Shown in pieces: positions 1 to 64,000 of a stretch of 64,000 nucleotides of DNA; within the stretch, counting starts at the first letter, position 1, and every line of letters begins with the position of its first letter. The notes under the pieces are model-generated. The model made no database searches, had not been told where the DNA came from, and was given only the letters and a program-made list of their open reading frames with translations. The position numbers and the translations under genes were made by a program. Source of the stretch: an uncultured Victivallis sp. (lineage in GTDB: Bacteria > Verrucomicrobiota > Lentisphaeria > Victivallales > Victivallaceae); the NCBI RefSeq assembly GCF_944391105.1, contig NZ_CALXSK010000003.1:62001-126000 (forward strand). Direction: 5' to 3'.

Positions 1-122
1 CATGAAAAATTTACCGTTCAAACTGGAATTTTGTTCAATCCGGCGTTAATATACATGGTGTCAATGGTTATGGCAACAGCGAAAAACAAAAAATCGAATT
101 GAAACCGGAGAAAACAGCGGAA

Positions 123-707
123 ATGAAGAAAAATCTGGCGGCGGCATGCGCCTTCGCGCTTTTCATTCTGGCAGCGGGAACCGGCTGCGAGGCGTTCAAG
201 GAGGCGTGGGAGGAGGCGGTCACCTACGAGGATACCCCGGAGGAGGTCGAGGCGGAGGAGGCCGAGTCTCAGCAGAAAAAGTATGAACTTTCTCTGCATG
301 CGATCGTAAAATATCCGCGGGCGACGGAGAACGAACAGGATATCCCGACGCTCGACGGGAAAACCATCTGGATTCGGAAGAACCAGCTTTTCAGCAGCAA
401 GAACATCAAGCGGGTCAAGGCCGTTCCGCGTCCCGGCAACCCCGATCTCTACGATCTCGAGATCAAGGTCGACCGGTTTGGACGGCTGCAGTGGCAGCTG
501 CTTTCGGGAAATCATGCGGGAGAACCGGTCGCGCTGATTGTGGACGGGACCTATTTCGTGAGTTTCTATCCGGAGCAGCCGGAGAACGACTCGACTTACT
601 GGATCTTTCTGCGGGTCGGTCTCGATCCGGTTACGGCGCGCGGCATTGCCCGTAATGCGAAGAAAAACTATGAAATTATGAATCCGGGTGCATTCAGTCT
701 GTTCTGA
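123..707 (+). CDS. Predicted lipoprotein, paralogue of the next gene
   Basis: Unknown function. The 194-aa product starts with a short basic stretch and a hydrophobic helix, followed by Cys22 in the context AAGTGC, a weak lipobox. It is therefore probably secreted and lipid-anchored. I chose the ATG because the signal peptide begins there; an upstream in-frame TTG at 99 would put a charged leader in front of it. The mature part starts with an acidic helix (EAWEEAV) and then shares several blocks with the next gene, including NQLFSSKNI, VDRFG, LQWQ and TARGIARNAKKNY. The two look like a tandem duplication. I recognise no named domain and no catalytic motif. The C-terminal half looks like a small mixed alpha/beta domain, but that is a guess. 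Confidence 0.75.
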   Translation: MKKNLAAACAFALFILAAGTGCEAFKEAWEEAVTYEDTPEEVEAEEAESQQKKYELSLHAIVKYPRATENEQDIPTLDGKTIWIRKNQLFSSKNIKRVKAVPRPGNPDLYDLEIKVDRFGRLQWQLLSGNHAGEPVALIVDGTYFVSFYPEQPENDSTYWIFLRVGLDPVTARGIARNAKKNYEIMNPGAFSLF

Positions 708-747
708 GCCCGGCGCATCCGGGGAATGAGGAGGAGTTGAAGAGACG

Positions 748-1329
748 ATGAAAAGAAAAAAAATCGCGTTGTGGGCGGGGGCTCTGTCCATTGCGGTGCT
801 GTTTTCCGGCTGCGAAGCCATTCAGGAGGCGTGGGAGGAGGCGATGGATCCCGACGCCGAAATCACCGACAACCCGAACAGCACGGAGTACAGGCGCAAA
901 TACGTCATTCATGTGAATTCGATCGTCCGCCATCCGAGCCGTTCTGGTGAGCTTGAACGGGAGATCCCGACGCTCGACGGCGGGACGGTCTGGATCAACA
1001 CGAATCAGCTCTTCAGCAGCAAGAACATTCAGGACGCCCGGGTGGTTTCCCGTCCCGGCGACCCGGATCTTTTCGATCTGCAGTTTCTGGTCGACCGGTT
1101 CGGAAAGCTGCAGTGGCAGATGCTCACGGGAAATTTCGGCTCGGAGCAGGTTGCGCTCGTGGTGGACGGCGTCTACTTCGCAAGTTTCTATCCCGAGCCG
1201 CAGATGGATGGCGCGGGCGACTGGGTCACGCTGCGGGTCGGGCTGAACGCTGTGACCGCGCGCGGCATCGCGCGCAACGCGAAGAAGAACTACATCAATC
1301 TGAATCCCGACGTGATGCACTGGTTCTGA
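748..1329 (+). CDS. Predicted lipoprotein, second copy
   Basis: A 193-aa product with a clear lipoprotein signal: basic start MKRKKIALW, a hydrophobic core, and LFSGC with Cys22 as the likely lipidated residue. It follows the first copy by 40 bp with a GGAG-type ribosome site (gaggagttgaagagacg). Shared blocks with copy one run along the whole mature protein: the EAWEEA helix, IPTLDGGTVWI, NQLFSSKNI, the SRPGDPDLFDL loop, VDRFGKLQWQ and VTARGIARNAKKNY. Length and order of blocks are the same, so both are probably functional. No family is recognised. Periplasmic or outer-membrane location is inferred from the lipobox only. The polyphosphate operon begins 19 bp downstream and may be co-transcribed. 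Confidence 0.78.
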   Translation: MKRKKIALWAGALSIAVLFSGCEAIQEAWEEAMDPDAEITDNPNSTEYRRKYVIHVNSIVRHPSRSGELEREIPTLDGGTVWINTNQLFSSKNIQDARVVSRPGDPDLFDLQFLVDRFGKLQWQMLTGNFGSEQVALVVDGVYFASFYPEPQMDGAGDWVTLRVGLNAVTARGIARNAKKNYINLNPDVMHWF

Positions 1330-1348
1330 CGGAGAAGGAGTTTCGCTG

Positions 1349-2917
1349 ATGGGCAGAAAGAACGGTTATCCCTACCAGGCCGGTGTGATCGACGTCGGCG
1401 CGCATTCGACGCGGCTCGATCTTTTTGAGGTGGCTTCGGGGGGGCGGATCACGCTTCTGGAGAGCCTTTCCAGAACGGTGAATCTCGGGTACGACGTTTT
1501 CCGGCACGGTTCGGTTTCGCCGGAGAATCTGTCGGCGCTCGGAACGGTCATGGCGGATTTCTCCCGGAAACTCGCCGAATACCGGGTGCGGAGCTGCCGG
1601 GTCGTGGCGACTTCGGCTGTGCGCGAGGCGTTCAATCGGGAACTGGTCATCAACCGGATTCGCAGCGTCTCGAATCTTTCTCTGGAAATCCTTGAGAGTC
1701 AGGAGGAAACCAGAATCTGTTTTCTTTCCATGCGTGAGGCGCTGCGCCGGACGCTGCCGTTCGACGAGCTCGCGGGACTCTGCCTTATCGTCGGCACCGG
1801 TTCGCTGCTGGTGAGCTGGTTCGACGGAGGGCTCATGCGTTTTTCGGAGGCAGTTCCGCTCGGGACGAGCCGTCTGGTCGATGCGTTCGGACGCTCCTCG
1901 TTCTCAATCGAGCAGATTCTTGAAACGCTCCGGTCGCAGGACATCCGCCAGCGGCTGCGCGAAACTGTGGGATTGGATCCTGCGCGGCCGGTGACGCTCG
2001 TGGCGATGGGGGCTTCGGTTCGGATGCTCACCGGCGGCTTCGCCGGCGAGAGCCCCGAGGGCGGTGAGGATGAGGTGTTGAAACTTTCCTGTGACGATCT
2101 CGCCGCCGCTGTCAAGCGGGCGGTCGCCGCGGACCCGGCGGCGCTGGCTGCCGAATACAAGATTCCGGAGAGTTCCGCAGCGGGCGTGTCGGCATGCGCG
2201 GCGATTCTCGGATATTTCCTTGAGGAGTTCAACTGTGAAATGTTTCTCTGCCCCGGGGCAACGACCCGCACTGCGCTGATTCAGGATCTGGTCCGCCGCA
2301 GCCGGAAAGGGGAGAAGGATCCGTTTCACGACGATCTCGTCGCTGTCTGCGGCGCGGTCGGGCGCAAATACGGATACGACGCGCAGCACGCGGCCAACGT
2401 GGCGGGGATCGCTGCGGCGCTGTTCGAAAAGCTGCGGAGAAATTTTGAATTTGCCCCGCGTGCGGCGGTGCTGCTTGAGGTCGCCGCGTTTCTGCATGAC
2501 ATCGGGCGGTTCGTCGATACGCGCCAGCACCACAAACACTCGTGCTACCTCATCAGCAACCTGCAGCTGCCGGGGATGAGCGATACGGAGCTGCGGGTGG
2601 TGGCGGCTGTGGCGCGCTACCATCGCAAATCCGGCCCGAAGGAGTCGCATCCGGAGTACATGCTTCTCTCCGCCGAGGACAAGGTTACGGTGTTGAAACT
2701 TGCGGCGATTCTGCGCGTGGCCGATGCGCTCGACTGCACCCGGCAGGGGCGTTTTCGGCGGATGAAACTTATTCTGCGCGGACACACGCTGGTCATTCAG
2801 GTGCCGGCTTCGGGGAGTTTTCGCCAGGAGCGGCTCTATCTCGAACTCAAAGGGGGGATGTTCAACGAGGTGTTCGGCCTTGAGCTGAAGATTGAGGAGG
2901 TTCCGTTTGCATCATGA
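1349..2917 (+). CDS. Ppx/GppA-type phosphatase with C-terminal HD domain
   Basis: The 522-aa protein combines an ASKHA-fold Ppx/GppA domain (about residues 8-305) with a C-terminal HD domain (about 325-500). This is the architecture of long exopolyphosphatases, which remove terminal phosphate from polyphosphate or act on pppGpp. The first phosphate loop reads GVIDVGAHSTRLDLFEV and the conserved acidic stretch reads LESQEETRICFL. The second loop, usually DIGGGSTE, is here VGTGSLLVS and lacks the acidic residue, so activity or specificity may differ. The HD part shows FLHDIGRFVD and later a YHRKS stretch. An AAGGAG site lies 8 nt before the ATG. The stop overlaps the polyphosphate kinase start by 4 bp (ATGA), which supports a ppx-ppk operon. 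Confidence 0.85.
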   Translation: MGRKNGYPYQAGVIDVGAHSTRLDLFEVASGGRITLLESLSRTVNLGYDVFRHGSVSPENLSALGTVMADFSRKLAEYRVRSCRVVATSAVREAFNRELVINRIRSVSNLSLEILESQEETRICFLSMREALRRTLPFDELAGLCLIVGTGSLLVSWFDGGLMRFSEAVPLGTSRLVDAFGRSSFSIEQILETLRSQDIRQRLRETVGLDPARPVTLVAMGASVRMLTGGFAGESPEGGEDEVLKLSCDDLAAAVKRAVAADPAALAAEYKIPESSAAGVSACAAILGYFLEEFNCEMFLCPGATTRTALIQDLVRRSRKGEKDPFHDDLVAVCGAVGRKYGYDAQHAANVAGIAAALFEKLRRNFEFAPRAAVLLEVAAFLHDIGRFVDTRQHHKHSCYLISNLQLPGMSDTELRVVAAVARYHRKSGPKESHPEYMLLSAEDKVTVLKLAAILRVADALDCTRQGRFRRMKLILRGHTLVIQVPASGSFRQERLYLELKGGMFNEVFGLELKIEEVPFAS

Positions 2918-5100
2918 CGAAGAAGAAGGAAACAGAGTTCAACGACAGCGAGCTTTTCATCAGCCGCGAGCTTTCGTGGATGGATTTCAACGCGCGGGTT
3001 CTTGACGAAGCGGAGTGTGTTGCCAATCCCGTGCTGGAGCGGTTGAAGTTCATTGCGATTTTCAGCAGCAACCTCGACGAGTTTTTCATGGTGCGCATCG
3101 CGGGGCTGCGCCAGCTTGTGAAGATGGGCAAGGAACTGCCGGACCCGGCGGGAAACCGCCCGTCCGACCAGCTCCGGAAGTTGCGCAAGAAACTTGAAAA
3201 ACTGCTGCGCCGCCAGCACGACTGTCTGACGGACGAAATTCTCCCGGAACTTGCGAGACACGGGGTGCGGCTGGTTACGCCGGCCGGGATCGCTCCGGCG
3301 GTGCGCGGGGAGTTGTCGAGTTACTTCCGGGCGCAGGTTCTGCCCGTTCTGACGCCGCTGGCGGTCGATTCGGCGCATCCGTTCCCGATTCTGAACTCCG
3401 GTTCGATTGAGATCGCGGTGAGCATGCGTCCGGCGGGGCGGGACGAACTGGTCTACGCGTTTGTGGAGGTCCCGGAGTTGCTGCCGCGGTTCGTGGAGGT
3501 GCGCGACGGACAGCCGGGACGCGCATTTATGCTGCTTGAGGATCTGATTATGGACAACCTCGGGACGCTCTTCACGGGCTGTGAAATCGAAGAGTTTTTC
3601 CCGTTCCGCATCACAAGGGACATGGATTTTTCGGTCGAGGACAGCGACGCCGAAGATCTCATGCAGAGCATCGAGAAGAATCTGCTTCAGCGTCGCCACC
3701 GCGAACCGATCCGGATCGAACTCATCGCCGGCAGCCGCGGGCCGCTTGTGAAGTGGCTGGCCAGGGAGTTCCGTCTCGACGAGCAGTTCTGGTATTTCGT
3801 GCGCGGTCCGCTGCATTTGAAACAGTTTTTTGAACTGGTCGGCAAGGCACATCTGCCGGAATTGCTCGAACCGGCATGGCCTCCGGTGATGCCGTCGGCA
3901 TTCTCCGGGGAACAGACGGTGTTCGAGACGATCTCCGCACACGGCAGCGTGCTGGTCGCGCCGCCGTACCACTCGTTTGCGCCGATCATCCGGTTTCTGG
4001 AGGAAGCGGCGGAGGATCCGGATGTGCTTGCGATCAAGCAGACGCTCTATCGCGTGAGCGGCAACTCCCCCGTGGTGCGAGCCCTGCAGCGTGCGGCCGA
4101 GAACGGCAAGCAGGTGACGGTCGTGGTCGAGCTCAAGGCGCGTTTCGACGAGGGGAACAACATCGTCTGGGCGCGGCTGCTGGAGGAGTCCGGCGCACAT
4201 GTGGTCTACGGAGTGGCGGGGCTGAAGGTTCACTGCAAGGCGCTGCTGGTGGTACGGCGTGAAGAGGGGGCGATCCGTCGCTACGTGCATCTCGCGACCG
4301 GAAACTACAACGACAAGACCGCGGCGATCTATACCGACATGGGAATCATGTCGTGCGATCCGGATCTCTGTTTCGACGTGGCGAACCTCTTCAACGTGCT
4401 GACCGGCTACTCGTCGCCTCCGGCGGCGTGGCGCAAGATCGCGGCTTCTCCTTTCGACATGCGCCGCCGGGTTTCCGCACTGATCGAGCGGGAGATCGAA
4501 CACTCCACGCCCGATCATCCGGGGCGGATCATCGCGAAGATGAACAGCCTGTCGGACGAGAAGATCATCCGGCTGCTGCACCGCGCGGCCGACGCGGGGG
4601 TCGAGATCGACCTCATCGTGCGCGGAATCTGCGGCTACAAGCCGAAGCCGGGGCAGGAGAATGCGCGGGTCATGAGCATTGTGGACCGTTATCTGGAACA
4701 CACGCGGCTCTTCTACTTCGGCAACGGCGGGGATCCGGAGTACTATCTTGCGAGTGCGGACTGGATGTACCGGAATCTCGACCGCCGGGTCGAACTTCTG
4801 TTCCCGGTCGAGGATGAGCGGATCCGTGAAATCTGCCTGCGGCTGCTGCACTTTCAGCTCGCTGATACCGACAAGGGGAGACGGCTGCTCGGCTCGGGCG
4901 TTTACACCAGGCCGAAGGTCGATCACTATTCCGGTGCGCGCAGCCAGTACAACAGCTACCGTTATTTGAAGGAGCTTGCCGAGCGCGAAAAGCTGCGGAC
5001 GACGGGCGAGGCGCTGAAGGTCTACACGAGCCCCGACCGCCCGGTTCCGAGTTTCAGCGACCTCTCCGGCGATGAACCCGGGGAGACGGAGGAGGAATGA
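2914..5100 (+). CDS. ppk1: Polyphosphate kinase 1
   Basis: Polyphosphate kinase makes inorganic polyphosphate from ATP through a phosphohistidine. The 728-aa length is normal. The N domain has the usual RELSWMDFNARVLDEA and FSSNLDEFFMVR signatures (residues ~18-70). The catalytic PLD-like half has YHSFAPIIRFLEEA, IKQTLYRVSGNS and VVELKARFDEGNNI. The first active histidine lies in GLKVHCKALL, and the ATGNYNDKTA loop and NLDRRVELLFPV follow. The gene overlaps the ppx-like gene by 4 bp and the following acetyltransferase by 4 bp, so translation is coupled. Having synthesis and degradation enzymes together implies control of the cellular polyphosphate store. All key motifs appear intact. Confidence 0.96.
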   Translation: MTKKKETEFNDSELFISRELSWMDFNARVLDEAECVANPVLERLKFIAIFSSNLDEFFMVRIAGLRQLVKMGKELPDPAGNRPSDQLRKLRKKLEKLLRRQHDCLTDEILPELARHGVRLVTPAGIAPAVRGELSSYFRAQVLPVLTPLAVDSAHPFPILNSGSIEIAVSMRPAGRDELVYAFVEVPELLPRFVEVRDGQPGRAFMLLEDLIMDNLGTLFTGCEIEEFFPFRITRDMDFSVEDSDAEDLMQSIEKNLLQRRHREPIRIELIAGSRGPLVKWLAREFRLDEQFWYFVRGPLHLKQFFELVGKAHLPELLEPAWPPVMPSAFSGEQTVFETISAHGSVLVAPPYHSFAPIIRFLEEAAEDPDVLAIKQTLYRVSGNSPVVRALQRAAENGKQVTVVVELKARFDEGNNIVWARLLEESGAHVVYGVAGLKVHCKALLVVRREEGAIRRYVHLATGNYNDKTAAIYTDMGIMSCDPDLCFDVANLFNVLTGYSSPPAAWRKIAASPFDMRRRVSALIEREIEHSTPDHPGRIIAKMNSLSDEKIIRLLHRAADAGVEIDLIVRGICGYKPKPGQENARVMSIVDRYLEHTRLFYFGNGGDPEYYLASADWMYRNLDRRVELLFPVEDERIREICLRLLHFQLADTDKGRRLLGSGVYTRPKVDHYSGARSQYNSYRYLKELAEREKLRTTGEALKVYTSPDRPVPSFSDLSGDEPGETEEE

Positions 5101-5567
5101 GCGCCGTCCCGACGATCCGTCCGTTCCGTCCCGGCGACGAAACCGGCGCGGCGATGGTTGCGGCGGCCTGCTTTGAAGATTCGATGCGTCCGTTCTACAC
5201 GGAGGAGGGGGCGCGTAATTTTGCGGCATACATTTATCCGGAGGCGATCGCGCGGCGACAGAGCCGGGAGCATCTGATGTTCGTTGCTCTGCTCGACGGG
5301 GAGATCATCGGCCTGATTGAGCTCGAAGGGTTCCGGCACATTTCGATGCTCTTCGTCTCGCCGGAGTTTCAGCAGTGCGGCATAGCGTCGCGGCTGCTCG
5401 AGCGGGCGCTGCGGTTTGCGAAAAAAGCGTCGCCCGGGCTTGCGGAGATCACGGTGTACTCTTCTCCGGGGGCGGTCGGGGCGTACCGGGCGTGGGGGTT
5501 CGTCGAGAGCGCGCCCGCATGCGAGGCGTCCGGTGTCCGTTATACACCGATGAAGCTGGTTTTGTGA
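5097..5567 (+). CDS. GNAT-family N-acetyltransferase
   Basis: A 156-aa single-domain GNAT acetyltransferase. The fold is visible as IRPFRPGDETGAAM at the start, the central strand IGLIELEGFRHISMLFVSPE, and the acetyl-CoA loop QQCGIASRLLERALRFA (residues ~97-113). This is close to the Q/R-x-x-G-x-G/A pattern. The C-terminal strand ends AYRAWGFVES, typical of the family. It starts inside the stop of ppk (ATGA overlap), so it is the third gene of the polyphosphate operon. The substrate, a small molecule or a protein amine, cannot be read from the sequence. Confidence 0.85.
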   Translation: MSAVPTIRPFRPGDETGAAMVAAACFEDSMRPFYTEEGARNFAAYIYPEAIARRQSREHLMFVALLDGEIIGLIELEGFRHISMLFVSPEFQQCGIASRLLERALRFAKKASPGLAEITVYSSPGAVGAYRAWGFVESAPACEASGVRYTPMKLVL

Positions 5568-5613
5568 ACGTTTTCGAGCGGAGAAATTCCGACAGCGGAA
5601 AGGGAGGTGCCTC

Positions 5614-7044
5614 ATGAAATGGACTGTTGTGTTTTTCGGTTCCGTGGGTTGCTTTGTCATCTCTCTGGTGCTCCTGGGGATTCTCTTCGTTGCGGGAGTG
5701 AGTGTCGGCTGGTGGTGGCTGATCCCGGTGGGGTGCATGCTTCTCTCCGCCGTCGCCGGTCCGCGCGGGGTGAGGGAGCAGATGTCGGCGATACGAAATG
5801 CGTTCCGCGATTTTCTCGAAAACGGTGTCGCGCTGCGTCCGGTGAATTCGGCGGATTTTCCGCCGGAATATGTGGAAAAAATTGTGCAGGCAGCCGATGA
5901 ACTCGTCGCCGCCGGAATGATCCGCGTGGGAGAATTTCAGGGCCCGGAAGAGCTGTTGAAACAGGAGAAACAGAAGTTCCGCTGTATTCTCCGCTCTTCG
6001 GACGGAACGCTCTGGGCGGAAGTCTGTGCGATGCGACCGAAGTTTCCCGCCCGCTGTTTGATGTACCTGTTCGGATACGGGCGCTATTGCCGGCGGGCGT
6101 CGGTGGAAATCTCTTCGTTTTTTGCGGATCGTTCCATGATGGATGTGGTGAACGGGAAGAAGATCGCCGCCATGCGGGAGATTCCGGGCGTCCGTTTGGA
6201 GTGGCGTCCGGGCGAAGAACCGCGCAAACTGCTCTGGACGGCACTGGAGTTGAGGCGGAAGATCGAAGACGGCGGCCGGAATCCGGCTCTGCCGCTCTCG
6301 TTTGAAACGTTTGCAGAGACTTCGCGGCGGTGGGGGCTCTACCTTTCGATCCGGAATTCCACCTTGCCGCCCCCCTCGGACGAGGAGCTGCGGCGCGAGA
6401 ATTTCAGCGATGCGGCGATTGCGAAGTTCCGCCAATGCCGTGAACGCCCCGCTCCCGTCGGGCCGGAACCGCGGCCGGAAGTTTCTCCTGCCGAAGCGGC
6501 TCTTCCGGCGGAAGTGGTTTCGGGGAATGCGTCCGAGCCGGTTTCTCCGGGGAGCGTGACGATTTCGGGGGAAATTCCGCTTTCGGATCTTTCAGCCGCG
6601 ATCGATGAGGAGGAGGCGGGCAAATTCCGGCGGGCGGTCACGAACCTCGGAATCATGACGCTGCTTTCGGTGGTGAATGTGGTGCTGATCGTCTCCGGCG
6701 CGGAGGTGTCGTTTCCATTTTCGGCGTTTTTCCCGGGGCTGGCCGCCGCAGTGGGAAAGGAACTTGCCGTGGAGACGGGGGGCGCTTTCTGGAGTTTCTT
6801 CGGCGTCGGAGTCGCGCTCTGGTCGATCCTGCTGTACGCTGTCTGCTGGGTGCTGGCGAAAAAAATCCGTTGTCTCATTCTCGTTGCTTTTCTGCTTTTT
6901 GTGCCGGATTCTCTGCTGCTGGCTTTGTTTGTCCCGGGTGGAGGAGTTTCGATCTGGATCGACGTGGTGTTTCACGTGTGGGTTCTTTTGTCGCTTTTTT
7001 CCGGTGTCCGTGCATGGTGGAGCCTGCGGCACAGAGCGCCGTAA
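5614..7044 (+). CDS. Multi-pass membrane protein of unknown function
   Basis: The 476-aa product begins with two membrane helices (about residues 4-27 and 33-50). A cytoplasmic region of roughly 290 residues follows, including a Pro/Glu/Ser-rich linker near 275-320. The C-terminal part has four more hydrophobic segments (around 345-362, 388-412, 416-436 and 443-465). A GGGAGG ribosome site sits 7 nt before the ATG. I recognise no family, enzyme motif or transporter signature. It follows the polyphosphate operon by 46 bp and may be the last gene of that transcript. Downstream genes are convergent. Confidence 0.7.
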   Translation: MKWTVVFFGSVGCFVISLVLLGILFVAGVSVGWWWLIPVGCMLLSAVAGPRGVREQMSAIRNAFRDFLENGVALRPVNSADFPPEYVEKIVQAADELVAAGMIRVGEFQGPEELLKQEKQKFRCILRSSDGTLWAEVCAMRPKFPARCLMYLFGYGRYCRRASVEISSFFADRSMMDVVNGKKIAAMREIPGVRLEWRPGEEPRKLLWTALELRRKIEDGGRNPALPLSFETFAETSRRWGLYLSIRNSTLPPPSDEELRRENFSDAAIAKFRQCRERPAPVGPEPRPEVSPAEAALPAEVVSGNASEPVSPGSVTISGEIPLSDLSAAIDEEEAGKFRRAVTNLGIMTLLSVVNVVLIVSGAEVSFPFSAFFPGLAAAVGKELAVETGGAFWSFFGVGVALWSILLYAVCWVLAKKIRCLILVAFLLFVPDSLLLALFVPGGGVSIWIDVVFHVWVLLSLFSGVRAWWSLRHRAP

Positions 7045-7057
7045 GCCGCCCGGGTGA

Positions 7058-7480
7058 TCATGGAAAAAGATCGGGCGTGTGCGGAATCTCCTCGACGCCC
7101 GCATCATGGGCGCGAATCCAGCCCATGAGAAGCGCGACGATCCCGGCGATTTCCTCCTCGGTCAGCGCCCGCCCCTTCGGAATTCCGTGCCATTTCTCCA
7201 GGCATCCGCGACAGCAGCAGCCGGTCGCGTGCTGGGCGACGAAACAGGGGTGGCCGCGCATCGGGGTCTGTCTGCCGTCGTTCGAAATTTCCGCCGGGGC
7301 GAGCCGCTGCCGGATGAACTTTGCGCATTGCGCCTCGATTGCGGCGTGTCCATACCGGGCCAGGCTGAGCAGTTCCGTTTTCCGAAGCCGGAAACGGCTT
7401 CGGAACTTCGACTGCGCGAGGCGCGGCGCCGCTTCCTCGTAACTTTGCACGGCAGATCCTTCCGGCGTTTTTCCCGTCAC
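7058..7480 (-). CDS. DUF4186 family protein
   Basis: A small cytoplasmic protein (140 aa) matching the DUF4186 pattern as I know it: SKFRSRFRLRKTEL near the start, FIRQRLAPAEISNDGRQTP in the middle, then GHPCFVAQHATGCCCRGCLE and KWHGIPKGRALTEEE. The Cys-rich stretch CCCRGC with nearby His residues suggests a metal site, although the family's activity is unknown to me. The start overlaps the end of the upstream repeat-protein gene by 4 bp, so the two are probably translated from one message. It ends 13 bp from the convergent membrane-protein gene. Confidence 0.85.
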   Translation of the reverse strand: MTGKTPEGSAVQSYEEAAPRLAQSKFRSRFRLRKTELLSLARYGHAAIEAQCAKFIRQRLAPAEISNDGRQTPMRGHPCFVAQHATGCCCRGCLEKWHGIPKGRALTEEEIAGIVALLMGWIRAHDAGVEEIPHTPDLFP

Positions 7481-9636
7481 GCGAGCTGCTGAACGTCGAG
7501 ACGGTAGCCGGTGCTGTATTTCTTCGGGTTGCTGATTTCAACTTCGACGAAATAGACCGCCGGATCGAGTTCTCCGGAACGGAAGGCGGAATCAAGTTTG
7601 ATTTTTTTGCCGGCCTCGTTGTAGAGTTCGATTTTAAGTTGTTTGCCGATTTCGATTTCCGGATTGTCCGGGACGAGATTCAGATCGACTGCGCAGGCGC
7701 TGTCCAGTTCGAATCGGAAGAAGTCGACCGGGTCGTCGAATCCGACCGCATCGGTGACGGATGCCGTCTCCGCATCATCCCAGTTCAGCCGGGTTGCGGT
7801 GGTGCGGTCATTGTTGTCGACGGGAGCGGCGGAGTAGCGATCGGTGATGTCGAGCGTGTAGGCACTGTTGAGTTTCCCCTTTCCCTTGTCGCCGGATTCG
7901 ACCATCAGATAGACCGGCATTGCGGGAAGGAGCAGGTTGTCCAGTGAGCCGCTGCCCTGTTTCACGGTCAACGTCTTGATCTTCTTTCCCTGGCTGTATA
8001 CCGAAAGCGTGAGTTTGTCCGTGACGTTTGAGAGTGTGACCGAAACGGTTCCCGCACGGAGGGGATCAATCCGGTAACAGTCCGCCGCGTCGCCGTACCC
8101 GACCCAGCCCGAGACGGATGCGTTCCCGCCGGCGTCGAGGTCGATCCATTCGGCTTCTTCAACGCTGTTGTCGGCCGTGGCTTCCGGGAAGAGGTGGTCG
8201 TTGATGGTCAGCGTATAGGAGCTGTTCTGCTTCCCTTTGCCCTTGTCGCCGGATTCGACGGAGAGGTAAGCGGTTCCCGCCTCCAGCAGATATCCCCCCT
8301 TGAAAGCGTCGGAGTTGTCTTTGGAGAGTGTGACGTCCTTGAGCTTCTTGCCGTCGGCACGGTAGAGCGTGAGCTTGACTTTGGCGGAAAGCCCGGTGAC
8401 GCCGACGTAGAGCCGGCCCGCCGACTCCGGATTGATCCGGTAGAAATCCACCGAGTCGCCGAAGCCGACCCAGCCGTCGGCGGACGCGTGGCCGTTTTCG
8501 TCGAGAGGAAGGATTTCAGCTTCCGCGATGGAGTTGTCGGCGGAGGCTTCCGGAAAGAGATATTCGTTGATGTTCAGCTTGTAGGCCGTATTCTGCTTCC
8601 CCTTGCCCTGGTCGCCGGACTCGATCGAGAGATACGCGGCGTCTTCGAGCAGGTAACCGCCCCGGAAAACGTCGGTGCTGTCTTTGGAGAGCGAGACGCT
8701 TTTGAGTTTCTTGCCGTCGGCGCGATAGAGGGTGACCTTGACCTTTGCGGAGAGGTTTGTGACGCTGACGAAAAGGGTTCCGGCCCGTCCGGGATCGATC
8801 CGGTAGAAATCGGTCGCATCTCCATAGCCGACCCAGCCTGTTGACGAGGCGCTGCCGTCCGGAGCGAGGGTGAGCGTGTCGGCGGCCTCCGTGGAGTTGT
8901 TGTCGGTCGGAACCGGGAAGTAGTTCTCGCGAACATCGAGTGTGTAGGAGGTGTTCTGCTTCCCCTTGCCCTGGTCGCCGGATTCGATCGAAAGGTAGGC
9001 GGCGCCGTCGAGCAGGTAGCCTCCCTTGAAGACGTCGGAGCTGTCTTTTGAGAGCGAGACGCTTTTGAGTTTTTTGCCGTCGGCGCGGTAGAGGGTGACT
9101 TTGACTTTCGCTGAGAGTCCGGTGACGCCGATGAAGAGGTTGCCGGCGCGCGCGGGGTCGATGCGGTAGTAGTCGACGGAGTCCCCCAGGCCGACCCATC
9201 CGTCAATTGCGGCGTTTCCGGCCGGGCTCTGCGGCAGCCGGGTGGCGTCGTGAAGGGTGTTGTTCATGGAGGCTGCGGGGAATTCGGTCCCGGTGACGGA
9301 GAGCGTATACTCTCCTGTGCTTTTGCCTTTGTCGCTGCTTTCGAGCATCAGATAGTAGGTCCCGGCGGCGAGCGTGGCGGGCTTCATGGAAAATTTGCCG
9401 CCGGAGATCGAAAGCGGTGCGGCCTTTTTCCCGTCCGAATCATAGAGGGTCGCTTTGACCCGGAGACTGGAGCTCAGGCTGCCGATGATCTGGAAGATCC
9501 CGTTGGTCAGATTGAGTTTGTAGCAGTCCGTGAGGTCGCCGTCGAGGCCGAGCGTCTCGGTGTGCGGCGTGTTGAACAACAGATCGGTGGCGGTCGCGAA
9601 AGCGCCGCCCGCGTCGGGTACGGGTGGATAGGACAT
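7477..9636 (-). CDS. Protein of six tandem PPC-like beta domains
   Basis: A 719-aa protein built from about six repeats of roughly 115-125 residues, each like the bacterial pre-peptidase C-terminal (PPC) beta-sandwich. Repeat units carry GWVGYGD, DFYRIDP, LTLYRADGKKLK, GGYLLE and SVESGDKGKGKQN. The middle units are nearly identical at DNA level, which points to recent duplication; the first and last units are diverged. I see no signal peptide, no protease or other catalytic domain, and no obvious sorting tag. The short leader MSYPPVPDAGGAFATATDLLF is followed at once by repeat one. The start has a GGAG site (tccggagaaatcatc). A role in binding or adhesion is inferred from the fold only. Confidence 0.8.
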   Translation of the reverse strand: MSYPPVPDAGGAFATATDLLFNTPHTETLGLDGDLTDCYKLNLTNGIFQIIGSLSSSLRVKATLYDSDGKKAAPLSISGGKFSMKPATLAAGTYYLMLESSDKGKSTGEYTLSVTGTEFPAASMNNTLHDATRLPQSPAGNAAIDGWVGLGDSVDYYRIDPARAGNLFIGVTGLSAKVKVTLYRADGKKLKSVSLSKDSSDVFKGGYLLDGAAYLSIESGDQGKGKQNTSYTLDVRENYFPVPTDNNSTEAADTLTLAPDGSASSTGWVGYGDATDFYRIDPGRAGTLFVSVTNLSAKVKVTLYRADGKKLKSVSLSKDSTDVFRGGYLLEDAAYLSIESGDQGKGKQNTAYKLNINEYLFPEASADNSIAEAEILPLDENGHASADGWVGFGDSVDFYRINPESAGRLYVGVTGLSAKVKLTLYRADGKKLKDVTLSKDNSDAFKGGYLLEAGTAYLSVESGDKGKGKQNSSYTLTINDHLFPEATADNSVEEAEWIDLDAGGNASVSGWVGYGDAADCYRIDPLRAGTVSVTLSNVTDKLTLSVYSQGKKIKTLTVKQGSGSLDNLLLPAMPVYLMVESGDKGKGKLNSAYTLDITDRYSAAPVDNNDRTTATRLNWDDAETASVTDAVGFDDPVDFFRFELDSACAVDLNLVPDNPEIEIGKQLKIELYNEAGKKIKLDSAFRSGELDPAVYFVEVEISNPKKYSTGYRLDVQQLA
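7900..9300 (-). repeat. Intragenic tandem repeat, period about 370 bp
   Basis: The central part of the PPC-repeat gene consists of direct repeats. Segments coding for the Lys/Leu-rich strand, the Gly-Gly-Tyr-Leu-Leu turn and the Gly-Lys-Gly-Lys loop recur at about 370-bp spacing with few base changes, for example around 8600-8760 and 8965-9120. Boundaries are approximate. Such near-identical units can recombine and change copy number. Confidence 0.65.
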
Positions 9637-9724
9637 GATGATTTCTCCGGAAAAATTCAGGTTGTTTCAATTGTTCTTAATCTAGCGCATTTGCTGAAAA
9701 TATCAAATCCCGGCGGAAGATTCA

Positions 9725-9753
9725 TTGAAAAGATGCCGCTTTTGCGCTATATT
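9725..9753 (+). promoter_or_regulatory. Sigma-70-like promoter
   Basis: TTGAAA (9725-9730), a 17-bp spacer, then TATATT (9748-9753). The predicted start is about 30 nt before the phosphohexomutase ATG. Confidence 0.65.
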
Positions 9754-9789
9754 CCCTCCATGAGGGAGCATCAGAACCGGAGAGAGGGG

Positions 9790-11172
9790 ATGGGCAGCAG
9801 AACCAGTACACTGAAATTTTCCGAGAGCGGCGTCCGCGGCATCGTCGGCGAGGGGCTCACCGCACGTCTTGCGGCGGAACTCGGCGCGGCGTTCGGATTC
9901 TATCAGGGCGGCGGGCGCATCGTCGTCGGAAGGGATACCCGTCCGACCGGCGGGATGTTCGAGCAGGCGGTTACGGCGGGGCTGCTCGCCGCGGGCTGCG
10001 AGGTGATGCGCGCCGGGATCGTGCCGACTCCGACGCTGCAGTTTTCGGTCAAGGCGAACCGGGCGGCGGGGGGGATCGCGATCACAGCGAGTCACAATCC
10101 GGCCGAGTGGAATGCGTTGAAGTTCATCGGCGCGGCCGGGACGTTTCTTTCGCCCGGGGAGGCTGCCGAACTGTTCGACCTCTACAATCAGGGGAATCTG
10201 CCGTACCGGTCCGAATCGGATTTCCGCGACATTCGTCCGCTGGACGGAGCGTTTGCGGCGCACGAGGCGCGGATTCTGGAAGTGATTGATTCCGATGCCG
10301 TGCGGCGGCGAAAGTTCCGGGTCGCGGTCGACTGCGTGAACGGTGTCGGCGCACTGTACAGCCGGGGATTTCTGGAGAAGCTCGGCTGCGAAGTTTTCGT
10401 TGTAAACGCTGTTCCGGACGGCGGTTTTTCCCGCCCCCCCGAGCCGCTGCCCGAGAATCTCGGCGAACTTTGCCGTGTGGTGCGGGAAGCGCACTGCGAT
10501 GTCGGTTTCGGGCAGGATCCGGACGGTGACCGGTTGACCGTCGTGACCGACGAAGGTGTCGCACTGACCCCCCATCACACGGTAGCGCTGGCGGTCGATC
10601 AGGTGCTCGACGGCGGGGATCCGGGGCCGGTGGTCGCGAATGTTCAGACCTCCCGGCTCGTGGAGGAGATCACCCGAAGCTACGGGTGCGAATTTTATGC
10701 GGCGCCGGTCGGAGAGATCAACGTGGTCGAGAAGATGATCGCCGTCGACGGCATGATCGGCGGGGAGGGCAACTGCGGCGGTGTGATTGATCGGCGCGTG
10801 CATCCGGGGCGCGACAGCTTCTGCGCAATGGCGCTGATTCTCGAACGGCTCGCTTTTTCGGAACGGAAGCTCTCGGAGATCGTGGCGGATTTTCCGCCGA
10901 TAGCGAACCTCTCGTGCCGCTTTTCCCTGCCTCCGATCCGCTCCCGCGCGGTTCTGGCGGAGATGACGCGGCGTTACCGGCAGTACGATCCGCTGACCTT
11001 CGACGGGCTGCGGTTCGATCTGCCGCAGGGGCGGATTCTCATGCGCTCCTCGAATACGGAGCCGTTGCTGCGGCTGAATGTCGAGTGTGCGGACCGGCAG
11101 GGCGCTGAGACTCTGCTCGAACGGTTTCGCACGGAAATCCAACATCTCATTGAGGAGACTCCCGCAAAGTGA
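9790..11172 (+). CDS. Phosphohexomutase (phosphoglucosamine/phosphomannomutase family)
   Basis: A 460-aa alpha-D-phosphohexomutase that interconverts hexose 1- and 6-phosphates. The four signature regions are present. The catalytic serine loop reads AITASHNPAEWNALKF, the metal loop FGQDPDGDRLT, the sugar loop GGEGNCGGVIDRRVHPGRD, and the C-terminal phosphate loop MRSSNTEPLLRLNVE. The N-terminus, ESGVRGIVGEGLT, resembles the archaeal-type phosphoglucosamine mutases, so a role in amino-sugar supply (GlmM-like) is the best guess, but PMM/PGM activity is possible. I start at the ATG after GGAGAGAGGGG; the frame stays open upstream without a start-like context. The next gene starts within the stop (GTGA), giving a three-gene operon. 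Confidence 0.88.
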   Translation: MGSRTSTLKFSESGVRGIVGEGLTARLAAELGAAFGFYQGGGRIVVGRDTRPTGGMFEQAVTAGLLAAGCEVMRAGIVPTPTLQFSVKANRAAGGIAITASHNPAEWNALKFIGAAGTFLSPGEAAELFDLYNQGNLPYRSESDFRDIRPLDGAFAAHEARILEVIDSDAVRRRKFRVAVDCVNGVGALYSRGFLEKLGCEVFVVNAVPDGGFSRPPEPLPENLGELCRVVREAHCDVGFGQDPDGDRLTVVTDEGVALTPHHTVALAVDQVLDGGDPGPVVANVQTSRLVEEITRSYGCEFYAAPVGEINVVEKMIAVDGMIGGEGNCGGVIDRRVHPGRDSFCAMALILERLAFSERKLSEIVADFPPIANLSCRFSLPPIRSRAVLAEMTRRYRQYDPLTFDGLRFDLPQGRILMRSSNTEPLLRLNVECADRQGAETLLERFRTEIQHLIEETPAK

Positions 11173-11834
11173 CGCGTCCTTCGGTTTATTTTTTCGACAT
11201 GGATCATACGCTCATCAACCACGACTGCGATGTGAGCTGGAAACAGTTCGTCGTGAAGCACGGCCTCGCGCCGGAATCGGACCTGGCAGAGGCGGATCGC
11301 TATTTTGACGACTACAATGCCGGAACGCTCGATGTCGAAGAGTTCTACGGGTTTCAATTTCGGGAGTTCGTCGGAAGAAGTGAGCCGGAGATGCTCGAAT
11401 TGTCGCAGCTCCATTTCCGGGAATTCGTCGAGCCGCACATCTACGGGGAGGGGAGGCGTCTGGTCGGCTCTCTGCTGGAACGGAATGTGCCGGTGGCGAT
11501 TTTAACGAGCACGAATTCGATCGTCGCGCGGCCGATTGCGGCGGCGCTCGGAATATCCGAGGTGCTCGGCACCACTCTGGAACTGAAGGACGGCCGCTTC
11601 ACCGGCCGGATCACCGGTCCCTACGGCGCTCGCGAGGGGAAGGTCGAGATCGCCCGGGAGTGGGCGGCGCGCCACGGCGTCACACTCGCGGATTTCGCCT
11701 ATTACGGTGACAGCGTCAACGATGTGCAGATCCTCGACGCGGTCGGATTTCCGAACACGGTCAACCCCTCCGGCGAACTTCGCCGCATCGCCGGGGAGCG
11801 CAACTGGCCGATCCTGACCTGGCGGGAGGGGTGA
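11169..11834 (+). CDS. HAD-IB family phosphatase (SerB-like)
   Basis: A 221-aa haloacid dehalogenase-type hydrolase. Motif I is YFFDMDHTL with the nucleophile and acid Asp pair, motif II is ILTSTNS, motif III is the Lys in REGKVEIA, and motif IV is YYGDSVNDVQIL. The helical insertion between motifs I and II (about residues 30-90) is the C1 cap of the HAD-IB group, which includes phosphoserine phosphatase and related small-molecule phosphatases. The GTG start overlaps the previous stop by 4 bp and its own stop overlaps the next start (GTGA). The true substrate is unknown. Confidence 0.85.
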   Translation: MTRPSVYFFDMDHTLINHDCDVSWKQFVVKHGLAPESDLAEADRYFDDYNAGTLDVEEFYGFQFREFVGRSEPEMLELSQLHFREFVEPHIYGEGRRLVGSLLERNVPVAILTSTNSIVARPIAAALGISEVLGTTLELKDGRFTGRITGPYGAREGKVEIAREWAARHGVTLADFAYYGDSVNDVQILDAVGFPNTVNPSGELRRIAGERNWPILTWREG

Positions 11835-12562
11835 TCATCATGCCGGCGACTTATCTGGAACATTTTGTGGTCCGCCACCGCGAGGCCGACCGTAACGGCG
11901 ACCTCCGGCTCGCCGGCTGGTTTGATTTTCTTCAGGAAGCGGCTGCGAATCATGCTTCCCAGCTCGGAGTCGGGCTCGAAATGCTGCGGAACAACCACAT
12001 GATCTGGGTGTTGTCGCGCCTGAAACTTGCGATGGAACGCTCTCCGCGGATCGGGGAGCGCGTCACGGTCGAAACCTGGCCGAACGGCTTCCGGCGGCTG
12101 CATGCCGCGCGCCAGTTCCGGGTCATCGGCGGGGACGGTGCGGAGATTGCGCGTGCGTCGAGCCGCTGGCTGCTGCTCGGACTTCCGCGTCTGCGTCCGT
12201 TGAAACTTGAGGCTCTTCCGGTCGAACTGCCGGACAACTCCGCGTTGCCGGATTACTTCGAACTGGAGGAGAAACTCGCTGCACGCACGCTCACGCCTGA
12301 ACTCGAAGTTCCCGTCCGCTACTCGATGGAGGATGTGAACGGCCACATGAACAACGCCGAATACGCGGGGCTGGTACAGGATTTCGCCGCTGCGAAACGG
12401 GGGGAGCCGCCCTGTTTCCGGACGGTGGAGCTTCACTATCTTTCCGCAGTCCGTTCGCCGGACGTGCTCTCCATCGGCGGTGAATTCGACGGGAATACGC
12501 TGTTTGTCGAAGGAGCGGGGCGGAACGGCATGATGAGTTTCACCGCGCTGGCGACCTTCTGA
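11831..12562 (+). CDS. Acyl-ACP thioesterase family protein
   Basis: The 243-aa protein has the double hot-dog layout of acyl-acyl carrier protein thioesterases, which release fatty acids from ACP. The first half holds the helix WFDFLQEAAANHASQLG and the strand IWVLSRLKLAMER. The second half has YSMEDVNGHMNNAEYAGL, whose Asn-x-His motif fits the catalytic Asn/His pair, and RTVELHYLSAVRSPDVL. Translation can begin at the GTG that overlaps the HAD stop (GTGA) or at the ATG 9 nt later. The operon with a hexomutase and a phosphatase does not show an obvious common pathway. It would act in the cytoplasm. Confidence 0.85.
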   Translation: MIIMPATYLEHFVVRHREADRNGDLRLAGWFDFLQEAAANHASQLGVGLEMLRNNHMIWVLSRLKLAMERSPRIGERVTVETWPNGFRRLHAARQFRVIGGDGAEIARASSRWLLLGLPRLRPLKLEALPVELPDNSALPDYFELEEKLAARTLTPELEVPVRYSMEDVNGHMNNAEYAGLVQDFAAAKRGEPPCFRTVELHYLSAVRSPDVLSIGGEFDGNTLFVEGAGRNGMMSFTALATF

Positions 12563-12566
12563 CGGA

Positions 12567-13457
12567 TCAGAGCTGTCTGCAGAACGCCCGGAACCGGCAA
12601 CCGGAACACGCCTCCCGACGGGGCGGGAAGTCATCAAGGCACACTTCGCCGGACGGACGGACCGCATTGAGCATCTCCGCTGCGCCGGCTTGAATTTCCC
12701 GCAGTGTGCGCGCGGCGTTGAGTTCGATCCCGGACTCCCGCAGAACTCCTTTTTCCGGGATAAGTTCGAATGTTCGCACCCGGTTCGGAGGAATGTGCAG
12801 AACGTTCATCGCATGAAAACGCAGCAGCAGAGCCGTCGTATCGGTCCCCGAACTCTCCACGAACGAGAGCACTCCCTTCTCCTGAAACGCGAGAAGCGGA
12901 ACCACATAACAGTGCACTCCGCCGGGAATCGTCACTTCGAGCGGAGAGTCGATCGCGCGGCGATGAAGGAAACGGACGGACGCAAGGATCGGCCACACGC
13001 CTGATTCGAGCGCGTCAAGCGCCTGACGAAGTTCCCGCTCGAGCCGTTCCCGTACCGCACCGGAGCCGGCGGAGTCGGAATAGTAGAGCGTTTCCAGCAT
13101 CGGCGCGGCGTGGTCACGTCGGAACTCTCCGTGCAGCATCCGGTGAAATTCCCGGTGAAACCGACTCATGACCGCGCCGGAAAGATGTGGAAATCCGGCC
13201 GGAAACTCAGGGTCTTCCGATTCATGCGGCGCATAGAATGCCGCACGCAGCTCCGACCCGATCAGACGCCGCAGATAGCCGCTCTCCGACAACAGCGAAC
13301 GCATTTCGTGCAGGTTGCGCAACTCCGGAACGGCATCCGCGTCATGGCCGCCGCGCGCCCCGTAATAGTGAAGAAAACAACTCCGGCGGCAGAAGTTCCA
13401 CATCTCCTGCCGCCGAACCGACCAGCTGAACGCGATGTCGGCCGCGCTGCGGATCAT
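12567..13457 (-). CDS. RecB/Cas4-like PD-(D/E)XK fold protein with four cysteines
   Basis: The 296-aa protein starts with SWSVRRQEMWNFCRRSCFLHYYG and ends with CSGCRFRAFCRQL. This combination (Cys23/Cys27 near the N-terminus, Cys284/287/293 at the C-terminus) is the iron-sulfur frame of Cas4/AddB-type nucleases. The centre, VVPLLAFQEKGVLSFVESSGT, lies where such nucleases carry the Asp...Asp/Glu-x-Lys catalytic residues. Here the expected Asp and Lys are replaced, so it is probably not an active nuclease. It starts 2 nt after purT. No CRISPR array or cas genes lie nearby. The assignment is by pattern only. Confidence 0.6.
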   Translation of the reverse strand: MIRSAADIAFSWSVRRQEMWNFCRRSCFLHYYGARGGHDADAVPELRNLHEMRSLLSESGYLRRLIGSELRAAFYAPHESEDPEFPAGFPHLSGAVMSRFHREFHRMLHGEFRRDHAAPMLETLYYSDSAGSGAVRERLERELRQALDALESGVWPILASVRFLHRRAIDSPLEVTIPGGVHCYVVPLLAFQEKGVLSFVESSGTDTTALLLRFHAMNVLHIPPNRVRTFELIPEKGVLRESGIELNAARTLREIQAGAAEMLNAVRPSGEVCLDDFPPRREACSGCRFRAFCRQL

Positions 13458-13459
13458 TC

Positions 13460-14644
13460 TCAGAGTTCGACCTCAACAGCCCTGCGCATGCGGAACACTT
13501 TTTCCAGCGCCTCGTCGGTTGAGTTCCCCCGTGCGAGACAGACGCCGAGACGGCGATGCCCCTTGAGTTCGGGTTTGCCGAAGAGCCGGATCTGCGTGTC
13601 GGGTTCAGCGAGCGCCCCGTCGATGTTTGCAAAGCGGACCGCTTTCGAGTTCCCGTCTGCAACAATCGCCTTCGAAGCCGACGGCCCATGGAACGCGATG
13701 TTCGGAATCGGCAGACCGAGGATCGCGCGGGCGTGCAGATCGAACTCCGAAAGATCCTGCGAGATCATCGTTACCATGCCCGTATCGTGCGGACGCGGAC
13801 TGACTTCACTGAAGATGACCCGGTCGCCGCAGATGAAGAGTTCGACGCCGAAAATGCCGTATCCGCCGAGTGCGGCGGTGATCGCTCCGGCGATTCTCTG
13901 CGCTTCCGCGCGTGCCTTGTCGCTCATCTTCTGCGGCTGCCATGACTCCTGGTAGTCGCCGTCGACCTGATGGTGGCCGATCGGTTCGAGGTACGAGGTC
14001 CCGCCGACATGACGGACGGTCAGCTGCGTGATCTCATAATCGAATTTGACGAACCCCTCAACGATGACCTTGCCCGCTCCGGCGCGGCCCCCCTCCTGAG
14101 CGATTTTCCAGGAGTTGTCGATGTCCGCTTCGGAACGGACCACGCTCTGTCCGTGACCGGAAGAGCTCATGATCGGTTTCACCACACACGGAATTCCGAT
14201 TTCGCGAACCGCGGCGTCGAATTCTTCACGCGTGGCGGCGAACCGGTAGGGGCTGGTCGGGAGCTTCAGCTCCTCGGCCGCAAGACGGCGGATCCCTTCG
14301 CGGTTCATCGTGAGTTTCGCCGCGCGCGCTGTCGGGACGACGTGATACCCCTCCTGTTCCAGTTCAACCAGTGTATCGGTTGCGATCGCTTCCACTTCCG
14401 GTACGATAAGATCGGGTTTTTCCTGCTCGATCACGCGGCGCAGCTCCGCGCCGTCGAGCATGTTGATGACGTGCGACCGGTGGGCGACCTGCATGCCGGG
14501 GGCGTTTGCGTAGCGGTCGACCGCGATGGTCTCCACCCCGAACCGCTGCATTGCGATCACCACCTCTTTGCCGAGTTCGCCCGCCCCGCAGAAGAGCACC
14601 TTGCATGCGGAGGGTGTCAACGCCGTTCCGATCGTCCTGCCCAT
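13460..14644 (-). CDS. purT: Formate-dependent phosphoribosylglycinamide formyltransferase
   Basis: PurT makes formyl-GAR from GAR, formate and ATP in purine synthesis. The 394-aa length is normal. The PreATP-grasp region has [20 protein letters not shown] and [15 protein letters not shown] (residues ~15-55). The ATP-grasp core has [34 protein letters not shown] and [16 protein letters not shown], and metal-binding residues lie in [20 protein letters not shown] followed by PHDTGMVTM. The C-terminus has the family's [20 protein letters not shown]. Formate dependence suits an anaerobe. The gene is followed at 2 nt by the Cas4-like gene. Confidence 0.95.
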
Positions 14645-14731
14645 GATGAATCCTTCCCTGAAAAACTGTTTCCCGTAAAGCGGAAGGGCGGATTTTCTCC
14701 GCCGCCCCCCGCTGTTTTCGTCTGTCGAACT

Positions 14732-14760
14732 AATATACTGCCGCCCCGCAGGAAAAGCAA
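14732..14760 (-). promoter_or_regulatory. Probable purT promoter
   Basis: On the minus strand, TTGCTT (14760-14755), a 17-bp spacer, and TATATT (14737-14732). The leader then contains a GGCGG/CCGCC hairpin at about 14686-14702 before the purT start. No known riboswitch is recognised. Confidence 0.55.
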
Positions 14761-14776
14761 GGCGTTTTTTGTGGTT

Positions 14777-17239
14777 TCAGAAGAGCGGCATGACCGCTTC
14801 TCCCGGAACCCAGCCGTCCTGCCCGTCGGCGCTGATCCGGACGAATTCTCCGTTTCGGTCGAGAATTCGCGCATCACTGCCGCCGGGAACGGTCGCAATT
14901 ATGCTGCCGCTCGATTTGCCGGGGAGCGACCGCAGTTCGACCGTTTCGCCGAGCACGATCGCACGGTCCGGATGGTAACTCCCGTTCAGCTGAAAGTGAA
15001 TCGCCACTGCCGAGAGGATCACCACCGCCGCCGCTGCCGCCAGCGTGATCCGCACCAGCGGGGTCGGAATCATGCGCCGGAGTGCCGCGACAAGCATCAG
15101 CACTGCCAGAGCGACCGCACCCGCGAGCAGATAGTGATCCGGCCGCAGAAAATCGCGGCAGTGCACGAGCCGGGACTCCTTTCCCTGAGAAAGTTTCAAC
15201 TGATCGTCGACCAGCTGGAGATCCTCCGCAATGACCGGGTCGCGCGGCGCGAGCCGGTGGGCGCGTTCAAAATATCCCTTCGCCAGCGGCAGCTCGCCGA
15301 GCCGGTAAGCCGCTTCCCCGAGGTTGTAGAGAACATGCGGGGAGGGGGCCCGGTCGTTCAGAACCTTGCGATACTCTTCCAGCGCGGTCCCGTAGTTGCC
15401 CGCGGCGAACGCCTCTCCGCCCCGCGTGAACGGGTCGGCTCCCGCGGCAGGAAGCGCGAAAACGGCCAGAAGCAGCAGAAGCGCGTACTTTTTCAGTCCC
15501 TTGATGAGCAGTTCGACGTTCGCCCGGCTGAACAGCGCTTCCCGGGCGGCGGCGGGCATGAATTCCGACGCGGTCTCATCTTCGAGGAATTTCCGCAATT
15601 CCGGATCTTCGACCCGGGCGGCGATTTCTCCGGGTGTCGCGCCCGGCGGCAGACGCAGCGCCTCCGCCAGCAGCGGGTGAACCCCGGTGGTCATGAGATG
15701 CCGGAATTCCTCTTCAGTGCGGGCCGCCTTGAGTCCGGCAATGAGTTTTGGGGTCTCCTTCTTCAGAAGCCGTGCGCGACGGAACTCCGGATCGTGAGCC
15801 GCCCGGTGCCGCCGCCGTGCTGCAAGCTCGATGACGAGCGCAACGAGTCCTGCAACGACCACGATTCCTGCCGCAGCCGGAATCGCGTTGCGCATGAGCG
15901 GCAGCCGCACTCCGCTGCCCGGATCGGTCCGGTGCGTGTGCCGGACGGGGGAGGGGCGCCCGGAGCTTTGCGACGTTCCGGGCGCGGCGGACGTCTCCGC
16001 CGCGGAATCGTTTCCTCCCGCCGTGTAGCCCGGCGTGAGCGGCAGTTCGCTCTTTTCTACCGTCAGCTTGAGATCGAGATCATGCACGGCATATTTTCCG
16101 GTCGCGGTGTCGAAGGTTGCGAACCGGAGACTCTTTTGAAACTCTCCGGTCTTGAGCGGGACGACCGCGTAACGGATGCGGATCTCATCCTCTCCCTTCT
16201 GCACTTCGGCCGGGAATACGCGCATGTTGTCAAACGCGAGTTTCGGCGCGATGAGCGTATCGGCGGTGCCTCGGCCTTCGAGTTTCAGATAGAAGGTCAG
16301 CGCTTCGCCCATCTTCGCGAGGTTGCGGTCGAATCCGCCGGTAAGTTTCCACTCGCCCACAAGTCCGAGGTTGATGCTTCCGGCCGGCGCGGGAGGAAGC
16401 GGTTTCACTTCGAACGGTTCCGGAGCGGAGATCGCCAGCGTGTACGGTTTATAGTTGAAGTCGTCGAACATGAAACCGAATCCGAACGGAGTGCGTTCCT
16501 CCTCTCCGGGCATGACGATGTTCAGCGTCAGCGACGCCCCCGGCTCGATCCGTCCGGCTTTGAGCGGACGCAGTTCCGTGTTGAACTCGAATTTCAGGCA
16601 GCGGCGGCCGTCGTGAACCGTAGGCCGCACCGAAGGCTCCTCGAAGTTGGCCGTGCGTCCGTCGGACCAGGTGTAGCTGCGCGAGATCAGGTCGTCGATT
16701 CCCGAGAGTTCCGGCAGCTGGACGAGACGCGGCCGCAGTGACTCAAGCGCATAAACCGTGATCCGCACCGGAATCGCCTCGCCGACGTAATAGCTTCGGC
16801 GGCCGCCCGGAATCGAAAATTCTCCTGTGATCGCATCCTTGAATGAAACACGTTCGCCGCGGTCATTGCCGACTTTCATCTCCGAAAGCGGAACGACTTC
16901 CACTTCAAGCTGTTTCGTCATGACCTCCTCGCCGTCGACCTTCACCGGAAACGCGGGGATGACGAGCTTCCCCGCCGCCGTCCCGACAATGCCGATGCCG
17001 ATGCTGCGGCTTGCCCGGCCGTTGATGACGCGGGTGCTGTTCTGGCGCATGTTGGTCAGCCAGCGACCGTTTTTGAGCGGCGGAAGCTGGATCTGATTTT
17101 CCAGGTTCCCGTCGACTTCCAGGAAGAAGTAGAACGGTTCGTTCTCCGGAACGGAATCCCGGTCGACCGACACTTCGATTCCGGCGGCCATCGCGAGAGC
17201 CGCCGCAAAAAACATGATTGTAATGATGAACTGTTTCAC
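14777..17239 (-). CDS. BatD-BatE fusion protein
   Basis: An 820-aa membrane/periplasmic protein. A signal peptide (KQFIITIMFFAAALAMAAG) is followed by BatD-type beta domains (to about residue 420) with VDRDSVPENEPFYF and GRRSYYVGEAIPVRITVYAL. Then comes a low-complexity Ser/Pro stretch, a membrane helix (AGIVVVAGLVALVIEL) and a cytoplasmic helical segment. A second hydrophobic segment precedes TPR-like repeats (GNYGTALEEYRKVL, LAKGYFERAHRLAP) and two more helices. A C-terminal SH3-type domain ends DGQDGWVPGEAV. The TPR-SH3 half corresponds to BatE, so two genes appear fused. I start at the GTG 1 nt after the upstream stop, which heads the signal peptide. Confidence 0.82.
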   Translation of the reverse strand: MKQFIITIMFFAAALAMAAGIEVSVDRDSVPENEPFYFFLEVDGNLENQIQLPPLKNGRWLTNMRQNSTRVINGRASRSIGIGIVGTAAGKLVIPAFPVKVDGEEVMTKQLEVEVVPLSEMKVGNDRGERVSFKDAITGEFSIPGGRRSYYVGEAIPVRITVYALESLRPRLVQLPELSGIDDLISRSYTWSDGRTANFEEPSVRPTVHDGRRCLKFEFNTELRPLKAGRIEPGASLTLNIVMPGEEERTPFGFGFMFDDFNYKPYTLAISAPEPFEVKPLPPAPAGSINLGLVGEWKLTGGFDRNLAKMGEALTFYLKLEGRGTADTLIAPKLAFDNMRVFPAEVQKGEDEIRIRYAVVPLKTGEFQKSLRFATFDTATGKYAVHDLDLKLTVEKSELPLTPGYTAGGNDSAAETSAAPGTSQSSGRPSPVRHTHRTDPGSGVRLPLMRNAIPAAAGIVVVAGLVALVIELAARRRHRAAHDPEFRRARLLKKETPKLIAGLKAARTEEEFRHLMTTGVHPLLAEALRLPPGATPGEIAARVEDPELRKFLEDETASEFMPAAAREALFSRANVELLIKGLKKYALLLLLAVFALPAAGADPFTRGGEAFAAGNYGTALEEYRKVLNDRAPSPHVLYNLGEAAYRLGELPLAKGYFERAHRLAPRDPVIAEDLQLVDDQLKLSQGKESRLVHCRDFLRPDHYLLAGAVALAVLMLVAALRRMIPTPLVRITLAAAAAVVILSAVAIHFQLNGSYHPDRAIVLGETVELRSLPGKSSGSIIATVPGGSDARILDRNGEFVRISADGQDGWVPGEAVMPLF

Positions 17240-17240
17240 G

Positions 17241-19577
17241 TTACCAATCCTTTTCCACTTTGCGTTCTCTGTACGAGGGGCGAACCCGGTCGCGCAGTGT
17301 TTTTTCTTCATCCTGCATCATCTGCAGCAGCTGCTCGGCGGTCTCCTCGGAGAGTTGACCCTCTTTTTCTTCGTCCCCGGCTTTGCCGGTTTCGGAGTTT
17401 TCCTCCGCAGCTTCAGCCTCGGACTTCTGCTTTTCCGACTGCTCCTGATCATCCGACTTCTGTTCGGCGTTCTGCTGCCTGGTGGAGTCGGAACTCTTTT
17501 GGCCGTCGTCCTGATTCTTCTCCTCGCCGGATTGCGGCTGCTGTTTATCTTCTTCGCCGTTTTCGCCATTATCGCCTGGGGAGGCGAGGGCGCGAGCCGC
17601 TTCGTCGAGGTGTTTCTGCGCCTCGTCGCTCTGATTCTCCCGACGCTTCTGCGCGGCTTTTTCCAGCTCCTGCCGGGCGCGTTCGGCCTGTTCGCTCATC
17701 TGTTTCTGATTCAGTTCATCGGCTTGCTGTTTCAGCTGCTCGGCTTCGCGCTTCGCCTGTTCGATGGCACGATCCGTGTCCTGCTGATTCTGCTGATTTT
17801 GCTGATTCTGCTGATTCTGCTGATTTTGCTGACTCTGCTGATCCTGCTGACTCTGCTGATTCTGCTGACTCTGCTGATTCTGCTGATTCTGCTGATTCTG
17901 CTGATTTTGCTGATTCTGCTGATTTTGCTGATTTTGCTGACTCTGCTGATTCTGCTGATTTTGCTGACTCTGCTGATTCTGCTGATTTTGCTGACTCTGC
18001 TGATTCTGCTGATTCTGCTGATTCTGCTGACTCTGCTGACTCTGCTGACTCTGCTGACTCTGCTGACTCTGCTGATTCTGCTGATTCTGCTGATTCTGCT
18101 GATTCTGCTGTTGGGCCTGCCGGGTCTGCTGCTGCGCCTTTTTCTGTTGTTCCTTGAGTTCCTCAATCTTTTTCTTTAAGATTTCTGCCCGGCGGCGATC
18201 TGTCGCGAGACGGGAGAGATGGTTCGGCATATCCCCGGATGCGCTGAGGCTCTGCCGGTAAAGCTCTTCCGTCTTTTCGATCCGCCCGAGCGTTTCATCG
18301 AGCATCTTCAGCGCGGGATCGAGCTGCTGCGCCTGCACCGACTCCACCGCTTTCTTCAGATTTTCCTCCGCACTTTTGTGAGCCGCAATACCGAGGTTGA
18401 ACAGCGACCGGGCTCGAACCTCTTCGTCGCCGACCCCTTCGCGGATCGCCTGCTCGTAAAGTCCGGCAGCCTCCTCCTCGCCAGCAAGCTGTTTTTCACG
18501 TGCCTGGTTGTAAAGCTCCGCCGGAGTTGCCCCGGTTGCACAGAACGGCAACAGCACCGCCAGCGGCAGAACCGCGCGCCAATGGAACGGACGCTCCCCG
18601 AGCAGCAGATAAATGGCAAACAACACCACCGCCGCCGCAAGCAGAAACGGGAAGTCATCATACGGAATCATCCGGTCGACCGCTTCCTGCTGCGCTTTGC
18701 CGAGCTGATCGATCCGTGCTTCCAGCTGGGAAATCCCGGGATCGGTGACCGTGCTGCGCAGATACATCCCGCCGGTCTCTCTTGCAAACTCCTTGAGCTT
18801 TTCCTCGTTGAGGCGGCTTGTGGCAAGTTCGCCGTCGCTCGTGCGTTTGAAGCCGCCGTTCTCATCCGGCACCGGCGCCGCAATGCGCGGATCCCCGAGA
18901 CCGACCACGAAGAGCGGAATATTGCGAGCCTTGAGTTCCGCGATCGCAGCACTGCTGTTGCCGGAGAGTTCATCGCCGTCGGTAACGAGCAGCACCGCCC
19001 GGTTTCCCGCCGCCGCCTCGAATGCGTCAAGCGCGATCTTGATCGGCCGCTCCAAATCGGTTCCGCCGACCGGAATGCTCTCCGGCCCGAGCTCATCGAT
19101 GTATTGCAGAAGTGTCGTCTTGTCCGACGTGAGCGGACATGCGAGAAACGCCCGCCCGGCGAACGCCACGAATCCGAACCGATCCGAACCGGTTCCCTCC
19201 ACAAGTTCCCGGAGCAGATATTTCGCGTGTTCGAGCCGTGACGGTGCGACATCGGTCGCCCACATGCTCTTGGATACGTCGAACAGCACAAGAATGTCCC
19301 TGCCGAATCCCTGCTGGGAAATCACCCGGTAGGAACGATAGGGACGCGCCGCCGCCCCGACCAGAAGCAGCATCACGCCGACGAGCAGCGCAAAGCGGAT
19401 TCTCCGTTTGGCGGGCGAATATTGCACGGCCGCCGGGTCCGATGCGGATTGTCCCAGCAGCAAGGTGAGCATTTTTTTCCGTTTCGAAGCCGCATAGAGC
19501 CCCGCTCCGGCAAAGAGCAAAAGCAGTGGCAATGCGAGCCACAGCAGTTGCGGATATACAAAATTCATAAAATTCAT
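17241..19577 (-). CDS. BatA/BatB-BatC fusion: VWA domain, TPR, Gln/Asn-rich tract
   Basis: The 778-aa protein starts with two membrane helices (to about residue 85) and a von Willebrand A domain. Its MIDAS motif is DVSKSMWATD, with GGTDLERPI and VTDGDELSG further on. A third helix near 310-330 ends the BatA/B unit. A TPR-like region follows (LFNLGIAAHKSAEENLKKAV), then a 110-residue Gln/Asn/Ser repeat and an acidic Glu/Gln/Lys-rich tail, as in BatC. Bat proteins work with MoxR and DUF58 proteins in envelope stress or aerotolerance; neither partner is in this window. Two ATGs (19577 and 19568) fit the AAAGGAGGGG site poorly and about equally well. Confidence 0.85.
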   Translation of the reverse strand: MNFMNFVYPQLLWLALPLLLLFAGAGLYAASKRKKMLTLLLGQSASDPAAVQYSPAKRRIRFALLVGVMLLLVGAAARPYRSYRVISQQGFGRDILVLFDVSKSMWATDVAPSRLEHAKYLLRELVEGTGSDRFGFVAFAGRAFLACPLTSDKTTLLQYIDELGPESIPVGGTDLERPIKIALDAFEAAAGNRAVLLVTDGDELSGNSSAAIAELKARNIPLFVVGLGDPRIAAPVPDENGGFKRTSDGELATSRLNEEKLKEFARETGGMYLRSTVTDPGISQLEARIDQLGKAQQEAVDRMIPYDDFPFLLAAAVVLFAIYLLLGERPFHWRAVLPLAVLLPFCATGATPAELYNQAREKQLAGEEEAAGLYEQAIREGVGDEEVRARSLFNLGIAAHKSAEENLKKAVESVQAQQLDPALKMLDETLGRIEKTEELYRQSLSASGDMPNHLSRLATDRRRAEILKKKIEELKEQQKKAQQQTRQAQQQNQQNQQNQQNQQSQQSQQSQQSQQSQQNQQNQQNQQSQQNQQNQQSQQNQQNQQSQQNQQNQQNQQNQQNQQNQQNQQSQQNQQSQQDQQSQQNQQNQQNQQNQQNQQDTDRAIEQAKREAEQLKQQADELNQKQMSEQAERARQELEKAAQKRRENQSDEAQKHLDEAARALASPGDNGENGEEDKQQPQSGEEKNQDDGQKSSDSTRQQNAEQKSDDQEQSEKQKSEAEAAEENSETGKAGDEEKEGQLSEETAEQLLQMMQDEEKTLRDRVRPSYRERKVEKDW
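17781..18111. repeat. 9-bp simple-sequence repeat in the bat gene
   Basis: About 37 units of a CTGCTGATT-like 9-mer (variants CTGATTTTG and CTGACTCTG) fill 330 bp. Read on the minus strand they encode the Gln-Gln-Asn/Ser tract. Because the repeat has no stops, long Leu/Ile-rich and Ser/Ala/Asp-rich frames appear on the plus strand as artefacts. Copy number is likely to vary between strains and to be hard to assemble from short reads. Confidence 0.9.
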
Positions 19578-19597
19578 CCCCTCCTTTAATTATCAGG

Positions 19598-19625
19598 AAT
19601 ATAATAGTTTCTCCCGAATAATCAA
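19598..19625 (-). promoter_or_regulatory. Probable promoter of the bat genes
   Basis: Minus-strand TTGATT (19625-19620), a 16-bp spacer and TATATT (19603-19598), about 20 nt before the first possible start codon of the BatA/B-C gene. Confidence 0.6.
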
Positions 19626-19735
19626 GGGGGGAACGAAAGGAAATCTCGCAGAAAAAATATCCGCGAATCCCTGTTATCATATTTGAGGCGCAGAGGGAAT
19701 CTCCGCACGGGAGAAACCCTCCGGCCGGCTGCCCG

Positions 19736-22297
19736 TCAGGGCGTAACGACGATGTTGTCAAGAATCTGGCTCTGATTCCCGCGCAGATAAATCCGGTTGA
19801 ATTTCCCGAAATTCTGATCTTTTGCCGTGGCGATCACCTTCCCGTCGACCTTCAGTGTCAGCACTCCGTCGCGGAGCGTGAGCTCAAACCGGGCCGGAGT
19901 TTCGTCATCGAGCGCCGGGTGACCGGAAGGCGTGTTCGAGAGCTGTTTGCCCGTGGTGTTCCAGGCGAGCGGTTTCGCCTCGTCAAATTTCAGAATGCGC
20001 GCGAAACCCGTGCCGCCGGCCATGTCGGAGCGGACCGAATCCCAGCCGACTCCATAGCCGCGTTTCCCTTCCGCATCGGTCAGCGCGACAATGAGATAAC
20101 GCTGGAAACTCGTGTGCGACGCTTCGAACGTGAGCTTGAACCCGCCCTGCAGCGGCTTCGGTAGATCACGGTACACGAGCGAATTGCTGATCTGGAACCG
20201 GGTCGAATTCCGCTTTTCGACGTAGGGCCGCGTCTCAGGTCTGCCGCCGGAGATCTGCTTCCACTGCCCAGGCCGTGAGCAGTTGTCCGCAAGAACCGCG
20301 CCCGGAACATCGAGTTCCTCCTCGACCACCGCGTCGGAACCGAGATCGAAGAACTCGTAGTTCGGCACTGCGTAAAGAACGGGGCTTCCCCAGTTCCCGG
20401 CCGCGTCCTTGCCGCGCAGCCAGACGAAATGCGCGCCCGGCGTATTGAGCACTTCATCCGGCAGCGTCAGGCGGAAGGTCTTGATTTTACCCGCCTCGTC
20501 GAACGGTTCGCCATTCGTGACGACGCGTTCTTCCTTCACATCCCCGAGAATCGAAATCAGCCCGAGTTTCGCTCCGTCCGCCTCAAGCGTAAGCGGTTTG
20601 GCAAGGTCCATCGGGCGCGGATTCACGGCGACCGCCGTACGCCAGCCGTTCCAGATCTCCCCCGGAAAGCGGCTGTCGCGCGGGTAGGGGGTCAGGTTGA
20701 AGGTGTAGTCGAGCTGTTTGCCGCCGATCGGCTCCCGCAGCAGCACCGGCTCACGGTTCGTCGCGCGGACACTCACGGACTGCATCGGCTTTTCCGGATC
20801 GAATGCGGTCGCCACGCCGATGGCGAAGGTTTCCGGCACGCTTGCCGGTTCCGGAACCGTGAAGGTGAGACCTCCCGTACGGACGCTGGTCGCATAACCC
20901 GGTGAGAAGGTGAAAACATTCTTGAGCTGCACGCTCTTCGGCAATTCGGAACCCGGAACGAGCGTCCCGCCCGGTTTTCCGTCCGGCCCCTGCGGTGCGA
21001 GGTAGTAGACGTCGCCGTTCCAGACCACTTCGAGAGCGGTGACTTCCGACGCCGTGTCCCGCACCGTCACCGCGAGCGATCCCCCGCGATTGTGCGAACG
21101 CTGGATCTTATCCACGACCGGGCCGGCGCCGTCCCCGTAGCCGAGTTTCTCCCAGATCGTCGGATGGACCGCCTCTTTCGGCGGCGGCGGCGGAGGAACG
21201 AACTCTTTTCCGCGCAGGTGTGCAATCACCCGGCAGTAGAGGTAGGGATCTCCCGCGAATCCGTCGAAGTCCCAGCCGGGCTCGAAGTTCGCTCCTTCCT
21301 CCCAGTCGTTCCAGCTCGCCAGCATGATGAAGTCGGGATTGCTCTTGAGCGAGTGCAGAATCGTCGTTTCGAGTGTGCGGCCGTCGAGCCCGTACTGGGC
21401 GACGCCGGTCTGCCGCCACGGCTGGCTCGTGCCGTCGAACTTCGGATACTGCATGTCCGTGATCTTTTTGCCGAATTTGTGGCCGTTTGCGAAAATCACC
21501 GCGGGATCCTGCTCCTTGAACTGCCACGCGCGCGTCACTTTGTTGCGGCGGTGGTGATTCGCTCCGTCGACCATCGAGGCGATCTGCGGAATGGAACCGA
21601 ACCGCGTCACCGCGCCGAAGACCATCCAGTGAACCGGACCCGCCTCGGATTCAACTTTCCGGAACATCGCCTCGAGCGCTTCGGGTTTCACCGGCCAGCC
21701 GTAGGTCTGGAAGTAGTAGACCGGTTTGCCGTCGATGCGGTAGAATCCGGGTTTGGAGGCGTATTTCTTCAGAAAGCGGATGGCCCGCTGCGCCATGACA
21801 TCCGTGTTCTGCGCGATCGTGCCGTGGCGGAACGCGACCTCGTCCATGAAGAACACCTGGAAATTCTCCTCTTCGGCGATGTTGAGAATCCGCTCGATCA
21901 TGTCGGTAGGAGCCTCCTGAATGAAGGCGATTCCCTTGTTGTTGTCCGGATGGAGCATGACCGCGACCGAATCGAGGCCCGCGGCCTTCATGCAGCGGAT
22001 CTGCCAGCGGATGATCTCCGGATTCGCCGCGTCATAAGGGCCGACCAGCGGATAGCCGTTGCGGTTCCAGTCGAGACGCCACGGTTCGTCGTCGGAGGTC
22101 ATCGTCGAATCCATGTGCAGAAACGGAAGCTGCCGGTCCGGGTAGGGGAAGCCCCACCAGATGTGCCACTCCTGAATGTAGGTCGGTTTGTCCTTCAGAA
22201 TTCCGAAGCTCTCGGAACTGAGTTCGGGGCCGGCGGCGGAGAGCGCCAGCGTTGCGGAGGCACAGGCCGCCGCGGCCAGTTTGGTCAATGGAATCAT
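19736..22297 (-). CDS. Secreted glycosidase-like protein (GH71/GH99-type barrel)
   Basis: 853 aa with a Sec signal peptide (KLAAAACASATLALSAAG). The N-terminal half (about residues 35-380) looks like the TIM-barrel shared by GH71/GH99 enzymes and related wall-polysaccharide proteins: YIQEWHIWWGFPYPD, LDSVAVMLHPDNN, NFQVFFMDEVAF, the strand KPVYYFQTYG, and SWNDWEEGANFEPGWDFDG, which is the family's conserved WN-W-EG loop. Beta domains follow, and the C-terminal 170 residues resemble a concanavalin-like fold (LTFEASHTSFQRYLIVAL, FELTLRDGVLTLKVDG). It probably cleaves an alpha-linked polysaccharide outside the cytoplasm. It lies 36 nt after the regulator gene, in the same direction. Confidence 0.72.
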   Translation of the reverse strand: MIPLTKLAAAACASATLALSAAGPELSSESFGILKDKPTYIQEWHIWWGFPYPDRQLPFLHMDSTMTSDDEPWRLDWNRNGYPLVGPYDAANPEIIRWQIRCMKAAGLDSVAVMLHPDNNKGIAFIQEAPTDMIERILNIAEEENFQVFFMDEVAFRHGTIAQNTDVMAQRAIRFLKKYASKPGFYRIDGKPVYYFQTYGWPVKPEALEAMFRKVESEAGPVHWMVFGAVTRFGSIPQIASMVDGANHHRRNKVTRAWQFKEQDPAVIFANGHKFGKKITDMQYPKFDGTSQPWRQTGVAQYGLDGRTLETTILHSLKSNPDFIMLASWNDWEEGANFEPGWDFDGFAGDPYLYCRVIAHLRGKEFVPPPPPPKEAVHPTIWEKLGYGDGAGPVVDKIQRSHNRGGSLAVTVRDTASEVTALEVVWNGDVYYLAPQGPDGKPGGTLVPGSELPKSVQLKNVFTFSPGYATSVRTGGLTFTVPEPASVPETFAIGVATAFDPEKPMQSVSVRATNREPVLLREPIGGKQLDYTFNLTPYPRDSRFPGEIWNGWRTAVAVNPRPMDLAKPLTLEADGAKLGLISILGDVKEERVVTNGEPFDEAGKIKTFRLTLPDEVLNTPGAHFVWLRGKDAAGNWGSPVLYAVPNYEFFDLGSDAVVEEELDVPGAVLADNCSRPGQWKQISGGRPETRPYVEKRNSTRFQISNSLVYRDLPKPLQGGFKLTFEASHTSFQRYLIVALTDAEGKRGYGVGWDSVRSDMAGGTGFARILKFDEAKPLAWNTTGKQLSNTPSGHPALDDETPARFELTLRDGVLTLKVDGKVIATAKDQNFGKFNRIYLRGNQSQILDNIVVTP

Positions 22298-22333
22298 CGT
22301 TGGTTGCTCCTTGGGTGATGAGCCGGAATGGCT

Positions 22334-23443
22334 TTATTCGTTTTTCAAATCGCGGATGCTCTCCCGCTCATTGAATTCCACATCGATAATCAATTCTCGC
22401 GAATGAAACTTTTCACGGTGCAGAATCAGGTCGAGCGCCGTGCGGCTGATTTTTTCTTCCGGAACGGTGACGTTCGACAAACTCGGAAACGTGAACTCCT
22501 CGATGCCCGCGTAACTCAATGCCGTGACGATGCTCACGTCCCCCGGGCAGCTGCGGCCGCTTTCGGCGATCGCGCGCAACGCCCCGATCGCACCCGGGAT
22601 CGTATCGACCACCAGGCCGGTTACGTCCGGAGCGAGTTCGAGCACCTCGCGGGTCTGGATGCATCCGCATTTCATCGGATCCTGCCAGAATTCGATCGAG
22701 CTGGTCGGCAGAACGACGTCGCGCCAGCGCAGACGGTACTCCCGGATCGCCTCTTTCATGCCGCGGACGCTCTCCTGCTGGGCGATGGAGTGCGGTTCGT
22801 TCGGGATGAAGCCGATCCTGGTATGTCCCGCCTTCAGCAACGCCGACATTTTCAGGTAGCCGGACTGGAAGTGATTGCTGCCGATTGAGCAGATGTTCCG
22901 GTAGATCGAAATCCGGTCGAGTTCGCCGATGATGACGACCGGAACGCCGATTTCATCGAGCCGTCTGAGCACCGGTTTCGGAGTCGGCAGCCCGGCGTTC
23001 AGAATCACTCCGAGCAGATTCCGGCAGTTGCCGGCCAGCTCGAACAGCGAATCGAAATCCGACTCCGGATGGATCTTCAGATTCACCACCTGCAGATTCG
23101 AGTGCATCGCCCCGATTTCGAGTTTGTTCTGCTTCTCCCAGAGCGGATAGGAAAAATAATCCGGCGAAGCGATCAGCACTTCGCCCCGTGATCGGATCGA
23201 CACCCGTGCTGAGGTCGTTTCGCTGTCGTGCGGCATGATGAAGGTTCCGCTGCCGACCCGGCGCGAGAGATACCCTTCCTTCACGAGTTCCTCCAGCACC
23301 CGGGTCATGGTTGAGCGGCTGACCCCGAACTCCTCGGCGAGTCGCCGCTCCGGAGCGAGGCGGGTTCCGACCGCCTGACTCCGGATGTTCTCCAGCAGCG
23401 CCTCTTTGACCTGGCTGCGCGGTGTGAGTGGTGTCGCAATCAT
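22334..23443 (-). CDS. GntR-headed, LacI-type sugar-responsive regulator
   Basis: A 369-aa transcription factor. The N-terminal winged helix of GntR type shows QVKEALLENIRSQ, APERRLAEEFGVSRSTMTRV and EEGYLSRR-like residues ending in GSGTFIMPH. From about residue 85 there is a periplasmic-binding-protein-like ligand domain as in LacI (VVIIGELDRI, GYLKMSALLKAGHTRIGFI, then VSIVTALSYAGIEEF). This hybrid binds DNA near glycan genes and responds to a sugar. I chose the ATG 17 nt after the pseudopilin stop; an earlier in-frame start would overlap that gene. It probably controls the adjoining pseudopilin and glycosidase genes. Confidence 0.85.
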   Translation of the reverse strand: MIATPLTPRSQVKEALLENIRSQAVGTRLAPERRLAEEFGVSRSTMTRVLEELVKEGYLSRRVGSGTFIMPHDSETTSARVSIRSRGEVLIASPDYFSYPLWEKQNKLEIGAMHSNLQVVNLKIHPESDFDSLFELAGNCRNLLGVILNAGLPTPKPVLRRLDEIGVPVVIIGELDRISIYRNICSIGSNHFQSGYLKMSALLKAGHTRIGFIPNEPHSIAQQESVRGMKEAIREYRLRWRDVVLPTSSIEFWQDPMKCGCIQTREVLELAPDVTGLVVDTIPGAIGALRAIAESGRSCPGDVSIVTALSYAGIEEFTFPSLSNVTVPEEKISRTALDLILHREKFHSRELIIDVEFNERESIRDLKNE

Positions 23444-23460
23444 GGATGAAACTCTCTGAA

Positions 23461-24219
23461 CTAGGGCCCGACCCAGAGCCGGATCGTTGTCGTATATGGA
23501 TCCACGCATCCAAGGAAGGTCCCATTGAAGCCGCTGCGGGAGAACTCCGCATGACCGTCGTAAAGAAGCACGCCCGCTTTTCCGGAGTGGTTGAGACTGT
23601 AACTTTCAAAGGAGCCGTAATTCATCTGAGACCATTGGTTGGTTGTCGAATTGATCTGGACATAATTGTCGTAGGTCGTGACGAACTTCGACGGAGAGCA
23701 GTGGACGAGTTTGTCGGAGTTCTTGTCCGTATAATTGCTTCCCGGAGGCGCGACGGATTTAAACGAATTGCCCGAGACTTTCCAGAAGCCGTCCTGATTG
23801 ACATTAACCTTGTCAGAGGTATGGATGCCGCGTTTCGCATAACAACGGTATTCGTGCTCAAATTTTCCGAATGGATAGACCGAAGGGCACGCCCCAATCC
23901 AGGTCACATTTTTGCGGGTTGTGTTACAGGTCGGCAGATAACCGAGATTGCCCACACTGACCGCCCAGGAATCTGTCGTCAGTGATCCGGAAACATTCAC
24001 AGAAGGGGCAACCTTCAGTTTCGGTCCGTAGAGCCACCCCTCGTAATCCTGTCCATACTGCGCGTCGGCCGTGCCGATCTGCTTGAGATTGCTCAGGCAA
24101 TTCGCGCTCTTCGCCCGTTCACGCGCCTGGTTCAGCGCCGGCAGCAGCATCGACGCCAGAATCGCGATGATCGCTATCACAACAAGGAGCTCGATCAAGG
24201 TGAATTTCTGTTTTCTCAT
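23461..24219 (-). CDS. Type II pseudopilin-like protein (DUF1559-like)
   Basis: A 252-aa protein with a class III signal: a short basic leader, then [19 protein letters not shown] with Glu5 of the mature form present, so it should be processed by a prepilin peptidase. The following [22 protein letters not shown] is the helix seen in the H-X9-DG-type pseudopilins that are numerous in planctomycetes and Lentisphaerota. The C-terminal part holds LLYDGHAEF, matching the DGH motif of that group. Its job is unknown; export or surface display of hydrolases is a common proposal. It is first in the pseudopilin-regulator-glycosidase module. Confidence 0.88.
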
Positions 24220-24379
24220 GTTCCCTTTCCTTCATGTTAGATAGTGCCAAAGTGCGGGTCATTTTTTATTTTTATCAAATGGCTTAATCCAATTTGATAT
24301 ATATTATGAAACATTTCCATCGCGATGTCAAGAGGGAAAATGTTTTTTTTCGGAAAAAAGAGGAAATTCACGGGGGTCG
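24220..24379. other. Divergent intergenic region
   Basis: An AT-rich stretch between the pseudopilin start (-) and the hisH promoter (+). It must hold the module A promoter, but I cannot choose one confidently. Weak candidates lie between 24240 and 24300. Confidence 0.4.
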
Positions 24380-24408
24380 TGGAAAAATTCCGGACACCGT
24401 GTTATATT
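24380..24408 (+). promoter_or_regulatory. Probable hisH operon promoter
   Basis: TGGAAA (24380-24385), a 17-bp spacer and TATATT (24403-24408). A perfect 10-bp palindrome GAATCGATTC follows at 24414-24423, in the early leader; it may be an operator or chance. Confidence 0.55.
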
Positions 24409-24450
24409 AAAACGAATCGATTCACCACCTTGCGTATGGAAGGGAAAACT

Positions 24451-25068
24451 ATGGCCGTTGCGCTGCTCGATTACAATATGGGGAACCTCGGTTCGGTGCG
24501 GAAGGCGCTCGAAACCGTGGGAGCCCGGGTCGAACTCGTCGAGTCCGCCCGGGAACTGGGGAAATTCAACTGCTGCATCCTGCCCGGGGTCGGGAACTTC
24601 GGCGACGGAATGGAGAATCTGCGCTCGCGCGGATTCGACCGGGCGATCCCGGAGCTGCTGAACCGCGGCGGAGCCTTCTTCGGCGTCTGCCTCGGCATGC
24701 AGATGCTGCTCGAAGCAAGTGACGAGGCGCCGGGTGTCGCCGGACTCGGGCTCTTCCCCGGCCGTGTCGTCCGCTTCCCGGAGGGGAGGGAGAAAGTCCC
24801 GCACATGGGGTGGAACAGCGTCCGTTTTCGGCCGGAGTGCCCGCTCGGGGAAGGGCTGCCGCCGGAGAGTTTCTTCTACTTCGTCCACTCCTACTATGTC
24901 CCGGTTTCGGAGAGGTACACGGTTGCGGAGTGTGAATATATCGTGCCGTTTTCCGCCTGCATCGGGCGGGGACGCTGTTTCGCGGCGCAGTTTCACCCGG
25001 AGAAGAGTCAGCGGGCCGGATTGCGGCTGCTGACGAGTTTCCTGCGGTTTGCGGGGGAGGTGGAGTAA
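24451..25068 (+). CDS. hisH: Imidazole glycerol phosphate synthase, glutaminase subunit
   Basis: HisH releases ammonia from glutamine for HisF in histidine synthesis. The 205-aa protein has the class I amidotransferase layout: LDYNMGNLGSVRKALE at the start, ILPGVGNFGDGMENL (oxyanion loop region), the nucleophile cysteine in GVCLGMQMLLE, and the His/Glu pair in AAQFHPEKSQRAG. I start at the ATG after GGAAGGG; an ATG 15 nt upstream is less well placed. hisF is not beside it, so the histidine genes are dispersed here. The stop overlaps the nth start (TAATG). Confidence 0.93.
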   Translation: MAVALLDYNMGNLGSVRKALETVGARVELVESARELGKFNCCILPGVGNFGDGMENLRSRGFDRAIPELLNRGGAFFGVCLGMQMLLEASDEAPGVAGLGLFPGRVVRFPEGREKVPHMGWNSVRFRPECPLGEGLPPESFFYFVHSYYVPVSERYTVAECEYIVPFSACIGRGRCFAAQFHPEKSQRAGLRLLTSFLRFAGEVE

Positions 25069-25703
25069 TGGCGACCCCGAAACAGTGGCGCGCGCTTTAT
25101 GATGATCTCTTCGCGCTTTACGGGGAGCTCGGCTGCCCGCTTGACCATGCGACGCCGTTCCGGCTGCTGTGCGCAGTCATGCTTTCGGCCCAGTGTCGCG
25201 ACGACCGGGTCAACGAGGTGACGAAGGAGCTCTTTTGCGCCGCTCCCGATCCGGAGTCGATGGCGAAGCTCGACGTCGCACGCATCGCGGAGATCATCAA
25301 GCCGTGCGGCCTCTACCGCAACAAGAGTGAAAATCTTTCGAAATGCGCAAAGATGCTCGTCGAACAGTTCGGCGGTGAAGTTCCGCGGACGATGGACGAA
25401 CTGACGAAATTGCCCGGCATCGGCCGCAAGAGTGCGAACGTCGTACTCGGCAATGCGTTCGGCATTCCCGGCTTCCCGGCCGACACGCATGTGATCCGCG
25501 TGTTGAACCGCATTGGATACGTTTCGACTTCCGATCCGGTCCGGATCGAAGCCGAAGTCAACGCGAAAACCCCGCCCGAGCTCTGGACGAACTTTTCCCA
25601 CCTGATCATCGTTCACGGCCGCCGCGTCTGCCATGCCGGAGCCCGTCCCGAATGCGACAAGTGTCCGCTCACCGATCGCTGCAAACATTTCCGGAGCCGC
25701 TGA
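25068..25703 (+). CDS. nth: Endonuclease III
   Basis: A DNA glycosylase/AP lyase for oxidised pyrimidines. The 211-aa protein has the helix-hairpin-helix LPGIGRKSANVVLGNAF, with the catalytic Lys in GRKSA, and the catalytic Asp in ADTHVIRVLNRIGY. AVMLSAQCRDDRVNEVT is the usual N-terminal signature. The C-terminal iron-sulfur loop has four cysteines (CHAGARPECDKCPLTDRC), but the first spacing is seven residues rather than the usual six. It is translationally coupled to hisH (TAATG), and the acyltransferase gene begins 1 nt after its stop. Confidence 0.95.
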   Translation: MATPKQWRALYDDLFALYGELGCPLDHATPFRLLCAVMLSAQCRDDRVNEVTKELFCAAPDPESMAKLDVARIAEIIKPCGLYRNKSENLSKCAKMLVEQFGGEVPRTMDELTKLPGIGRKSANVVLGNAFGIPGFPADTHVIRVLNRIGYVSTSDPVRIEAEVNAKTPPELWTNFSHLIIVHGRRVCHAGARPECDKCPLTDRCKHFRSR

Positions 25704-25704
25704 A

Positions 25705-26376
25705 ATGGGATTTCTCAAGAAAAAATTCCGCAGCGTGAAAAAGCTGCCGACCTGGATCTACTGGCTGCCCGCGCGGTTCATGCAGCTCTATGTCCGGCTC
25801 TTTTTCCGGGTGCGGATCGTCGACCCGAACGACCACATCGGGCAGGCGCGCGGAGCGGTGTCGGTCACGTGGCACAATCGGCTGATGTTTTTCGCCGTGC
25901 TGTTTCCGGCGAAGGCGCGGAAACGGACGGTCGCGGTGGTCAGCGCCTCGCGCGACGGGCAGTACATCGCGGACTTCATCTCCATCCTCGGACTGAAGAG
26001 TCTGCGCGGCTCCTCCTCGAAAAAGGGGGCGAACGCCTACCGGGCGGGGATCAAGGCGATTCGGGAAGGGTACAACGTGAGCTTTACGCCGGACGGCCCG
26101 CGCGGGCCGCGGTACGTGATGAAGAGCGGCCCGGTCGCACTCGCGTCCGTGACCGGAACCGGCATTATTCCGATCGCAGTGAACGCCTCGCGCTGCTGGA
26201 GCGTGAAAAGCTGGGATCGCTTCCAGATTCCGAAACCATTTTCGACGCTGACGCTTGTGCTTGGCGACATGATCCCGATTCCGGAAAATCTCGACGAAGC
26301 GGGCATCGAGACTTACCGGAAAAAGGTCGAAGATATCCTGAATGAAATTTCCGTGGATCCGCCGGAGCACTCCTGA
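25705..26376 (+). CDS. DUF374 lysophospholipid acyltransferase-like protein
   Basis: A 223-aa membrane-associated acyltransferase of the DUF374 group, often linked to lipid A or phospholipid acylation. It has an N-terminal hydrophobic/basic segment (YWLPARFMQLYVRLFF), a VTWHNRLMFF stretch in place of the usual HxxxxD motif, the loop ASRDGQYIADFI, GSSSKKGANAYRAGIKA, and the strongly conserved SFTPDGPRGPRYVMK. All match the family. I chose the ATG 1 nt after the nth stop. It is the last gene of the hisH operon. Confidence 0.88.
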   Translation: MGFLKKKFRSVKKLPTWIYWLPARFMQLYVRLFFRVRIVDPNDHIGQARGAVSVTWHNRLMFFAVLFPAKARKRTVAVVSASRDGQYIADFISILGLKSLRGSSSKKGANAYRAGIKAIREGYNVSFTPDGPRGPRYVMKSGPVALASVTGTGIIPIAVNASRCWSVKSWDRFQIPKPFSTLTLVLGDMIPIPENLDEAGIETYRKKVEDILNEISVDPPEHS

Positions 26377-26413
26377 GCGGGACGGGTTTCCTCTGATAAA
26401 TGGAAGCGGGGAC

Positions 26414-26442
26414 TGGATTTTTCCGATGACACGTTGTATATT
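26414..26442 (+). promoter_or_regulatory. Probable promoter of Tad-like locus 1
   Basis: TGGATT (26414-26419), a 17-bp spacer and TATATT (26437-26442), about 40 nt before the cpaB-like ATG. Confidence 0.6.
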
Positions 26443-26482
26443 GCGGAAAAAGGATTCCGGCGGGAGAAAATAAGGAGCGGTT

Positions 26483-27274
26483 ATGCGGCAGAAATTGTTG
26501 TTGCTCGGGGCGGTGCTCTTCGGGGTGATCGCGTTTGTTCTCACCTATCAGCAGCTGGAGGCCGAACGGCGCAGCATCCGCGGCACGTCGCAGACCGTGG
26601 TTCTGATCCGCCTGACCCGGAACATGGTCGAGGGAGACGAACTCAAACAGGGAGACCTGGCACGGTTTGAGACGGAACGTCGTCCGACCGAGGGCGGGCT
26701 CAGCCGCGAGATTCCCTGGTCGGAGGTTTCGCGCGTGATCGGCCGCCGTCTTGAAGTGTCGATGTCGGCGGGGCAGGTGCTGCAGAGCACCGATCTGAAA
26801 CCTCTTTCGCAGCGGCAGGGGTTTTCCGGTGTGATCCAGCAGGATTTCCGGGCGGTGGCGATTCCGGTCGACCCGGTCTCTTCGGTCAACAATCTGATTC
26901 AGCCGAACGACAACGTCGACGTGATCGGCACGTTCCGGTTCCCGGATGTGCGCGGCGACAGTTCGCTCGATACCGTGACGCTCACGATTCTGCAGAATGT
27001 GAAGGTTCTCGCCGTCGGCAACCGCTGGGGCGCGAATGCGCTCGATCCCAACGCGGCGCGCAGCTACGGAACCGTCACGCTGCTGCTCTATCCGGAAGAG
27101 GTGGAAATGATCGTCTTTGCCGCGCAGAAGGGGAAACTTACGCTTTCTCTGCGCAATTTCGAGGATGAACGGATCGCGCGCGACATCGAATCGCGCAGCG
27201 TGAACTTCAAGCTGCTCGAACAGGAGATTCCGAAATATAACGAGAAGCGCGAACAGCGCCGGATGCTCAAGTAA
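26483..27274 (+). CDS. CpaB/RcpC-like pilus assembly protein (locus 1)
   Basis: A 263-aa protein with an N-terminal membrane anchor (LLLLGAVLFGVIAFVLTYQQ), then an SAF domain (TVVLIRLTRNMVEGDELKQGDL, residues ~40-100). The RcpC-type core follows: AVAIPVDPVSSVNNLIQPNDNVDVIGTF, where the Asp-x-Val-Asp-Val-Ile turn is typical, and LLLYPEEVEMIVFAAQKGKLTLSLR. CpaB proteins sit in the periplasm and link the secretin to the inner-membrane Tad machinery. An AAGGAG site precedes the ATG. It is the first gene of a seven-gene co-directional run. Confidence 0.9.
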   Translation: MRQKLLLLGAVLFGVIAFVLTYQQLEAERRSIRGTSQTVVLIRLTRNMVEGDELKQGDLARFETERRPTEGGLSREIPWSEVSRVIGRRLEVSMSAGQVLQSTDLKPLSQRQGFSGVIQQDFRAVAIPVDPVSSVNNLIQPNDNVDVIGTFRFPDVRGDSSLDTVTLTILQNVKVLAVGNRWGANALDPNAARSYGTVTLLLYPEEVEMIVFAAQKGKLTLSLRNFEDERIARDIESRSVNFKLLEQEIPKYNEKREQRRMLK

Positions 27275-27294
27275 ACGGAAGGGAGAGCGTTCCG

Positions 27295-29076
27295 ATGCTC
27301 GAACTTGAAATCCAGCAGCCCGGCGCGCCGACGACGGCCGCACGACTTCCTTCTGGCGCCTATCTGGTCGGTACGGGGAAGGATTGCCATATCCGGATTC
27401 CACGCCCGGAGATCTCGTCACGCCACGCTCAGCTGATCGTGCGCGACGACCGTCTGGTGGTCATGGATCTCGGCAGTCGCAACGGTACGGAGATGGAGGA
27501 CGGCAGCACGCTGTTTCCGAATCAGCCCTATGAGATTCCGCTCGGTACGCGGATCCGGATCGGCAAGGCGGTTCTGCGGGTGCGGCGGCTGAAGGAGGAG
27601 GGAACCCCGCTCCCCGCTGCGCCGGCCGGTCCGGAGGCTTCGGCCGGCCGGAGCGATGCTCCCGCCGCGGTGGCGTCCGCAAGGAACAATCCGGCGAAAG
27701 CCGTTGAAAAAAAAGCGGATCTGGATATTCTCGAGCCGCACAAGCAGGAGATTCCCGTGTTGCGCATTTCCGGTGTGCCGGAGCATCTGCGGCCGATCGT
27801 TCAGGAGATCAAGAAACATGCGCATGCGGAATTGCTGAAGCGGCTGAATCTGAAGAAACTCGCGGTTTCCGGCGTGAGCGGTGAGGAGTTGTCGCGGCAG
27901 GCCCGTTCGATGATTCGTGAAATCCTGTCGCAGCTGACGATTCAGCTCCCGGCGGAACTTGATATTGCAGTCATAGAAAAGGAGTTGTTTCAGGAGGCGG
28001 TCGGACTCGGGCCGCTCGAATCGCTGATTGAACGTGACGATCTGACCGAAATCATGGTGAACGGTCCCGACCAGGTGTACGTCGAAAAGGGGGGCGTCCT
28101 CTACCGGACCGACACGGCGTTCGCGGGGAACGGGCAGGTGCTCTCCGCGATCGAACGGATCGTCTCTCCGCTCGGGCGGCGCATCGACGAGAGTTCGCCG
28201 ATGGTGGACGCCCGCCTTGCGGACGGCAGCCGTGTGAATGCGATCATTCCGCCGCTCTCGCTGGTGGGGCCGACGATCACGATCCGGAAATTCTCCCGCA
28301 AGCCGCTGATGGCGGCCGATCTGGTCCGGTTCGGTTCGCTTTCGGTTGATATTGTGAAGTTTCTCGCTATTTGCGTGGCGGTGCGCAAGAACATTCTGAT
28401 CTCCGGCGGAACCGGTTCCGGAAAAACAACGCTGCTGAATGTCCTCAGTTCCTATCTTCCGAACAGCGAACGCATTGTGACGATTGAGGATGCGGCGGAA
28501 CTGCAGCTGCACCAGGAGCATCTTGTACGGCTTGAATCGCGCCCGCCGAACGTGGAAGGGAAAGGGGCGGTCACGATCCGCGACCTTGTGCGCAACGCGC
28601 TGCGCATGCGTCCGGATCGAATCGTGGTCGGCGAGTGCCGCGGCGGCGAGGCGCTCGACATGCTTCAGGCGATGAACACCGGCCACGACGGAAGTTTGAC
28701 GACGATCCATGCGAACTCCGCCCGGGATGCGCTTGCGCGTCTTGAGACGCTCGTGCTGATGGCCGGATTCGACCTGCCGCTGCGGGCGATCCGGGAGCAG
28801 ATCGCTTCGGCGATTCAGATCGTCGTGCAGATCAGCCGCGAGCGGGACGGCAGCCGCAAGCTGGTCAACGTCAGCGAGATCACGAAGATGGAAGGGGAGA
28901 TCATCACGATGCAGGATCTTTTCGTCTTCCGACAGACCGGCTGGGATTCGCAGAACCGCATCGTCGGCGTGCATGAGCCGACCGGAAATCTGCCGACCTT
29001 CATGGAGGAGATCGAGCGGGCGAAGCTCGATTGCGATATTTCGATGTTCAACCCGGAGCAGAGGAGGGAGGGATAA
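27295..29076 (+). CDS. FHA domain-CpaF/TadA secretion ATPase fusion (locus 1)
   Basis: A 593-aa cytoplasmic ATPase with an extra N-terminal forkhead-associated domain (residues ~5-100). FHA motifs are present: SSRHAQLIV and [10 protein letters not shown], though the usual Gly-Arg is Gly-Thr. A linker of about 60 residues follows, then the CpaF N domain and the type II/IV secretion ATPase core: Walker [14 protein letters not shown], the Asp box [13 protein letters not shown], Walker B region [19 protein letters not shown] and the His box [13 protein letters not shown]. It powers assembly or secretion by hexamer rotation. FHA domains read phosphothreonine, so kinase control of the motor is inferred. 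tadB starts immediately after the stop. Confidence 0.92.
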
Positions 29077-29961
29077 ATGCTGAACAACTCATTCTGGCCG
29101 GGACTTTTCGCCTTTTTCAGCGTCTTCCTCGCGACGATGGTGCTGATCGAGTTCGGAGTCTACGTCGCCGCGCGCTACCGGGAGCGGTTTCTGGAGGAGG
29201 CGAGCACGGAACTCGATGATGTGCTCATCCAGATGCCGGCCGGACGGGTGCTGGATCTGAGTCTCGGCGTGGCGACCGCGGGGATGATCGCCGCGGCGAT
29301 TCTCTTTTCCACGCGGGTGGAGTCGTTTTCGTGGAAGTGGGGATGGCTGCTGATTCTCGGGATCGGGGTGGTGCTGTTCTGGCTGCCGCGGCTCGTGCTG
29401 CGTTATTTGAAGGTGCGGCGACTTCAGAAATTCAACATCCAGCTGGAAGAGGCGCTCGGCATGATTTCAAGCTCGCTCAAAGCGGGGTTCAGCATCAATC
29501 AGGCGCTCGACGAGGTGGCCGACCAGAACATTCACCCGGTCTCGGTCGAGTTCCGGCTGCTCACGCAGGAGATCCGGCTTGGCGTCCCGCTCGAACAGGC
29601 GCTCGAAAACATGAACCGGCGGCTCGGATCGGAGGATTTCGAACTTGTTGCGACTGCGATTCTGACCGCGCGCCAGACCGGCGGCGAGCTGACCGGGACG
29701 CTCGAGCGCGTGGCGGCGTTGATCCGCGAACGCGTGAAGATTTCGAACAAGGTGCGGGCGCTGACCGCGATGGGGCGGCTTCAGGCGCTCGTGATCGCTT
29801 TGATGCCGTTTGTGCTGATGTTCATGATGTCGTGGGCGAGTCCGGCGCTGATGGATGAGTTTTACGCCAGTCCGCTCGGCATCGTCGCGGTCATCATGGT
29901 GGTGGTGCTCGACGTGCTGGGGTTTCTCTGGATTCGGAAGATCACGACGATTGATGTTTAG
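29077..29961 (+). CDS. TadB-like inner-membrane platform protein (locus 1)
   Basis: A 294-aa type II secretion F-domain protein. It has an N-terminal membrane helix (FFSVFLATMVLIEFGVYVAA), two helices near residues 65-110, the cytoplasmic F domain (LEEALGMISSSLKAGFSINQA, then LGVPLEQALENMNRRLGSEDF and TARQTGGELTGTLERVA), and C-terminal helices around 240-290. Together with TadC it forms the platform on which the ATPase acts. The ATG follows the ATPase stop directly, with GGAGGGAGG as ribosome site. Length and topology are standard. Confidence 0.9.
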   Translation: MLNNSFWPGLFAFFSVFLATMVLIEFGVYVAARYRERFLEEASTELDDVLIQMPAGRVLDLSLGVATAGMIAAAILFSTRVESFSWKWGWLLILGIGVVLFWLPRLVLRYLKVRRLQKFNIQLEEALGMISSSLKAGFSINQALDEVADQNIHPVSVEFRLLTQEIRLGVPLEQALENMNRRLGSEDFELVATAILTARQTGGELTGTLERVAALIRERVKISNKVRALTAMGRLQALVIALMPFVLMFMMSWASPALMDEFYASPLGIVAVIMVVVLDVLGFLWIRKITTIDV

Positions 29962-29979
29962 AAGAGGGGGACGCGGCGG

Positions 29980-30858
29980 ATGTACGGATCATTCATGGTA
30001 TTCATTACGGCGCTCTGTGCGGCGTTTTCGGTCGGTTGTCTCGCGCTGATGGCAGGGCGTTTTCTGCTGGAGATCGACCTTTCGGAAAAGGTCGAGCGTG
30101 TTCCGCGGCGGCTGCCGGTTCTGATCCGGCTGCTGCTGCCGTTCATCACGGTGACGCGGCCGCTGGCCACCGGGCCGTCTCTGGCGGGCTGGCGCGATCT
30201 CGTCGCACCGAAACTCTGGATGGCGGGATTGGGGGATATGCTTTCTCCGGCTGATTTTGTGGCGTTGCGACTTGTGTTTTTTCTGGTGGCGCTGCTGTTG
30301 CTCGGTTTCGGACTGCTGGCGGGTTATTTCTGGGGGTGGGCTCTGCTGGCGCTGCTGATCGCGCTGTTTCCGGGCTTCTGGCTTTCCAGCGAGATCAAGC
30401 GGCGGCATTTGTCGATCATGAAGGCGCTGCCGAACGTGCTTGACCTCCTGACTCTCTCGGTGGAGTCGGGACGGGATCTGCTCTCGGCGCTGCGCGACAT
30501 CCTCGTACGCCGCAAACTCGACCCGCTCGGCGAGGAACTCATGCGGACGTTTCAGGAGATTCAGTTCGGACGCAAGCGGACCGAGGCATTGCGCGCGCTG
30601 GCGCAGCGCGTGCGGCAGACCGATCTCACGGCCGCGCTGAATTCGATCATTCAGGCGGAGGAGTTGGGCGTTTCCATCGCGCAGATTCTGCGGATTCAGA
30701 GCGATATGCAGCGAAACAAGCGGTTCACGCTGGCCGAAAAGCTCGCGAACGAGGCTTCGGTGAAAATCATCATGCCGATCATCATCTGCATTCTGCCGGC
30801 GGTGATGCTGATTCTGATCGGGCCGTTCGCGCTGCGGGTCGTGTCGATGTTCCAGTAG
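29980..30858 (+). CDS. TadC-like inner-membrane platform protein (locus 1)
   Basis: A 292-aa F-domain membrane protein, partner of the preceding gene. Helices lie at about residues 7-27, 90-110 and 113-135. The F domain has KALPNVLDLLTLSVESGRDLL, EEIQF-like FQEIQFGRKRTEALRALAQR and SIIQAEELGVSIAQIL, followed by KLANEASVKIIMPI, and a last helix near 265-285. The split TadB/TadC pair is typical of Tad systems. It comes 18 nt after tadB with a GAGGGGG-type site. Confidence 0.9.
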   Translation: MYGSFMVFITALCAAFSVGCLALMAGRFLLEIDLSEKVERVPRRLPVLIRLLLPFITVTRPLATGPSLAGWRDLVAPKLWMAGLGDMLSPADFVALRLVFFLVALLLLGFGLLAGYFWGWALLALLIALFPGFWLSSEIKRRHLSIMKALPNVLDLLTLSVESGRDLLSALRDILVRRKLDPLGEELMRTFQEIQFGRKRTEALRALAQRVRQTDLTAALNSIIQAEELGVSIAQILRIQSDMQRNKRFTLAEKLANEASVKIIMPIIICILPAVMLILIGPFALRVVSMFQ

Positions 30859-30878
30859 GGAGGGGAGGGGAAGAGAGG

Positions 30879-31325
30879 ATGATCTTCAATCTCGACTCAC
30901 TGCGCTATGTGGCGCGTCGTCCGGTCTGGGCGCTTTCGTGGCGGCAGCGGCTGTTCGGGATGATCGGGCGGCGGTTCGATCCGGAGAACGGAATCGATGC
31001 GATGGTCTTCCCGCGCTGCGGTGCGGTCCATACGATGTGGATGTCGATTCCGATCGATGTGATTTTTCTCGATTCCGGTTCGAAGGTGCTGAAGGTCTGC
31101 CCACGGGTGAAGCCGTGGCGGTTCGCCGTTTCCTGCCGGGGGGCCTCGACCGTGGTCGAACTGCCCGCCGGAGCCGCGGAGGAGAGCGGTACGGAAAAGG
31201 GGCAACACCTGAATTTAAATTCGACATTATCGCCTGAGACGATTGAAAAAATGCGCAATCGTGCTATTCTAAAGACGGAAAATGCAACCATCTTGCCGCG
31301 GGAAGCGGGCGGGAGAGAGGAATGA
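30879..31325 (+). CDS. DUF192 family protein
   Basis: A 148-aa protein with the DUF192 pattern: WRQRLFGMIGRRFDPENG, then VFPRCGAVHTMWMSIPIDVIFLD, where the His-Thr-x-Trp-Met and PIDVIFLD blocks are diagnostic, and VPRVKPW-like residues later. No signal peptide is visible, unlike many family members. The C-terminal 50 residues do not match the family and overlap a promoter for the next gene. It sits inside the Tad-like run, 20 nt after tadC, and overlaps the next gene by 4 bp. Its function is unknown. Confidence 0.85.
   Translation: MIFNLDSLRYVARRPVWALSWRQRLFGMIGRRFDPENGIDAMVFPRCGAVHTMWMSIPIDVIFLDSGSKVLKVCPRVKPWRFAVSCRGASTVVELPAGAAEESGTEKGQHLNLNSTLSPETIEKMRNRAILKTENATILPREAGGREE
31243..31270 (+). 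promoter_or_regulatory. Internal promoter before the FHA/PEGA genes
   Basis: TTGAAA (31243-31248), a 16-bp spacer and TATTCT (31265-31270), inside the 3' end of the DUF192 gene and about 50 nt before the FHA protein start. Confidence 0.5.
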
Positions 31326-32770
31326 AATTAGTTTTTGTCAACGGTCCGAGGAGCGGCGAAGAACTGGAGTTCGCTCTGCCGGAGATCACGGTCGGCCGCG
31401 AGGATGACAACATTCTGCGGGTTCCTGCCGCGGGAGTCTCCCGGTATCATGCGAAGCTCTGTCGCTCCGGAAACGGCGCCTGGCATGTGAAGGATCTCGG
31501 CAGCACGAACGGCGTCAAGGTGAACGGACAGAAGATCGACGGCGATCAGGAACTCAAAGAAGGAGATTCGGTCGAATTCGGCGATCAGATGATCCGGGTC
31601 AGCGGATTCCGCGATACGACGCCGCAACTGGTGTTCAACCCGGTCGACGGTGATGCGGTTTCGCCCGAAACGCGTAAAACTTCTGCGTTTTCAGCGGAGA
31701 GCGCGATCCCCGAGCCGCCGCCCGCGTCATCGACCCGCAGGGGCGGAGCGAAACTGGAAGATCTTTCGGCGCTCTTTGCGTCTGGTTCCGACAAGCTCTT
31801 CGATCCGAAGATGAAGGAGAAGCAAAAGGAGAAATCCGGGACAGACGGCGAACCGCATATAGAGAAAAAACGGCTTTTTTCCGGTGTGTTTTTCTATGTG
31901 CTGACCGCGGCGCTTGCGGTGATCTGCATCAGCGCGGCGGTTCTGGCGATGTCACCGAAGGAGAAGGCTCCCGGTCAGGCGGTTGCACAAAAGGTGGCCG
32001 GACCGTTTTCGCTTTTCTTCGAAAAGCAGGTGATTTCGCGCGATAACGTATTTCGTTTCACGCTGCTGCTCGAAGAGGAGCGGCTGGAGTTTACGATTGA
32101 CGACATCAAGTCCCAGCGGCACGTGAGCCGGACTGAGAAGATGAGTCCGGAGAGCGTGGAGGTGTTCCGCAGTCGCGTGAACGGCTCCGGCATCTGGAAT
32201 GAGGTGTCGACGCCGCCGTCGCCCGGCGCGGATGAAAGCCAGATGCGGCGCGTGATGATTGCCGACGGAACCCGGGTGCGGGAGCTCTCCTATCTCGGCA
32301 GCTACACGCCGAGCAGCTTCGGGCTGCTGGAGAGCATGGTCAGCGACCTTGCCGAAAATTACGGACTCCAGACCATTTCTCTCACTCCGGAGGAGCTTCG
32401 CAGCCAGGCCGAGCAGAATTTCGCCAAGGCGGAGGATTACTACGGCAACCGGGAGGCGAGAGGGAGCAATCTGCGTGACGCGATCCGCCGCTATCGGCTT
32501 GTGGTCGGGGCGCTGGAGCAGTTTTCGCCGCGTCCGCCGCTCTGGGACCGGGCGCGGAAACGGCTTGAGGAAGCCGAATCGCTCCGGGCGCGGAAACTCG
32601 ATAATCTGGAGGTCGAACGGGTGCGGTTCGGGCAGGTTCAGGATTTTGACGGGATCCGCAATGTTCTGCTTCAGACGATGGAGCTTGCCGACGAGGATTC
32701 CCGGGAACATCAGATCGCACGGGAACGGCTGTATAAACTGGATACCTGGCTCAGGGGGCAGAGACGATGA
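31322..32770 (+). CDS. FHA-domain membrane protein (locus 1)
   Basis: The 482-aa protein has an intact N-terminal FHA domain (residues ~1-95: VGREDDNILRV, GVSRYHAKL, DLGSTNGVKVNGQKI). A low-complexity cytoplasmic linker of about 85 residues follows, then one membrane helix (FFYVLTAALAVICISAAVLA, about 190-212). The periplasmic part of about 270 residues has a beta-rich segment and a helical, TPR-like end (RLVVGALEQFSPRPP, AKRLEEAESLRARKLDN-like). The topology, FHA inside and a sensor-like domain outside, suggests signal transfer to the secretion machine. It overlaps both neighbours by 4 bp (ATGA). Confidence 0.85.
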   Translation: MKLVFVNGPRSGEELEFALPEITVGREDDNILRVPAAGVSRYHAKLCRSGNGAWHVKDLGSTNGVKVNGQKIDGDQELKEGDSVEFGDQMIRVSGFRDTTPQLVFNPVDGDAVSPETRKTSAFSAESAIPEPPPASSTRRGGAKLEDLSALFASGSDKLFDPKMKEKQKEKSGTDGEPHIEKKRLFSGVFFYVLTAALAVICISAAVLAMSPKEKAPGQAVAQKVAGPFSLFFEKQVISRDNVFRFTLLLEEERLEFTIDDIKSQRHVSRTEKMSPESVEVFRSRVNGSGIWNEVSTPPSPGADESQMRRVMIADGTRVRELSYLGSYTPSSFGLLESMVSDLAENYGLQTISLTPEELRSQAEQNFAKAEDYYGNREARGSNLRDAIRRYRLVVGALEQFSPRPPLWDRARKRLEEAESLRARKLDNLEVERVRFGQVQDFDGIRNVLLQTMELADEDSREHQIARERLYKLDTWLRGQRR

Positions 32771-34083
32771 AAAAGGGAATGCGGATGATCGTTTGCGCGT
32801 TTGCCGCGGCCGGGATTCTGATCGGTTGTTCGAAAGCGCCGGAAAAGGCGGTTGTGACCGTGACCGGCCCGGAGGGCATGGTGCTCAGCGTGAACGACCA
32901 GAAGGTCGGGGCGGCCCCGGTGACGTTCAAGCTCAACGGGGGAACCTATCTGTTCAAATATCACGCGCCCGGTTATGAGCGCAAGTGGGAAACCGTCAAA
33001 CTGCAGGCGGGCGAACAACGGAAGATTCCGGTTGAGCTGAAGCGGGAGAGCGCGTCCGTGCTGATCGCCACGAAACCGCTCGGAGCGCAGCTTGTGGTCG
33101 ACGGGCGTGTGCTTGGTTCGACGCCGATTGTGCTCAACAAGGTTGTGCCGGGCCGGGAGTACAGCGGACAGCTGCGGATGCCGGGGTATGCGGAGCGCGC
33201 GGTTCAATGGTCCGTTGACAGCGCCCGTCCGAAACGGGTCATGATCGATCTGGATGCGAACATGGTGAAGGTGGAGTTTCTGAGCCGGCCGGCCGGGGCT
33301 CGATTGCACCTCAATGGCCGTGAAGTCGGGACAACGCCGTACCGCGGGGAGTTGACCGAAGGGAAGTACAAGCTGCGGTTTGAACTTGCCGGATACTCTC
33401 CGCTGGAACAGACCGTGACGTTGAGTCGAGGAGAGAACTTCAAGATGGAATATCCGCTTGCGCCGTTGCCGGGCGGAATATCAATCAGCAGTGTTCCGGA
33501 GGGAGCGGCAGTGTACATCAATGGCAAGAAGCGTGGAGTGACGCCCTGCGTGCTGACCGATCTGCCGGCCGCGGTTTACGAGGTGAGGGCGGAAAAGGAT
33601 GGTTATGATCCGGTTACGCGCAAGGTGGAGATCACTTCCGGCTACAAGGATGAGATCAAACTTGTGCTGTTGTCCAGTACGGGGGAATTGGAACTTGATA
33701 TCCGGCCGGCGGGAGTGGCTGTGCTGCTCGACGGGAAGGAACTCGGGAAAACCGAGGAGAATCCGGAGTCGAACATGATTACGAAACCGATCCGGGTCAG
33801 CGGTCTGGCTCCGGGGGAACATATCGTGACGGTTTCACATCCTCGCGCGCGTCCTCAGGTTCGGACCGTGAAGGTGATGGTGGAAAAGGGGAAGCTGACG
33901 CGTCCGAAGACGATCACGGTGTGGATCGCAAATTGCGAAATCAAATACCGGGATGGTCGCATTGAGGTTGGGACGCTGTTTCAGGAGGACGACAATTCGA
34001 TTTTGTTCGGTCCGGAACCGGGGATTCGTTACGAGGTCAGTCGCGGCGATCTGGAGTATGTCAAGCGCCTGACGGTGGAATAA
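32767..34083 (+). CDS. PEGA-domain lipoprotein (locus 1)
   Basis: A 438-aa lipoprotein: basic start, hydrophobic core and GILIGCSK with the lipidated Cys at residue 22. The mature part consists of about five PEGA-type beta repeats of 65-75 residues. Recognisable turns are LNGREVGTTPYRG, KLRFELAGYSP, EGAAVYINGKKRGVTPCVL, RAEKDGYDP and LLDGKELGKTEENPES. PEGA domains are thought to bind envelope components. The last 60 residues differ and end DLEYVKRLTVE. It is the final gene of the locus 1 run and is followed by a strong hairpin terminator. Confidence 0.88.
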   Translation: MKKGMRMIVCAFAAAGILIGCSKAPEKAVVTVTGPEGMVLSVNDQKVGAAPVTFKLNGGTYLFKYHAPGYERKWETVKLQAGEQRKIPVELKRESASVLIATKPLGAQLVVDGRVLGSTPIVLNKVVPGREYSGQLRMPGYAERAVQWSVDSARPKRVMIDLDANMVKVEFLSRPAGARLHLNGREVGTTPYRGELTEGKYKLRFELAGYSPLEQTVTLSRGENFKMEYPLAPLPGGISISSVPEGAAVYINGKKRGVTPCVLTDLPAAVYEVRAEKDGYDPVTRKVEITSGYKDEIKLVLLSSTGELELDIRPAGVAVLLDGKELGKTEENPESNMITKPIRVSGLAPGEHIVTVSHPRARPQVRTVKVMVEKGKLTRPKTITVWIANCEIKYRDGRIEVGTLFQEDDNSILFGPEPGIRYEVSRGDLEYVKRLTVE

Positions 34084-34099
34084 GGGGATTTGAGAAGAA

Positions 34100-34132
34100 A
34101 AACCGGGGGAGGTGGTAAATCCCCCGGTTTTT
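34100..34132. terminator. Bidirectional rho-independent terminator
   Basis: AAACCGGGGG pairs with CCCCCGGTTT around an 11-nt loop. T-runs lie on both sides, so it can end the locus 1 transcript (+) and the convergent coiled-coil gene (-). Confidence 0.9.
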
Positions 34133-34135
34133 CAT

Positions 34136-34315
34136 TTATCTCACCTGAGGTTGTTCGAGGGCATCAAGTCTTTGTTCCAGATGGCGGCGCCTTTGAGTAT
34201 ACTCATTGGTGATGAGAGCAAACTCGGTTTCGAGGATCTCAATCTCCTCAAGCAATTCGAGGCGAGCTTTGGTTTTTTCGATCGATTCTCTTGTGTTTGT
34301 CTGCGGATTCGACAT
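34136..34315 (-). CDS. Small coiled-coil protein, 59 aa
   Basis: A short gene overlapping the end of the HTH gene in another frame. Its ATG follows a strong GGAGGAAGT site and the product is one charged helix: ESIEKTKARLELLEEIEI, then ITNEYTQRRRHLEQRLDALE. The heptad pattern and codon use look like real coding, whereas the overlapping frame of the HTH gene reads as Ser/Arg/Lys-rich nonsense. It ends TAA at the terminator. Function is unknown; dimerisation or partnership with the HTH protein is possible. Confidence 0.6.
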   Translation of the reverse strand: MSNPQTNTRESIEKTKARLELLEEIEILETEFALITNEYTQRRRHLEQRLDALEQPQVR

Positions 34316-34776
34316 ACTTCCTCCATGAATGTTGTGGTTTGACGGCAGTTGGTCTGCTTGTTTTTATGTTTGCGATATGTGAGCACCGCTGCGAGTTCCG
34401 GAATCTGCTGGAGTCGTCTGGTGACCATTTTGTGGAGAGCCTGGCGGGATACGCCGCGGGTTTCGGCAAGTTCGCTCAGGTTCAGTTCCGGACATTCGAG
34501 CTTCTGTGTGACCAGAGCGAGGGAACGGATATCCAGAGCCGCCATGAATGTGATGACTTCCAGCAGATCGGCGCGGGAGTAACGTCGATCCTGTTCCGCT
34601 TTGCGCATTCGGTTTTCGGATGGCAATCGTCTGCGCGACAGGATTTGTTCATTTTGCTTTTCCGGCGGGGAGCTCAAGGTCATCAGCGGAGGATCAGCCG
34701 CTGTTCGGCAATGCCGTTTCCATTTGCAGGTTCGGCATTCGATCAGTTTGTTGTAACGTTTCCCGTAACACTCCAT
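34141..34776 (-). CDS. Cys-rich N-terminus plus helix-turn-helix protein
   Basis: The 211-residue frame begins with a possible zinc motif (Cys3, then IECRTCKWKRHC) and a proline turn. A helical DNA-binding-like segment follows (residues ~65-135): YSRADLLEVITFMAALDI and LSELAETRGVSRQALHKMV, the latter a clear helix-turn-helix. Its start has AAGGAGAAGG just upstream. The last 60 residues are atypical and overlap the 59-aa coiled-coil gene, so either the two genes really overlap or a frameshift near 34320-34340 separated one longer HTH-coiled-coil protein. I do not recognise the family. Confidence 0.6.
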   Translation of the reverse strand: MECYGKRYNKLIECRTCKWKRHCRTAADPPLMTLSSPPEKQNEQILSRRRLPSENRMRKAEQDRRYSRADLLEVITFMAALDIRSLALVTQKLECPELNLSELAETRGVSRQALHKMVTRRLQQIPELAAVLTYRKHKNKQTNCRQTTTFMEEVCRIRRQTQENRSKKPKLASNCLRRLRSSKPSLLSSPMSILKGAAIWNKDLMPSNNLR

Positions 34777-34994
34777 TCCTTCTCCTTTCCTTTTTCCTGT
34801 TGATCTGGTGTGGCTGATCGCTTCACCATGTTAGGTTGTGCTTAAAATATATGTAACTGTTTTCTTAATGTCAATGTTTTAAAAAATAAAAAAACAAGAT
34901 ATTTTTCTAAATTAAGTGAAAAATATATTAAAATGGTGTATATTTAAGGATGGAGTTAATGTATATTGTCTGCAGGGAAGCTCAGGAGAAGAAA
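34777..34994. other. AT-rich divergent intergenic region
   Basis: It separates the HTH gene (-) and the LexA-like gene (+). Much of 34830-34950 is A/T. A candidate promoter for the plus gene is GTGAAA (34916-34921), a 17-bp spacer and TATATT (34939-34944). I see no other gene. Confidence 0.45.
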
Positions 34995-35720
34995 ATGAAG
35001 GCACATGTGAATGGATGGGAGACGATCGAGAGACAGTTGTCGCAACTGGGGAGAAAGCAGGGGGAGCTTGCCCGGTTGTTGCAGATAACGCCGGCGGCGG
35101 TATCACAAGTTAAGAAGGGGGTATATTTGCTGAATCCGAAGCAGTTGGAAAAGATTGCGACTTTTCTTCAATTTGACGCGGTGATGCGGAATGAGTTTTA
35201 CACGGAGTTGTTCAATGCCCGTTTGCTGGGAGGCGGGGTCAGCTCGTCGTCCGGAGGCGTCCGTTACCGTGTCAGTCGGGAGCGGCATGAGGTGGAAACG
35301 GGGCGAAAGCGGGAGATTCCGCTGGGGGATCTTGAATTGCTTGCGGACTATGTCGCGCCTCTGGAAACGATGCGGAATTATTTATTGCGGAAAAGCCCGG
35401 AACGTTATTTGGGTACGATCAGCGGGGAGGAGGTATGTGCGCTGCGTGTCGGGGCCGAGTTTGAGCAGGCTGGATTGACATCGGGGAGTTTGATTATGAT
35501 CGAGAGTGGGAGAATTCCGGATTCTGGTGGATTGAGTCTGGTTGGGATGCGGGATGGGCATTATCTGCTGCGTGAGTTCATAGCGGAAACGGATCGCATC
35601 GTGCTTCGGCCGATGTTGCTGGATTCCGGAGCGGAGTTGGAGCTCAAGCGTTCCGAGGTATCGGATTATCTTTTATGGGTGCATCCGGTTCTGGAGTTGA
35701 CGCTTCGTTTCTGCAAATGA
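34995..35720 (+). CDS. XRE-type regulator with LexA/S24-like C-terminal domain
   Basis: A 241-aa protein. The N-terminal helix-turn-helix (residues ~8-60) shows IERQLSQLGRKQGELARLLQ and ITPAAVSQVKKGVYLLNPKQ. After a linker, residues ~135-240 look like the beta-rich S24/LexA domain: RVGAEFEQAGLTSGSLIMIE, then DSGGLSLVGMRDGHYLLREF and IVLRPMLLDSGAELEL. The usual catalytic Ser-Met pair is not evident, so self-cleavage is doubtful. The ATG used here has AGGAG 8 nt upstream; an earlier in-frame ATG at 34950 does not. It lies divergent from the other HTH gene and may regulate it. Confidence 0.7.
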   Translation: MKAHVNGWETIERQLSQLGRKQGELARLLQITPAAVSQVKKGVYLLNPKQLEKIATFLQFDAVMRNEFYTELFNARLLGGGVSSSSGGVRYRVSRERHEVETGRKREIPLGDLELLADYVAPLETMRNYLLRKSPERYLGTISGEEVCALRVGAEFEQAGLTSGSLIMIESGRIPDSGGLSLVGMRDGHYLLREFIAETDRIVLRPMLLDSGAELELKRSEVSDYLLWVHPVLELTLRFCK

Positions 35721-35758
35721 TTTTTCCGGGAAAAAGTCATGATTCTGTGATCTCAGCT

Positions 35759-35786
35759 TTGACTATTTCGATTTTGGGAGTATTGT
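35759..35786 (+). promoter_or_regulatory. tRNA-Pro promoter
   Basis: TTGACT (35759-35764), a 16-bp spacer and TATTGT (35781-35786), 20 nt before the mature tRNA. Confidence 0.6.
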
Positions 35787-35805
35787 ATGGAATTGTCATA
35801 GATTG

Positions 35806-35882
35806 CGGGGTGTAGCGCAGTGGCTCAGCGCGTCTGCTTTGGGAGCAGAAAGTCGTGGGTTCGATCCCCACCACCCCGACCA
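35806..35882 (+). tRNA. tRNA-Pro (anticodon TGG)
   Basis: The acceptor stem CGGGGTG pairs with CACCCCG. The D arm is AGCGCAGTGGCTCAGCGC, the anticodon loop TTTGGGA lies between TCTGC and GCAGA, and the T arm is GTGGGTTCGATCCCCAC. The CCA end is encoded (35880-35882). It decodes CCA and, by wobble, other proline codons. Confidence 0.97.
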
Positions 35883-35898
35883 TTTTTTCGATTCTCCG

Positions 35899-35924
35899 CC
35901 GACCGGACTTCCGGTCGGTTTTTT
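35899..35924 (+). terminator. Terminator after tRNA-Pro
   Basis: CCGACCGG, loop ACTT, CCGGTCGG, then six T residues; it starts 17 nt after the tRNA end. Confidence 0.92.
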
Positions 35925-36364
35925 CGTTTTGGGGCTGATTTTGAGGCTGAACTGGACCTTTTGCAGCGCCGGAGAGAATCCACTGTTTTCACATTTCCCT
36001 CTGTGTTTTCGATGATCTCCCGACAAATTCTCCGGGGAGCAGAGGTCGCAGGCTTTTCGATTGGAGAAGCAAAAGTCGGGGAAACACACAGAATGATCCG
36101 ACCTCTTGATTTTGGGAATTGAAAAACGAGATTCTCCGCTTGCGAAAAAATATGTTGTAATAGATTCATTATCAATCCAATAATCAAAAAGCCTGCAGGG
36201 TAGAGGTCGGAAGTTTCAGTTGCAACAACCCTAGGTTTTCTGTCTCGAAGAACCTGAAACCCGTGATGCGATTTCATGATTCTGTCTCCCTGTTGTTTTT
36301 CGTGTTAGGGTATCTTTTATATAAGCGCACGGATTCCGAAAATCAACTGCCAAGTCGGACCTCA
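35925..36364. other. Gene-free stretch
   Basis: I find no credible gene, RNA or repeat here. Frames on both strands lack ribosome sites and domain-like sequence. A partial copy of the tRNA 3' end, as expected of an integrated element's attachment site, is not visible. Confidence 0.5.
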
Positions 36365-37267
36365 TCACTCTTCCGGCTCGGAGAAACGTTCCAGAAGCCG
36401 ATCCCGGAAGAGTTCCGCCGCCTTGGAAAAGACCTGATACTTTTTCCAGACGATGTTCAATCCGGACTCCAGTTTCGGCTCCAGCGGACGAAAGCAGAGT
36501 GCGCGGTTGCCTACGGCGTCGATCAGTCCGTCGAGCCCCAGCGCGTAACCGATCTTCGCTTCAACCAGCAGCGCAGCATTGTAAATGAGGTTGTAGGTCG
36601 CAACGATGTTGAGCTTTTCAAAACTTTTCCCAAACCATTCGGCATACGCGTTTTTCACTGTGCTCTGCCGGATGTTGATCCGTGAACAGATCAGCGGGAG
36701 GCTCCGAAGATCTCGAAGCGTGATTGCCGTTTTTTCCGCAAGCGGAGAATCTTTCCGCATGACGACTCCCCAGACATCGCGAATGGGAAGCGCAACGGAA
36801 TCGTACTTGGAAATGTCCACCGGCTGAATCAGAATGCCGAAATCAAGAATGCCTTTGTCGAGCCGCTCCATGACATCCTCGGCATTGCCGCTGTAAAGGT
36901 TGTAGCGGATATCGGGATACTCTTTCTGCAATTCTCCGATCGTATCGGCAATGAGGCGCATGGCTTTTGACTCTCCTCCGCCGATGTGGACGCTGCCGCC
37001 GATGTTCTCCCCCATCGCGTTGAAATCATTTTCGGTCCGGTTGACGATCTCCAGAATCTCTTCCGCGCGTTTTCGCAAAAAACGTCCTTCCGGCGTCAGA
37101 GTGATGGTGCGGTTGCTGCGAATGAAAAGCTGCTGACCGAGTTCCTCTTCCAGATCCTGCAACTGACGCGACAACGTTGGCTGGGTCACGTGCAGGAATT
37201 TTGCCGCCCCGACGATCGTCCCCTCGCGCGCGACCGCGAGAAAATAACGCAACACCCTGATTTCCAT
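36365..37267 (-). CDS. LysR-family transcriptional regulator
   Basis: A 300-aa LysR protein: the N-terminal winged helix-turn-helix (MEIRVLRYFLAVAREGTIV, then AAKFLHVTQPTLSRQLQDLE), the linker helix, and a two-lobe effector domain (GGGESKAMRLIADTIGELQK, DFGILIQPVDI, SLPLICSRINIRQ). Length is typical. I start at the ATG with GGAGG 7 nt upstream; an upstream in-frame extension is not needed. It is transcribed away from the redox/Tat cluster, with its promoter beside that of the first cluster gene, the classic arrangement for LysR control of a divergent operon. Confidence 0.93.
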   Translation of the reverse strand: MEIRVLRYFLAVAREGTIVGAAKFLHVTQPTLSRQLQDLEEELGQQLFIRSNRTITLTPEGRFLRKRAEEILEIVNRTENDFNAMGENIGGSVHIGGGESKAMRLIADTIGELQKEYPDIRYNLYSGNAEDVMERLDKGILDFGILIQPVDISKYDSVALPIRDVWGVVMRKDSPLAEKTAITLRDLRSLPLICSRINIRQSTVKNAYAEWFGKSFEKLNIVATYNLIYNAALLVEAKIGYALGLDGLIDAVGNRALCFRPLEPKLESGLNIVWKKYQVFSKAAELFRDRLLERFSEPEE

Positions 37268-37294
37268 AAGCACGCCTCCCGGTTCTCTCCAATC

Positions 37295-37323
37295 AACATA
37301 GCATCGGAACAAATGCCTGTCAA
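37295..37323 (-). promoter_or_regulatory. Probable lysR promoter
   Basis: Minus-strand TTGACA (37323-37318), a 17-bp spacer and TATGTT (37300-37295), about 28 nt before the regulator start. Confidence 0.65.
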
Positions 37324-37350
37324 GCATAAACGGGTATAATAAATAAGTAT

Positions 37351-37378
37351 TTGTTATTGATGAAAAATCGAATATAAT
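37351..37378 (+). promoter_or_regulatory. Probable promoter of the redox/Tat cluster
   Basis: TTGTTA (37351-37356), a 16-bp spacer and TATAAT (37373-37378). Just upstream, ATAA at 37337-37344 and TTAT around 37353-37356 form an imperfect dyad that could be a LysR site, but the region is very AT-rich. Confidence 0.55.
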
Positions 37379-37460
37379 AAATAACGGACACGGGAAGTCA
37401 AAGCAGAGACGTCATGGTGGTGATTCAAACGGAAAACCAATGAAAAAAGCGAGGTCAGGA

Positions 37461-38507
37461 ATGCGGAAATTGTTTTTGCTCGGAATGTTGTTTTCTCTCT
37501 TTTGTTTTGTCAACCAACTGGAGGCGAAGGAAAATATGAAACCATTGAATGAAAAGGAAGAAAAAGTCGTCGAAATATCGATGCACACGGCGCGCGGAAA
37601 AATGCCGGAACTCCGGAAGGCGCTGGCCGCCGGTCTGGACGCCGGATTGACCGTCAATGAGATCAAGGAAGTGCTCGTTCAGCTCTATGCGTATTGCGGA
37701 TTTCCCCGCAGTTTGAATGCGCTTGGGAACTTCATGACACTGCTGAGCGAGCGCGAAGCGGCAGGAATCCGGGATGCGGCGGGGAAACTCCCGGGGCCGT
37801 TGCCGGAGGGAAAGAGCATCGATTTCGGAACGGCAAACCAGACGAAACTCTGCGGCGCGCCGGTCAAGGGGGCGCTCTTCGACTTCGCTCCGGCGATCGA
37901 CGAGTATTTGAAAGCGCATCTGTTTGGAGACATCTTCGGGCGGGACAATCTCGACTGGCGGACCCGGGAACTTGCCACCATCGCCGCGCTCGCTGCGATG
38001 GACGGCGTAGACAGCCAGCTTGCCAGCCACATCGCCATCGGGAAACACAATGGTGTAACGGAAGCACAGATCAGCTGGATTCTCGAAGTTGTAAAGGGGA
38101 ATTCCCTGAGTGCCTTCCCGCGCGGCGAGGAGAATACCGCCTATGCGAAATATTTCATCGGGAAGTCCTATCTTGCGCCGCTGACGAAAGACGAGAGGCT
38201 CCATGTTCCGGTCTCGAACGTGACTTTCGAACCCGGCTGCCGCAACAACTGGCACCGGCATACGGGCGGACAGCTCCTGATCGCGGTCGGCGGCGTCGGC
38301 TTCTACCAGGAGCGAGGAAAAGAGGCGAGGAAACTTCTGCCCGGAGACGTGGTGGAGATTCCGCCGGACGTCGATCACTGGCACGGCGCGGCTCCCGACC
38401 AGTGGTTTTCCCATCTCGCGATCGAGTGCAATCCGGAAACCAACAAAAATACCTGGCTCGAACCGGTCTCCGGTGCGGATTACGCCAGGGCGACCTCGGG
38501 AAAATGA
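37461..38507 (+). CDS. Exported carboxymuconolactone decarboxylase-like/cupin protein
   Basis: A 348-aa protein with a Sec signal peptide (LFLLGMLFSLFCFVNQLEA). It has two carboxymuconolactone-decarboxylase-like helical units (residues ~30-90, with EVLVQLYAYCGFPRSLNAL; and ~130-215, with RTRELATIAALAAMDG) and a C-terminal cupin (~245-335). The cupin metal ligands are visible in NNWHRHTGGQLL and DVDHWHGAAPD. The CMD units lack the Cys-x-x-Cys peroxidase pair, so catalysis probably rests with the cupin metal. I chose the ATG after GAGG over one 21 nt upstream. It is the first gene of the cluster and overlaps the next by 4 bp. Confidence 0.82.
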   Translation: MRKLFLLGMLFSLFCFVNQLEAKENMKPLNEKEEKVVEISMHTARGKMPELRKALAAGLDAGLTVNEIKEVLVQLYAYCGFPRSLNALGNFMTLLSEREAAGIRDAAGKLPGPLPEGKSIDFGTANQTKLCGAPVKGALFDFAPAIDEYLKAHLFGDIFGRDNLDWRTRELATIAALAAMDGVDSQLASHIAIGKHNGVTEAQISWILEVVKGNSLSAFPRGEENTAYAKYFIGKSYLAPLTKDERLHVPVSNVTFEPGCRNNWHRHTGGQLLIAVGGVGFYQERGKEARKLLPGDVVEIPPDVDHWHGAAPDQWFSHLAIECNPETNKNTWLEPVSGADYARATSGK

Positions 38508-38767
38508 AGCTGGATTCGAACCCTATGCAGGAAGAGAAGGATTTCTCTCTGATCCGCAATCTCAGGGACGCCGGATGCAGAGCGCCTCTGATCGAGAAAA
38601 TCCTCGCCCTGCATGAAAGCGGCAAGCTCCGGGAAGAGCTGCGTCTGCTGGCACGCCAGCGATGCGGGTTGCTGGAGAAAGTTCATGCAACCCAGAAAAA
38701 AGTCGATTGTCTGGATTATCTCGTATTCAATCTGAAACAGGAAAAACAAACCAATTGCGGGAGGTAA
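38504..38767 (+). CDS. Small helical protein, 87 aa
   Basis: A cytoplasmic protein predicted to be two or three helices: SLIRNLRDAGCRAPLIEKIL, then LREELRLLARQRCGLLEKVH and KVDCLDYLVFNL. It starts within the stop of the CMD/cupin gene (ATGA) and ends 3 nt before the flavodoxin gene, so it belongs to the operon. The pattern is like short helical proteins I have seen near flavodoxin or aldo/keto reductase genes in anaerobes, and its last helix resembles the effector coil of MerR regulators, but it has no DNA-binding domain. Three Cys residues are present. No function is assigned. Confidence 0.75.
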   Translation: MKLDSNPMQEEKDFSLIRNLRDAGCRAPLIEKILALHESGKLREELRLLARQRCGLLEKVHATQKKVDCLDYLVFNLKQEKQTNCGR

Positions 38768-38770
38768 ATC

Positions 38771-39355
38771 ATGAAAAAGAGAACGATGGCATTGATGATG
38801 GCGGCTTCCTTCTTCGGAGCCGGCGGCTGTTCGGCGGAGAACGTTGCGGCGCAGAAGGTGGAAACCGAACCGGGCAAAATCCTGATCGCCTATTACTCGT
38901 GGAGCGGCAACACCCGTTTTGCGGCGGAACAGATTCAGAAGCTGACCGGGGGGACGCTCTTTGAAATCAAACCCGCCAAGGCGTATCCGTCCGATTACAG
39001 CGCGTGCGTCGATCAGGCGAAACAGGAGTGCCGCGACGAGTTCAAACCCGAACTTGCGACGAAAGTCGAGGATTTTGCGAAATACGATGTCATCTTCGTC
39101 GGCACGCCGAACTGGTGGAGCACGATGGCGCCGCCGGTGAGGAGCTTTCTCGCCGGCTATGACTTCAGCGGCAAGACGGTGATTCCGTTCGTCACGCATG
39201 GCGGCGGCGGAATGGCGCGCTGTGAACGGGATATGCGGAAGGTTTGTCCGAAAGCGGCGTTCGGCAGGGGCGGCGCGTTCTCCGGCGGAAGCATCCGAAA
39301 TGCGGGAGATGCTCTGAACAAGTGGGTCAACGAGGTCGTAACCATCCGGAAATAA
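38771..39355 (+). CDS. Flavodoxin-like lipoprotein
   Basis: A 194-aa flavodoxin with a lipoprotein-like leader (MMAASFFGAGGCSAEN; Cys20 is the probable lipid site). The FMN phosphate loop is YYSWSGNTRFAAEQI (residues ~42-56) and the aromatic flavin loop is GTPNWWSTMAPPVRSFL. The C-terminal half has PFVTHGGGGMARCERD. The fold is complete and resembles the single-domain flavodoxins found outside the cytoplasm in some anaerobes. A membrane-anchored, exported flavodoxin could take electrons from the cluster's iron-sulfur protein and pass them to the reductases. It lies between the helical protein and the esterase fusion, 11 nt from the latter. Confidence 0.85.
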   Translation: MKKRTMALMMAASFFGAGGCSAENVAAQKVETEPGKILIAYYSWSGNTRFAAEQIQKLTGGTLFEIKPAKAYPSDYSACVDQAKQECRDEFKPELATKVEDFAKYDVIFVGTPNWWSTMAPPVRSFLAGYDFSGKTVIPFVTHGGGGMARCERDMRKVCPKAAFGRGGAFSGGSIRNAGDALNKWVNEVVTIRK

Positions 39356-39366
39356 AGGAGCTCCTC

Positions 39367-40668
39367 ATGAGAACCTTTGAGAAAATTTCTCTGCTCCTGC
39401 TGACGGCGTTTGGTGCGTTTCTCCTTGTGGCGGAGGAGTTTTCAAAGGAGTCGATGGACTTCCTTGCCGCACGTCCGGCCGGAGTGCAGGAAGAGACTGC
39501 GCAGGCGGTTCGCGATGCTCTCAACGGCAATGTTGAGGCACTGAAGAAAGTTCGGGCGGGCATGCTTCAGGATGCGGCTCCGCCTGCCGGAGTCCGGGTG
39601 GAAAACACCCGGGTCGGGGATCGGAGAATCCGCTTCTATTATCCCGGAAGCGAACCGGGGAAGGCGGTCGTGCTGTATCTCCACGGTGGCGGGTGGACGC
39701 TCGGAGGATTGGAGGGGAGCGCCCGTTTCTGCGGCGATCTCGCGAAGGATTCCGGGCTGGATGTGGCGACGCTCGACTATCGCCTTGCGCCGGAGCATCG
39801 CGCTCCGGCGGCGCTGGAGGATGTGCTTGCGGCAGTCCGGCTGCTCCGGGAGCGCGGATACCGGCGGATTTATCTTGCCGGCGACAGCGCGGGCGGCAAT
39901 CTCGCAGCCTCCGCCGCAGGAAAGGAGCGTTCCGCCATTGCGGGAGTGATCCTCTACTATCCGGTCGTGCTTGCAAAGAACGACCGTTCGGAATCGTGGC
40001 GGAAATACGGAGTGGGGTTCGGGCTGGACGGAGCCTTGATGGAGGCGTTCAACGAATCGTATGCGCCTGGTGCTCTCGCGGAGGATCCTGCGGTCTCTCC
40101 CCTGCTGGCAGAAGAGTTCGTACACTATCCCGAAACGTTGATCGTCGCGGCGGAGTGCGACGTGTTGCACGATCAGGGCAGGGCGTTTGCGGAACTCCTG
40201 AAAAAGAACGGTGTTCCGGTGACGCACCGGACGCTTCCCGGAACGATTCACGCGTTCATGACCTATCCGGGGATGGAAAACGCGTATCAGGAAGGCGTGC
40301 GTCTCGCAACGGAATTCCTGGCAGGAAAGGAGACTCAAATGAAAAACCTCATTGCGCCGGAGAGCATCGTGCGGATCTCGCGGATCGAAGTCGATCCCGC
40401 ACAGCTTCCGGAATATCTCGCTCTCGTGACCGAATGCGGGCGCGAATCCATGGCGAAAGAGCCGGGTGTCTATATGATGTATTCGATGCAGGAGAAGGCG
40501 CATCCGGAACGGATCACGATTCTGGAGATCTACGCGGACCGCGCCGCCTATGAGCACCATATTCAAACGCCGCATTTTCAAAAGTACAAGCAGAAAACGT
40601 TGAAAATGGTCAAACAGCTGGATCTGCTCGATCAGAATCCGCTCGTCCCGGAAATGAGAATGAAGTAA
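39367..40668 (+). CDS. Exported alpha/beta hydrolase-ABM monooxygenase fusion
   Basis: A 433-aa protein with an N-terminal signal (ISLLLLTAFGAFLLVAEE). Residues ~75-320 form an HSL-type esterase: oxyanion motif YLHGGGWTLGG, nucleophile GDSAGGNLAAS, acid in VAAECDVLHDQGR and the catalytic His in PGTIHAFMTYPG. The last ~105 residues (from SIVRISRIEVDPAQ) form an antibiotic-biosynthesis monooxygenase (ABM) domain: YLALVTECGRESMAKEPGV, TILEIYADRAAYEHHIQTPH. The two halves are joined in one frame, with an internal ATG between them that could also start the ABM part. Hydrolysis followed by oxidation of an aromatic ester is a plausible role. AAAGGAG precedes the start. Confidence 0.82.
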   Translation: MRTFEKISLLLLTAFGAFLLVAEEFSKESMDFLAARPAGVQEETAQAVRDALNGNVEALKKVRAGMLQDAAPPAGVRVENTRVGDRRIRFYYPGSEPGKAVVLYLHGGGWTLGGLEGSARFCGDLAKDSGLDVATLDYRLAPEHRAPAALEDVLAAVRLLRERGYRRIYLAGDSAGGNLAASAAGKERSAIAGVILYYPVVLAKNDRSESWRKYGVGFGLDGALMEAFNESYAPGALAEDPAVSPLLAEEFVHYPETLIVAAECDVLHDQGRAFAELLKKNGVPVTHRTLPGTIHAFMTYPGMENAYQEGVRLATEFLAGKETQMKNLIAPESIVRISRIEVDPAQLPEYLALVTECGRESMAKEPGVYMMYSMQEKAHPERITILEIYADRAAYEHHIQTPHFQKYKQKTLKMVKQLDLLDQNPLVPEMRMK

Positions 40669-40672
40669 CTCC

Positions 40673-41317
40673 ATGAACAGACGCGAATTTCTGAAAACAT
40701 CATTGACGGCAACGGCAGTTATCGCCGGAAGCGCCATTCTTGGCGGAACGCTGGTACATGCCTCGGCAAACTCGAAAGGTGGAAAAATGAAAATTCTGGT
40801 CATTACGGGAAGTCCCCGGAAAAATGGAAATTCCAGCACGCTTGCGGAACATTTCATCCGTGGCGCGGAGGAGGCGGGGCACAACGTCGTCCGCTTCGAT
40901 GCCGCGTTCAAGGAGGTTCATCCCTGCATTGGTTGCAACCAATGCGGCATGAACGGCGAATGTGTGTTCAAGGATGATTTTGAATTTGTCCGGAAACATA
41001 TCCTTGACGCGGGGATGGTGGTCTTCGCCACGCCGATGTATTACTTCGGCATTTCTGCGCAGATCAAGGCGGTGATCGACCGCTTCTACGCGATCAACGG
41101 CTCGATCCATGTGCCGAAAAAGGCCGCTCTGCTGATGACTTATGCCGACAACAACAAACGCAAGGAAAAAGCAATCACCGATCATTACGAGATCCTGCTG
41201 GATTATCTCGGCTGGAGCGATGCCGGACAGGTGATTGCTCCCGGTGTCTGGCCGGTCGGCGCGGTCAATCATACAAAATTTCCGGAACAGGCGTATCTGC
41301 TGGGGAAGAGCGTGTAA
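40673..41317 (+). CDS. Tat-exported NADPH-dependent FMN reductase-like protein
   Basis: The 214-aa protein starts with a twin-arginine signal (MNRREFLKTSLTATAVIAG) and then a flavodoxin-fold FMN reductase: KILVITGSPRKNGNSSTLAE binds FMN phosphate, and FATPMYYFGISAQIKAVIDR is the family's second signature. A Cys pair, CIGCNQCGMNGECVF (residues ~84-98), suggests an iron-sulfur centre as in related iron-sulfur flavoproteins. Export in folded form with cofactors fits the Tat route. The start is 5 nt after the hydrolase stop. The electron partner is not known; the NapH/NapG-like fusion is the likely source. Confidence 0.88.
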   Translation: MNRREFLKTSLTATAVIAGSAILGGTLVHASANSKGGKMKILVITGSPRKNGNSSTLAEHFIRGAEEAGHNVVRFDAAFKEVHPCIGCNQCGMNGECVFKDDFEFVRKHILDAGMVVFATPMYYFGISAQIKAVIDRFYAINGSIHVPKKAALLMTYADNNKRKEKAITDHYEILLDYLGWSDAGQVIAPGVWPVGAVNHTKFPEQAYLLGKSV

Positions 41318-41319
41318 CC

Positions 41320-42297
41320 ATGAACCGACGCGATTTCATCAAGACGCTCGGCGTCGCTGGAGGGGTAATGCTGGTCGGCGGGGCGGCCAGGGCTCCCGTC
41401 CGGGATGAAATGGAAGTCCGGCAGGAAAGTTCCGCCGACCCTCTGCTTGCCGGAGTCTGTGACATTCACATTCATTGTCTGCCGGACACCCGGGCCCGTT
41501 GTATCGACGAGCTGACGCTCGCCCGTCAGGCGAAAGTGGCCGGATACCGGGCGCTGATGTACAAATCCAACGACTGGAGCTGTCACGACCGCGCTTATCT
41601 GATCCGGCAGGCTCTGCCGGAATTCGAGGTGTTCGGAAGTCTCTGCATGAACCGCGTTCATGGCGACAAGGTCAACGTCTTTGCCGCGGAACAGGCGATC
41701 AAAACCACCGGCTCACTCTGTCGCTGCATCTGGATGCCGACGCTCTCCGCCGCCTATCAGCACCGGTGCGACAAACTCCCGGGGCCGGGCATTCCGGTTC
41801 TCGATCCTCAGGGAAACGTTCTTCCAGAGGTCGTCCGGGTGATGGAACTCTGCGCCGAAGCGGACATCATCTTTGCATCTGGACACAGTTCGCCGCAGGA
41901 AAGCCTGATTCTGGCACGGAAGGCAAAGGAGATCGGAGTGAAGAAATTTGTCGTCACCCACGTCAATTCGCTGATCTGGAAGCTGACGCACGACCAGATT
42001 CGGCAGGCGGTCGATCTCGGTGCGTTTGTGGAGTATTGCTATCTGCCGCGTCTCTGGGGGCCGGGAAGCGGGAATCCGCAATTCGAACGGCAAAGTCACG
42101 AGGAGTTTCTGACTTATGTACGGACAATTCCGGAACGCAGCTTTATTTCGACCGATCTCGGTCAGCAGGGCAATCCGAATCCGATTGACGGAATGCGGCA
42201 GTGCATCCGGGAGCTGTCCGGGGCAGAAATTCCACAAAGAGATATTGATCTTATGGTGCGGATCAATCCTGCACACCTGATCGGACTTGACAAATGA
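41320..42297 (+). CDS. Tat-exported DUF6282-like amidohydrolase-fold protein
   Basis: A 325-aa protein with a twin-arginine signal (MNRRDFIKTLGVAGGVMLVGG). The mature part has the metal motif of amidohydrolase barrels, CDIHIHCLPDTRARCID, a central HVNSLIWKL and GHSSPQESLILARKAK, with a late acidic motif STDLGQQGNPNP. This matches proteins called DUF6282 or putative TIM-barrel metal-dependent hydrolases. The His-x-His is intact. It may hydrolyse a ring or amide of the cluster's unknown substrate. It starts 2 nt after the FMN reductase stop and is followed 15 nt later by the aldo/keto reductase. Confidence 0.78.
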   Translation: MNRRDFIKTLGVAGGVMLVGGAARAPVRDEMEVRQESSADPLLAGVCDIHIHCLPDTRARCIDELTLARQAKVAGYRALMYKSNDWSCHDRAYLIRQALPEFEVFGSLCMNRVHGDKVNVFAAEQAIKTTGSLCRCIWMPTLSAAYQHRCDKLPGPGIPVLDPQGNVLPEVVRVMELCAEADIIFASGHSSPQESLILARKAKEIGVKKFVVTHVNSLIWKLTHDQIRQAVDLGAFVEYCYLPRLWGPGSGNPQFERQSHEEFLTYVRTIPERSFISTDLGQQGNPNPIDGMRQCIRELSGAEIPQRDIDLMVRINPAHLIGLDK

Positions 42298-42312
42298 AAT
42301 GGAGGCAATGAC

Positions 42313-43599
42313 ATGAATCGACGTGATTTTCTCAAATCGGCGGCACTGGTCACGGCGGCCGGAGCCATGTTCGGAAAAGGGTCGGTTTTGAAGGCAGCGG
42401 AAACTCCCGCTGCGAAACCCAAAGGTCCGATTTTGAATTTCAATCCGCAGATGCAGTATCGCCCGATGGGACGGACGGGGGTGAATGTTTCCGCACTCGG
42501 GTTCGGGCTGCTTCGTCTGCCGATGCTCGCGGACGGGAAAACTGTGAACTCCGATCTGAGCGTTGCGATGATCCACCGCGCGATTGAAGGAGGCGTGAAC
42601 TACATTGACACCGGACGCGTCTATCTCGGCGGACAGAGCGAGGCGGTCGCCGGGAAAGCGCTGAAAGGCAACTGGCGCGAGCGGGTTTACGTCACCTCCA
42701 AATCTCCGTGGTGGATCATGGAAAAGCCGGAGGACTTTGAGAAGTTCTTCGACGAGTCCCGCCGGACGATGGGATGTGACATGATCGACTTTTATCACAT
42801 TCACATGATTATGCATCGCGGCTGGAAAGAGAAGGTGATCCCGTTCAAACTGATCGACAAGATCATGAAGCTCAAGGAGCAGGGAAAAATCCGCTTCGCC
42901 GGTTTCTCGTTCCATGATCGGCTTCAGCTTTTCAAGGAGGTAGTCGAAGCCGCCCCTTGGGACTTCTGCCTGATCCAGCACAACTATCTGGATTATGAGT
43001 ATGAGGCCGGCTGTCTTGGGCCGAAATATGCCGCAGCCAACGGGATGGGGCTTGCCGTGATGAAACCGGTACGGACGGGATTTCTTGCGAATCTGCCGCC
43101 GTCCATGCGCGCGGCGCTCCGCTCGACCGGAGTGGAAAAGCCGGACACCGAATGGGCGCTTGACTACCTGTGGGATATTCCGGAGGTCAGCGTCGCGGTG
43201 AGCGGCATGGGGGCGATGGCGGATGTCGAGGCAAATCTGCGCTACGCATCGAAAGCGAAGCCGAATATGCTCACTCCGGATGAACGCAAGGCGCTCGGCG
43301 CGGCAATTCAGGCTTACCGGAACACCCCGGGACATATCAACTGCACCGGCTGTTATCAGTGCATTCCGTGTCCGCACAACGTGGCGATCGGCTACATCTT
43401 CGCCTACGTCTACAACAATTATCTTGTGCACAAAGACAAAAAGCGGGCGCTTGCCGACTATACGGTTGCGATGTCGCCGATTCAGCGCGGAGCGCCCGCC
43501 TCGGCATGTGTGAATTGCGGCGCGTGTCTCGCGAAGTGTCCGCAGAAACTCAACATTCCAGAACTGTTGAAACGTGTCCGGAAAGATCTGGAAGACTGA
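42313..43599 (+). CDS. Tat-exported aldo/keto reductase with two [4Fe-4S] motifs
   Basis: A 428-aa protein: twin-arginine signal MNRRDFLKSAALVTAAGA, then an aldo/keto reductase barrel (residues ~50-330). The catalytic Asp/Tyr region reads YIDTGRVYLGGQSE, and VYVTSKSPWWIM and DFYHIHMIMHRG follow. The C-terminal part holds two ferredoxin-type motifs: CTGCYQCIPCP (Cys-x2-Cys-x2-Cys-x2-Cys) and CVNCGACLAKCP (Cys-x2-Cys-x2-Cys-x3-Cys). Such iron-sulfur AKRs can take electrons from a ferredoxin instead of NADPH, which would be scarce outside the cytoplasm. It ends 131 nt before the membrane fusion gene, which has its own promoter and operator. Confidence 0.9.
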   Translation: MNRRDFLKSAALVTAAGAMFGKGSVLKAAETPAAKPKGPILNFNPQMQYRPMGRTGVNVSALGFGLLRLPMLADGKTVNSDLSVAMIHRAIEGGVNYIDTGRVYLGGQSEAVAGKALKGNWRERVYVTSKSPWWIMEKPEDFEKFFDESRRTMGCDMIDFYHIHMIMHRGWKEKVIPFKLIDKIMKLKEQGKIRFAGFSFHDRLQLFKEVVEAAPWDFCLIQHNYLDYEYEAGCLGPKYAAANGMGLAVMKPVRTGFLANLPPSMRAALRSTGVEKPDTEWALDYLWDIPEVSVAVSGMGAMADVEANLRYASKAKPNMLTPDERKALGAAIQAYRNTPGHINCTGCYQCIPCPHNVAIGYIFAYVYNNYLVHKDKKRALADYTVAMSPIQRGAPASACVNCGACLAKCPQKLNIPELLKRVRKDLED

Positions 43600-43665
43600 T
43601 TGTGAGCACAAACGAGGTTCCGGAGTGATAATCCCGGGCAGAAACAGAAAAAACGGGAATTTGAT

Positions 43666-43694
43666 TTGACTTACAGTAACTGTAACGTTTATCG
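43666..43694 (+). promoter_or_regulatory. Candidate internal promoter before the NapH/NapG-like gene
   Basis: TTGACT (43666-43671), a 17-bp spacer and TTATCG (43689-43694). The spacer contains the palindrome described next. Confidence 0.45.
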
Positions 43695-43716
43695 TAGACA
43701 ATAATACGATCGTTAC
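43671..43716 (+). promoter_or_regulatory. Two-part palindromic operator
   Basis: A perfect 7-1-7 inverted repeat TTACAGT-A-ACTGTAA (43671-43685) is followed by GTAACG/ATCGTA pairing with TACGAT/CGTTAC (43682-43716). The second pair reaches the ribosome site AAGGAG. The sites lie over the presumed promoter, as expected for a repressor. The binding protein is unknown. Confidence 0.55.
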
Positions 43717-43730
43717 AAGGAGTTCAGCAG

Positions 43731-45065
43731 ATGAAAATCAGAAAAAATACCGTGAGATTCGGGCGGATCGGCGCGGCGGCTCTGTCTCTTTTCATCATGA
43801 CAGCGGCCTTTGCCGGATTGGGTTCGTCAGCCGCCGCATGGCTGCCGGGAGTGCAGTTCGCTCCGGCTCTGATGTCATGTCTTGCGGTGTTTTCCCTGGG
43901 AGCTTTTCTAACCGTTCTTGGAATTGCGCTTCTGACGTTCTGCTTCGGACGCTTTTACTGTGCATTCATCTGCCCGCTCGGCATTCTGCAGGATCTGATC
44001 GGCTTTCTCTCCCGCCGGAAAGGCGGGAGAAGTTCGAATCTCCGCAAAACCCGGTATGCGATTGCCGGAGTTGTATTCGGCATGCTGATTGCCGGTTGGA
44101 GCGGCGGACTTCTGTTCCTCGATCCTTATTCGAATTTCGGACGATTGCTTAGTTCGTTCACGATCGGCGGCTTGATTCCGCTGATCGTGCTTGTGTTACT
44201 GGTGATTTGGCAAAAGCGAATTTTCTGTACAGCGATCTGCCCGGTTGGAACCGTACTGGGACTGTTTGCCAAACACGGGATCTTCCAGTTGCGTCTGACG
44301 GAACAGTGTGTCAAATGTGGCCAGTGTGTCAAAGTGTGTCCAGCCGGATGCATCAACCCGGCGGCGGGAACGATTGACAACGAGCGGTGTGTCCGCTGTA
44401 TGAACTGTCTTTCCATCTGCCGACTTCATGCGGTGAAGTTTGGTCGTCCGGAAAAGAATACGCAGAGCTTTGACGAGGGACGCCGGGCGTTTCTGGTGAA
44501 TGGCACCGTTCTGATCGCCGGGCTGGCCGCGGGAGTGACTCTGGCAAAAGTCGGACTGGGGAAGCTGGCCGACTACGCGAAACGTTTTTCCTTTCTTCCT
44601 CCGGGAGCGGGTAATGCGGAACGGTTCGCCGCCAGATGCACGGCGTGCCAGCTCTGCACGGCGAACTGCCCGGCGAAGATCATCGTCCCGGCTCCGGGAG
44701 GAGACGGTCCGGTTTCGCTCGACTTGAATCGCGGGGCGTGTTTCTATGACTGCAACCGCTGTTCGCAGCTCTGCCCGACCGGCGCGCTCCGTCCGCTGAC
44801 GCTTCAAGTCAAACAGAAAACGAAAATTGCGGAAGCGAAATTCAATCCGCGCGTCTGCATCGTGTTTCAGGAGGGGGAGAAGTGCGGGAAATGCGCGAAC
44901 GTCTGCCCGACCGGTGCGGTGACGCTCCGTCCGACCGGTGCGCCGCGTCCTGTCAATACCGCTCTCTGCATCGGCTGCGGAGCCTGTCAACAGGTCTGCC
45001 CCGCCGTCCCGGAAAAAGCGATGACCATCGCTCCGGTCGAACAACAAACCTTGCTGGAGGGATAA
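43731..45065 (+). CDS. NapH-NapG-like membrane quinol oxidase/ferredoxin fusion
   Basis: A 444-aa protein. Residues 1-180 have four membrane helices and two Cys-x3-Cys-Pro motifs, YCAFICPLG (Cys77-Cys81) and FCTAICPVG (Cys166-Cys170), the hallmark of NapH/NosR-type proteins that draw electrons from quinol. Two ferredoxin motifs follow, CVKCGQCVKVCP and CVRCMNCLSIC. Then at residues 251-272 there is RRAFLVNGTVLIAGLAAG, a twin-arginine-like motif plus helix as at the start of NapG. The remaining part carries further clusters: CTACQLCTANCP, CNRCSQLCP, CGKCANVCP and CIGCGACQQVCP. It thus looks like NapH and NapG joined, moving electrons from the membrane to exported partners. Confidence 0.85.
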   Translation: MKIRKNTVRFGRIGAAALSLFIMTAAFAGLGSSAAAWLPGVQFAPALMSCLAVFSLGAFLTVLGIALLTFCFGRFYCAFICPLGILQDLIGFLSRRKGGRSSNLRKTRYAIAGVVFGMLIAGWSGGLLFLDPYSNFGRLLSSFTIGGLIPLIVLVLLVIWQKRIFCTAICPVGTVLGLFAKHGIFQLRLTEQCVKCGQCVKVCPAGCINPAAGTIDNERCVRCMNCLSICRLHAVKFGRPEKNTQSFDEGRRAFLVNGTVLIAGLAAGVTLAKVGLGKLADYAKRFSFLPPGAGNAERFAARCTACQLCTANCPAKIIVPAPGGDGPVSLDLNRGACFYDCNRCSQLCPTGALRPLTLQVKQKTKIAEAKFNPRVCIVFQEGEKCGKCANVCPTGAVTLRPTGAPRPVNTALCIGCGACQQVCPAVPEKAMTIAPVEQQTLLEG

Positions 45066-45066
45066 A

Positions 45067-45747
45067 ATGGATCAGTTCAAGGATCTCGGTTTTGCCAAAC
45101 TCGACCTGAGCCGTGCAGACCGCACCGGTCAGGGGGAAACCGTCTACTGTCCCGGGAAAACGCCGGAACAGCTGATGGAAATCATGCGGACTTTCCAACG
45201 CACCGGGGTACGGGTGCTTGGAACAAAATGTTCGCCGGAACAATTCGCCTTTCTGCGGAATCACTCCATCCCGGTGGAGTACGACGAGACTTCAAGACTT
45301 CTGATGTCCCCGTGGGGCAGAAAAACGGAACTCGCCGGGCTGATCGCCGTCTGTACCGGAGGAACGGCGGATCTTCCCGTGGCGGAAGAGGCGGCGCAGA
45401 CGGCGGAATTCTTCGGAGCGAAAGTGGAACGGTATTTTGACGTCGGCGTCGCGGGACTCCATCGGCTGCTGGCGAAAATCGACGCGATCCGCAGGGCCGA
45501 CGTGGTGATTGCCGCAGCCGGAATGGAAGGCGCTCTCGGAAGTGTACTTGCCGGACTTGTGGAGTCTCCGCTTGTCGCGGTTCCGACCTCGGTCGGATAC
45601 GGTGCCAGTTTCGGCGGCGTCGCCCCGCTCCTGGCAATGCTGAACTCCTGCGCGGAAGGGATGTCCGTCGTCAACATCGACAACGGATTCGGAGCAGGCG
45701 TGCTCGCCTGTCGGATGATCCGGATGATGGAGAGGAGAATGCAATAA
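45067..45747 (+). CDS. larB: LarB-type nickel-pincer cofactor synthesis protein
   Basis: A 226-aa protein of the LarB family, which carboxylates nicotinate adenine dinucleotide to start the nickel-pincer cofactor of lactate racemase-like enzymes. Key patterns are DLSRADRTGQGETVYCPGKT, RLLMSPWG, the PurE-like core AVCTGGTADLPVAEEAAQT, and AAAGMEGALGSVLAGLV with PTSVGYGASFGG and NIDNGFGAGVLAC. The family length is usual. larC and larE are not present here, so it may serve another enzyme or genes elsewhere. The start follows the membrane-fusion stop by 1 nt, with GGAGG in the overlap. Confidence 0.9.
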   Translation: MDQFKDLGFAKLDLSRADRTGQGETVYCPGKTPEQLMEIMRTFQRTGVRVLGTKCSPEQFAFLRNHSIPVEYDETSRLLMSPWGRKTELAGLIAVCTGGTADLPVAEEAAQTAEFFGAKVERYFDVGVAGLHRLLAKIDAIRRADVVIAAAGMEGALGSVLAGLVESPLVAVPTSVGYGASFGGVAPLLAMLNSCAEGMSVVNIDNGFGAGVLACRMIRMMERRMQ

Positions 45748-45846
45748 AAATATGTCTCTGTTGCGGAAAAGAATCACAGTCCATGCTTCGGGATGATTTT
45801 ATTCTGAAGTGTTTTGTAACGATAACAATCAAACAGGAGGTGCAGC

Positions 45847-46065
45847 ATGTCGCTCGGATTCACGGAAATCATTTTAATCGCGCTCTTCATTCTGATCGTG
45901 TTCGGAGCCAAGCGGATTCCCGAACTGGCCCGTGCCATGGGCCGGGCTTCGTATGAGTTTAAAAAGGCAAAAGAATCTCTGAGCCTGGAAAGTCAGGAGC
46001 TGATGACCGCAGCGGAAAACGCGGCGGAAAAAGAGGATCGGAAGGAAACCGGGAAAGAGGCATGA
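45847..46065 (+). CDS. tatA: Twin-arginine translocase TatA/TatB-type subunit
   Basis: A 72-aa protein with the TatA layout: short N-terminus, a membrane helix (TEIILIALFILIVFG), the hinge AKRIPELARAMGRA and an amphipathic helix, followed by a charged tail. The FG-x-K-R-I-P-E-L motif is diagnostic. It precedes tatC with a 4-bp overlap (ATGA) and GGAGG 8 nt before the ATG. A GTAACGATAAC element resembling half of the operator near 43690 lies 21 nt upstream of the start. A second TatA/B is not seen, so this may be a minimal TatAC. Confidence 0.92.
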   Translation: MSLGFTEIILIALFILIVFGAKRIPELARAMGRASYEFKKAKESLSLESQELMTAAENAAEKEDRKETGKEA

Positions 46066-46790
46066 AAGCGCCGGAAAACACCCTGATCGCGCACCTGGAG
46101 GCGTTGCGGCGGACACTGCTGAGCTGTGTCGTCGCAACGGCGATCCTTTATCCGGTCGGGTATCTGATCTCCCCCCGGGTGATCGGAACACTGGTACGCT
46201 GGAGTTTTTCGGAGTCGGTTGGACGGCTCCACTACTTCGCTCCGATGGAGGTATTCTGGGTGCAGCTCAAACTGGCGCTGATTCTCGCTCTGGTCATGGC
46301 GTATCCATGGAATCTGCTGCAGGTCTGGCGTTTTCTGCTTCCCGCGCTTTACCGGGAGGAGCGCAAAGCGTTCGGATGGTGGATTTTATTCGCGTCCGTC
46401 CTGTTCTTCGGAGGAGTCGTATTTTGCGGCGGGGTGATTCTGCCGATGCTGATGAACTTTTCCGGCGGATTCGCCACGCCGGAACTTCAGCCGATTCTGG
46501 GACTGGCGAACTTTCTGAATCTCGCCGGCTGGCTGATGCTCGCGTTCGGCGTCATGTTTCAAGCGCCGATCGTGGTTCTTCTTGCCGTCCGGTTCGGCGT
46601 GATTTCCGCCGAGTCCTTGCGGAAGAAGCGGGCGTACATCATGACCGCGATTCTGATTGTCGCAGCCATTCTGACCCCACCGGACATCGTCAGTCAGGTC
46701 ATGCTTGCCGTTCCCACCTGGCTGTTATTTGAACTTGGATTATTTCTCGCAACCAAACTGGAATTCAAACAGGGAGAGAAAAACTCATGA
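46062..46790 (+). CDS. tatC: Twin-arginine translocase subunit TatC
   Basis: A 242-aa membrane protein with six helices. The N-terminal signature LIAHLEALRRTLLSCVVATA holds the conserved Glu of the twin-arginine-binding site. ALILALVMAYPWNLLQVWRF and FLLPALYREERKAF form the first cytoplasmic loop region. FGVMFQAPIVVLL carries the Phe-Gln-x-Pro motif, and KKRAYIMTAILIVAAILTPP and DIVSQVMLAVPTWLLFEL complete the family pattern. It lies directly between tatA and the last Tat substrate gene, each joined by a 4-bp overlap, so its dedicated use by this cluster is likely. Confidence 0.95.
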   Translation: MKAPENTLIAHLEALRRTLLSCVVATAILYPVGYLISPRVIGTLVRWSFSESVGRLHYFAPMEVFWVQLKLALILALVMAYPWNLLQVWRFLLPALYREERKAFGWWILFASVLFFGGVVFCGGVILPMLMNFSGGFATPELQPILGLANFLNLAGWLMLAFGVMFQAPIVVLLAVRFGVISAESLRKKRAYIMTAILIVAAILTPPDIVSQVMLAVPTWLLFELGLFLATKLEFKQGEKNS

Positions 46791-47812
46791 ACAGACGTGA
46801 TTTCCTGAAGAGTGCCCTGACGCTTGCCGCATTCACCCCGCTAGCCGGCATTCTGACCAAAGCGGTGGAACCCGTGAAAGCCGGAGCCGTTCCGAAAGTG
46901 TATTTCACGCGGAATCTATCGCCGGAATCGGTGATCCGCATGTACCGGACGCTCGGAATTTCGCTGCCCGGCAAGGTTGCGGTGAAGGTGCATTCCGGCG
47001 AGAAAGGCAATCAGAATTTTCTGCGTCCGGAGTTTCTCCGTCCCATGGTCGAGGCGGTCAACGGGACGGTGGTCGAGTGCAATACCGCTTATGAAGGGGC
47101 ACGGAATTCCACGGCGGAACATCGGCAGCTCATCGCGGAACATGGCTGGACGAAACTCTTCACCGTCGACCTGATGGATGCCGAAGGGCCCGATATGGTT
47201 CTGCCGATCCCCGGAGGGAAGATCCTGAAGCGGAACTATGTGGGAAAGAATATGGCAAACTACGACTCCATGCTGATTCTCTCCCATTTCAAAGGTCATC
47301 CAGTTGCCGGGTATGGCGGGGCGCTGAAACAGCTCTCAATCGGCTGCGCGTCGATCAAGGGGAAAGCGCTGATCCACTCCGGCGGGGTTTCCGGCGATCA
47401 GGTCGAGTGCTGGAAACACATGGCTTCGCAGGAGGTGTTCGGAGACGCCATGGCGGAAACGGCCGGAACGATTGTCGATTATTTCAAAGGGAAAATCGCG
47501 TTCGTCAACATGATGTGCAATCTGTCGGTCGACTGCGACTGCTGTGCCGTGGCCGAAGATCCCTGCATGAAGGACGTCGGAATCCTCTCCTCGACCGATC
47601 CCGTCGCGCTCGATCAGGCGTGCATGGATCTGATCCGGCGCTCGAAGGATCCCGGACGGGATCACTTCCTTGAGCGGGTCACTTCCCGGATGGGAACCCG
47701 GGTGATCGACACGGCCGCCCGGCGCGGAACGGGCTCTCTGCGGTACGAACTCATCCAGCTCGATCCATCGAGTTCCACCAAGCCGGCCGACCGTTTCGCT
47801 AGGGAAGCGTGA
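46787..47812 (+). CDS. Tat-exported DUF362 iron-sulfur protein
   Basis: A 341-aa protein with a twin-arginine signal (MNRRDFLKSALTLAAFTPL). The mature part matches DUF362: KVAVKVHSGEKGNQNFLRPE, VEAVNGTVVECNTAYEG, LILSHFKGHPVAGYGGALK and MGCASIKG-like IGCASIKGKALIH. CDCCAVAEDPCMKDVGIL and STDPVALDQACMDLI follow. The cysteines may hold a metal or cluster, but a classic ferredoxin motif is absent. It overlaps tatC by 4 bp and closes the cluster. Its reaction is unknown. Confidence 0.85.
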   Translation: MNRRDFLKSALTLAAFTPLAGILTKAVEPVKAGAVPKVYFTRNLSPESVIRMYRTLGISLPGKVAVKVHSGEKGNQNFLRPEFLRPMVEAVNGTVVECNTAYEGARNSTAEHRQLIAEHGWTKLFTVDLMDAEGPDMVLPIPGGKILKRNYVGKNMANYDSMLILSHFKGHPVAGYGGALKQLSIGCASIKGKALIHSGGVSGDQVECWKHMASQEVFGDAMAETAGTIVDYFKGKIAFVNMMCNLSVDCDCCAVAEDPCMKDVGILSSTDPVALDQACMDLIRRSKDPGRDHFLERVTSRMGTRVIDTAARRGTGSLRYELIQLDPSSSTKPADRFAREA

Positions 47813-48027
47813 CGTCCCAATTCCCGACTGAAAAATACGCTGTTGCGACTGTGGGCATCTGGCCCGGCGAAAAAGCATGGGGGGGAGTCCCCCCCTCACA
47901 TGACGGCGCAGTATTCGGCCCTGGAGGCATGAAAATCCTGCGTTTACCGGCTTTTGTACGACCGTTTGCACAGCTTTTTCCGAACGACTTTTCCTGTGGC
48001 GTCCGGTGCGGTTTCTGCATGGTCGGA
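47813..48027. other. Convergent intergenic region with GC hairpin
   Basis: A seven-G/seven-C hairpin with loop AGT (47879-47895) lies between the DUF362 gene (+) and the GH2 gene (-). It lacks a T-run, so it is not a standard terminator. I see no gene. Confidence 0.5.
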
Positions 48028-51000
48028 TTATTCCATGGACAGATGCGTCACCTCGAAATCGAGGCCGGGCCGGGATACATCCGGAGTCCGATCGGATCGG
48101 TAGAAGAAGAACAGTTCTCCGCGAAGATTCTCCCGGGAGACGTTGCCGCTCTTTCGCAGTTCCTTCCCCAGTTGGAGACGGTAGACGCGTTCGCGGCCAT
48201 CTCCACGCAACTCGATTTCCCCGGAATAACGTCCCGACCAGTCCCGCGAAGGCAGGATCAGTTGAACCGGCCCGGACTTCGCGCTGCGGACCCGCAGAAC
48301 CAGGTATTCCGGAGAACGGCCGATTTTTCCCGGATCGAAACCGAACAATGCCGCCGGAGCCTCACGCTCTTTCGAGGCCGGGAAAACCACTCCCAGAGAA
48401 AGTCTTCCGTTCCGGCGGAGCTTGCGGGTCTTGCCGGAAAGAGTCGTTCCGGTTTCCTTCATGTCCACAAAATACCGGAAGACGCCGGGCGTCAGCAGGT
48501 CGGCCGCATCCACGGGCAACTCCTCGGCTGTGACCGCGATCAGAACCGGAACCGGCTCTTCTGCCGGAATGTAATTCACCTTGCCGTCCCGGGCCGCCTG
48601 CGCGGAAAGGAAATCGAAGGAGACAATCGGCACAAACGGTCGCGGATTTTCCCACTCCATGACGAATGCGCCGACTTCGGCCATGATCGCAGACTGACAA
48701 CGGAGCCCGACTTTCGCCTCCGGCAGCTGGGAAACCGCCCACCAGTCCCCAATGTTGGTCTGTCCGAGCAGCGGAATGTCCATCACCGTTCCATCCGTGT
48801 AGTGAATCCGATAGGCTCCGGCCGGACTGTTCGCCTTGCCCCATCCGGCAGTGTGCAGAAAGAAGAGCCGGGAAACCCGCCTGCCGATCTTGATATTGCG
48901 GATCGCCGCGGGAAAACGCGGACGGGCAGAGCCGCGCAATACCAGACAGGAACGATCCGAATTCCGGGCAGGATCGAGAATGTGGAACAGAATGCCGCCC
49001 GCTTTCTGCCGTCCGAGCGGAACCATCCGGAAATCGTTGCGCCCCTGATCGAGCCAGCCGCCCTTGCCGTCGTTGTCGACCTCATCGGCGAACCCCCGGT
49101 TGGCGTAGGGCGCCAGGTCGACCGGAGACAGGCGCGATTCGACCGCGGAGTATTCGCGATTCTCCGCTTCGGCGAGTGGCCGCGCCTCCGTCCACAGAAC
49201 CGGAGCCGCCGCCACATAAGCGATCAGGTTGCCGAGATAAACTGCCGCCGCGCTGTCATTGTTCCGGCAGAGCGTCGCATTCAGTTGCGACAGCACGATC
49301 CGGCCCTTTCCACAGGTTGCATCGACAATCGCATTGGAGATCAGGTCGGTCTTGTTCAGGCCCGGTCCCCGGACGGCGATGGTGTTCACGGTATATGGAG
49401 CAAAGGAACCGCTGACCACATAACCGTGATCGGGATTCGCCCACGTGTCGAACTCATCCCGGGAGAGACCGCGGAACACCGGGTGGCCGGGGACTACCAG
49501 GTCGACGAAATTGTTTCCTTTTTGAAACACTTTCTGGCCCCCCGGAATGGAGGAATCTGGATTCTGCTGTTCAAGTACCAGAAGTACGCCGCCGCGTTTC
49601 CGGACCAGATCATCCACTTCCGCCGACAATCCGAGATTCACGGTCTGGGGATCGGGATACTCCGCCGGTACGACCAGGCAGCCGCCGTCGGGAACCGCCG
49701 AGGCGGAAGCCACGATCTGGAACTTTATCCCGAAGCCGTTCAGGATTTCCCGCAGTTCCGCCACATTACGGGGGGAGCCGGTATCGAGCAGGCATACCGG
49801 CCGGACCGGTTCGATTTTCCGGCCCAGCACGGAGCGGGGCGCGACAAAAAGATCGAACCAGTTCTGCCCGACCGTTTCTCCCCCGGCATTCAGGAGCGTC
49901 AATCGCAGCTGCGCCTGTCCCGCGGGCAGTTCAGGCAGAGACAGCTCGTACGGTACTGAGGCTTTGGTCAGCGGGGCGATCTCCGGAACATCTGTTTCGC
50001 CGCAGGGGAGATTCCTCCCGTCCGGCAGGACGATTGAAAACCTGGCCTTCAACTCGGAAACCTTTTCCGGTGAACTATTTACGACCGATAGAGTCCAGCG
50101 GCTGCTGTCGCCGGAAAAAAGATTGTGCGGGAAAAGTCCGTTGTCCGAGTGCAGAACCGGCAACAGAGGCTGCGTCCAGACCGTTGCATTCGGATTGGAT
50201 TCAAACCAGGGAGCGAATCCCGCATACCGGTCATCGAGCCGGTAGAGTGTGAAAATCCGCTTGCCGAACCGCCCCTGCGCCCAGGAGGCGAACCCCGGCT
50301 TCAGCACCCGTTCCAGCGGTGCGCAGCCGATAAAGCCGATCCCTTTCGGGTTTCCCCAGGTCGGCGTGCGGGCCGCATACTGCAGGTATTGGTCGACGTC
50401 CCCGGGGCGGAATCCCGGTTCAGCCTTGATCCCCCAGCTGAAGCCGACCGTCTCCCAGCTCACGAGGGGACGTGTCAGGCGTTTCCGGGAGTCGCTGCCG
50501 TAGAGCCTGCACTCACCCTCATAATGGTAATCGACCCGATCGCGCCAATGCACCCAGGGTTCATGCAGCGCCGTGTATTCATGCCGGTCGTGAAAGTCGG
50601 TGTCGAGTTTCGCATCGCCGAAGTCATGCCACTGGGCAGCTCCGGAAAAGGTGCTCACAGGGCGACTCTGCCAGTCATGCCGCCGCATGAGTTCGACCTG
50701 CCGGTTCATGAATTCCTGAACTTTCGGGCGACCGAAGTGGGTTACTTCGTTGCCGAGGCTCCACATCACCACCGACGGATGGTTGCCGGTCGCATTCAGG
50801 AATTCCAGCAGTTCCGGAAAGTTGTTCTTTTCAAAGGCCTCGGTGTCGAGAATATTCGTGAAACACCAGGCCCATTCATTATAGATCATCATCCCGAGTT
50901 CGTCGGCGATCCCGTAAGCGACCGGCATCAGCGGCATGTGGGCGGTACGCACGATGTTGTACCCTTCAGCTTTCAATTGCTTCAAATATCGTTCAAGCTG

Positions 51001-52152
51001 CCGTGGAGCATTTTCCAGATCTCCCGGAGCTCCGCCGTAGTTGCGCGAGCTGATGTTCTGACCGAAAAGATAAATCGGTTTCCCGTTCAGGTGAAACTTA
51101 CCGTCCACAATCCGGAAATCGCGGAAACCGAACCGTTCCGCGGCGCACGCGAGCGTTTTTCCGCCCGCATTGACCCGGAAGGTCAGAAAATAGAGATACG
51201 GCCGTTCCGGCGTCCAGCGGACAGGAGTCTTGAGTGGAATCTCCATGCGACCGGAATTCCGCCCGGGTGCGAGCATCAATGCAGGCAGGGATTTTTCTCC
51301 GGCACGCTGCTGTTCATCGCCATGCACGGCGGAAGAAACCCGACCGGACAATTCCGCCTTCACAGCTTTGCCGGTATGGTTCTCCAGTTCATAAACGACC
51401 GCCAGTCGATCCGTTTTCAGATCCGGCGCCAACCTGAGACTGCGGATCCTGATTTCCGGTTCCAGCGACAGGGCGACGCTCTGCCAGAGACCGCCCTTGA
51501 TATCGCCGGCCCCCCACAGGGAACCGTATGCGTGGGTCGGTTTATATCTGGCTCCCTCCTTGTTGTGCCAGAGTCCGAGATTATCCGAAAGAATTCGGAG
51601 CGTAAGAACATTGCGGCCCGGTCTGGCCTCGTCTGTTCCATCTACCTCAAACCCGATGAAGTCGCCATGATGAGAGCCGATCGAAACGCCGTTCAGGAAA
51701 ACTTCGGCCTGATAACCCGCCACATCAAATTTCAAAATGACCCGCCGCTCCTTCAGGTCATCGGGCGAGAGATCGAATCCGGTCCGATAATAACCTTTTA
51801 CGAACGGTTTTTCCGCATTTTTCGCCTTTGGATACTGCCGATACCAGTCCAGGGGAACCGCGATGCTGTCCCAGCCAGAATCATCGAAATCCGGAGCCGA
51901 AAATTTGCGGTCGAGTTCCGGTGATTCCGCAAAGGGAGAGTCGGACACCTCGAGCCCGGAACACTTCCATGTTCCGTTGAGAGAACGCGTTTCCGCAGCT
52001 GCCCGACCAGCGGAAGCTGGGCCTTGCGGAATTTCCGCGACGGAAATCACTCCGATCCGCTCCGCCGGACGGAGCGGCGGAGCATAGGGCGGTATTGCAA
52101 ACAACGGCATCAATACGGCGGTCGACCAGACAAACAACAGCAGAAAACGCAT
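48028..52152 (-). CDS. Secreted GH2 beta-galactosidase-like protein
   Basis: The 1374-aa protein has a signal peptide (FLLLFVWSTAVLMPLFA). The GH2 sugar-binding fold spans about 60-215 (GWDSIAVPLDWYRQYP, VKGYYRTGFDLS, QAEVFLNGVSIGSHHG), then an Ig-like domain and the TIM barrel (~345-650). The barrel contains GYNIVRTAHMPLMPV, the acid/base Glu in VMWSLGNEVTHFG and the probable nucleophile Glu in LVSWETVGFSW. The remaining ~700 residues have beta domains, a glutamine-amidotransferase-like Rossmann unit (GGVLLVLEQQNPD, CGKGRIVLSQL) and a further beta domain at the end. It likely trims a glycan outside the cytoplasm. I start after the pseudopilin stop, at the signal peptide ATG. Confidence 0.88.
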   Translation of the reverse strand: MRFLLLFVWSTAVLMPLFAIPPYAPPLRPAERIGVISVAEIPQGPASAGRAAAETRSLNGTWKCSGLEVSDSPFAESPELDRKFSAPDFDDSGWDSIAVPLDWYRQYPKAKNAEKPFVKGYYRTGFDLSPDDLKERRVILKFDVAGYQAEVFLNGVSIGSHHGDFIGFEVDGTDEARPGRNVLTLRILSDNLGLWHNKEGARYKPTHAYGSLWGAGDIKGGLWQSVALSLEPEIRIRSLRLAPDLKTDRLAVVYELENHTGKAVKAELSGRVSSAVHGDEQQRAGEKSLPALMLAPGRNSGRMEIPLKTPVRWTPERPYLYFLTFRVNAGGKTLACAAERFGFRDFRIVDGKFHLNGKPIYLFGQNISSRNYGGAPGDLENAPRQLERYLKQLKAEGYNIVRTAHMPLMPVAYGIADELGMMIYNEWAWCFTNILDTEAFEKNNFPELLEFLNATGNHPSVVMWSLGNEVTHFGRPKVQEFMNRQVELMRRHDWQSRPVSTFSGAAQWHDFGDAKLDTDFHDRHEYTALHEPWVHWRDRVDYHYEGECRLYGSDSRKRLTRPLVSWETVGFSWGIKAEPGFRPGDVDQYLQYAARTPTWGNPKGIGFIGCAPLERVLKPGFASWAQGRFGKRIFTLYRLDDRYAGFAPWFESNPNATVWTQPLLPVLHSDNGLFPHNLFSGDSSRWTLSVVNSSPEKVSELKARFSIVLPDGRNLPCGETDVPEIAPLTKASVPYELSLPELPAGQAQLRLTLLNAGGETVGQNWFDLFVAPRSVLGRKIEPVRPVCLLDTGSPRNVAELREILNGFGIKFQIVASASAVPDGGCLVVPAEYPDPQTVNLGLSAEVDDLVRKRGGVLLVLEQQNPDSSIPGGQKVFQKGNNFVDLVVPGHPVFRGLSRDEFDTWANPDHGYVVSGSFAPYTVNTIAVRGPGLNKTDLISNAIVDATCGKGRIVLSQLNATLCRNNDSAAAVYLGNLIAYVAAAPVLWTEARPLAEAENREYSAVESRLSPVDLAPYANRGFADEVDNDGKGGWLDQGRNDFRMVPLGRQKAGGILFHILDPARNSDRSCLVLRGSARPRFPAAIRNIKIGRRVSRLFFLHTAGWGKANSPAGAYRIHYTDGTVMDIPLLGQTNIGDWWAVSQLPEAKVGLRCQSAIMAEVGAFVMEWENPRPFVPIVSFDFLSAQAARDGKVNYIPAEEPVPVLIAVTAEELPVDAADLLTPGVFRYFVDMKETGTTLSGKTRKLRRNGRLSLGVVFPASKEREAPAALFGFDPGKIGRSPEYLVLRVRSAKSGPVQLILPSRDWSGRYSGEIELRGDGRERVYRLQLGKELRKSGNVSRENLRGELFFFYRSDRTPDVSRPGLDFEVTHLSME

Positions 52153-52169
52153 ACCGGTTCTTTTTCCTC

Positions 52170-52934
52170 TCACTTCTGGCGTCCCCAGTACAGAATGTCG
52201 CACTCCTCGTCAAAACTGTTGTTGCGCGACACAACCCCGGAATTCATATCCATCGTCGATACATGACCATCCAGCCAGGCGATGTTGGTTCTCTGGCTGT
52301 GGCGGAACCCCAGCGTGGACCAGCCGGAACTCTGCTTGAATCCCCAGCCGCCGGATCCCAGCTGCGACGTCCATTTCTCGTCGGCGGTGTAGCGCGGATC
52401 ATCTTTGCCGAGATATTTGTCGCCGACGAAAACAACCGAGGATGGTTTTCTGAACAAACTTAATTTTACATACTTGTTATAACCATCGCCACGGTTGGCA
52501 AACGAGGTTTTGCTTGCGTCAGTCTGAATGCTCAAGTAGGTTGCATTTTCGCCGTAACCATATTGGTCCGGGAGTCCCGGGCAGAACATGATTTTGTACT
52601 GTTTGACGTCGTCGAGGTAAAAACCGCTTGAATCCGGAGTAGTATTCAAACCGAGATAAATGCGCAATTTCCCGGGCCATTGACTGTAATGTTTCATTTT
52701 GTATTCTCCCGCCGACCCGGAATCGTTGGGAGCGATGGCCGGGACGATAAAATCCTGAGAATCGTTGCAGTACAAGGTTCCGGCCATGCCGATCTGTTTC
52801 AGATTCCCCGAACAATTGATCGCGTGCGCCCTTGCCCGGGCCTGATTCAGAGCAGGCAGCAACATGGACGCAAGGATCGCGATAATCGCAATAACAACCA
52901 GAAGTTCGATCAATGTGAATTGTCTCCGTCTCAT
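52170..52934 (-). CDS. Type II pseudopilin-like protein (DUF1559-like)
   Basis: A 254-aa protein with the same class III leader as module [21 protein letters not shown], then [20 protein letters not shown]. The C-terminal half has [20 protein letters not shown], the family's H-x9-DGH-type motif, in fuller form than the copy in module A. It sits between the regulator and the GH2 gene with gaps of 30 and 17 nt, so all three are probably one transcript. It should be cut by a prepilin peptidase and anchored in the inner membrane; its relation to the glycosidase is unproven. Confidence 0.9.
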
Positions 52935-52964
52935 TTTCCAGCTTTCCTTTCTCTTGAATGTTTT

Positions 52965-54053
52965 TTACTGAAAACGCTGTTCATAGCGTTCATCCCGGAA
53001 CGATTCTCGTTGCAGCTTCCGCACCGTCAACCCGCTCGGCTGGAGGGTGCGGGAGATCATGACGGTCCGGACCGGAGAATCAGGCTGTTTGATTTTCTCA
53101 TCGAGCAACTCGATGGCGACTCGAGCGATTTCGCGCGCATCCTGCCAGATCATCCAGCCGGGAATCGGCTGAGCATAGCGGTCGGCCACCAGCCGGCAAC
53201 CGTCGATCCAGTCAAGCTTGTACTGTTTCAACACCGTGGAAATGCGCATTAAACTGCCGTTGGCGGCATAAATCGCTTCGGGAGTTTTTTTGATATTCAG
53301 AATGGTTTCGAGCCGGTTTGACAGCTGGGCATCGGAATTCACGAGCAGACTCTCGTTGAGCGCAACCCCATTTTCGTCAAAACAGCGCCGGAGTCCCGCG
53401 AGCTGGGGATTCGTCTCCAGGTCATTGCCGATGAAGACCGGCTCCGTCCGGCCCTCGGCCAGCAACTGCCTGCCGACGTCATACCCTTCCTGTTCGTAAT
53501 CAATCTGGACAGAAGAACGACCCGGATGCGGATCTCCGCCGATCTGGACGATCGGGACATCGATACCGGCGATGAATTCATCGGTGTTTGCCGAAGACGA
53601 CCCTGGTGACACCCAGATCAGGCCGGTCAGCGGATAGAGTTCAAAACCTTCCATGACCGCTTTGATCGGGAAGAAGAGGTTGATTAGATGCAACAGCCTG
53701 TCGCTGTTGACGATTTCGTCGCCGATCGCGGCAGTGACGTTCCAGAGATAGCTGTTGTAATAAAGCTGCCGTCCATCGGCGGGGAGAAGACCGATCAGCG
53801 GCGGGCGTCTGTCGGTCCAGGCATGATTCGGATTGGTAAAGAGCCCGATTCCGGGGCGTGAAATGAGCAGGCCGTCCCGAATCAGATCCTTCATGGCTTT
53901 CTGAATGGTCGTACTGCTCACGTTGAAATGCCGGGCAAGTTCGCGCATGGAGGCGACCCGCTGCGGCTTGTCGCCAGCCAGCAATATCATGTCGACCATG
54001 TACTTCCGTATCTGCTGATACTCCGCCAGAGGTGTGCTTTTCAGTAAATTCAT
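52965..54053 (-). CDS. GntR-headed, LacI-type regulator (module B)
   Basis: A 362-aa transcription factor. The GntR winged helix (residues ~8-75) shows YQQIRKYMVDMIL, RVASMRELARHFNVSSTTI and KDLIRDGLLISRPGIGLF. The ligand domain (from ~85) is of LacI/periplasmic-binding type: LIGLLPADGRQLYYNSYLW, VPIVQIGGDPHPGRSSVQID, YDVGRQLLAEGRTEPVFIGN and REIARVAIELLDEKI. It has the same design as the module A regulator but low sequence similarity. It is first in the regulator-pseudopilin-GH2 run and has a consensus promoter upstream; autoregulation is likely. Confidence 0.88.
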   Translation of the reverse strand: MNLLKSTPLAEYQQIRKYMVDMILLAGDKPQRVASMRELARHFNVSSTTIQKAMKDLIRDGLLISRPGIGLFTNPNHAWTDRRPPLIGLLPADGRQLYYNSYLWNVTAAIGDEIVNSDRLLHLINLFFPIKAVMEGFELYPLTGLIWVSPGSSSANTDEFIAGIDVPIVQIGGDPHPGRSSVQIDYEQEGYDVGRQLLAEGRTEPVFIGNDLETNPQLAGLRRCFDENGVALNESLLVNSDAQLSNRLETILNIKKTPEAIYAANGSLMRISTVLKQYKLDWIDGCRLVADRYAQPIPGWMIWQDAREIARVAIELLDEKIKQPDSPVRTVMISRTLQPSGLTVRKLQRESFRDERYEQRFQ

Positions 54054-54104
54054 ATCTTGAGAACTTTATATGTAAATATCGCGAACACTAAGTTAACACC
54101 ATTA

Positions 54105-54133
54105 ATTATAGCAAATATGCCCGCTCTTGTCAA
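54105..54133 (-). promoter_or_regulatory. Consensus promoter of module B
   Basis: Minus-strand TTGACA (54133-54128), a 17-bp spacer and TATAAT (54110-54105), a perfect sigma-70 match. The leader contains GTGTTAACTTAGTGTT, with two GTGTT copies that may be operator half-sites. Confidence 0.8.
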
Positions 54134-54515
54134 GAGGCGGTTTCGAAAAAGATGAAAAAAAACGGGAAATTGTCTTTCCCTGCAAATCACCGAAAACCAA
54201 AGGGAAAACGGAATTTGCATGAAGGCTCCTTTCAAGGAGATTCGGAAGGAAAAAAAACGCCAGTCATGACAAGAGGACTTGAGCGGTTCGAACGCTTTTC
54301 CTGGGTTCTTCTCCGTTTTGAGCCACGATTTGCCTCAAAATAGGCTTTGAAAATCTGAATAGATGGAAAAAGGCCGACATTTGCCTTATAGTTTTTGCCT
54401 CTGAAAACGAAAACCAAGGAGGCGAAATGTCGACTGTGCTGAGCTGCGGAAAAATGGCTTGAAGAGTTTGTAAAAACGGGTAACTCTTTTCTCTGAACAA
54501 GGAGGAAGGTGTGAA
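54134..54515. other. Gene-free stretch before transposase relic
   Basis: No credible gene. The part from about 54300 may be the left flank of a degraded insertion sequence, but I cannot identify terminal inverted repeats. Confidence 0.4.
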
Positions 54516-54689
54516 ATGAAAGATGCATCGGAAACAGGGCCGAGTCGGAGTGGAACCCGTTATTCGGCGGCCGGCAAGCTCAAGGCTGTGAAACTCTATT
54601 TTGAAGAAGGTTATCAGGCCAGAGACATCGCGCGGGAACTCGGGAGCGGGATGTCATGTGCGGGAATCAATGGTTCTGGTTTTCAGTAA
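54516..54689 (+). pseudogene. Transposase OrfA-like N-terminal fragment
   Basis: A 57-codon frame with a strong AAGGAGG site and the helix-turn-helix of IS-type OrfA proteins: RYSAAGKLKAVKLYFEEGYQ, then ARDIARELGSGMS. It breaks off about ten residues later in unrelated sequence and a stop. The rest of an OrfA, any OrfB and the ends are not found, so it is a relic. Confidence 0.65.
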
Positions 54690-55319
54690 AAAAAGCAACT
54701 GACACTTTTCTCCGTGTTAAGAGATTGACTGTCAATAAGAGTAAGATAGCATGGAAAATACTGATTGCAAATCAGAATTTCTGAATCATAAATCAAATTG
54801 ACCGATGCGGGAATAAGCCTCCGATTAATGCAATCCGCTGCCGTCACGAAAAAGTCTGATGTATTCTTTGCTTCCGGATAACAGTGCGGGAACTCCTCCT
54901 CCCGGCGTTCCCATGTGCTTCCCCCGCCGGCACTGCGAATTATCCCTCTTTTTCTCCTGAATCAACACACTGGAATCCCCGACGCGCCAGACCATCATAA
55001 ACGGTTTGCGGACATGGCCTTCGCCAGAACTGTTCCTTTTTTCATTGACCTGCGGATGGTGAGTGCGGCAGACCGTGTGTTTGATCAGGTGGTTGCGCAG
55101 ACAGGTCTGACTGGTTGTTCCCCGTCCAGCTGACGAATCCGTCTCGAAATTGAAAATCTCCGGTTCCCCGCAGAAATTCCCTTCTCCGCGCAGCGCTTCC
55201 CGTTGCACACGGTTTTTTCATCAAAATAGATTCATTCAACAGGCATTTCCCCCCAAGTCAAGCTGCCCGGTTTTTCCGGAGACAACCGCATTGTACCGAG
55301 AAAAGAAGACCTTTTTCTC
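54690..55319. other. Gene-poor stretch
   Basis: Short frames on both strands (for example 54915-55133 +) have no ribosome site and no recognisable domain. It may be eroded mobile DNA next to the transposase relic. Nothing else is seen. Confidence 0.4.
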
Positions 55320-55347
55320 TTGAAAAATAACATTTCTGATGTAGATT
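55320..55347 (+). promoter_or_regulatory. Probable promoter of Tad-like locus 2
   Basis: TTGAAA (55320-55325), a 16-bp spacer and TAGATT (55342-55347), about 40 nt before the cpaB-like ATG. Confidence 0.6.
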
Positions 55348-55390
55348 ACAAAGGTTGTAAGTTGGGAACAGGCCGGAGTAATGCGTTGAT

Positions 55391-56191
55391 ATGAAAAATA
55401 TAATTCCTTTAGTCGTCTCGGTGATTCTGGGGTTGGCCGCGGTTTATCTTGTAAGCAGACTTCTGTTTGAAAACAAGAGCGACGACCTTGAAAATAAAGT
55501 CTCCGTAGTGGTGGCGGCACGCGATTTGGACGCCCGTGATGAATTGTCGCAGGGGAGTCTCACTTATAAGGACATTCCGGAGTCGGCGGTTCCCAGAAAT
55601 GCCCTGCTGTGGGAAAATGTCGGTCTGGCTTACGGGCAGCAGCTTCCGCACGCGGTATCTCAGGATGACTACATCTTAATGACGGATATCCGAATCCAGA
55701 CAACGCTTGGTGATTGTGCCCGGCAGGGGGAGTGGACCGTCCCAGTGACCTTTTCCGATCCCGCTCTGGTCAGGATGCTGATGCCGGATGATGAAATCGC
55801 CATTATCTCCACCTACGTCTCGCAGAATGTTTCCATCGACAAGAATATGACGGTAAGTGACGGATCCGGCGTGAAGGTGAACGAATCGCGCGAAACTTCC
55901 GTTCTGCTGCCCTGCGTCCGGGTGATCGGAATTGCGAATGAGCAGGGCTCCTTCCGGGAGAGCGGAGGTTCCAGCGGTACGGTTTTCGTCTCTCTGCCTC
56001 CGCAGCAGGCGATGATCCTCATTGCCGCCCAACGTGAGTCGGAGCTCTATCCGGTTCTGCGCAAACGGAATGACTCCGCTGCTCTCAACCGAAAGGACGG
56101 CGGCGTCGTGAACGCGGATACGTTCGCAAAAATCCGCCAGGGGCTCGTTCCCGCGGAACTGCCGGAAATTCCCAACAAAGATCATCGATGA
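55391..56191 (+). CDS. CpaB/RcpC-like pilus assembly protein (locus 2)
   Basis: A 266-aa protein with an N-terminal anchor (IIPLVVSVILGLAAVYLVS), an SAF-type domain (SVVVAARDLDARDELSQGSL) and an RcpC core (WTVPVTFSDPALVRMLMPDD, EIAIISTYVSQN and VFVSLPPQQAMILIAAQRES). It shares organisation but little sequence with the locus 1 copy, and the Asp-x-Val-Asp-Val-Ile turn is replaced by DDEIAII. It should connect the secretin to the inner membrane. The start has no strong ribosome site (gttgat before the ATG). Its stop is close to the secretin start. Confidence 0.82.
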   Translation: MKNIIPLVVSVILGLAAVYLVSRLLFENKSDDLENKVSVVVAARDLDARDELSQGSLTYKDIPESAVPRNALLWENVGLAYGQQLPHAVSQDDYILMTDIRIQTTLGDCARQGEWTVPVTFSDPALVRMLMPDDEIAIISTYVSQNVSIDKNMTVSDGSGVKVNESRETSVLLPCVRVIGIANEQGSFRESGGSSGTVFVSLPPQQAMILIAAQRESELYPVLRKRNDSAALNRKDGGVVNADTFAKIRQGLVPAELPEIPNKDHR

Positions 56192-56205
56192 GGGAGGCTG
56201 GCTGT

Positions 56206-57801
56206 ATGAAGAGTTTCGGGCTGATTTTTTCCCTGCTTTTCTGCTTTTGCGGTGTCTTGTCCGGCGCGGATGAGATGGTCCCGGCCGACGGTGGAGTTCG
56301 GAATCAGGGGAATTTGCTCTCGCTTCCTCCGGAACGGGTCTCCATCTCTACTGGGGAAACCCGGAGGATTGAGGTCCCATTCGTCATTGAACGGTATCGG
56401 TCAAGCACACTCAACGCCCGGGTCAGCCAGGTGGATGGACGGGCGTTCGAGGTGGAAGGGGTTTCGGCGGGGAGCGCGATTATAACAGTCTGGGCCCAGG
56501 GAATAAGCAAAGAGTTCCGGGTTACCGTTTCGAGTTCTCTCATGCCGATCTATCGCGAATTGAGCCGCGAGCTCGGGGATCTGCCGGAGGTGTCTGTGGA
56601 GCTGTCGGATGATGTGCTGACACTTCGCGGGGAAATCACCCGGGTCTTGCGTTGGGATTACTTCCGCCGTGTGGTCAAACGTTATGAGGATCGCTGCCGC
56701 AACTATGTGACCTTCCAGCCCGGTCCCGAACTGTTTGAGGAGCTCAAAAAGCAGTTCACCTCTGCCGGTTATTCCGTCGCGGAAACCGTTTCTCCGCAAA
56801 CCCCCGGCCAGTTGAAACTGCAGGTGACGAACGGTGTTCTGATGGTATCGGGGTATCTTCTCAGTGAAAGTGACATCGCTTCCGTCCAGAGGATCCTCGC
56901 ATCGCAGAAATGGCTTTCACCGGAGTGGAACGGTCAGGCCATGCGCGCGGAGACGGATCTGAAGATCGCCGATACCCAGCTCAATGTCGGTGTCGTTTTC
57001 GTCGGCATCACCAGAACACAGCTTGAGCGGCTCGGCAATTCGTCGGCCGACGGGACGGTTCTCTCCTGGAATCTCATCGCCTGGTTCCGGGCGCTTGCCG
57101 GCGCTGCGCCGGATGATCTTTCCGGCACATCCGGCGGAAAAGGACTCTACTCCTACCTCAATACCGATTTGAAAGGCTCTCTGGTCTTCTTCGGCAACAA
57201 CGGGGTTTCGGATTTTCGCGATGCCGGCCATGTCACTTTGACCAGCAACAGCAAAAATTATGCAACCTATGAAAACGGCGGAACCTTGAATGTCAAGGTT
57301 TACGGACAGGATACCGCCGAACTTAAACCGATCGAATTCGGCCTGAAACTGAAGATTCGCGGCGGTCTCGTCCGGACGGATGAGGCCAGGCTGGAGCTGG
57401 AACTGGAAAAAAGTCTCGCCCCGGTCAAACAGGATGAGGACTATTTTCAGCGTTCGACAAAAACCACCACGGAGATTCTCTGCCCGCTGAATCAGACCGC
57501 TGTCATCGCCGGTCAGAAGGATTTGACCTACTCCAACAGCGGTCCGAACGGTTATGCGTTTCTGCGCCATATTCCGGTTATCAGCTGGTTCGCTTCTTCG
57601 GAAGAGGAGCAGCAGGAGGAGATGCTGCTCTTGATTCTGGTCTCTCCGAAAATCGCGGATTCCAAGGTGCACATGACCTCGCTTCCTTCCGATGATACGC
57701 GGGATGTGGAGAGTTCCATCTCCCGGTCGATCCGGGAGAGAAGGGAAAAGGCCGGGGAACACGAGTCCGGCGGCTGGTTTGAAAAAATGTTCACATGGTA
57801 G
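56206..57801 (+). CDS. CpaC/RcpA-like secretin
   Basis: A 531-aa outer-membrane channel protein. It has a signal peptide (GLIFSLLFCFCGVLSGAD), an N-terminal pilus-assembly domain (RVSISTGETRRIEVPFVIER), BON-like and N-type domains (LSDDVLTLRGEITRV, LKLQVTNGVLMVSGYLLSE), and a secretin core with DTQLNVGVVFVGITRTQLER, LKLKIRGGLVRTDEA-like and FLRHIPVISWF. The core ends LLLILVSPKI, the standard end of type II/Tad secretins. I start at the ATG with GGGAGG 7 nt upstream, not at the one overlapping the cpaB stop. Locus 1 has no equivalent gene. Confidence 0.88.
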   Translation: MKSFGLIFSLLFCFCGVLSGADEMVPADGGVRNQGNLLSLPPERVSISTGETRRIEVPFVIERYRSSTLNARVSQVDGRAFEVEGVSAGSAIITVWAQGISKEFRVTVSSSLMPIYRELSRELGDLPEVSVELSDDVLTLRGEITRVLRWDYFRRVVKRYEDRCRNYVTFQPGPELFEELKKQFTSAGYSVAETVSPQTPGQLKLQVTNGVLMVSGYLLSESDIASVQRILASQKWLSPEWNGQAMRAETDLKIADTQLNVGVVFVGITRTQLERLGNSSADGTVLSWNLIAWFRALAGAAPDDLSGTSGGKGLYSYLNTDLKGSLVFFGNNGVSDFRDAGHVTLTSNSKNYATYENGGTLNVKVYGQDTAELKPIEFGLKLKIRGGLVRTDEARLELELEKSLAPVKQDEDYFQRSTKTTTEILCPLNQTAVIAGQKDLTYSNSGPNGYAFLRHIPVISWFASSEEEQQEEMLLLILVSPKIADSKVHMTSLPSDDTRDVESSISRSIRERREKAGEHESGGWFEKMFTW

Positions 57802-57807
57802 TCTATT

Positions 57808-59508
57808 ATGATGCAATTGAGGGTTACAACCGCAGACGGAGAACAGAAGCGCATTGCGCTGGAAGGCAGGCTGCCGCTTCTGATCGGGCGCTCCGGTGAG
57901 GCCGGCCTGTGTCTTGCAGACAAAAAAGTCTCGCGACGCCACGCCGAACTTACCGGGGGCGATGCGGGTGCTCTCTTTCTGGAAGATCTCTCGAGCCGCA
58001 CCGGTACGCGGGTGAACGGCGTGCCGGTTTCCGGCCGGACGAAACTTGCGCCGGGAGATGTGATCCGGATCGGGGAGACGGAGTTGACATTGGAGATCGC
58101 GCCATCCGCTTCGCAGGATTCCGTTTCCGCCTCTCCCGCGAGCGAGGAGAAAGTCAACTCATCCTCTCAGCCGCAGGCGCACGGGATGCCGGTTTACGGG
58201 GGAGTGGACACGGAGCATTCCGGCCTTTACAGTGATGCGATGCTGCAGCTGGCCCGGAGAATTCAGAATCGTGTTCTGGAGTTGCTGAATATCAGCAATT
58301 TTTCCTCCCTGGAGATGACGAACAGCGACATGCGTCCGAAAGTCGAAGATGCACTGGACCGGATTCTCCGGGAGGTTCGACATGAGATTCCGGTTCAGGT
58401 GAAGCTCGAAGAGTTCCGGCAAATTCTGCTGGATGATCTGATCGGGCTCGGTCCGCTTTCGCCCCTGCTTCGCGACCCGTCCATTTCGGAGATCATGATC
58501 AACGGGCCAGCGAATCTTTTTGTGGAAAGCCGCGGACTGATCTACCGGACTGCGGCCCGTTTCAACAGCGAGAGCCATCTGCAGTCGATCATTCAGCGCA
58601 TTGTCGAACCGCTTGGGCGCCACATCGACGCAGCCTCTCCGATGGTGGATGCCCGGTTGGAAGACGGCTCCCGCGTGAATGCGGTGATTCCGCCGCTGGC
58701 GCTCGACGGTTCGCTGGTGACGATCCGGAAATTCCCCTCGAAAAAACTCATCGACGAGGATTTGATCCGGTTCGGAAGCCTGACCCGTCCGATGGCGCTG
58801 TTTCTGCGGGAGGCGGTGCGTGCCCGGCGCAACATTCTGGTGTCGGGCGGAACCGGATCCGGCAAAACGACGCTGTTGAACATCCTGTCGCAATTTATCC
58901 CTGAAAAGGAGCGGATCATCACGGTGGAGGATTCCGCGGAGTTGAAGCTCAGCCACGAGAATCTCTGCCGGCTCGAGGCGCGTCCCGCGAATGTCGAAGG
59001 GCAGGGGCGGATTACGATCCGCGACCTTGTGATCAATACATTGCGTATGCGGCCTGACCGGATCATCGTGGGAGAGTGCCGCGGTGCGGAGGCGCTGGAC
59101 ATGCTTCAGGCAATGAACACCGGTCACGACGGCTCCATGACGACCTGTCACGCGAACAATCCGCGCGACGCGCTGTCGCGTCTTGAGAACATGGTCATGA
59201 TGGCCGGGTTCGAACTGCCGTCGTCGGCGATCCGGGAGCAGATCGCCTCGGCGATTCATTTGATCGTGCAGCAGACCCGGCTGCCGGATGGGTCGAGGAA
59301 GATTGTGAAGATTTCGGAGGTGACCGGGAGGGAAGGCAGTACGATTCTGCTTCAGGATATTTTCACCTTCGAGCAGGAGGGGTTTGACGAGAAATTTCAC
59401 GTGATCGGGCATCACACTGCAACCGGCAATATTCCGAAGTTTGTGGATGAATTGCGTCAAGCCGGGGATCTTGAGCTGGATATGTCCGTATTTGTCCCGG
59501 AAGGGTGA
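57808..59508 (+). CDS. FHA domain-CpaF/TadA secretion ATPase fusion (locus 2)
   Basis: A 566-aa ATPase with an N-terminal FHA domain (residues ~1-95: LLIGRSGEAGLCL, KKVSRRHAELTGG, DLSSRTGTRVNGVPV). Gly-Arg and Ser-Arg-x-His are intact, while the usual Asn-Gly-Thr is Thr-Gly-Thr. The CpaF core has RDPSISEIMINGPANLFVES, Walker [49 protein letters not shown] and TGHDGSMTTCHANNPRDA. It is similar to the locus 1 ATPase throughout the core, so the two arose by duplication or share an origin. It energises pilus or substrate export. tadB follows at once. Confidence 0.93.
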   Translation: MMQLRVTTADGEQKRIALEGRLPLLIGRSGEAGLCLADKKVSRRHAELTGGDAGALFLEDLSSRTGTRVNGVPVSGRTKLAPGDVIRIGETELTLEIAPSASQDSVSASPASEEKVNSSSQPQAHGMPVYGGVDTEHSGLYSDAMLQLARRIQNRVLELLNISNFSSLEMTNSDMRPKVEDALDRILREVRHEIPVQVKLEEFRQILLDDLIGLGPLSPLLRDPSISEIMINGPANLFVESRGLIYRTAARFNSESHLQSIIQRIVEPLGRHIDAASPMVDARLEDGSRVNAVIPPLALDGSLVTIRKFPSKKLIDEDLIRFGSLTRPMALFLREAVRARRNILVSGGTGSGKTTLLNILSQFIPEKERIITVEDSAELKLSHENLCRLEARPANVEGQGRITIRDLVINTLRMRPDRIIVGECRGAEALDMLQAMNTGHDGSMTTCHANNPRDALSRLENMVMMAGFELPSSAIREQIASAIHLIVQQTRLPDGSRKIVKISEVTGREGSTILLQDIFTFEQEGFDEKFHVIGHHTATGNIPKFVDELRQAGDLELDMSVFVPEG

Positions 59509-59519
59509 AAGGAGGAGCG

Positions 59520-60419
59520 ATGGCATCACTCTCTCTCTTGCAGCGTTACGGCGTTTACCTGCTGGTGCTTTTTGCCGTTGCTCTGCTGGTCTATATTCTC
59601 ATCTCGCTGATTCAGTCATTCAGCATGGAGCAGGCGGACCGGAAGATTCGGGAAAACCGTTCGGAAGGGATGGCGAACAATATTTATTTCTTCATTGGTC
59701 GAGCCACGCTTCAGCAACTTCAACTTTCTCTGGGAATTCTGCTGGCGGGGGGCTTGATTACGACGCTGATTTTCTGCCAGGTATCTGAGTCGTTGATTAT
59801 TGTTCCGGTCGCGGCGCTGGCTTTTTTTCTCGGGATGGCCGCTCCCTGGTTTTATTTTTCTCAGAAGGCCCGGCGCCGGGCGGAGCGGTTCGAGAACAGC
59901 ATTCTGGATCTTTCGCTGGGGCTGACCAGCGGTTTGCGGGCGGGACAGGCGCTGCCTCAGGCGCTGGAGGTGTTCTCCCGGCGGTGCGAGGGACCGTTGA
60001 AGGAAGAGCTCATGATTGTGATCCGGGAGTACCGGCTCGGGCTGGAACTGGCGGAGGCGATGCAGCGGATGTACAACCGGATTCCCTGTGAGGATCTGCA
60101 GTTGCTGATCATTTCGATCCGGCTTACGACGCAATCCGGCGGCAGCATGGTGGAGGTTCTGGAAAAGATCACCCGGATGATCCGGGGGCGGACCGAGTTT
60201 CATCAGAAACTCAAAGCGCTTACGGCTCAGGGGCGTTTTGAGGCGCTGGCGATGGCTCTGGCTCCGCTGGTGGCGTTTCTGCTGCTTTTTTTCATCAACA
60301 ATGATCTGATGCTGCCGATGGTGCAGACGTTGATCGGCTGGTGTGCGATTGGTGCGATGCTGGCATTGGAAGTGATCGGTTATCTGGTGATCCGGTCGAT
60401 AGTGGACATCAAGGTGTAG
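59520..60419 (+). CDS. TadB-like inner-membrane platform protein (locus 2)
   Basis: A 299-aa F-domain membrane protein. Helices lie at about residues 8-30, 70-90 and 95-115. The F domain has NSILDLSLGLTSGLRAGQAL, GLELAEAMQRMYNRIPCEDL and RLTTQSGGSMVEVLEKITRM, and the last helices are at about 240-295 (ALAPLVAFLLLFFINNDL). I start at the ATG behind AAAGGAGGAGC; a GTG overlapping the ATPase stop is less likely. It is 3 nt from tadC. Confidence 0.9.
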   Translation: MASLSLLQRYGVYLLVLFAVALLVYILISLIQSFSMEQADRKIRENRSEGMANNIYFFIGRATLQQLQLSLGILLAGGLITTLIFCQVSESLIIVPVAALAFFLGMAAPWFYFSQKARRRAERFENSILDLSLGLTSGLRAGQALPQALEVFSRRCEGPLKEELMIVIREYRLGLELAEAMQRMYNRIPCEDLQLLIISIRLTTQSGGSMVEVLEKITRMIRGRTEFHQKLKALTAQGRFEALAMALAPLVAFLLLFFINNDLMLPMVQTLIGWCAIGAMLALEVIGYLVIRSIVDIKV

Positions 60420-60422
60420 CGA

Positions 60423-61322
60423 ATGAAACAGATTCTTATCTATGCGTTGACCTTTTCCGTGATTGTACTGCCGACGTTGTTCTTCACCGTGCTTGCGGGG
60501 AAACGGGAGAAAAAGGCTGTCGTGGAGCGGGAGCATTCGGTGTGGTTGTTCTCGCTGCTGAAACCGTTTACCGATCTTTTGATCATGGCCGGTGTCGGAA
60601 ATTTTTTCCGGAAGGTGTTTCCCGGCCGGTGCGCAGAACTTCAGAAGCAGTTGAATTTTGCCGGATTGAAGTTTTTCTCCGTGGAGATCTACTGCATGCA
60701 GCTGTGTCTGATCGTTTTCTTCGGAGTTGTTGCCGGTTGTGTGACGGCGGGTCTGGTGGACGAGGAGAACCGGATCTCCATTCCGGTTGCCGGGGTGATC
60801 GCCGCAATGATCGGCGGGAGTCTGCCGGGAATCGTGATCGGCAATCTGGTCAAGGAGCGGCGTCTCTCGATTCTGAAGGCGATCCCTTATTCGATTGATC
60901 TGATCGCGTCGGCGATGCGCGGAGGTCTGGACTTTTCAGCGGCAGTGCGTTTTTACGTGAAGCTGGGCATCGACAGTCCGCTGACGGATGAGTATTCCCA
61001 GATGCTTCGCGAGATGGAGCTCGGAGTGGTTCGAACCGTTGCGCTGCAGAATATGGCCGATCGGATTCACATCCGGGAGTTCACTTCGTTTGCGGCGGCA
61101 ATCGCCCTGGGAACCGAACTCGGCGCCCCGCTGACCGAAACGATGGAGATTCAGGGGGAAGAGATGCGCAAAGCCCGTTTTGCCCTGGCCGAATGCAAGG
61201 CGCAGCGCGCGCCGTCTCTGATGCTTCTGCCGATGGCGCTGTTTATTCTGCCTGCGGTATTCATCATCATTCTGACTCCGGTTTTTTTGAAGATGCGGGA
61301 GGCTGGAGTTCCACTGTTCTGA
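60423..61322 (+). CDS. TadC-like inner-membrane platform protein (locus 2)
   Basis: A 299-aa F-domain membrane protein: N-terminal helix (YALTFSVIVLPTLFFTVLAG), helices near residues 90-135, the F domain with LKAIPYSIDLIASAMRGGLD, LREMELGVVRTVALQNMADR and SFAAAIALGTELGAPLTETM, and a final helix near 270-290 (MLLPMALFILPAVFIIIL). It is the partner of the preceding TadB-like protein. Sequence and length match the locus 1 TadC loosely. Confidence 0.9.
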   Translation: MKQILIYALTFSVIVLPTLFFTVLAGKREKKAVVEREHSVWLFSLLKPFTDLLIMAGVGNFFRKVFPGRCAELQKQLNFAGLKFFSVEIYCMQLCLIVFFGVVAGCVTAGLVDEENRISIPVAGVIAAMIGGSLPGIVIGNLVKERRLSILKAIPYSIDLIASAMRGGLDFSAAVRFYVKLGIDSPLTDEYSQMLREMELGVVRTVALQNMADRIHIREFTSFAAAIALGTELGAPLTETMEIQGEEMRKARFALAECKAQRAPSLMLLPMALFILPAVFIIILTPVFLKMREAGVPLF

Positions 61323-61331
61323 GGGGAAAAT

Positions 61332-62825
61332 ATGGAGAGAGCAGTTCATTACAAGATCAGGTTTCTGACCGGCGAATTGGCCGGCCGGGTTTTTGCCGTG
61401 CGGAATTCCGGAACGTTGATCGGGCGGCGCCGGGATGCCGACATCCGTCCGGGCGGAACGGATATCGGGGCGGAGCATATCACGCTCCTTCCGCAGACCG
61501 ATCGCGGAGTTCTGCTTCATGTTCACGGGAATGAGTCCGCCCGGGTGAACGGGGAAGAGGTGATCGGGGAAGGAGATGTCCTGCTGACTCCCGGCGCGGA
61601 TGTGAGCATCGGGAAAGAGTTGACATTCGTTCTGGAGGAGGATGATTCGCCCGTCGATATGGATTCCGCGATGGAGGCCTCTTCGGGCGATCAGGAGGAG
61701 GCAACCGAGGAGCTTTCCGGAGAGACGGCTTCGGAGGAATCGGATTCCGCTCGTCCGAACGAAGCGGATTGTACGCGTTACGCCTCCGCCGCGGAGCTGG
61801 AGGATCTTCGGAAATTCAACCGCAGCCGCAGATGGCGTCGCCGGATTGTACTGATCGGTGGAGTTGCGCTTTTTCTGCTGATCATCGGTGGCGCCTATGT
61901 CATCTCAGAAATGCAGCTGGAAAATCCGGTCACCTGGCCGGGAGAGGTCTCCGGTGAGTATGACGACGGGGAGTTCCGGATGGAAATCGAACCGGACGGG
62001 AAATGTCTTGTCTACTATCCGAAAACTCCGGTGACAGTTACGAAAAGCGAGGGGAACAACCATGAAATCATGACGGCGCTGGGGAAGAACATGGATGTTC
62101 CGTTTCATCTTGTCTTCACTGTGTCGACTGTGCCGGACGGGTTTCGGACGACGCGGCGGAAAAGTTTCGACGAGTGGCGGAAACGGGTTTCGGAACAGGA
62201 GGGATTCGCGTTTCTGGAGGAGCCGAAACAGGAGTTCTATCGCCCGACGGAGAGCGGCTTCCCCTATTATCTGCTCTCCTACACCCGTCAGGATAAAAAT
62301 TTCCGCTGGCAGGGATATGCCAGCTACATGCGCTACCAGGACAAGGAACTGGTTCTGCTGCGGGAGGTTCCGGCCAACCATTTCTGGCGGTCCGACCGGG
62401 TTCTGCGGAGTTACGGCGCTTTTGTGGTTTCCCCGGCGATGGTGGACCACTACTGGGAGATTCCGGAGGTGCGCATGACGGAGGACTCCACCCGGCTGCT
62501 GCAGCGCGCTTCGTTCGAATTGCGGAAAAACATTGCCGCGGCAGTCTGGGATGACGTCGATCTGATGCTTCGGACGCTGCTTTGCCGGGCTTATGAAACC
62601 GGCGATCCGGTCCTGATCGCGGCCGTTGTGCCGCTCTGGCGGGAATTCCGGGAAAAACAGCAGGTCTGGTATTCGCAGTGCTGCCTGGCGTTTCAGACTT
62701 ATCAGAGGGCGGGAAATTTCGAGGGCATGAACCGGATCATCAATGAGTGTCTTCGCCGTTTTCCTTCTCCGGACGACCATCGTCATGTGAAGATCATGAA
62801 AAACATCTGGACGATTGAAGAATGA
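61332..62825 (+). CDS. FHA-like membrane protein (locus 2)
   Basis: The 497-aa protein has an N-terminal FHA-like domain (residues ~1-95: VGTLIGRRRDADIRP-like start TLIGRRRDADIRPGG, then ESARVNGEEVI). The Ser-Arg-x-His motif is replaced by Gly-Ala-Glu-His, so phosphothreonine binding is doubtful. An acidic linker follows, then one membrane helix (IVLIGGVALFLLIIGGAYVI, about 174-195). A periplasmic domain of ~300 residues shows MEIEPDGKCLVYYPKTPVTV, and its end is helical. Topology mirrors the locus 1 FHA protein. It overlaps the next gene by 4 bp. Confidence 0.82.
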   Translation: MERAVHYKIRFLTGELAGRVFAVRNSGTLIGRRRDADIRPGGTDIGAEHITLLPQTDRGVLLHVHGNESARVNGEEVIGEGDVLLTPGADVSIGKELTFVLEEDDSPVDMDSAMEASSGDQEEATEELSGETASEESDSARPNEADCTRYASAAELEDLRKFNRSRRWRRRIVLIGGVALFLLIIGGAYVISEMQLENPVTWPGEVSGEYDDGEFRMEIEPDGKCLVYYPKTPVTVTKSEGNNHEIMTALGKNMDVPFHLVFTVSTVPDGFRTTRRKSFDEWRKRVSEQEGFAFLEEPKQEFYRPTESGFPYYLLSYTRQDKNFRWQGYASYMRYQDKELVLLREVPANHFWRSDRVLRSYGAFVVSPAMVDHYWEIPEVRMTEDSTRLLQRASFELRKNIAAAVWDDVDLMLRTLLCRAYETGDPVLIAAVVPLWREFREKQQVWYSQCCLAFQTYQRAGNFEGMNRIINECLRRFPSPDDHRHVKIMKNIWTIEE

Positions 62826-64000
62826 GCAGAATATTTCACAGACACGGGAAAAGCAAAGGCGCCTCGGATGTTCTTCCGAAGGTGAAAGAGCGGAAATGTG
62901 CCGTGGTACGTCTTCTTGAGTTCCGCTGTCGGGGGAAACTTCTCTATTCGGCCAAGAGCGATACTCTGGGGGAGCGGGTGCGGATCGGCCGGGCGGAAGA
63001 CAACGACTGGGTGATTCCTCCTCAGGACCGGGTTTCGGCCGATTATCAGGCCGAGTTGAGGATCGGCTCCCGGGAGATCCGGCTGCAGGCATGTGGAAAA
63101 AACAAGGTCCATGTTCATGGGCGGGCGGTATCCGGCTGTGTACTCAAGTTGAACGAGCGGGTCGCGATCGGCGACTGCGAACTTTTCGTCAAACCGGCGG
63201 AAGTCGGCGCCGCCCGTCCATGCGACGTTCATCGCCTGGAGGCTCTGAACGGGCCGCGCGAAGGGGAAATGATCCGTCTGGAGAAGAATCTGATCCGAAT
63301 CGGTTCCGCAGAGGAGAACGACATCGTTATCCGGGATGATGTGGTTTCCCGCCACCATGCCGAGATCCGGATCGCGGAAAACGGAGAGTCCTGGATTCGG
63401 GATCTCGGCAGTGTCAACGGCACTTTTGTGAACGGGGATAAACTCGGCCGTCAGGAACGCATGCTGATGGATTCGGATGAAATTGCCATTGCATTTTTCG
63501 ATTTTCTGTTCCTCGACCGGAACGTTCCGCACACGCGTTCTCAGATCGGGCGGAAGATTCTGGTGATGGGGATTACACTGCTGGTCATTCTTGGCATGTT
63601 CGGTGTATTTTACCTCTCCACGCCGCAGGCCTCCCAGGTGCTTGCCGCGGCGGAGTTTTATATTCGCCGCGCGGATTTCGCGACGGCCCGGCGGCTGCTC
63701 GACCGGATGCCGGAGTCGCGGGATTACCAGAAGTACGAGAAATTCCATCAGGAACATCTGAAGAATATTGCCCGCTACGAGAAAACGTTTGCATTCTGGA
63801 ACGAGTTCAAAAGGCACCTGCAGAATTCGGAATGGGAGGACGCCGCCGAATGTTTCGGGCGTCTGGAAATCGAAAACCGGTTTGCCTGGAACTGGGAGGA
63901 TGCCTCGGTCGATGAACGGATGGCTCTTGTGCGGCGCGCAAAATCCCTGCTGGACATTCAGTTTAAAATCCGGGCCCTTCTCACGTCGATGGATTCCGAA
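62822..64000 (+). CDS. Double-FHA membrane protein, cut by window end (locus 2)
   Basis: At least 393 residues; the frame is open at the window edge. Two FHA-like domains lie in tandem. The first (~25-125) keeps RVRIGRAEDNDWVI but has SADYQAELRI in place of Ser-Arg-x-His. The second (~138-235) is well kept: IRIGSAEENDIVI, VVSRHHAEIRI and DLGSVNGTFVNGDKL. A membrane helix follows (ILVMGITLLVILGMFGVFYL, about 243-262), then a helical TPR-like outer region (AEFYIRRADFATARRLLDRM). It starts in the stop of the previous gene (ATGA), so it is part of the same operon. The true C-terminus is unknown. Confidence 0.85.
   Translation, partial: MSRIFHRHGKSKGASDVLPKVKERKCAVVRLLEFRCRGKLLYSAKSDTLGERVRIGRAEDNDWVIPPQDRVSADYQAELRIGSREIRLQACGKNKVHVHGRAVSGCVLKLNERVAIGDCELFVKPAEVGAARPCDVHRLEALNGPREGEMIRLEKNLIRIGSAEENDIVIRDDVVSRHHAEIRIAENGESWIRDLGSVNGTFVNGDKLGRQERMLMDSDEIAIAFFDFLFLDRNVPHTRSQIGRKILVMGITLLVILGMFGVFYLSTPQASQVLAAAEFYIRRADFATARRLLDRMPESRDYQKYEKFHQEHLKNIARYEKTFAFWNEFKRHLQNSEWEDAAECFGRLEIENRFAWNWEDASVDERMALVRRAKSLLDIQFKIRALLTSMDSE

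Follow-up and report, generated by a model that had tools for sequence, protein, structure and literature searches.

The locus described here lies within a window of 64,000 nucleotides, which is the whole stretch of DNA that was analysed. It comprises two overlapping genes on the reverse strand, one for an HTH protein and one for a small coiled-coil protein, and a repressor gene that diverges from them. The features are as follows:

34108..34125, reverse strand: terminator-like hairpin after the coiled-coil gene
34136..34315, reverse strand: small coiled-coil gene (P0002, 59 codons, 59 aa), ATG at 34315
34141..34315, reverse strand: dual-coding overlap of 175 bp, with a substitution pattern that looks like purifying selection in both frames
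34141..34776, reverse strand: HTH gene (P0001, 211 codons, 211 aa), with a Cys-rich N-terminus, the HTH and a conserved C-terminal tail
34320..34324, reverse strand: Shine-Dalgarno (SD) GGAGG of the coiled-coil gene, within the HTH frame
34782..34786, reverse strand: Shine-Dalgarno AGGAG of the HTH gene
34846..34874, reverse strand: promoter-like TTGACA-17-TATATT (11/12), upstream of the HTH gene
34916..34944, forward strand: weak promoter-like GTGAAA-17-TATATT (9/12), upstream of the XRE gene
34950..35720, forward strand: divergent XRE/CI-like repressor gene (P0003), with HTH_3 and a C-terminus that is S24-like by alignment
35806..35882, forward strand: tRNA-Pro(TGG), downstream of the repressor gene

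The small frame is shifted by 2 nt with respect to the HTH frame, and in the window the two stop codons are 5 nt apart. A first-pass annotation of this DNA had already pointed to the 59-codon frame with its ribosome site, and it had described the pair as facing a LexA-like gene over an AT-rich region, like a small regulatory cassette; both descriptions hold, with the XRE gene at 34950-35720 (+) as the divergent neighbour beyond the AT-rich gap. The tRNA-Pro(TGG) adjoins the repressor gene, tRNA genes being a common kind of phage integration site, and the locus of another genome, G074, has an ORF of a type that occurs antisense to tRNAs. Elsewhere in the window, the ORF at 17241-19577 (-) carries a long Gln/Asn/Ser-rich repeat at 17241-18200.

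With regard to the two proteins, the cysteines C3, C14, C17 and C23 of the HTH protein are invariant in 27 sequences. P0001 has no significant match in Pfam or PHROGs, matches no curated late-regulator family and has no PDB sequence match below E 0.01; its remote relative at L128 matches phrog_36, 'transcriptional regulator', at 8e-4. The fold model of P0001 is modest (pLDDT 67.2), with a helix at 150-166 and a tail that is mostly below pLDDT 50 past residue 170. Many of the first Foldseek matches of this model are sigma region 4, all with E 0.8 or worse (best 0.84), and the predicted fold appears weakly sigma-region-4-like. The small protein is predicted to form a single helix over residues 4-54, with a mean pLDDT of 91.6.

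The pair was followed through a comparison set of 78 genomes, which all belong to the window's GTDB family and include its own genome (G000). P0001 was matched in 49 of them at E 0.01. A search of the family genomes with a small-protein alignment built from 27 pairs returned 30 places in 29 genomes, namely the 27 pairs, a stand-alone copy (G067), a C-terminal remnant (G027) and a match in G037 (E 0.008) that looks like chance. Both frames are open at all 27 family loci that bear the pair, which belong to 12 genera. The pair is also present, with both frames open, at three loci of f7, a second family of the same taxonomic order (G097, G098 and G099), and it is found in one phage contig, L149, bringing the total to 31 loci from different assemblies. 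The named contigs that bear it are those of Victivallis, Victivallaceae and Victivallales MAGs and of strain zth2 (CP071032.1). Among the 27 family pairs the distance between the two stops ranges from 5 to 71 nt, and GGAGG stands four nt 5' of the small ATG in all except L024, where it is GGAGA.

That the HTH and the coiled coil adjoin and overlap at one place would also suit a frameshift, by sequencing error or mutation, that split one HTH-coiled-coil protein, as the first-pass annotation had proposed as one of two options. The same layout, with an internal start and SD, recurs in the 31 loci and both frames are open, which leaves this explanation next to no probability; the other option, a true 175-bp overlap of two genes, is borne out by frames that are open in the 27 family loci and conserved. 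The comparison of HTH homologues by length that had been suggested as a check gave 27 full-length family relatives, all of which have the 59-aa frame as well, contrary to the outcome named there as counting against the pair (relatives that keep the 211-residue frame and lack the small one). The five closest tail-less relatives (L008, L009, L031, L051 and L139) have neither the tail nor the small gene.

Tail-less HTH relatives without a coiled coil also occur in G073, G075, G003, G001 and a prophage of G068, and no coiled-coil partner was recognised among the ORFs listed at 17 further loci with remote tail-less relatives. No further case of a small gene beside a closed HTH tail was found among the 30 small-protein places of the 78 genomes. 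The stand-alone coiled-coil copy of G067 (L141, about 3899-4063) has stops in both other frames and lies ~4.3 kb from the TerL of that genome. The remnant in G027 (L140, about 1950-2060) lies inside another open frame, and no HTH gene was recognised there.

The last 60 or so residues of the HTH frame had been taken for noise in the first-pass annotation, a reading that the following comparisons overturn. With the small protein fixed and local codon usage, the tail frame would be open by chance with a mean probability of 0.10 per sequence (0.13 for the window), values whose product is meaningless as a probability, the sequences being related. In 300 simulated sets a mean of 24.4 of the 27 sequences hold a stop (fewest 20), as against none observed. 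Between genera, tail identity is 0.393, compared with 0.248 +/- 0.006 under a null model in which the small proteins are fixed and the codons random, the largest value of 300 simulations being 0.269. In the converse null, with the tails fixed, the small proteins are 0.182 identical, against 0.527 observed.

Substitutions in the overlap were sorted into those silent in both frames (SS), in the small frame only (SN), in the tail only (NS) and in neither (NN). The rates come from 10 disjoint pairs taken together, which cover 20 of the 27 loci (two genera giving more than one pair); they are 0.633 for SS (9.5 of 15.0 opportunities), 0.268 for SN, 0.163 for NS and 0.079 for NN, and the upstream, single-coded body of the HTH gene has a pS of 0.586 and a pN of 0.250. 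SN and NS are below the body pS in all 10 pairs. By Fisher tests, which take sites as independent and here have only 15 SS expected, SS is no different from the body pS (p 0.80) and is higher than SN (p 0.004). A phantom frame laid over the single-coded body as a control gave 0.575 for SS and 0.586 for SN, that is, no drop. Since SS changes run at the single-coded silent rate while SN changes are halved, and the control has no such drop, there is a strong indication that both frames of 34141-34315 are protein-coding, one for the tail of the HTH protein and the other for the 59-aa coiled-coil protein. Codon use gave a further comparison. Where a degenerate amino acid is conserved between genera, its codon is also shared at a rate of 0.452 for the body, 0.545 for the small frame and 0.653 for the tail, and the corresponding values for four closely related members of the window's genus are 0.519, 0.827 and 0.896.

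The outcome of these tests favours two proteins under selection over either noise or a nucleic-acid element. If only the coiled-coil gene were real in the overlap, the HTH protein would end functionally near residue 150 and its tail would be unselected read-through, for which one may cite the tail-less HTH relatives and the low model confidence of the tail. The SN rate of 0.268, compared with a body pS of 0.586, a drop absent from the phantom-frame control, weighs against this, as do a tail identity and an absence of stops that lie far outside the null, and the only stand-alone coiled coil found (G067) has stops in both other frames. An unselected tail is contradicted by the substitution pattern and is granted very little probability. 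The excess conservation could reflect a DNA or RNA element such as a pac/cos site, an operator or a structured RNA in place of a second protein, given that the overlap holds very conserved DNA words and that the phage copy (L149) lies directly 5' of terS. Such an element, which appears very improbable, fits poorly with SS sites that vary at the single-coded silent rate, though these are few (9.5 of 15.0), with the 0 pairs of consensus RNA structure found by RNAalifold in the overlap, and with the avoidance of stops in 27 of 27 sequences.

Of 30 loci examined, 19 have a homologue of the facing repressor that diverges from the HTH gene, the tail-less L037 and L038 among them. In two cases, L040 and L043, the HTH gene and the divergent repressor are separated by a short ORF. 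A single-sequence search did not find the homologue at the other 11 loci, of which L125 begins too near the contig end to tell. Several relatives start at the residue that matches M16 of P0003, so the true start of the window's gene may be near 34995. P0003 has no Pfam S24 match at E 1, the catalytic Ser of a self-cleaving S24 domain is not recognisable in it, and the Ser position is not conserved in the alignment. The S24 domain is clear in the repressor of L123 (2e-14) and weaker in that of L045 (1.2e-5), and the L122 repressor keeps Ser-Met. In G067, the stand-alone coiled coil starts divergently from an XRE-S24-like gene, so called from its own sequence and its clustering with the L122 repressor, and the HTH partner is absent; an antirepressor role of the coiled coil has been considered for this reason.

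The IMG/VR contig L149 holds the pair at 2852-3505 and 3343-3516, followed in order by TerS, TerL, portal, a protein in scaffold position and the major head protein or capsid, with matches to phrog_309 (TerS, 1.6e-50), phrog_38 (TerL, 5.9e-62), phrog_145 (portal, 1.8e-51) and phrog_1328 (capsid, 2.6e-31). At L122 and L125, two loci of another family, the pair also precedes TerS and TerL homologues, and at L134, L143 and L146 remote tail-less HTH relatives lie directly 5' of TerL. Among the loci listed, neither that of the window nor the others from Victivallaceae have the pair upstream of terS. Two viral contigs match P0001, L148 (tail-less) and L149, and the small protein is matched in L149 alone; a search of annotated phages with P0001 gave no match. 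The capsid has at most 27% identity to annotated phages among the matches listed (8 of 13), and TerL reaches 48% to two Synechococcus phages among those listed (8 of 473). Taken together, gene content and order strongly suggest that the pair derives from a phage control module. A tail-less, Cys-rich HTH relative was also seen in two regions that resemble prophages: L170, which has five GTTGACG matches 5' of ORFs with an SD, and L174, where there is one GTTGACA so placed.

The head genes of such a phage appear to be widespread in Victivallaceae. With TerL from L122 (E 1e-20), portal from L149 (1e-10) and capsid from L149 (1e-20) as queries, matches were obtained in 65, 65 and 64 of the 78 genomes, respectively, some of which are incomplete. 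All three are absent from the same 13 genomes (G004-G006, G015, G017, G018, G030, G044, G058, G062, G065, G066 and G072), and G070 is without a match for the capsid only. All 27 pair-bearing genomes are TerL-positive. An HTH-family match at 1e-5 is absent in 12 of the 13 genomes without head genes, G044 having a remote one, and in four of the 65 TerL-positive genomes (G002, G011, G021 and G027). The TerL, portal, capsid and scaffold genes have tailed-phage PHROG matches. They are single-copy in most genomes, some having a second, prophage-like copy; TerL is in fragments in G001-G003, and the portal match of G077 is truncated. G075, in which the small gene and the tail are absent, holds a capsid remnant (L289 1418-1675, G075:C31, residues 296-381) beside a more distant copy.

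These genes are often dispersed. In the window's genome the pair, TerL, capsid and portal are on contigs C3, C23, C29 and C41; the TerL, scaffold-capsid and portal operons occupy three places there (L164 on C23, L285 on C29 and L286 on C41). The pair, TerL, capsid and portal of G067 lie at 2.78, 2.24, 0.57 and 1.86 Mb, and those of G076 at 1.97, 1.60, 1.77 and 1.79 Mb, the last two being separated by host genes. Linked cases also exist, since portal and TerL are adjacent in G064 and about 4 kb apart in G070, and head genes are clustered in genus g15 (L175 and L176; others by coordinates). In this genus TerL, portal and capsid are retained and the HTH relative is a remote one without the tail, and G001-G003 keep portal and capsid genes without the pair. 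A second terminase (Pfam Terminase_6C) was noted on the window's own contig, at G000:C3:5614-6072 (L152, L165), about 90 kb from the pair.

The head genes seem to be maintained by purifying selection, with dN/dS of 0.02-0.17 in 14 of 15 head-gene pairs, the remaining one being saturated. Distances among capsid, portal, TerL and HTH are congruent (Mantel r 0.84-0.91, 0 of 2000 permutations, 13-21 genomes), and between genera only r is 0.42-0.63. In 72 of 75 cases the nearest neighbour of these four proteins is a member of the same genus, as judged by genus labels.

A possible common signal of these operons is a TTGAC(A/G) box, which was spotted by eye 5' of portal genes and then counted in those very sequences. 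The portal sample consisted of 26 loci out of 65, from which two were dropped by eye: G011, whose start is called far downstream, and G070, whose upstream region resembled a neighbouring gene, TTGAC being present there too. TTGAC occurs within 110 bp upstream of 23 of the 24 portal genes, 46-72 nt before the start and preceded by G in 18 of the 23, compared with 38 of 221 control genes over the same 110 bp, the controls not being known promoters. The -10 match at portal genes is no better than in the controls. At the heads of scaffold-capsid operons the box was seen in 15 genomes out of 26, in no case immediately 5' of the capsid gene. For TerL or the heads of its operon the count is about 10 of 17, some cases being less convincing than others. 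The box resembles a plain -35 hexamer, and the best sigma-70 score is 9.19 of 12 over the 27 pairs, compared with 8.17 over the 24 portal genes.

Genome-wide, scans with up to two mismatches gave a modest excess over the reversed pattern, 55 against 37 in G076 and 68 against 53 in G077. Exact matches number two in G076, namely the portal and scaffold-capsid heads that had served to derive the pattern. G076 also has two matches with one mismatch, of which one precedes a phrog_2175 gene (740 kb) and one precedes no ORF; six of the eight such matches in G077 were inspected, and three lie before the portal, the scaffold-capsid genes and the homologue of the phrog_2175 gene and three before no ORF. 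A tail-tube-like reading of the phrog_2175 protein was discarded, as PHROGs describes it as an Ig-domain protein only. The box is also found without the pair, 5' of the portal genes of G002 and G003 and at the scaffold-capsid heads of G001-G003, so that both the box and the genes can persist without the pair or the tail. Because the controls are not known promoters, the box is a candidate and a lead for a shared regulon and no proof of one.

The model that we favour, and consider reasonably probable, is that of a dual-coding phage control module that has been domesticated and switches dispersed head genes, in a manner like that of gene transfer agents (GTAs). The HTH protein would be a late-gene activator, RinA/Ltr-like in position. 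The coiled-coil protein would start at its own SD within the HTH message, so that both proteins would be made together, and it may serve the HTH protein as a dimeric partner or counter the facing repressor as an antirepressor. In Victivallis and its relatives the module, perhaps that of a dispersed GTA-like system, would have been domesticated and, when derepressed, would turn on the dispersed head genes that share the TTGAC(A/G) box. The occurrence of the box in G001-G003 without the pair makes this full model slightly less likely. The more specific proposal, of an undescribed GTA-like system in Victivallaceae in which dispersed terminase, portal and scaffold-capsid operons stand under one phage-derived switch (a repressor that can no longer cleave itself, and a late activator that shares the DNA of its tail, in another frame, with a coiled-coil cofactor), is put forward tentatively, with a probability that we place a little below even.

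The pair and repressor might instead be a dual-coding phage relic with a local or other role, the head genes being otherwise controlled or forming no working particle. The likeness of the box to a -35 hexamer, its presence in G001-G003 without the pair, and the head genes that genus g15 keeps without the pair leave room for such a relic. The shared absence, congruent distances and purifying selection of the head genes argue against it, as does the box 5' of 23 of the 24 portal genes examined, and we regard a relic as rather unlikely. The head genes make up a family-wide set that is often dispersed and seems to be purified, and the analysis offers both genes and a candidate promoter box.

ArpU is a phage late transcriptional regulator. 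According to PMC13123087, the RinA gene lies upstream of terS, and the genes of Ltr regulators precede the promoter that they control. Like these late regulators (RinA of phi11 and Ltr; PMC13123087), the pair lies directly 5' of terS-terL in L149, L122 and L125, the HTH protein is predicted to bind DNA, and a CI-like repressor is nearby in L122. Unlike them, P0001 has no significant sequence match and is 211 aa long as against about 130 (PMC13123087). It also differs in its Cys-rich N-terminus, in a tail co-encoded with a second protein, and in not being beside terS in the window. P0003 resembles the XRE/S24 CI-like repressors in its HTH_3, in a C-terminus that is S24-like by alignment and in diverging from the operon it faces, and differs from them in the absence of a recognisable catalytic Ser and of a Pfam S24 match.

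With regard to GTAs, the criteria given in PMC9662315 are proteins derived from tailed phages, endogenised often at several loci, vertical inheritance or co-diversification with the host, and particles that carry largely random host DNA, are unable to package their own genome and deliver what they carry. Like RcGTA, BaGTA and BhGTA (PMC9662315), the Victivallaceae head genes derive from tailed phages, are endogenised at several loci and are purified. They may be vertically inherited, the distances of the four genes agreeing with one another and with the genus labels. They differ in belonging to another bacterial phylum, in often being single dispersed operons and in that their particles and any transfer of DNA are putative (PMC9662315). 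A literature search found no report of a Lentisphaerota gene transfer agent, the three papers naming both appearing unrelated by title.

When two bacterial genes overlap at length on one strand, the case is readily put down to faulty annotation. The 175-bp pair, with constraint in both frames over 12 genera, the internal comparison offered by SS sites and the phantom-frame control, therefore makes a clean test case for two proteins that share DNA. It resembles the bacterial same-strand overlaps described in PMC2542354 in that the downstream start lies inside the upstream gene, with a two-nucleotide shift. It differs from the overlaps described there (PMC2542354) in that its 175 bp are kept over genera, two families and a phage contig, and in that constraint was measured in both frames.

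Follow-up and report, generated by a model that had tools for sequence, protein, structure and literature searches.

A NapH–NapG fusion polyferredoxin with a conserved internal twin arginine, encoded beside Tat-type redox proteins in Victivallales

Polytopic polyferredoxins (PFDs) are NapH–NapG fusions with seven clusters and a twin arginine before the fifth transmembrane helix, TM5 (Tooke et al. 2017, PMC5449189). For the PFD of the delta proteobacterium MLMS-1, export of MBP and AmiA reporters needs both Tat and the twin arginine and is abolished by an RR-to-KK change; the features that Tooke et al. associate with the handover from Sec to Tat are a weakly hydrophobic last transmembrane helix and positive charge after it (PMC5449189). 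The published examples come from Latescibacteria, Nitrospirae, Caldithrix, Thermoplasmatales, Anaerolinea, Anaeroarcus, and a deltaproteobacterium; Lentisphaerota are unmentioned in that study, and Bacteroidetes figure there only for another family (PMC5449189). Actinobacterial Rieske proteins with an internal Tat motif likewise place a Tat-dependent helix and a cofactor domain after Sec-dependent helices, although they have three helices and a 2Fe-2S Rieske domain and belong to a different family (PMC5449189). A NapH-like Fe-S module is also shared by NosR, PceC, and other proteins, where it serves a range of extracytosolic redox enzymes (Meheust et al. 2021, PMC8238504).

Here we describe a protein of the PFD design encoded in a 64,000-nucleotide stretch of the genome of an uncultured Victivallis sp. 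(the window). The open reading frame starts with an ATG preceded by an AAGGAG-like ribosome site, and its bounds are exactly those of the first line below.

43731–45065, + strand: fused NapH-like/NapG-like membrane polyferredoxin of 444 aa (Pfam, NCBIfam, BLASTP)
43731–44456, + strand: NapH-like half, residues 1–242, four predicted TM helices and then a putatively cytoplasmic 2x[4Fe-4S] ferredoxin domain (NapH models, BLASTP, insertion energies, loop charges)
Residues ~8–31, ~51–75, ~107–130, and ~140–164: TM1, TM2, TM3, and TM4 (predicted)
43959–43976, + strand: first Cx3CP motif, C77-C81-P82
44226–44243, + strand: second Cx3CP motif, C166-C170-P171
44307–44420, + strand: ferredoxin motifs C193/196/199/203 and C220/223/226/230, predicted cytoplasmic (Pfam, Cys motifs)
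44481–44486, + strand: internal twin arginine R251-R252 (conservation; aligned to the E. coli NapG Tat motif)
44481–44552, + strand: TM5, of low hydrophobicity (predicted +0.27 kcal/mol), with a K/R-rich stretch after it
44637–44999, + strand: NapG-like half with four 4Fe-4S motifs, predicted periplasmic (Cys motifs, BLASTP)

The fused architecture is read directly from the sequence. In BLASTP searches against E. coli K-12, residues 48–230 match NapH (E=4e-18) and residues 250–436 match NapG (E=4e-16); the two halves cover most of each E. coli protein, including the Cx3CP motifs, the ferredoxin motifs, the Tat twin arginine, and PPGA, and the NapG alignment sets GRRRFLRDV of NapG over GRRAFLVNG of the fusion and RPPGA over LPPGA. 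The original prediction of a fusion, with four helices, two Cx3CP motifs, and two ferredoxin motifs in its first half, is thus borne out, whereas the string RRAFLVNGTVLIAGLAAG, which it had placed at residues 251–272, has 18 residues and occupies 251–268. In E. coli, NapH and NapG are made separately, as two proteins that belong to the nitrate reductase system, in contrast to the single chain found here. Pfam identifies Fer4_5, a membrane domain of the NapH type, together with numerous Fer4 domains, and NCBIfam ranks NapH first and also reports NapG over residues 243–436, both far under their curated cutoffs (NapH: 89.5 versus 234 bits for NF007013 and 89.1 versus 213 bits for TIGR02163; NapG: 45.2 versus 269 bits for NF007012 and 37.7 versus 179 bits for TIGR00397). 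A PDB sequence search with the fusion protein returned ferredoxin-domain matches only. By cysteine count there are seven 4Fe-4S motifs, each presumably occupied by a cluster: three on the predicted inner side and four past TM5 (C303/306/309/313, C337/341/344/348, C376/385/388/392, and C413/416/419/423). By analogy with the described PFDs (PMC5449189), the two Cx3CP motifs together would provide the four cysteines of the third cytoplasmic-side cluster.

Compared by published description with the MLMS-1 protein (Q1NSB0), the window protein shares five TM helices, four of them N-terminal, the twin arginine directly before TM5, seven predicted clusters (three in, four out), and a weakly hydrophobic TM5 of positive insertion energy followed by positive charge; it is shorter, with the twin arginine at residue 251 versus a TM5 at 338–359 in Q1NSB0. 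Given that both are NapH–NapG fusions, we regard them as homologous by parts. The design is already known and the window protein is a further member in Victivallales; the novelty that the title of the original prediction implied does not stand, since Tooke et al. had reported both the architecture and its dependence on Tat in 2017 (PMC5449189). Modules of the NosR and PceC type are accompanied by a flavinylated FMN-binding domain, either their own or that of a partner (PMC8238504). In the window protein, by contrast, a NapG-like polyferredoxin makes up the predicted exported half, and neither the protein nor the scanned neighbors showed an FMN-binding domain like that of ApbE substrates.

The fusion is widespread: 36 of 61 related genomes have a match to it, as do 106 of 198 from the class, and further matches occur in Parabacteroides and Bacteroides. 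Disrupted copies, frameshifted or interrupted, occur in metagenome assemblies (L047 8001–9325, L044 1438–2782, and L086 4983–6347). The L047 frame is broken near residue 231, at the module boundary, into two ORFs with a 4-base overlap, which might suggest that the fusion itself stems from misassembly or from two genes being read through by chance. We give this next to no credence: of the 103 family ORFs that we found, 93 are intact over their full length, and they come from independent genomes and also from Bacteroidota; this number of intact copies already refutes it. At L047, the frame is disrupted by a small deletion that also removes C230, so we rejected this locus as a natural two-gene version and regard it as a disrupted or misassembled copy; L044, which is frameshifted too, and L086 break at other places. 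No intact split NapH/NapG pair was found. That the fusion is not a chance product also follows from its presence in 36 related genomes and from the conservation of its twin arginine.

That conservation was assessed in 86 distinct full-length relatives from Victivallales, their class, and Bacteroidota. Position 252 is arginine in all 86, and position 251 is arginine in 83 and lysine in three; loss of the twin arginine among homologs, an outcome that the original prediction had named as refuting it, is thus not what we see. Phenylalanine at 254 (70/86) and leucine at 255 (71/86) complete a resemblance to SRRxFLK. The linker around the pair is nearly random in sequence: mean column entropy is 3.3 bits over residues 242–250 versus 0.2 at R251 and 0.0 at R252. 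Approximate insertion energies, estimated with Hessa constants, are negative for TM1–4 (family medians about −2 kcal/mol) and positive for TM5 in 92% of the family (median +1.17 kcal/mol), and all 86 relatives have one or more K/R after TM5. Predicted net charges are +5, +6, and +3 for the inner loops and 0 for both outer loops, a positive-inside pattern that indicates four helices with the N-terminus inside. Sidedness rests on charge and homology, since an AlphaFold2 model built from five sequences was of low confidence (pLDDT 34, pTM 0.20) and was discarded.

On these grounds, the second half is very probably exported via Tat. The Tat dependence put forward in the original prediction draws support from the alignment of the twin arginine with that of NapG, its conservation, the weak helix followed by positive charge, and linkage to tatAC in many genomes. 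Two rival accounts of this region can be weighed against the same data. The arginines might serve only as a positive-inside flank, with TM5 inserted through Sec/YidC and the C-terminal half exported unfolded and matured outside. Positive flanks at the N-terminal end of helices are common and three relatives have KR, but the near-invariance of both arginines differs from other positive loop positions (9, 97, 161, and 181), which swap K/R freely, so that more than mere charge is conserved; the residues at 254 and 255 fit a Tat motif, Sec would not readily insert a helix as weakly hydrophobic as TM5, and multicluster ferredoxins mature in the cytoplasm. We therefore judge a flank-only role very unlikely. 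It is similarly improbable that TM5 stays uninserted and that all clusters lie in the cytoplasm of a polyferredoxin anchored by four helices: the marginal hydrophobicity of TM5 would agree with this and the structural model is of no help, but the twin arginine is conserved and aligned to that of exported NapG, export is published for the homologous design, and putative exported partners and tatAC are linked to the gene. A KR pair before TM5 is a natural weakened Tat motif, and we note that its presence in three relatives counts against the Tat reading. These KR fusions (L127 4601–6172, L128 2614–4191, and L129 6833–4983, from genomes G110, G113, and G111) are related to one another, forming one tree group from one genus, and TatC is found in their genomes.

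The gene lies in a cluster whose other members, in order around it, are as follows.

40673–41317, + strand: Tat-signal FMN reductase-like flavoprotein
41320–42297, + strand: DUF6282 protein with Tat signal
42313–43599, + strand: aldo/keto reductase (AKR) with N-terminal Tat signal and C-terminal 4Fe-4S dicluster domain
(43731–45065, + strand: the fusion)
45067–45747, + strand: LarB, nickel-pincer cofactor synthesis (NCBIfam NF033503, 274 bits versus a cutoff of 175)
45847–46065, + strand: TatA (PF02416, 57.5 bits)
46062–46790, + strand: TatC (TIGR00945, 157 bits, above cutoff), overlapping tatA by 4 bases
46787–47812, + strand: DUF362 protein with a Tat-like N-terminus, overlapping tatC by 4 bases

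Pfam confirms the tatA and tatC genes that the original prediction had placed downstream; larB intervenes and starts 1 base past the fusion stop codon. The fusion has larB as its immediate neighbor in L036, L038, and L040 as well, and a search for LarA (PF09861) in the host genome gave nothing at cutoff. The host genome has two tatC genes, the one in this redox cluster (46062–46790) and another at G000:C22:46469–47092. Upstream in the window, 37440–38507 encodes carboxymuconolactone decarboxylase domains fused to a cupin and belongs to the same cluster in several relatives, and 39244–40668 encodes an alpha/beta hydrolase joined to an antibiotic biosynthesis monooxygenase (ABM) domain, whose TTG start overlaps a flavodoxin gene, so that the true start is probably further in.

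Context was available for 65 family loci, of which 24 have tatC within about 5 kb of the fusion, 24 have an AKR gene nearby (Bacteroidota included), and 26 have a nearby DUF362 gene; the AKR and DUF362 neighbors mostly have a Tat-type N-terminus. TatC was present in all 12 fusion-bearing genomes checked. The tat linkage may be owed to the neighboring Tat substrates and not to the fusion. The second copy of the fusion in the host genome directly follows a Tat-DUF362 gene, and the same pair occurs in Parabacteroides. In our phylogenetic tree, AKR-linked fusions form a single large group toward the Victivallales side and occur separately in Bacteroidota, which suggests that AKRs are functional partners whose association with the fusion originated, or was retained, on more than one occasion. 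We know of no NADPH supply for an AKR in the periplasm, and given this it is reasonable to posit that the AKR is fed through Fe-S clusters. The AKR with the ferredoxin domain is likely the redox partner of the fusion, and Tat-exported DUF362 proteins are likely partners as well. Our literature search on the AKR/DUF362 cluster found nothing.

The reading we favor, and hold to be probable, is that the window protein is a polytopic polyferredoxin dual-targeted by Sec and Tat, in which a NapH-like membrane module and a NapG-like ferredoxin pass electrons to Tat-exported partners. Sec would insert TM1–4 with the N-terminus inside, leaving the Cx3CP motifs and the 2x[4Fe-4S] ferredoxin on the cytoplasmic side, while the NapG half would fold and acquire its four clusters in the cytoplasm. 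Tat would then recognize R251-R252 and deliver TM5, so that the four clusters end up periplasmic and tethered to the membrane module. Electrons from a donor in the cytoplasm or the membrane would cross to the Tat-exported partners encoded alongside, chiefly the AKR, with DUF362 proteins as putative acceptors in other groups of the family. Four deep-branching relatives (L133, L134, L136, and L137; 427, 428, 415, and 424 aa) are without both cytoplasmic ferredoxin motifs but retain the Cx3CP motifs, the twin arginine, and the four outer cluster motifs; the electron entry point may thus vary within the family.

The original prediction placed the exported ferredoxin at a quinol site, and a strictly Nap-like role would make the fusion a quinol dehydrogenase that oxidizes menaquinol at its NapH half and passes electrons out via its NapG half. 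In E. coli and Wolinella, NapH and NapG together make up a quinol dehydrogenase (PMC5449189), and UbiA, the prenyltransferase of quinone synthesis, scores above cutoff in eight of the 36 fusion-bearing genomes and in a Bacteroides control genome, Bacteroidota being among the carriers of the fusion. In the host genome (94.9% complete), however, there is no UbiA above cutoff (best 19.8 versus 34.2 bits), no MqnA/D of the futalosine pathway, and no match to NapA (TIGR01706), and MenD-like matches are sub-threshold only. To our knowledge, every known pathway to isoprenoid quinones involves an enzyme of the UbiA family. The UbiA profile detected all 14 control genomes above cutoff, including Bacteroides; a match near the paralog (19.6 bits versus the cutoff of 34.2) was rejected as a prenyltransferase. 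UbiA is missing in 28 of the 36 fusion-bearing genomes among the 61 searched, and in 16 of the 23 that are at least 90% complete. A negative association between fusion and UbiA across the 61 genomes (p=0.014) is gone at a completeness of at least 90% (p=0.73), and we therefore limit our claim to the fusion often occurring without UbiA. Kiritimatiella glycovorans, of a related class, is reported to be without quinones (PMC7356697). The host thus seems unable, as judged from its gene content, to make quinones for the fusion, the term quinol site is doubtful here, and a strictly Nap-like role is possible but rather unlikely. Quinone could be taken up from the surroundings.

These results extend the known range of Sec/Tat dual-targeted polyferredoxins to Lentisphaerota (Victivallales) and Bacteroidota, and they indicate exported AKRs and DUF362 proteins as partners. 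They also raise the question of what the electron source is for a NapH-type module where hosts appear to make no quinone. Tentatively, we speculate that in quinone-less gut Victivallales the fusion may be a stand-alone wire that needs neither quinone nor heme: cytosolic ferredoxin or flavodoxin would supply the electrons, the seven Fe-S clusters would conduct them, and exported AKRs, using their own ferredoxin domain instead of NADPH, would receive them. If true, this would mean periplasmic reductive metabolism in bacteria thought to be purely fermentative.
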